Shown here one piece after another: positions 1-10,101 of a stretch of 10,101 bases of DNA. The notes under the pieces are model-generated. The model searched no databases and was not told where the DNA came from. It saw only the letters and a list, made by a program, of their open reading frames with translations. The stretch is taken from NCBI GenBank assembly GCA_945947845.1, contig CAMEZN010000031.1:1-10101 (forward strand), written 5' to 3'. Each line of letters begins with the position of its first letter. Position 1 is the stretch's first letter. The position numbers and the translations under genes are program-made. This DNA is from an uncultured Mucispirillum sp. Lineage in GTDB: Bacteria; Chrysiogenota; Deferribacteres; Deferribacterales; Mucispirillaceae.

Positions 1-108
1 ATCTGCGGAAAACTTATTTGTGTTTTCACCCATAATTTTAAATGTAAAAACATCTGGGAATTTTTGTAAATCTTTTAATGTTTTTCCATTATTTTCTATA
101 TTTTGCAT
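1..108 (-). CDS. DUF493 (YbeD/HP0495-like) family protein, N-terminal part only
   Basis: The first 36 codons of a gene that runs off the left edge. The protein begins MQNIENNGKTLKDLQKFP and continues DVFTFKIMGENTNKF. The FP-x(3)-FTFKIMG stretch resembles the start of the small alpha/beta DUF493 family (E. coli YbeD, H. pylori HP0495), whose members are about 90 residues and have no settled biochemical role. The start is well supported: AAGGAGAAGG lies just upstream of the ATG on the minus strand. It overlaps the end of the radical SAM gene by 13 bases in another frame, so it is the next cistron of the same leftward operon and probably translationally coupled. The family call rests on 36 residues, so it is likely but not certain. 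That it is a real gene is more certain, because of the SD and the operon position. Confidence 0.68.
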   Translation of the reverse strand, partial: MQNIENNGKTLKDLQKFPDVFTFKIMGENTNKFSAD

Positions 109-1256
109 ACCTTCTCCTTATCTTTTACAACTCTCCCAAAAACTCTTCCGATACCTTCTAAACTTTTTACAGCTTTTACTAATTTTTCAGGCACTTCTGT
201 GGCTTTCTCATACTGCCACCGGCTGCCCGGAAGTGGGTCAAAAGGGTGAGAATGTATAGTTACTCTGCCTTTCCATTTTTCTATAAATTTATATGTTTCT
301 TCATAGGTTTCTTCTGTTTCGTAAGGCAGACCAAAGATTAAATCTACAACTATTTCAAAATCCTTATCCAAAAAAAGCTCAATAGCATTTTCAGTTTCTA
401 TAAGCCCAGACCGCCTGTGCATTATTTTCTGCATATCATGAGATGCTGACTGCAAGCCTAGAACAATTTGCTTATTATCACAATACTGCACAAGTAAGTC
501 AACCAGTTCTTTTGAAACACCTGACGGGTCAAGCTCTGAGGGGAATGTGCCGTAAAAAAGCTTGCCGTTTTTGCCTATTGTATTGCGAACATTATATAAA
601 AGGCTTTCAATGGCTTCTAAATTTATACCCTTATTATACTGATATGATGAAGCATCAGGAGCAATAAAGCGAACATCTGCAAAACCTTTTCTACTTAAAG
701 CAAACTTTATTTCTTCTACAATAAAATCTACACTTCTGTGCCTTAGTTTACCACGAAAAAGCTGCGGAGTCTGGCAGTAGGCACAGCCGCTTGGGCAGCC
801 CCTTACTATTTCTATTGGTCCAAGAGATACCATTTTTCTTGGAAATACTCTATATTCATCAAGATTTAAAACTTTTTTACCAGTAATTATTCCTTCTACT
901 CTTCCAGATGATGCCATATCTATGATATCTTTAATGCTTTCCTCACCTTCACCTGTGCATACACCATCAAAGTATTGCAGCATATCTTCACTTCTTGCAC
1001 TGGCATGGGCTCCGCCGCATACAGTGTTTATTTTTGGGAGCTTTGCTTTTAGTTTTGTTACATAGTCAATATATGCACCGCTTGTGCCTGTTAAAAAGGA
1101 AAATAATGCAAGGTCATCTTCTTCTAAAAAATCAAAGGCGTCCTGCGGGGTTAACACATAGTAATCTCTATCAGGAAACCATTTCTCATAGGCTGCTAAA
1201 AGTGCCCTGATGGAATGTTTATTCGTTTTATCTCTTACAAATACTACTCTTTTCAT
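96..1256 (-). CDS. B12-binding domain / radical SAM domain protein
   Basis: A 386-residue cytosolic enzyme. Residues 1 to about 130 form a Rossmann-like cobalamin-binding-type domain with a GGAHAS turn at 81-86. The DxHxxG motif for base-off B12 is not visible, so B12 binding is uncertain. The radical SAM core follows: the 4Fe-4S cysteines are C154, C158 and C161 (GCPSGCAYCQTPQLFRG), and strand motifs include DLIFGLP at 305-311. The CQTPQ-x(6)-RHRS signature matches what I recall of the MJ_1487/MJ_0865-type B12/radical SAM families (TIGR04013/TIGR04014). Their reaction is unknown to me, so I name no substrate. The ATG follows the nfeD stop codon with no gap (TAGATG) and has only a weak AGGG upstream, which suggests translational coupling. 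The gene's 3' end overlaps the start of the DUF493 gene. Confidence 0.88.
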   Translation of the reverse strand: MKRVVFVRDKTNKHSIRALLAAYEKWFPDRDYYVLTPQDAFDFLEEDDLALFSFLTGTSGAYIDYVTKLKAKLPKINTVCGGAHASARSEDMLQYFDGVCTGEGEESIKDIIDMASSGRVEGIITGKKVLNLDEYRVFPRKMVSLGPIEIVRGCPSGCAYCQTPQLFRGKLRHRSVDFIVEEIKFALSRKGFADVRFIAPDASSYQYNKGINLEAIESLLYNVRNTIGKNGKLFYGTFPSELDPSGVSKELVDLLVQYCDNKQIVLGLQSASHDMQKIMHRRSGLIETENAIELFLDKDFEIVVDLIFGLPYETEETYEETYKFIEKWKGRVTIHSHPFDPLPGSRWQYEKATEVPEKLVKAVKSLEGIGRVFGRVVKDKEKVCKI

Positions 1257-2507
1257 CTATTTTTTCTTAACCCTGAGTTTTAACCCTTCTATTTGTGTTA
1301 TTATAACAGTATCATCAACAGATAAGCTTTCATCACTGTAAGCATTCCATATTTCTTCATATATTTTCACTCTGCCGCTGCTGCCTTCCCACTCTATTAC
1401 AACTGCTTCCTTATCAAGCATTGTTTCAGGCCCTGATGATGGTCTTCTTGAAAAATCTTTAACAATAAGTCTGCCAATCAAAAGAGCTATTGATAATGTT
1501 ATTGCTACAATTAATACTATAACCCAGATAGATACAGATATACCTGATGAGTGTTCACTTTCAAAAAGCATACGAAGGCCAAAAATAAGGCTGATAAGAC
1601 CTGCTACTGTCAAAGCTCCAAAACTTGTAATAAATATCTCTGCAATAAAAAGCCCAAAGCCTAGAAGTATGAGCATAACACCTAAAAAGTTAATAGGTAT
1701 GATATTTGCTCCGAAAGCAAATACTATTAAGCAGATAATACCAAGCCCTGCAAAAATAAATGTTCCGGGCATTTTTATTTCAAGCATAATCAAAATGATA
1801 CCAAGGAAAAGAACTGCTGCTAAAAAATTTGGATTAGCTATAAGATTATAAACTTCCTGTTTAAAATCTGGCTCTATACTGATTACAGCTGCATCTTCTG
1901 CTATATTATATTTTTTAGAAATTGTTTTGATAAGGTCATTATGGCTTAAAACTGCATCAATAATATTGAGTTTTAATGCTTCACTTGCAGTATAACTTTT
2001 TGATTTTGTAACCATTGCAACAGCAGCATCAATATTTTTACCTCGTTTTTCTGCAATAGATTTAATTAGTGCAGTAGTATCATTTAACACTTTCTCTGCC
2101 ATATCGCCTTTTATATCATCACCGTTTGATAAAACAGGGTGAGCAGCCCCTATATTTGAGCTTTCACTCATAGCAGAAAATTCTGCTGCCATAGTTATAA
2201 ATATTCCAGCTGAAGCTGCTCTTGCTCCATTTGGATATACATAAGAAATAACAGGCACTTTTGCAGAAAGAAGAGTCTGGACTATTTTTCTTGTGGATTC
2301 AAGCACACCACCGGGAGTATCTATATACATCAAAATAGGCACATTATCCTTTTCTGCTTTTATAATGTTTGCTTCTACAAATGATGCTGTTGCGTCTGTT
2401 ATAACACCATCAATTGTAAAAGAATATATCTTATCATAAGTATTTTCAGCATAAGCTGTTTGTAAAAAACATAATATTACAGTAATTAATAAAAGTAATT
2501 TTTTCAT
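1257..2507 (-). CDS. nfeD: NfeD-type membrane-bound ClpP-class serine protease
   Basis: A 416-residue protein of the long NfeD class. Residues 1-20 are a signal peptide ending in AYA. Residues about 24-215 are a ClpP/SppA-like protease domain facing outside the cytoplasm. They carry DTPGG at 63-67, the nucleophile S99 in ARAASAG, and a likely catalytic lysine K139 in AEKVLND, which corresponds to the Ser-Lys dyad described for archaeal PH1510. Five hydrophobic segments follow (about 228-243, 248-269, 274-295, 297-314, 323-349), then a C-terminal OB-fold (about 362-416) ending in KKK. Long NfeD proteins usually sit beside a slipin/stomatin (SPFH) gene, which they are thought to cleave. None is present here: trmB lies upstream by 2 bases and a radical SAM gene follows with no gap. 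The SD is weak (AAGAGA). Confidence 0.93.
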   Translation of the reverse strand: MKKLLLLITVILCFLQTAYAENTYDKIYSFTIDGVITDATASFVEANIIKAEKDNVPILMYIDTPGGVLESTRKIVQTLLSAKVPVISYVYPNGARAASAGIFITMAAEFSAMSESSNIGAAHPVLSNGDDIKGDMAEKVLNDTTALIKSIAEKRGKNIDAAVAMVTKSKSYTASEALKLNIIDAVLSHNDLIKTISKKYNIAEDAAVISIEPDFKQEVYNLIANPNFLAAVLFLGIILIMLEIKMPGTFIFAGLGIICLIVFAFGANIIPINFLGVMLILLGFGLFIAEIFITSFGALTVAGLISLIFGLRMLFESEHSSGISVSIWVIVLIVAITLSIALLIGRLIVKDFSRRPSSGPETMLDKEAVVIEWEGSSGRVKIYEEIWNAYSDESLSVDDTVIITQIEGLKLRVKKK

Positions 2508-2509
2508 AA

Positions 2510-3247
2510 CTATATTCTCTTATATCTAAAAAAATAAGCACCATCACTGCTTACAAATTTTCTAAAATACTTTGTAGGAAAATAATCATCAACATGGCGA
2601 ACAAAACTTGTTTCATATATAGATTCTATTCCAGTAACTTCTTTTAGATTTTCATTTATTTCATCAGCATAATCATCATGGTCTGTGGCTATCTGCATAA
2701 GCCCGCCCTTTTTCAGCTTTGAAACGATAAGCTGCATAAATTCTGGCTTTAAAAGCCTTCTTCTTTTATGTTTTTTCTTAGGCCATGGGTCTGGAAAGTT
2801 AACATAAACATTACTTAATGATTCATCTTCCATAAGTCTTAAAATAAGAGCTGCATCAAACTGGATTATTCTTATATTATTATGTTCCACTTTATTAGCT
2901 CGTTTTTCTGCAAGCTTAAATATTTTTTTAAAGACTTCTACTCCAAGCCAGTTCTCATCTGGTTTCTCACTGGCATATTTTGCAATAAATTCACCATTTC
3001 CAATACCTATTTCTAAATTAAGCGGGTTATCATTGCCAAATATTTCCATACATGTTAAAGGTCTCAGCTTAATATCAGGGTATAACTGGCTCCAAATCTC
3101 ATCACCATAAAGTGCATTTTTTACAAAAGGCAGCTTTAATACTTCACCATTTTTATCAATATTATCAGCATACCTGATACCACCCTGCCACCAAGAAAAA
3201 AATGCTGGCAGCTGTCTTTCATTTTGGTTTAAAATATTTTCTTCCAT
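2510..3247 (-). CDS. trmB: tRNA (guanine-N7-)-methyltransferase TrmB
   Basis: A 245-residue enzyme, near the usual family length, that transfers a methyl group from S-adenosylmethionine to N7 of G46 in the tRNA variable loop. The SAM-binding motif I is LEIGIGNGEF at 78-87, followed by GVEVFKK at 102-108. The family-specific FPDPWPKKKHKRRR lies at 151-164 and ATDHDDY at 187-193. The C-terminal TKYFRKF at 225-231 matches the usual TKFE-type substrate-binding end with some divergence. GAGAG four bases before the ATG can serve as an SD. The gene follows the DUF1858 gene by 14 bases and precedes nfeD by 2, so it is an internal operon member. All key motifs are present and I see no sign of damage. 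Confidence 0.97.
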   Translation of the reverse strand: MEENILNQNERQLPAFFSWWQGGIRYADNIDKNGEVLKLPFVKNALYGDEIWSQLYPDIKLRPLTCMEIFGNDNPLNLEIGIGNGEFIAKYASEKPDENWLGVEVFKKIFKLAEKRANKVEHNNIRIIQFDAALILRLMEDESLSNVYVNFPDPWPKKKHKRRRLLKPEFMQLIVSKLKKGGLMQIATDHDDYADEINENLKEVTGIESIYETSFVRHVDDYFPTKYFRKFVSSDGAYFFRYKRI

Positions 3248-3261
3248 TACACTCTCAATTA

Positions 3262-3459
3262 CTACTGGTTTTGTAAATTTTTTAATTTCTCCATAATTTC
3301 TTCAATATTTAATCCGTGCATAAGGCAGCTTTTTTCTAATGTTTCATTTTGTATGCCCATACAGCTAAGACAGCCCATATTAAGGCTTTCAAAAAACTCT
3401 TTTGCTCCATTAATATTTTTCAAAATATCAGCTGTTAAAGTATCTTTTGTAATAATCAT
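3262..3459 (-). CDS. DUF1858 / hybrid-cluster-protein-associated redox disulfide domain peptide
   Basis: A 65-residue soluble protein made of one small helical domain. It matches the DUF1858 pattern (TIGR03980 type): an N-terminal ITKDTLTADIL segment, a CLSC pair at C30 and C33 after GMG-like context (NMGCLSCMG), a third cysteine at C45 (TLEKSCLMHGLN), and a final amphipathic helix. In anaerobes this domain occurs alone or fused to redox proteins, and the CxxC is thought to act as a redox disulfide or metal site. Its partner here is unknown. A very strong SD (AAGGAGG) sits close upstream of the ATG. It is the first gene of the leftward operon and is divergent from rpmB across 81 bases. I see no convincing sigma70 promoter for it, although one must lie in that gap. 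Confidence 0.85.
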   Translation of the reverse strand: MIITKDTLTADILKNINGAKEFFESLNMGCLSCMGIQNETLEKSCLMHGLNIEEIMEKLKNLQNQ

Positions 3460-3480
3460 AGCTCCTCCTTAAAAAAACAC

Positions 3481-3510
3481 TTGCTATTTTCATAAAAAAT
3501 AGGTTATCAT
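3481..3510 (+). promoter_or_regulatory. Probable sigma70-type promoter of rpmB
   Basis: TTGCTA at 3481-3486 (4 of 6 to the -35 consensus) and TATCAT at 3505-3510 (5 of 6 to the -10) are separated by 18 bases. They lie 31 bases before the rpmB start, and no better pair exists in the 81-base divergent gap. Confidence 0.55.
3484..3502. promoter_or_regulatory. Inverted repeat inside the rpmB promoter spacer
   Basis: A perfect 7-base inverted repeat, CTATTTT / AAAATAG, with a 5-base centre lies between the -35 and -10 boxes. It could be an operator for either divergent transcript, but AT-rich DNA gives such repeats by chance. Confidence 0.25.
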
Positions 3511-3540
3511 TTTACTCCCTAAAAAGCAAGGAGGAATGAT

Positions 3541-3732
3541 ATGGCAAGACGTTGCGATATTTGTGGAAAAGGACCTTTAAGTGGAAACTTAGTAAGCCAT
3601 GCACACAATGTTTCAAGAAGAAAGTTCTACCCAAACCTGCACAGCGTAAAAACTGTTGAGGCAGATGGAACTGTTGTAAGAAAAAAAGTTTGTACTAAAT
3701 GCCTTAAAGCCGGTAAAGTTAAAAAAGCATAA
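3541..3732 (+). CDS. rpmB: 50S ribosomal protein L28 (zinc-binding form)
   Basis: A 63-residue ribosomal large-subunit protein. The family signature is clear: MARRCDICGKGP at the N-terminus, then GNLVSHAHNVSRRKFYPNLH, and a KVCTKCLKAGKV end. Four cysteines in two CxxC pairs (C5/C8 and C51/C54) make this the zinc-ribbon (C+) form. Bacteria that also have a cysteine-free paralogue commonly use that copy under zinc limitation; no such copy is in this window. The SD AAGGAGG at 3528-3534 lies six bases before the ATG. The gene is transcribed alone, divergent from the DUF1858-trmB operon. The usual neighbour rpmG is absent here. Confidence 0.98.
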   Translation: MARRCDICGKGPLSGNLVSHAHNVSRRKFYPNLHSVKTVEADGTVVRKKVCTKCLKAGKVKKA

Positions 3733-3742
3733 TTTTGCTTTT
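3723..3742 (+). terminator. Possible weak terminator at the end of rpmB
   Basis: AAAAGCA (3723-3729) pairs with TGCTTTT (3736-3742) around a six-base loop that contains the stop codon, and it ends in T residues. The stem is mostly A-T, so termination efficiency is doubtful. Confidence 0.25.
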
Positions 3743-3758
3743 ATATACAATTCTTCCC

Positions 3759-3794
3759 GCCTAGATTCTGCTTGTATTAAAGCAGTTTTTAGGC
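3759..3794 (+). ncRNA. Strong hairpin downstream of rpmB (structured UTR or small RNA)
   Basis: Outer stem GCCTA (3759-3763) pairs with TAGGC (3790-3794). Inner stem CTGCTT (3768-3773) pairs with AAGCAG (3780-3785) around the loop GTATTA. A symmetric four-base internal loop separates the two stems. There is no T-run after it, so it is not a simple terminator. A TACAAT box at 3746-3751 would start a transcript at this hairpin, but no good -35 box accompanies it. It could be part of the rpmB 3' UTR or of a short RNA ending at the next hairpin. Confidence 0.35.
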
Positions 3795-3830
3795 AGGACG
3801 AGGGCTTTATTTCTTACATATTTATGACAC

Positions 3831-3868
3831 TGCCGCTTCGGTTGCATTACCTAGCGGCATACCTTTTT
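3831..3868 (+). terminator. GC-rich hairpin followed by a T-run
   Basis: TGCCGCT (3831-3837) pairs perfectly with AGCGGCA (3853-3859). Inside, GGT (3840-3842) can pair with ACC (3849-3851) around TGCATT. TTTTT follows at 3864-3868 after four bases. It is the best candidate terminator for transcription coming from rpmB or from a small RNA that includes the hairpin at 3759. Confidence 0.5.
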
Positions 3869-3979
3869 CTTGATGAAAATATATTATTTTCATAACAGTA
3901 TATTTTTATCCTTTTTTACTAACCATAAAATTAATCTATTACACATAATAATATTTAATAAAATAATGTAAATCTTTTA

Positions 3980-4008
3980 TTGAAGAATTATTTTTTTAGT
4001 AGTATAGT
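3980..4008 (+). promoter_or_regulatory. Probable sigma70-type promoter of the membrane protein-hemerythrin pair
   Basis: TTGAAG at 3980-3985 (4 of 6) and TATAGT at 4003-4008 (5 of 6) are exactly 17 bases apart. They predict a start near 4015 and a short leader of about 34 bases to the ATG at 4049. The TTG of the -35 box is also the farthest-upstream possible start codon of the open frame, which argues against that start. Confidence 0.6.
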
Positions 4009-4048
4009 ATATAGGCGGTATTTCACAAATATATATACGGAGCGACAA

Positions 4049-5728
4049 ATGCAGCAGCAGGAGTTTGAACAATCTATATCTAAATTTTTTGAGAAAGCAG
4101 GTGTTCGCCTTATAAAAAAAGGTCAAGGATATGAAGATAAAATCACATTTCCTGCCTATCTATTGCTGGATATAAAACGTAAAGCATATTATTTTACAGA
4201 AACTGATGTTCAAACTATTGATGATGAAACAGCTCAATATATTTCACAGCTTTCAGCAGATACTGCTCTTTCTGAAAATACTGCAAATGCACTATTTAGA
4301 ATTGGCCAAGATATAAGCGAAAATAATAATAAATTTATACTTGAAAGTGATGACTTATCAAACCTTGACAGCAAAGCAGCTCTTATTATAAGCGAAGATA
4401 ATAGTGCAGAAATAAAAGAATATCTTGAAAAGAATGACTATAAATTTCAAACAGTTCCATTAAAAAACCAATTTTTAGTTATATTTTTTGATAAGGGTAT
4501 GGAAGATAATTTAATCTCACTTTACAAAAAATATGCAGGCAGCACTTTATCAAACATAGAAGAAGATGATGATATCGCACCTGTTTTTACTCCAAAAGAG
4601 GACAGCAGCATAGATGATATAGATTTATCTGTTCCCAAAAATAATTTTGATGTAGAAAAACCACTTGTAGAACCAAAGATAGAAACACCAGCAGAAAATC
4701 ATGATGATAAGGCAGAAGATGAGTTATTAGATAGTATTGATTTATCTGACCTGCTAAAACCAGCTCAAGAAGATGATACACCAAAAGATGAAACAGAAGC
4801 AGAGCTTTTGTATGGTAAACTCTTAAATGAACAAACAGATAAAATTGAAGTATCTGCCAGTGGCCCTGTTGAAAAAACTCTTGATGAAATTCCAGCAGGT
4901 ATCATCAGCGATGAAGATATAAAAGATATGACATCTGATAATAAAAAAGATGAAAAAAATAATGATGAACTTGATAAAAAAGCAGCTAAATTAAAAGAAA
5001 AAGAAGAAAAAAAACTTGCTAAAAAAAGAGAAAAAGAAGCCGCAGGCAGTAACAGCAGTTATAAAGCATGGCTTGATATTCCGGGTAAAATTGCAGCTAA
5101 TATTATAGGAATAATATTTTTCCTGCCTGTTTATATTTTAAATAAAGCAGCTGGCAGATTTCTTCCACCTTTTGTTATATACTGGCTTACTGCTATTATT
5201 GCAATTTATGGCGGCTATCAGTTTATTTTTTCACTTTTTCCTATACCTTTTGCCAGTTCATCTTTAAATGAAGCAAATAATGCCATAGCTTTAATGCAGA
5301 ATTATAATATTAATGTGCCAGAAGGCCAGTCATTAAACGAGATTGCTCAAATATCTATTTCTATGATAAAAAACAGTGCAATAATGTTTTATGGCTTATT
5401 AAAAGGGTTTGATACCATTATGAGCCAAGGATATCTTTTACAATATTTACTTGGGTTTGGTGCTGTTATGATGATATTCCCTGCTTTTCGTTTTATTGGT
5501 AAAAGTATCACTATTTTTTCAGTGCTTTCCTACTTTCTTCTGCCAGCAGTTGCATATTCACAAGCATTTTTAATCAAGCAAAGCTTTAATTTAACAGAAA
5601 TAAATTTAACTGCTGCTGCAATTAATTTTGTAGTATATATATATCCATTATTGCTGCTTTTAGCAGTTTTATATATTTCATCAGCATTAGTGCCTGATAA
5701 AAATACAAGAAAAGAGGTGCTTCCTTGA
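4049..5728 (+). CDS. Uncharacterised membrane protein with acidic linker and coiled coil
   Basis: I do not recognise this 559-residue family. Residues about 1-165 look like a soluble mixed alpha/beta domain. Residues about 168-300 are a low-complexity, strongly acidic linker with repeated short motifs (DDIDLSVP, DSIDLSDLL). Residues about 304-335 form a Lys/Glu-rich charged helix or coiled coil. The rest is a membrane domain with hydrophobic segments near 348-367, 375-397, 464-480, 485-507 and 521-548, and a more amphipathic stretch near 435-454. It has no signal peptide, so the N-terminal part is probably cytosolic. I chose the ATG at 4049 because CGGAG lies at 4038-4042 with a good spacing, and because the upstream TTG (3980) falls in the promoter. 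Its stop overlaps the hemerythrin start by four bases, so the two products are probably made together and may act together. Confidence 0.85.
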   Translation: MQQQEFEQSISKFFEKAGVRLIKKGQGYEDKITFPAYLLLDIKRKAYYFTETDVQTIDDETAQYISQLSADTALSENTANALFRIGQDISENNNKFILESDDLSNLDSKAALIISEDNSAEIKEYLEKNDYKFQTVPLKNQFLVIFFDKGMEDNLISLYKKYAGSTLSNIEEDDDIAPVFTPKEDSSIDDIDLSVPKNNFDVEKPLVEPKIETPAENHDDKAEDELLDSIDLSDLLKPAQEDDTPKDETEAELLYGKLLNEQTDKIEVSASGPVEKTLDEIPAGIISDEDIKDMTSDNKKDEKNNDELDKKAAKLKEKEEKKLAKKREKEAAGSNSSYKAWLDIPGKIAANIIGIIFFLPVYILNKAAGRFLPPFVIYWLTAIIAIYGGYQFIFSLFPIPFASSSLNEANNAIALMQNYNINVPEGQSLNEIAQISISMIKNSAIMFYGLLKGFDTIMSQGYLLQYLLGFGAVMMIFPAFRFIGKSITIFSVLSYFLLPAVAYSQAFLIKQSFNLTEINLTAAAINFVVYIYPLLLLLAVLYISSALVPDKNTRKEVLP

Positions 5729-6189
5729 ATAAAATTATACAGCCATTAGAATGGGTAGATGACTTAAAAATGGGTGATTATGCCCTTGATAACCATACAA
5801 AAGAGTTTCTGCGGTTTGCAAACATATTTATAGATGCAAAAAATGTTGGTAATGGCGAAGAACAGCTTGATAATGTATTAAATCATCTTACAGAATATTC
5901 TCATAAACACTTTCCTTCTCAGGAAGATTTAATGGAAAGAATTCACTATCCATCATACGATGAACATAAAGCTGACCACAAAAAATTTAATTTAGGAGTT
6001 GCTAAACTTTTGAAAAAAAGATTACTGCTTAAAAGAACAAATGTGCCTGCTGATGAATATGACGAAAGAGGTGTAGAAGGTGTTTTAACTGATATTGCAG
6101 ATTTTATTACTGACTGGTATCACAGCCACCTGCTTAGTGCCGATAAAAGACTTTCTGATTATTATAATTACGAATATAAAGGCTTATAA
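5725..6189 (+). CDS. Divergent bacteriohemerythrin
   Basis: A 154-residue four-helix hemerythrin-fold protein, a family that binds O2 or senses O2/NO through a non-heme di-iron site. Recognisable parts are LEWVDDLKMGDYALDNH at 8-24, HFPSQEDLM at 62-70, YPSYDEHKADHKKF at 75-88 and WYHSHLLSAD at 131-140. The Fe1-type ligands H81, H85, H135 and the bridging D140 are present, and so is the Fe2-type H62. The bridging Glu position (first E of the usual HFxxEE) is Q66, with E67 next to it. In a gapless alignment the first His position is T25, with H24 one residue early. The stretch between H85 and H135 is also longer than usual. The TTG start at 5725 is supported by GAGGTG at 5714-5719 and by the 4-base overlap with the upstream membrane protein gene. 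Confidence 0.9.
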   Translation: MNKIIQPLEWVDDLKMGDYALDNHTKEFLRFANIFIDAKNVGNGEEQLDNVLNHLTEYSHKHFPSQEDLMERIHYPSYDEHKADHKKFNLGVAKLLKKRLLLKRTNVPADEYDERGVEGVLTDIADFITDWYHSHLLSADKRLSDYYNYEYKGL

Positions 6190-6362
6190 AATAAAAGCTG
6201 AGCTTATATATTAACAGCATTACCCATTAATTTGGCAATAATAAATGGTAGTGTATAATTAGAATATAAGTATTATTTTATTAAATAAATATTATTTGGG
6301 ACATCTCTAAAAATCAGAAATATTATTAATATATACTAATTTTCAAGGATTATTTTTCTACT
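6190..6362. other. AT-rich spacer after the hemerythrin gene
   Basis: Very AT-rich with no supportable gene. A short AAGCT-G-AGCTT hairpin lies just after the hemerythrin stop, and an imperfect ACCCATT/AATGGT pairing follows. Neither has a proper T-run, so I see no clear terminator. Confidence 0.5.
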
Positions 6363-6787
6363 TTACCCCCATTTTTTTACAAGAATATTTATAACTATTT
6401 AATAATAAACAAGAAAATGTTTTATAAGTATAAAAATAGACTTTTAAAAAATAATATAATATTAATATGTTTTTTATCCGCATTTAAAAGAGCCCCCGTG
6501 TTATTTCATTATCTTTGCGACTTAATTGTATATGAGCAATTTTTTCGTAATGTTTTGCTGTCAGATTGTTTGAGTGAAGCGAGTTGCTGCAGCAATGAAG
6601 AAAAAATTGTGAATGATTATGCAATTCGGAGCATAAGGAATGAAATAACAAAAAGTTTGCTTTATGAGATTTGCGGCGGTAAGATAGTGTAAAATATTAT
6701 AAAAATACATATTATTAGAAAATATAAAACACAAATTTTACTGTAAAATAATGACTGTTCCATGCAGTTTTAAAAAAATGGGGGTAA
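6363..6787. repeat. 425-bp palindromic element with 17-bp terminal inverted repeats (MITE or fold-back-like)
   Basis: TTACCCCCATTTTTTTA (6363-6379) is the perfect reverse complement of 6771-6787. Inside, further complementary blocks pair in almost constant register about a centre near 6575: 6418-6426 with 6723-6731, 6478-6482 with 6672-6676, 6500-6510 with 6639-6649 (11 bp), 6524-6528 with 6622-6626, 6537-6546 with 6600-6609 (10 bp), and 6555-6560 with 6590-6595. The segment is therefore one long degenerate palindrome, not just two ends. A TA dinucleotide flanks the C5/G5 termini on both sides (6364-6365 and 6785-6786). That would fit a TA target duplication of the IS630/Tc1-mariner type, but TA is also simply part of the repeat. 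No transposase is present. The open frame at 6417-6692 lies inside and is probably not a gene. Confidence 0.65.
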
Positions 6788-6805
6788 GGCAAATGCAGAA
6801 ATAAC

Positions 6806-6831
6806 TTGACAATCCCCCCCCCAGTTATAAC
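6806..6831 (+). promoter_or_regulatory. Probable phase-variable promoter of the repeat lipoprotein gene
   Basis: A perfect -35 box TTGACA (6806-6811) and a 5-of-6 -10 box TATAAC (6826-6831) are separated by AT, nine C and AGT: 14 bases, three short of the 17-base optimum. Transcription would start near 6838, about 29 bases before the GTG. Because the spacer is mostly a homopolymer, slippage would change spacing and promoter strength. The allele shown is predicted to be weak or off, and twelve C would give 17 bases. Confidence 0.6.
6814..6822 (+). repeat. Poly-C tract (nine C) in the promoter spacer
   Basis: Nine consecutive C in otherwise AT-rich DNA, placed exactly between the -35 and -10 boxes. 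Homopolymeric C/G tracts of this length are typical contingency loci that change length by slipped-strand mispairing. Confidence 0.85.
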
Positions 6832-6866
6832 ATACACCATACACTATATTTAAACGGAGGGTAAAA

Positions 6867-8717
<1,851 letters not shown>

Positions 8718-8723
8718 ATACAA

Positions 8724-8755
8724 AAAAGAGAGCTGTTATATAATAGCTCTCTTTT
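8724..8755. terminator. Bidirectional intrinsic terminator between convergent genes
   Basis: AAAAGAGAGCT (8724-8734) and AGCTCTCTTTT (8745-8755) form a perfect 11-base stem around GTTATATAAT, whose inner bases can pair further. The A-run from 8722 and the T-run at 8752-8755 give U-tails on both strands. It ends the lipoprotein transcript seven bases after its stop, and it ends the patatin gene, whose stop codon lies in the stem. Confidence 0.9.
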
Positions 8756-9626
8756 ACTTTTTCTTATTCATAATATATATTATTCTTTCGCTTATTTTCT
8801 CTTTAAAGTTATTTAATATTTTAAGAGCTATACTGTCTAATGCACCCTGCTCTACTGCTGTTTTGGCAGCCTGAGCTCCGCGGTCTATAACAGCCTGTGC
8901 CTGATAAAAATGAAACATATCAATACCTGCCACTTTTGGCTCAATAACCGCTACAGCTTCCTGCATTTTTGCTTTTGCAAGATATCGTGAAACTATACCC
9001 ATAGACCTGCTCATAGTTTCAAGTACACCTGGAGCAGATGTGCTGTCCCTTTCTTCTATATATTCATGCAGATGAACTGCTACAATATTTTTATGCTTAT
9101 TATTATGCAGCACATCAACAGGAAGCGGGTTAGTAACTGCACCATCTACATAATAATTGCCTTCATATAAGTAAGGACGCATTACACCCGGTACAGAAAT
9201 ACTTGCCCTTATTGCATGAATTATACTTCCTTCTGAAAATATTCTTTCTTTGCCTGTATCTAGGTTAGTTGCTACAATATATAAAGGTATTTTTGTATCT
9301 GAAAACTGAGCATCACCTAAATGCTCTTCAAAGGCCTGCATTAATTTTTTACCGCCGATAAAACCACCTGAAAATGAAAAATCAAGTGTCATAAATGTTG
9401 ATTTTTTATTTAAGCCAGTAAGCCAAGATTTTAATATATCCAGCTTTCCAAGGCAGTAATAGGCAGCAACTATCGCTCCCATAGAAGTGCCAGCAACTGC
9501 TGTGATTTTATAGCCTTCTTTTTCAAGTGTTTCTATTACTCCAATATGTGCCATGCCTTTTGCTGAACCTGAATCTAAGGCAAGAGAAATTTTTTTCTTA
9601 TAGATTATATCTTTTACTATACTCAT
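8754..9626 (-). CDS. Patatin-like phospholipase family protein (RssA-like)
   Basis: A 290-residue serine lipid acyl hydrolase of the patatin family. The oxyanion-hole motif is DSGSAKG at 18-24, where most members have GGGx[RK]G, so one glycine is replaced by Ser. The nucleophile elbow is GTSMG with S48, and the catalytic Asp is D161 in DGAVTNPLPV (the usual DG[GA]). TNLDTGKERIF and RASISVPGVMRP at 120-150 are also typical. It has no signal peptide or clear membrane segment, so it is probably cytosolic or peripheral. The substrate is unknown, presumably membrane phospholipid. Its ATG overlaps the TGA of the upstream metallo-hydrolase gene (ATGA), and the nearest SD (AGGTGG) is about 13 bases away, so translation is probably coupled. 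The stop lies within the shared terminator. Confidence 0.93.
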   Translation of the reverse strand: MSIVKDIIYKKKISLALDSGSAKGMAHIGVIETLEKEGYKITAVAGTSMGAIVAAYYCLGKLDILKSWLTGLNKKSTFMTLDFSFSGGFIGGKKLMQAFEEHLGDAQFSDTKIPLYIVATNLDTGKERIFSEGSIIHAIRASISVPGVMRPYLYEGNYYVDGAVTNPLPVDVLHNNKHKNIVAVHLHEYIEERDSTSAPGVLETMSRSMGIVSRYLAKAKMQEAVAVIEPKVAGIDMFHFYQAQAVIDRGAQAAKTAVEQGALDSIALKILNNFKEKISERIIYIMNKKK

Positions 9627-10101
9627 AAATTATATTTTCCACCTATTTCTAAAATAACTAATTTATCTTTATCTACTACCTTTTTTAACCGCCGTAAAGG
9701 TTCACCAGCCGGCTCACTGCTCATTGTATATGTGCCATAGTGCATTGGTATAAGCTTTCTGCCGCCAAGTATATTGAAAAGTGCTGCTGCTTCTTCTGGG
9801 TTAATATGGTGGTCTCTCATCATATAATGGGGGCTGTAACTGCCGATTGGTATAAGGCATATATCTGGACTTCCAGCAGTATTTCTTATATCGTTATACA
9901 TTTCTTCATTATAGGCAGTATCGCCTGCAAAGAAAATCTTTATGCCATTATATTCTATCATAAAACTTCCCCAGAGCCTTTTATTCTGGTCAAATAAACC
10001 TCTTCTGCACCAGTGGTCTGCTGGAAGAAATGTTACACGGACACCTTCTTTTAAATCAATGAATGACTGATACCAGCCAGCCTCCTGCCTGCTTATCCAT
10101 T
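9623..10101 (-). CDS. Metallo-beta-lactamase-fold hydrolase, NAPE-PLD/COG2220 type (C-terminal 158 residues)
   Basis: The N-terminus lies beyond the right edge; the frame stays open through position 10099. An internal ATG at 9961 is not the true start, because conserved sequence continues upstream of it. The visible part includes FLPADHWCRRGLFDQNKRLW, a hallmark of the N-acylphosphatidylethanolamine phospholipase D-like branch. It also has FFAGDTAYN with a metal-binding Asp and LIPMHYGTYTMS with a late metal-binding His. The motif DHHINPEEAAAL lies between them. The family hydrolyses phosphodiester or related bonds with a di-zinc centre; the physiological substrate in bacteria is generally unknown. 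The N-terminal HxHxDH motif must lie outside the window. The 4-base overlap with the patatin gene suggests a two-gene lipid-turnover unit. Confidence 0.92.
   Translation of the reverse strand, partial: WISRQEAGWYQSFIDLKEGVRVTFLPADHWCRRGLFDQNKRLWGSFMIEYNGIKIFFAGDTAYNEEMYNDIRNTAGSPDICLIPIGSYSPHYMMRDHHINPEEAAALFNILGGRKLIPMHYGTYTMSSEPAGEPLRRLKKVVDKDKLVILEIGGKYNL

Follow-up and report, generated by a model that had tools for sequence, protein, structure and literature searches.

A poly-C tract in the promoter spacer of a lipoprotein-like gene from an uncultured Mucispirillum, probably one of a slippage-variable promoter set

Promoters with a homopolymer in the spacer are an already known type, represented by opc, porA, and fetA of Neisseria. 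Excerpts of the published accounts describe an unstable homopolymer between the −10 and −35 elements of porA and fetA (PMC2791445), and, for opc of Neisseria meningitidis, a parental tract of 11 C that is 12 C long in high-Opc variants (PMC3447861). Does a run of nine C upstream of a lipoprotein-like gene in an uncultured Mucispirillum work in the same manner, or is it a static spacer, or simply a mutable tract of little consequence? The stretch of DNA analyzed here in full, hereafter the window, comprises 10,101 nucleotides and constitutes contig C31 of genome G000, a 1.93-Mb metagenome-assembled genome (MAG) that is 75% complete and distributed over 336 contigs.

The preliminary description of this locus had identified TTGACA, nine C, and TATAAC with a 14-base spacer, and re-reading of the sequence confirmed the letters and coordinates exactly. 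The homopolymer sits between recognizable −35 and −10 boxes, the identity of the latter being ambiguous. It is the sole run of such length in the window, where shuffled versions contain 0.01 on average and 3 of 200 shuffles reach one. The features of the locus are as follows.

6169 to 7006, no strand: block almost identical to genome G004 by alignment, with flanks 83–86% identical
6363 to 6787, no strand: dispersed element with 20-nt inverted-repeat ends, 18 bases from the −35 box
6806 to 6811, plus strand: −35 box TTGACA, with an identical box at ten loci of G000
6812 to 6813: AT, between the −35 box and the C tract
6814 to 6822, plus strand: C9 tract in the promoter spacer, from the sequence, the genome run count, and shuffles
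6823 to 6825: AGT, between the C tract and TATAAC
6826 to 6831, plus strand: −10 candidate A, TATAAC, spacer 14
6828 to 6833, plus strand: −10 candidate B, TAACAT, spacer 16 (preferred)
6856 to 6860, plus strand: ribosome-binding site GGAGG
6867 to 8717, plus strand: lipoprotein-like open reading frame (ORF) of 616 amino acids with a GTG start, its signal sequence ending in VVYGC (Cys18)
6972 to 7330, plus strand: 18-bp in-frame tandem repeat inside the 616-aa ORF, 19.9 copies, encoding TGDGGN

A promoter scan of the window stretch reports TTGACA-16-TAACAT, matching at 10 of 12 positions, under rules that require T at position 6 and a spacer of 16–18 and hence exclude TATAAC; the same scan reports six promoter-like sites in the stretch versus 7.3 in shuffles. 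A profile of 44 sister promoters with TG context assigns 0.07 bits to TAACAT and −6.23 bits to TATAAC in the window, while on the hexamer alone TATAAC is slightly ahead (2.56 vs. 1.89). The window has C9-AG-TTA-TAACAT and its G004 orthologue C9-AG-TGA-TAACAT, for which the profile likewise prefers TAACAT when TG is counted (7.77). We are fairly confident, on these sequence grounds, that the −10 of the window promoter is TAACAT rather than TATAAC. With TAACAT, nine C already set a spacer of 16, near the optimum, so that the earlier forecast of a weak present allele that would be on at 11–13 C, which rests on TATAAC, is not supported.

The downstream product had been portrayed as a repeat-rich surface lipoprotein. 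The tandem repeat, the signal sequence, and Cys18 agree with a repeat-rich lipoprotein that may be surface-exposed, but a strict lipobox rule misses the ORF because of the unusual Y at −2 in VVYGC. The 616-aa protein has no Pfam match; its C-terminal part has five relatives (E ≤ 0.001 among 5466 candidates), three of which keep the N-terminus and likewise start lipoprotein-like.

Two long alignments of the window with G004 are 83–86% identical. In the block that spans the promoter, two differences from G004 occur, a substitution at 6826 within the −10 region and an indel in a T run; the gene diverges again from 7007. It appears likely from this alignment that the promoter and 5′ end were recombined or transferred between the two lineages, a chimeric contig being a conceivable alternative source of the near-identical block. 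The element at 6363–6787, about 425 bp in length with strong predicted folding (z −4.4), looks like a MITE from its sequence, and partial relatives of it occur in several other fetched loci, some with poly-C promoters.

The promoter is one of many. G000 contains 20 distinct C/G runs of at least nine, whereas an order-1 model trained on 78.8 kb of this genome predicts 0.68, and the pattern TTGACA-N(2-4)-C(8-10) accounts for ten loci in it, with zero for the reversed-pattern control. Such sites are present in nine of the ten genomes of the genus, the exception being a genome that is 57% complete; the reversed controls are zero except in G006 (3 and 1 in one search, 1 in another). Across the phylum, one further genome among 50, G047 of the same family, has sites. 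From the fetched neighborhoods, 77 distinct sites were parsed, four of them from G047, with identical stretches counted once. They typically take the form TTGACA-WW-C9-RTGA-TATAAT, which includes an extended −10; 44 sites fit [AG]TGNTA. Of the 68 parsed promoters with a recognizable −10, 43 have a spacer of 15, the other nine of the 77 being left out. A G-run version of the layout, TTGACA-N10-G9-TATGAT, is present in G000 (L013, position 2187) and is matched by L263 in G004, also with nine.

These promoters lie mostly before genes for lipoproteins and other exported proteins. Under a fixed rule, an ORF preceded by a ribosome-binding site was assigned downstream of 65 of the 77 sites, and the remaining 12 were dropped. 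A strict lipobox is found in 42 of the 65 ORFs versus 6 of 73 background ORFs of the same loci (Fisher p 1e-12, a value too small because orthologues are not independent). About six of the 23 ORFs without a strict lipobox, the window's among them, look lipoprotein-like by eye. Family scans of 53 of the 65 products gave six matches to RCC1 repeats and three to an outer-membrane barrel family, and none for that of the window.

Similar layouts occur elsewhere. In a scan of named genomes, the matches listed come from many uncultured Clostridia as well as from members of some other phyla; 68 of the matches listed, found with a pattern of at least eight C, fall outside Mucispirillum and its family, and of these 39 are C9, 20 are C8, and 48 have a spacer of 15 or 16. 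Fourteen genomes behind the listed matches, chosen for having a match, were then searched, with reversed controls of zero. At least five matches were obtained in four Clostridia (G050, G051, G052, and G062), a Treponema (G055), and a Bipolaricaulota genome (G056), and one to three in each of the other eight. We infer that the larger sets outside Mucispirillum are separate sets as opposed to products of shared descent.

The locus is probably best explained as a slippage-variable sigma-70-type promoter with a poly-C spacer. Replication slippage would add or remove a C and so alter the distance between the −35 and −10 boxes, and the altered distance would change how strongly individual cells transcribe the lipoprotein gene; with TAACAT as the −10, nine C would correspond to a spacer of 16 and ten C to a spacer of 17. 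As the promoter belongs to a set located mostly before genes for lipoproteins and other exported proteins, each gene would be tuned independently. This reading presumes that these boxes act as a promoter, that the level of expression depends on tract length, and that switching would be frequent within one strain. The original likening to contingency promoters such as porA and opc thus survives as the best reading, given the family, the lipoprotein bias, and some length differences, and it loses the on/off forecast and a wide spread of lengths.

How much the tracts vary was assessed by matching them between genomes through flanks at least 88% identical, with one genome per species and with the proviso that MAG assembly may hide minority lengths. 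Among promoter tracts, identical stretches unmerged (n = 79), 3, 7, 61, 7, and 1 have lengths of 7, 8, 9, 10, and 11, respectively. Of 17 matched promoter pairs, 4 differ in length, about two of them through independent length changes. A C9 (L199) is paired with a C7 (L222) in flanks that are 98.5% identical and without a flank gap, and another C9 (L232) is paired with C8 in both L200 and L220, a single event that supplies two of the four differing promoter pairs. The L196/L209 difference is a substitution at the tract edge, as is the case for some of the eight differing pairs. Tract length varies among relatives in these four promoter pairs, but 61 of 79 tracts are exactly C9, and the sole orthologue found of the window locus itself (in G004) is also C9.

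Independent draws of the observed lengths would make 6.6 of the 17 promoter pairs differ (P = 0.15), and 7.8 of the 18 other, non-promoter pairs, of which 4 differ (P = 0.057). Matched pairs differ less than independent draws, so change between these species is slower than full re-drawing; the pairs can be accommodated either by slippage around a strong resting length or by slow change, and are not proof of switching. G002, which consists of one contig, has 54 tracts of at least seven (5 of length 7, 6 of length 8, 33 of length 9, 8 of length 10, and 2 of length 11), and 98 kb fetched from it contain a single run of 6. Non-promoter tracts share the peak at nine (84 of 114), so that nine is better read as a mutational resting length than as a promoter setting. 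Nor is tract length compensated by flank length in Mucispirillum (59 of 77 sites, permutation p 0.81), so that spacers run from 12 to 19. A search of viral contigs for strain variants gave five matches, none recognized as Mucispirillum. One 5-kb viral contig (L250) has the same downstream flank at both ends, one end having C11 and the other C9.

These distributions bear on the possibility that the promoters form a fixed class, in which the C run serves as a static spacer or as a regulator binding site of a lipoprotein regulon, without switching. Such a class would account for the dominance of one form across genes and species, evident in the C9 peak, the modal spacer, and the agreement of 13 of 17 pairs, as well as for the common TG before the −10. 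It also finds a parallel in two Clostridia genomes, where 15 of 18 promoters have a spacer of 16 and some carry A in place of the first C, as though total length were kept constant, with compensation that is not significant (p 0.19). Yet the C9 peak recurs in intragenic tracts, which have no promoter spacing to maintain, compensation is missing in Mucispirillum, and all lengths from C7 to C11 occur, including the C9/C7 pair in nearly identical, gap-free flanks. We regard a fixed class as unlikely.

The converse possibility, that C or G runs of about nine are a mutational habit with little effect, the promoter being unused or its −10 strong enough to ignore spacing, draws on the 89 of 124 tracts in loci of four genomes that lie outside TTGAC-N-C promoters and on the two overlapping −10 readings. 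It is improbable, considering that the tracts follow −35 boxes far beyond chance, as the nearly zero reversed controls indicate, and are situated mostly before lipoprotein genes. Loss of mismatch repair as the cause was rejected, MutS1 and MutL being present (above cut-off in 7 and 9, respectively, of the ten genomes of the genus). In this respect Mucispirillum is unlike Campylobacter jejuni, which is not known to carry MutS1 or MutL. The retention of these proteins also tells against the slippage reading: for meningococci with MutS, an excerpt of the opc report records no opc change among the colonies sequenced (PMC3447861).

It also counts against slippage that the modal spacer of the poly-C promoters is 15, not the 16–17 favored by non-poly-C TTGACA..TATAAT matches, of which 16 of 42 have such spacing where 7 are expected (p 7e-4; duplicates removed by hand, from 48 to 42). 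Perfect TTGACA..TATAAT pairs are nevertheless a weak measure of the spacing optimum, their 27 and 29 matches falling below the 34 and 44 of the reversed control. Tentatively, slippage and standardization can be joined. TTGACA-WW-C9-RTGA-TATAAT would be a standardized dispersed cassette before many Mucispirillum lipoprotein genes, with nine C as a mutational equilibrium that leaves most promoters 1–2 bases short of optimal spacing; each lipoprotein would then be mostly low, with a random rise in rare cells and a combinatorial surface as the outcome, and similar sets would have formed separately in some Clostridia, a Treponema, and a Bipolaricaulota genome. This combined picture is possible, though doubtful in its entirety.

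Tracts with the same length peak are also found inside genes of contingency type, namely, those for glycosyltransferases, a DNA methylase, and HsdS. In one matched coding tract, with flanks 95% identical and free of gaps, the G10 of L261 (G004) is closed after 4 codons and the G9 of L293 (G007) is open for 330 codons to the locus end. Poly-G tracts also follow directly upon the Tat lipoprotein signal in DmsA/YnfE-like molybdopterin oxidoreductase paralogues at 14 loci (L024, L258, L269, L277, L278, L288, L289, L291, L294, L296, L301, L302, L308, and L311), of which five are open past the tract and nine close within 0–11 codons, each with a long second frame. The family assignment comes from scans of four open ones, with scores below NCBIfam cut-offs, three of the four being cut at locus ends. 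These paralogues are candidates for phase-variable anaerobic respiration. Similarly, genes for DNA methylase (N6_N4_Mtase) and for type I specificity (Methylase_S) contain poly-G at L020, L276, L272, and L284, which makes phase-variable methylation a candidate.

Among described systems, opc offers the closest structural likeness, with a homopolymeric C tract in the promoter spacer of a gene for an outer-membrane protein. In Mucispirillum, the tracts precede a set of lipoprotein genes, most are C9, the modal spacer is 15, and the −10 is frequently extended, whereas opc is a single gene with 11–12 C for which switching has been shown. The promoters of porA and fetA likewise share the homopolymer in the spacer and differ in their genes and phylum. 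Many C/G tracts in a gut bacterium recall C. jejuni NCTC11168, for which the part of the report cited counts 29 tracts of seven or more and describes them within reading frames (PMC4965091); G002 exceeds this number, and Mucispirillum adds a promoter class.

In the literature searched, mostly without subscription journals, no description of phase variation in Mucispirillum was found, and the main text of the M. schaedleri genome paper does not contain "phase", "homopolymer" or "promoter". In the sections cited here, Mucispirillum schaedleri is described as a mucus-dwelling member of the core mouse gut flora that rises under inflammatory stress, and draft genomes of the cultured strain ASF 457 are reported to represent two recently diverged lineages (PMC5285517). 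The poly-C promoter set before envelope-protein genes suggests that Mucispirillum varies its surface by random gain or loss of single C residues. If its lipoproteins do switch by slippage, clonal cultures and gnotobiotic mice would carry hidden surface variants, and these could bear on colonization, immune recognition, and reproducibility between laboratories.
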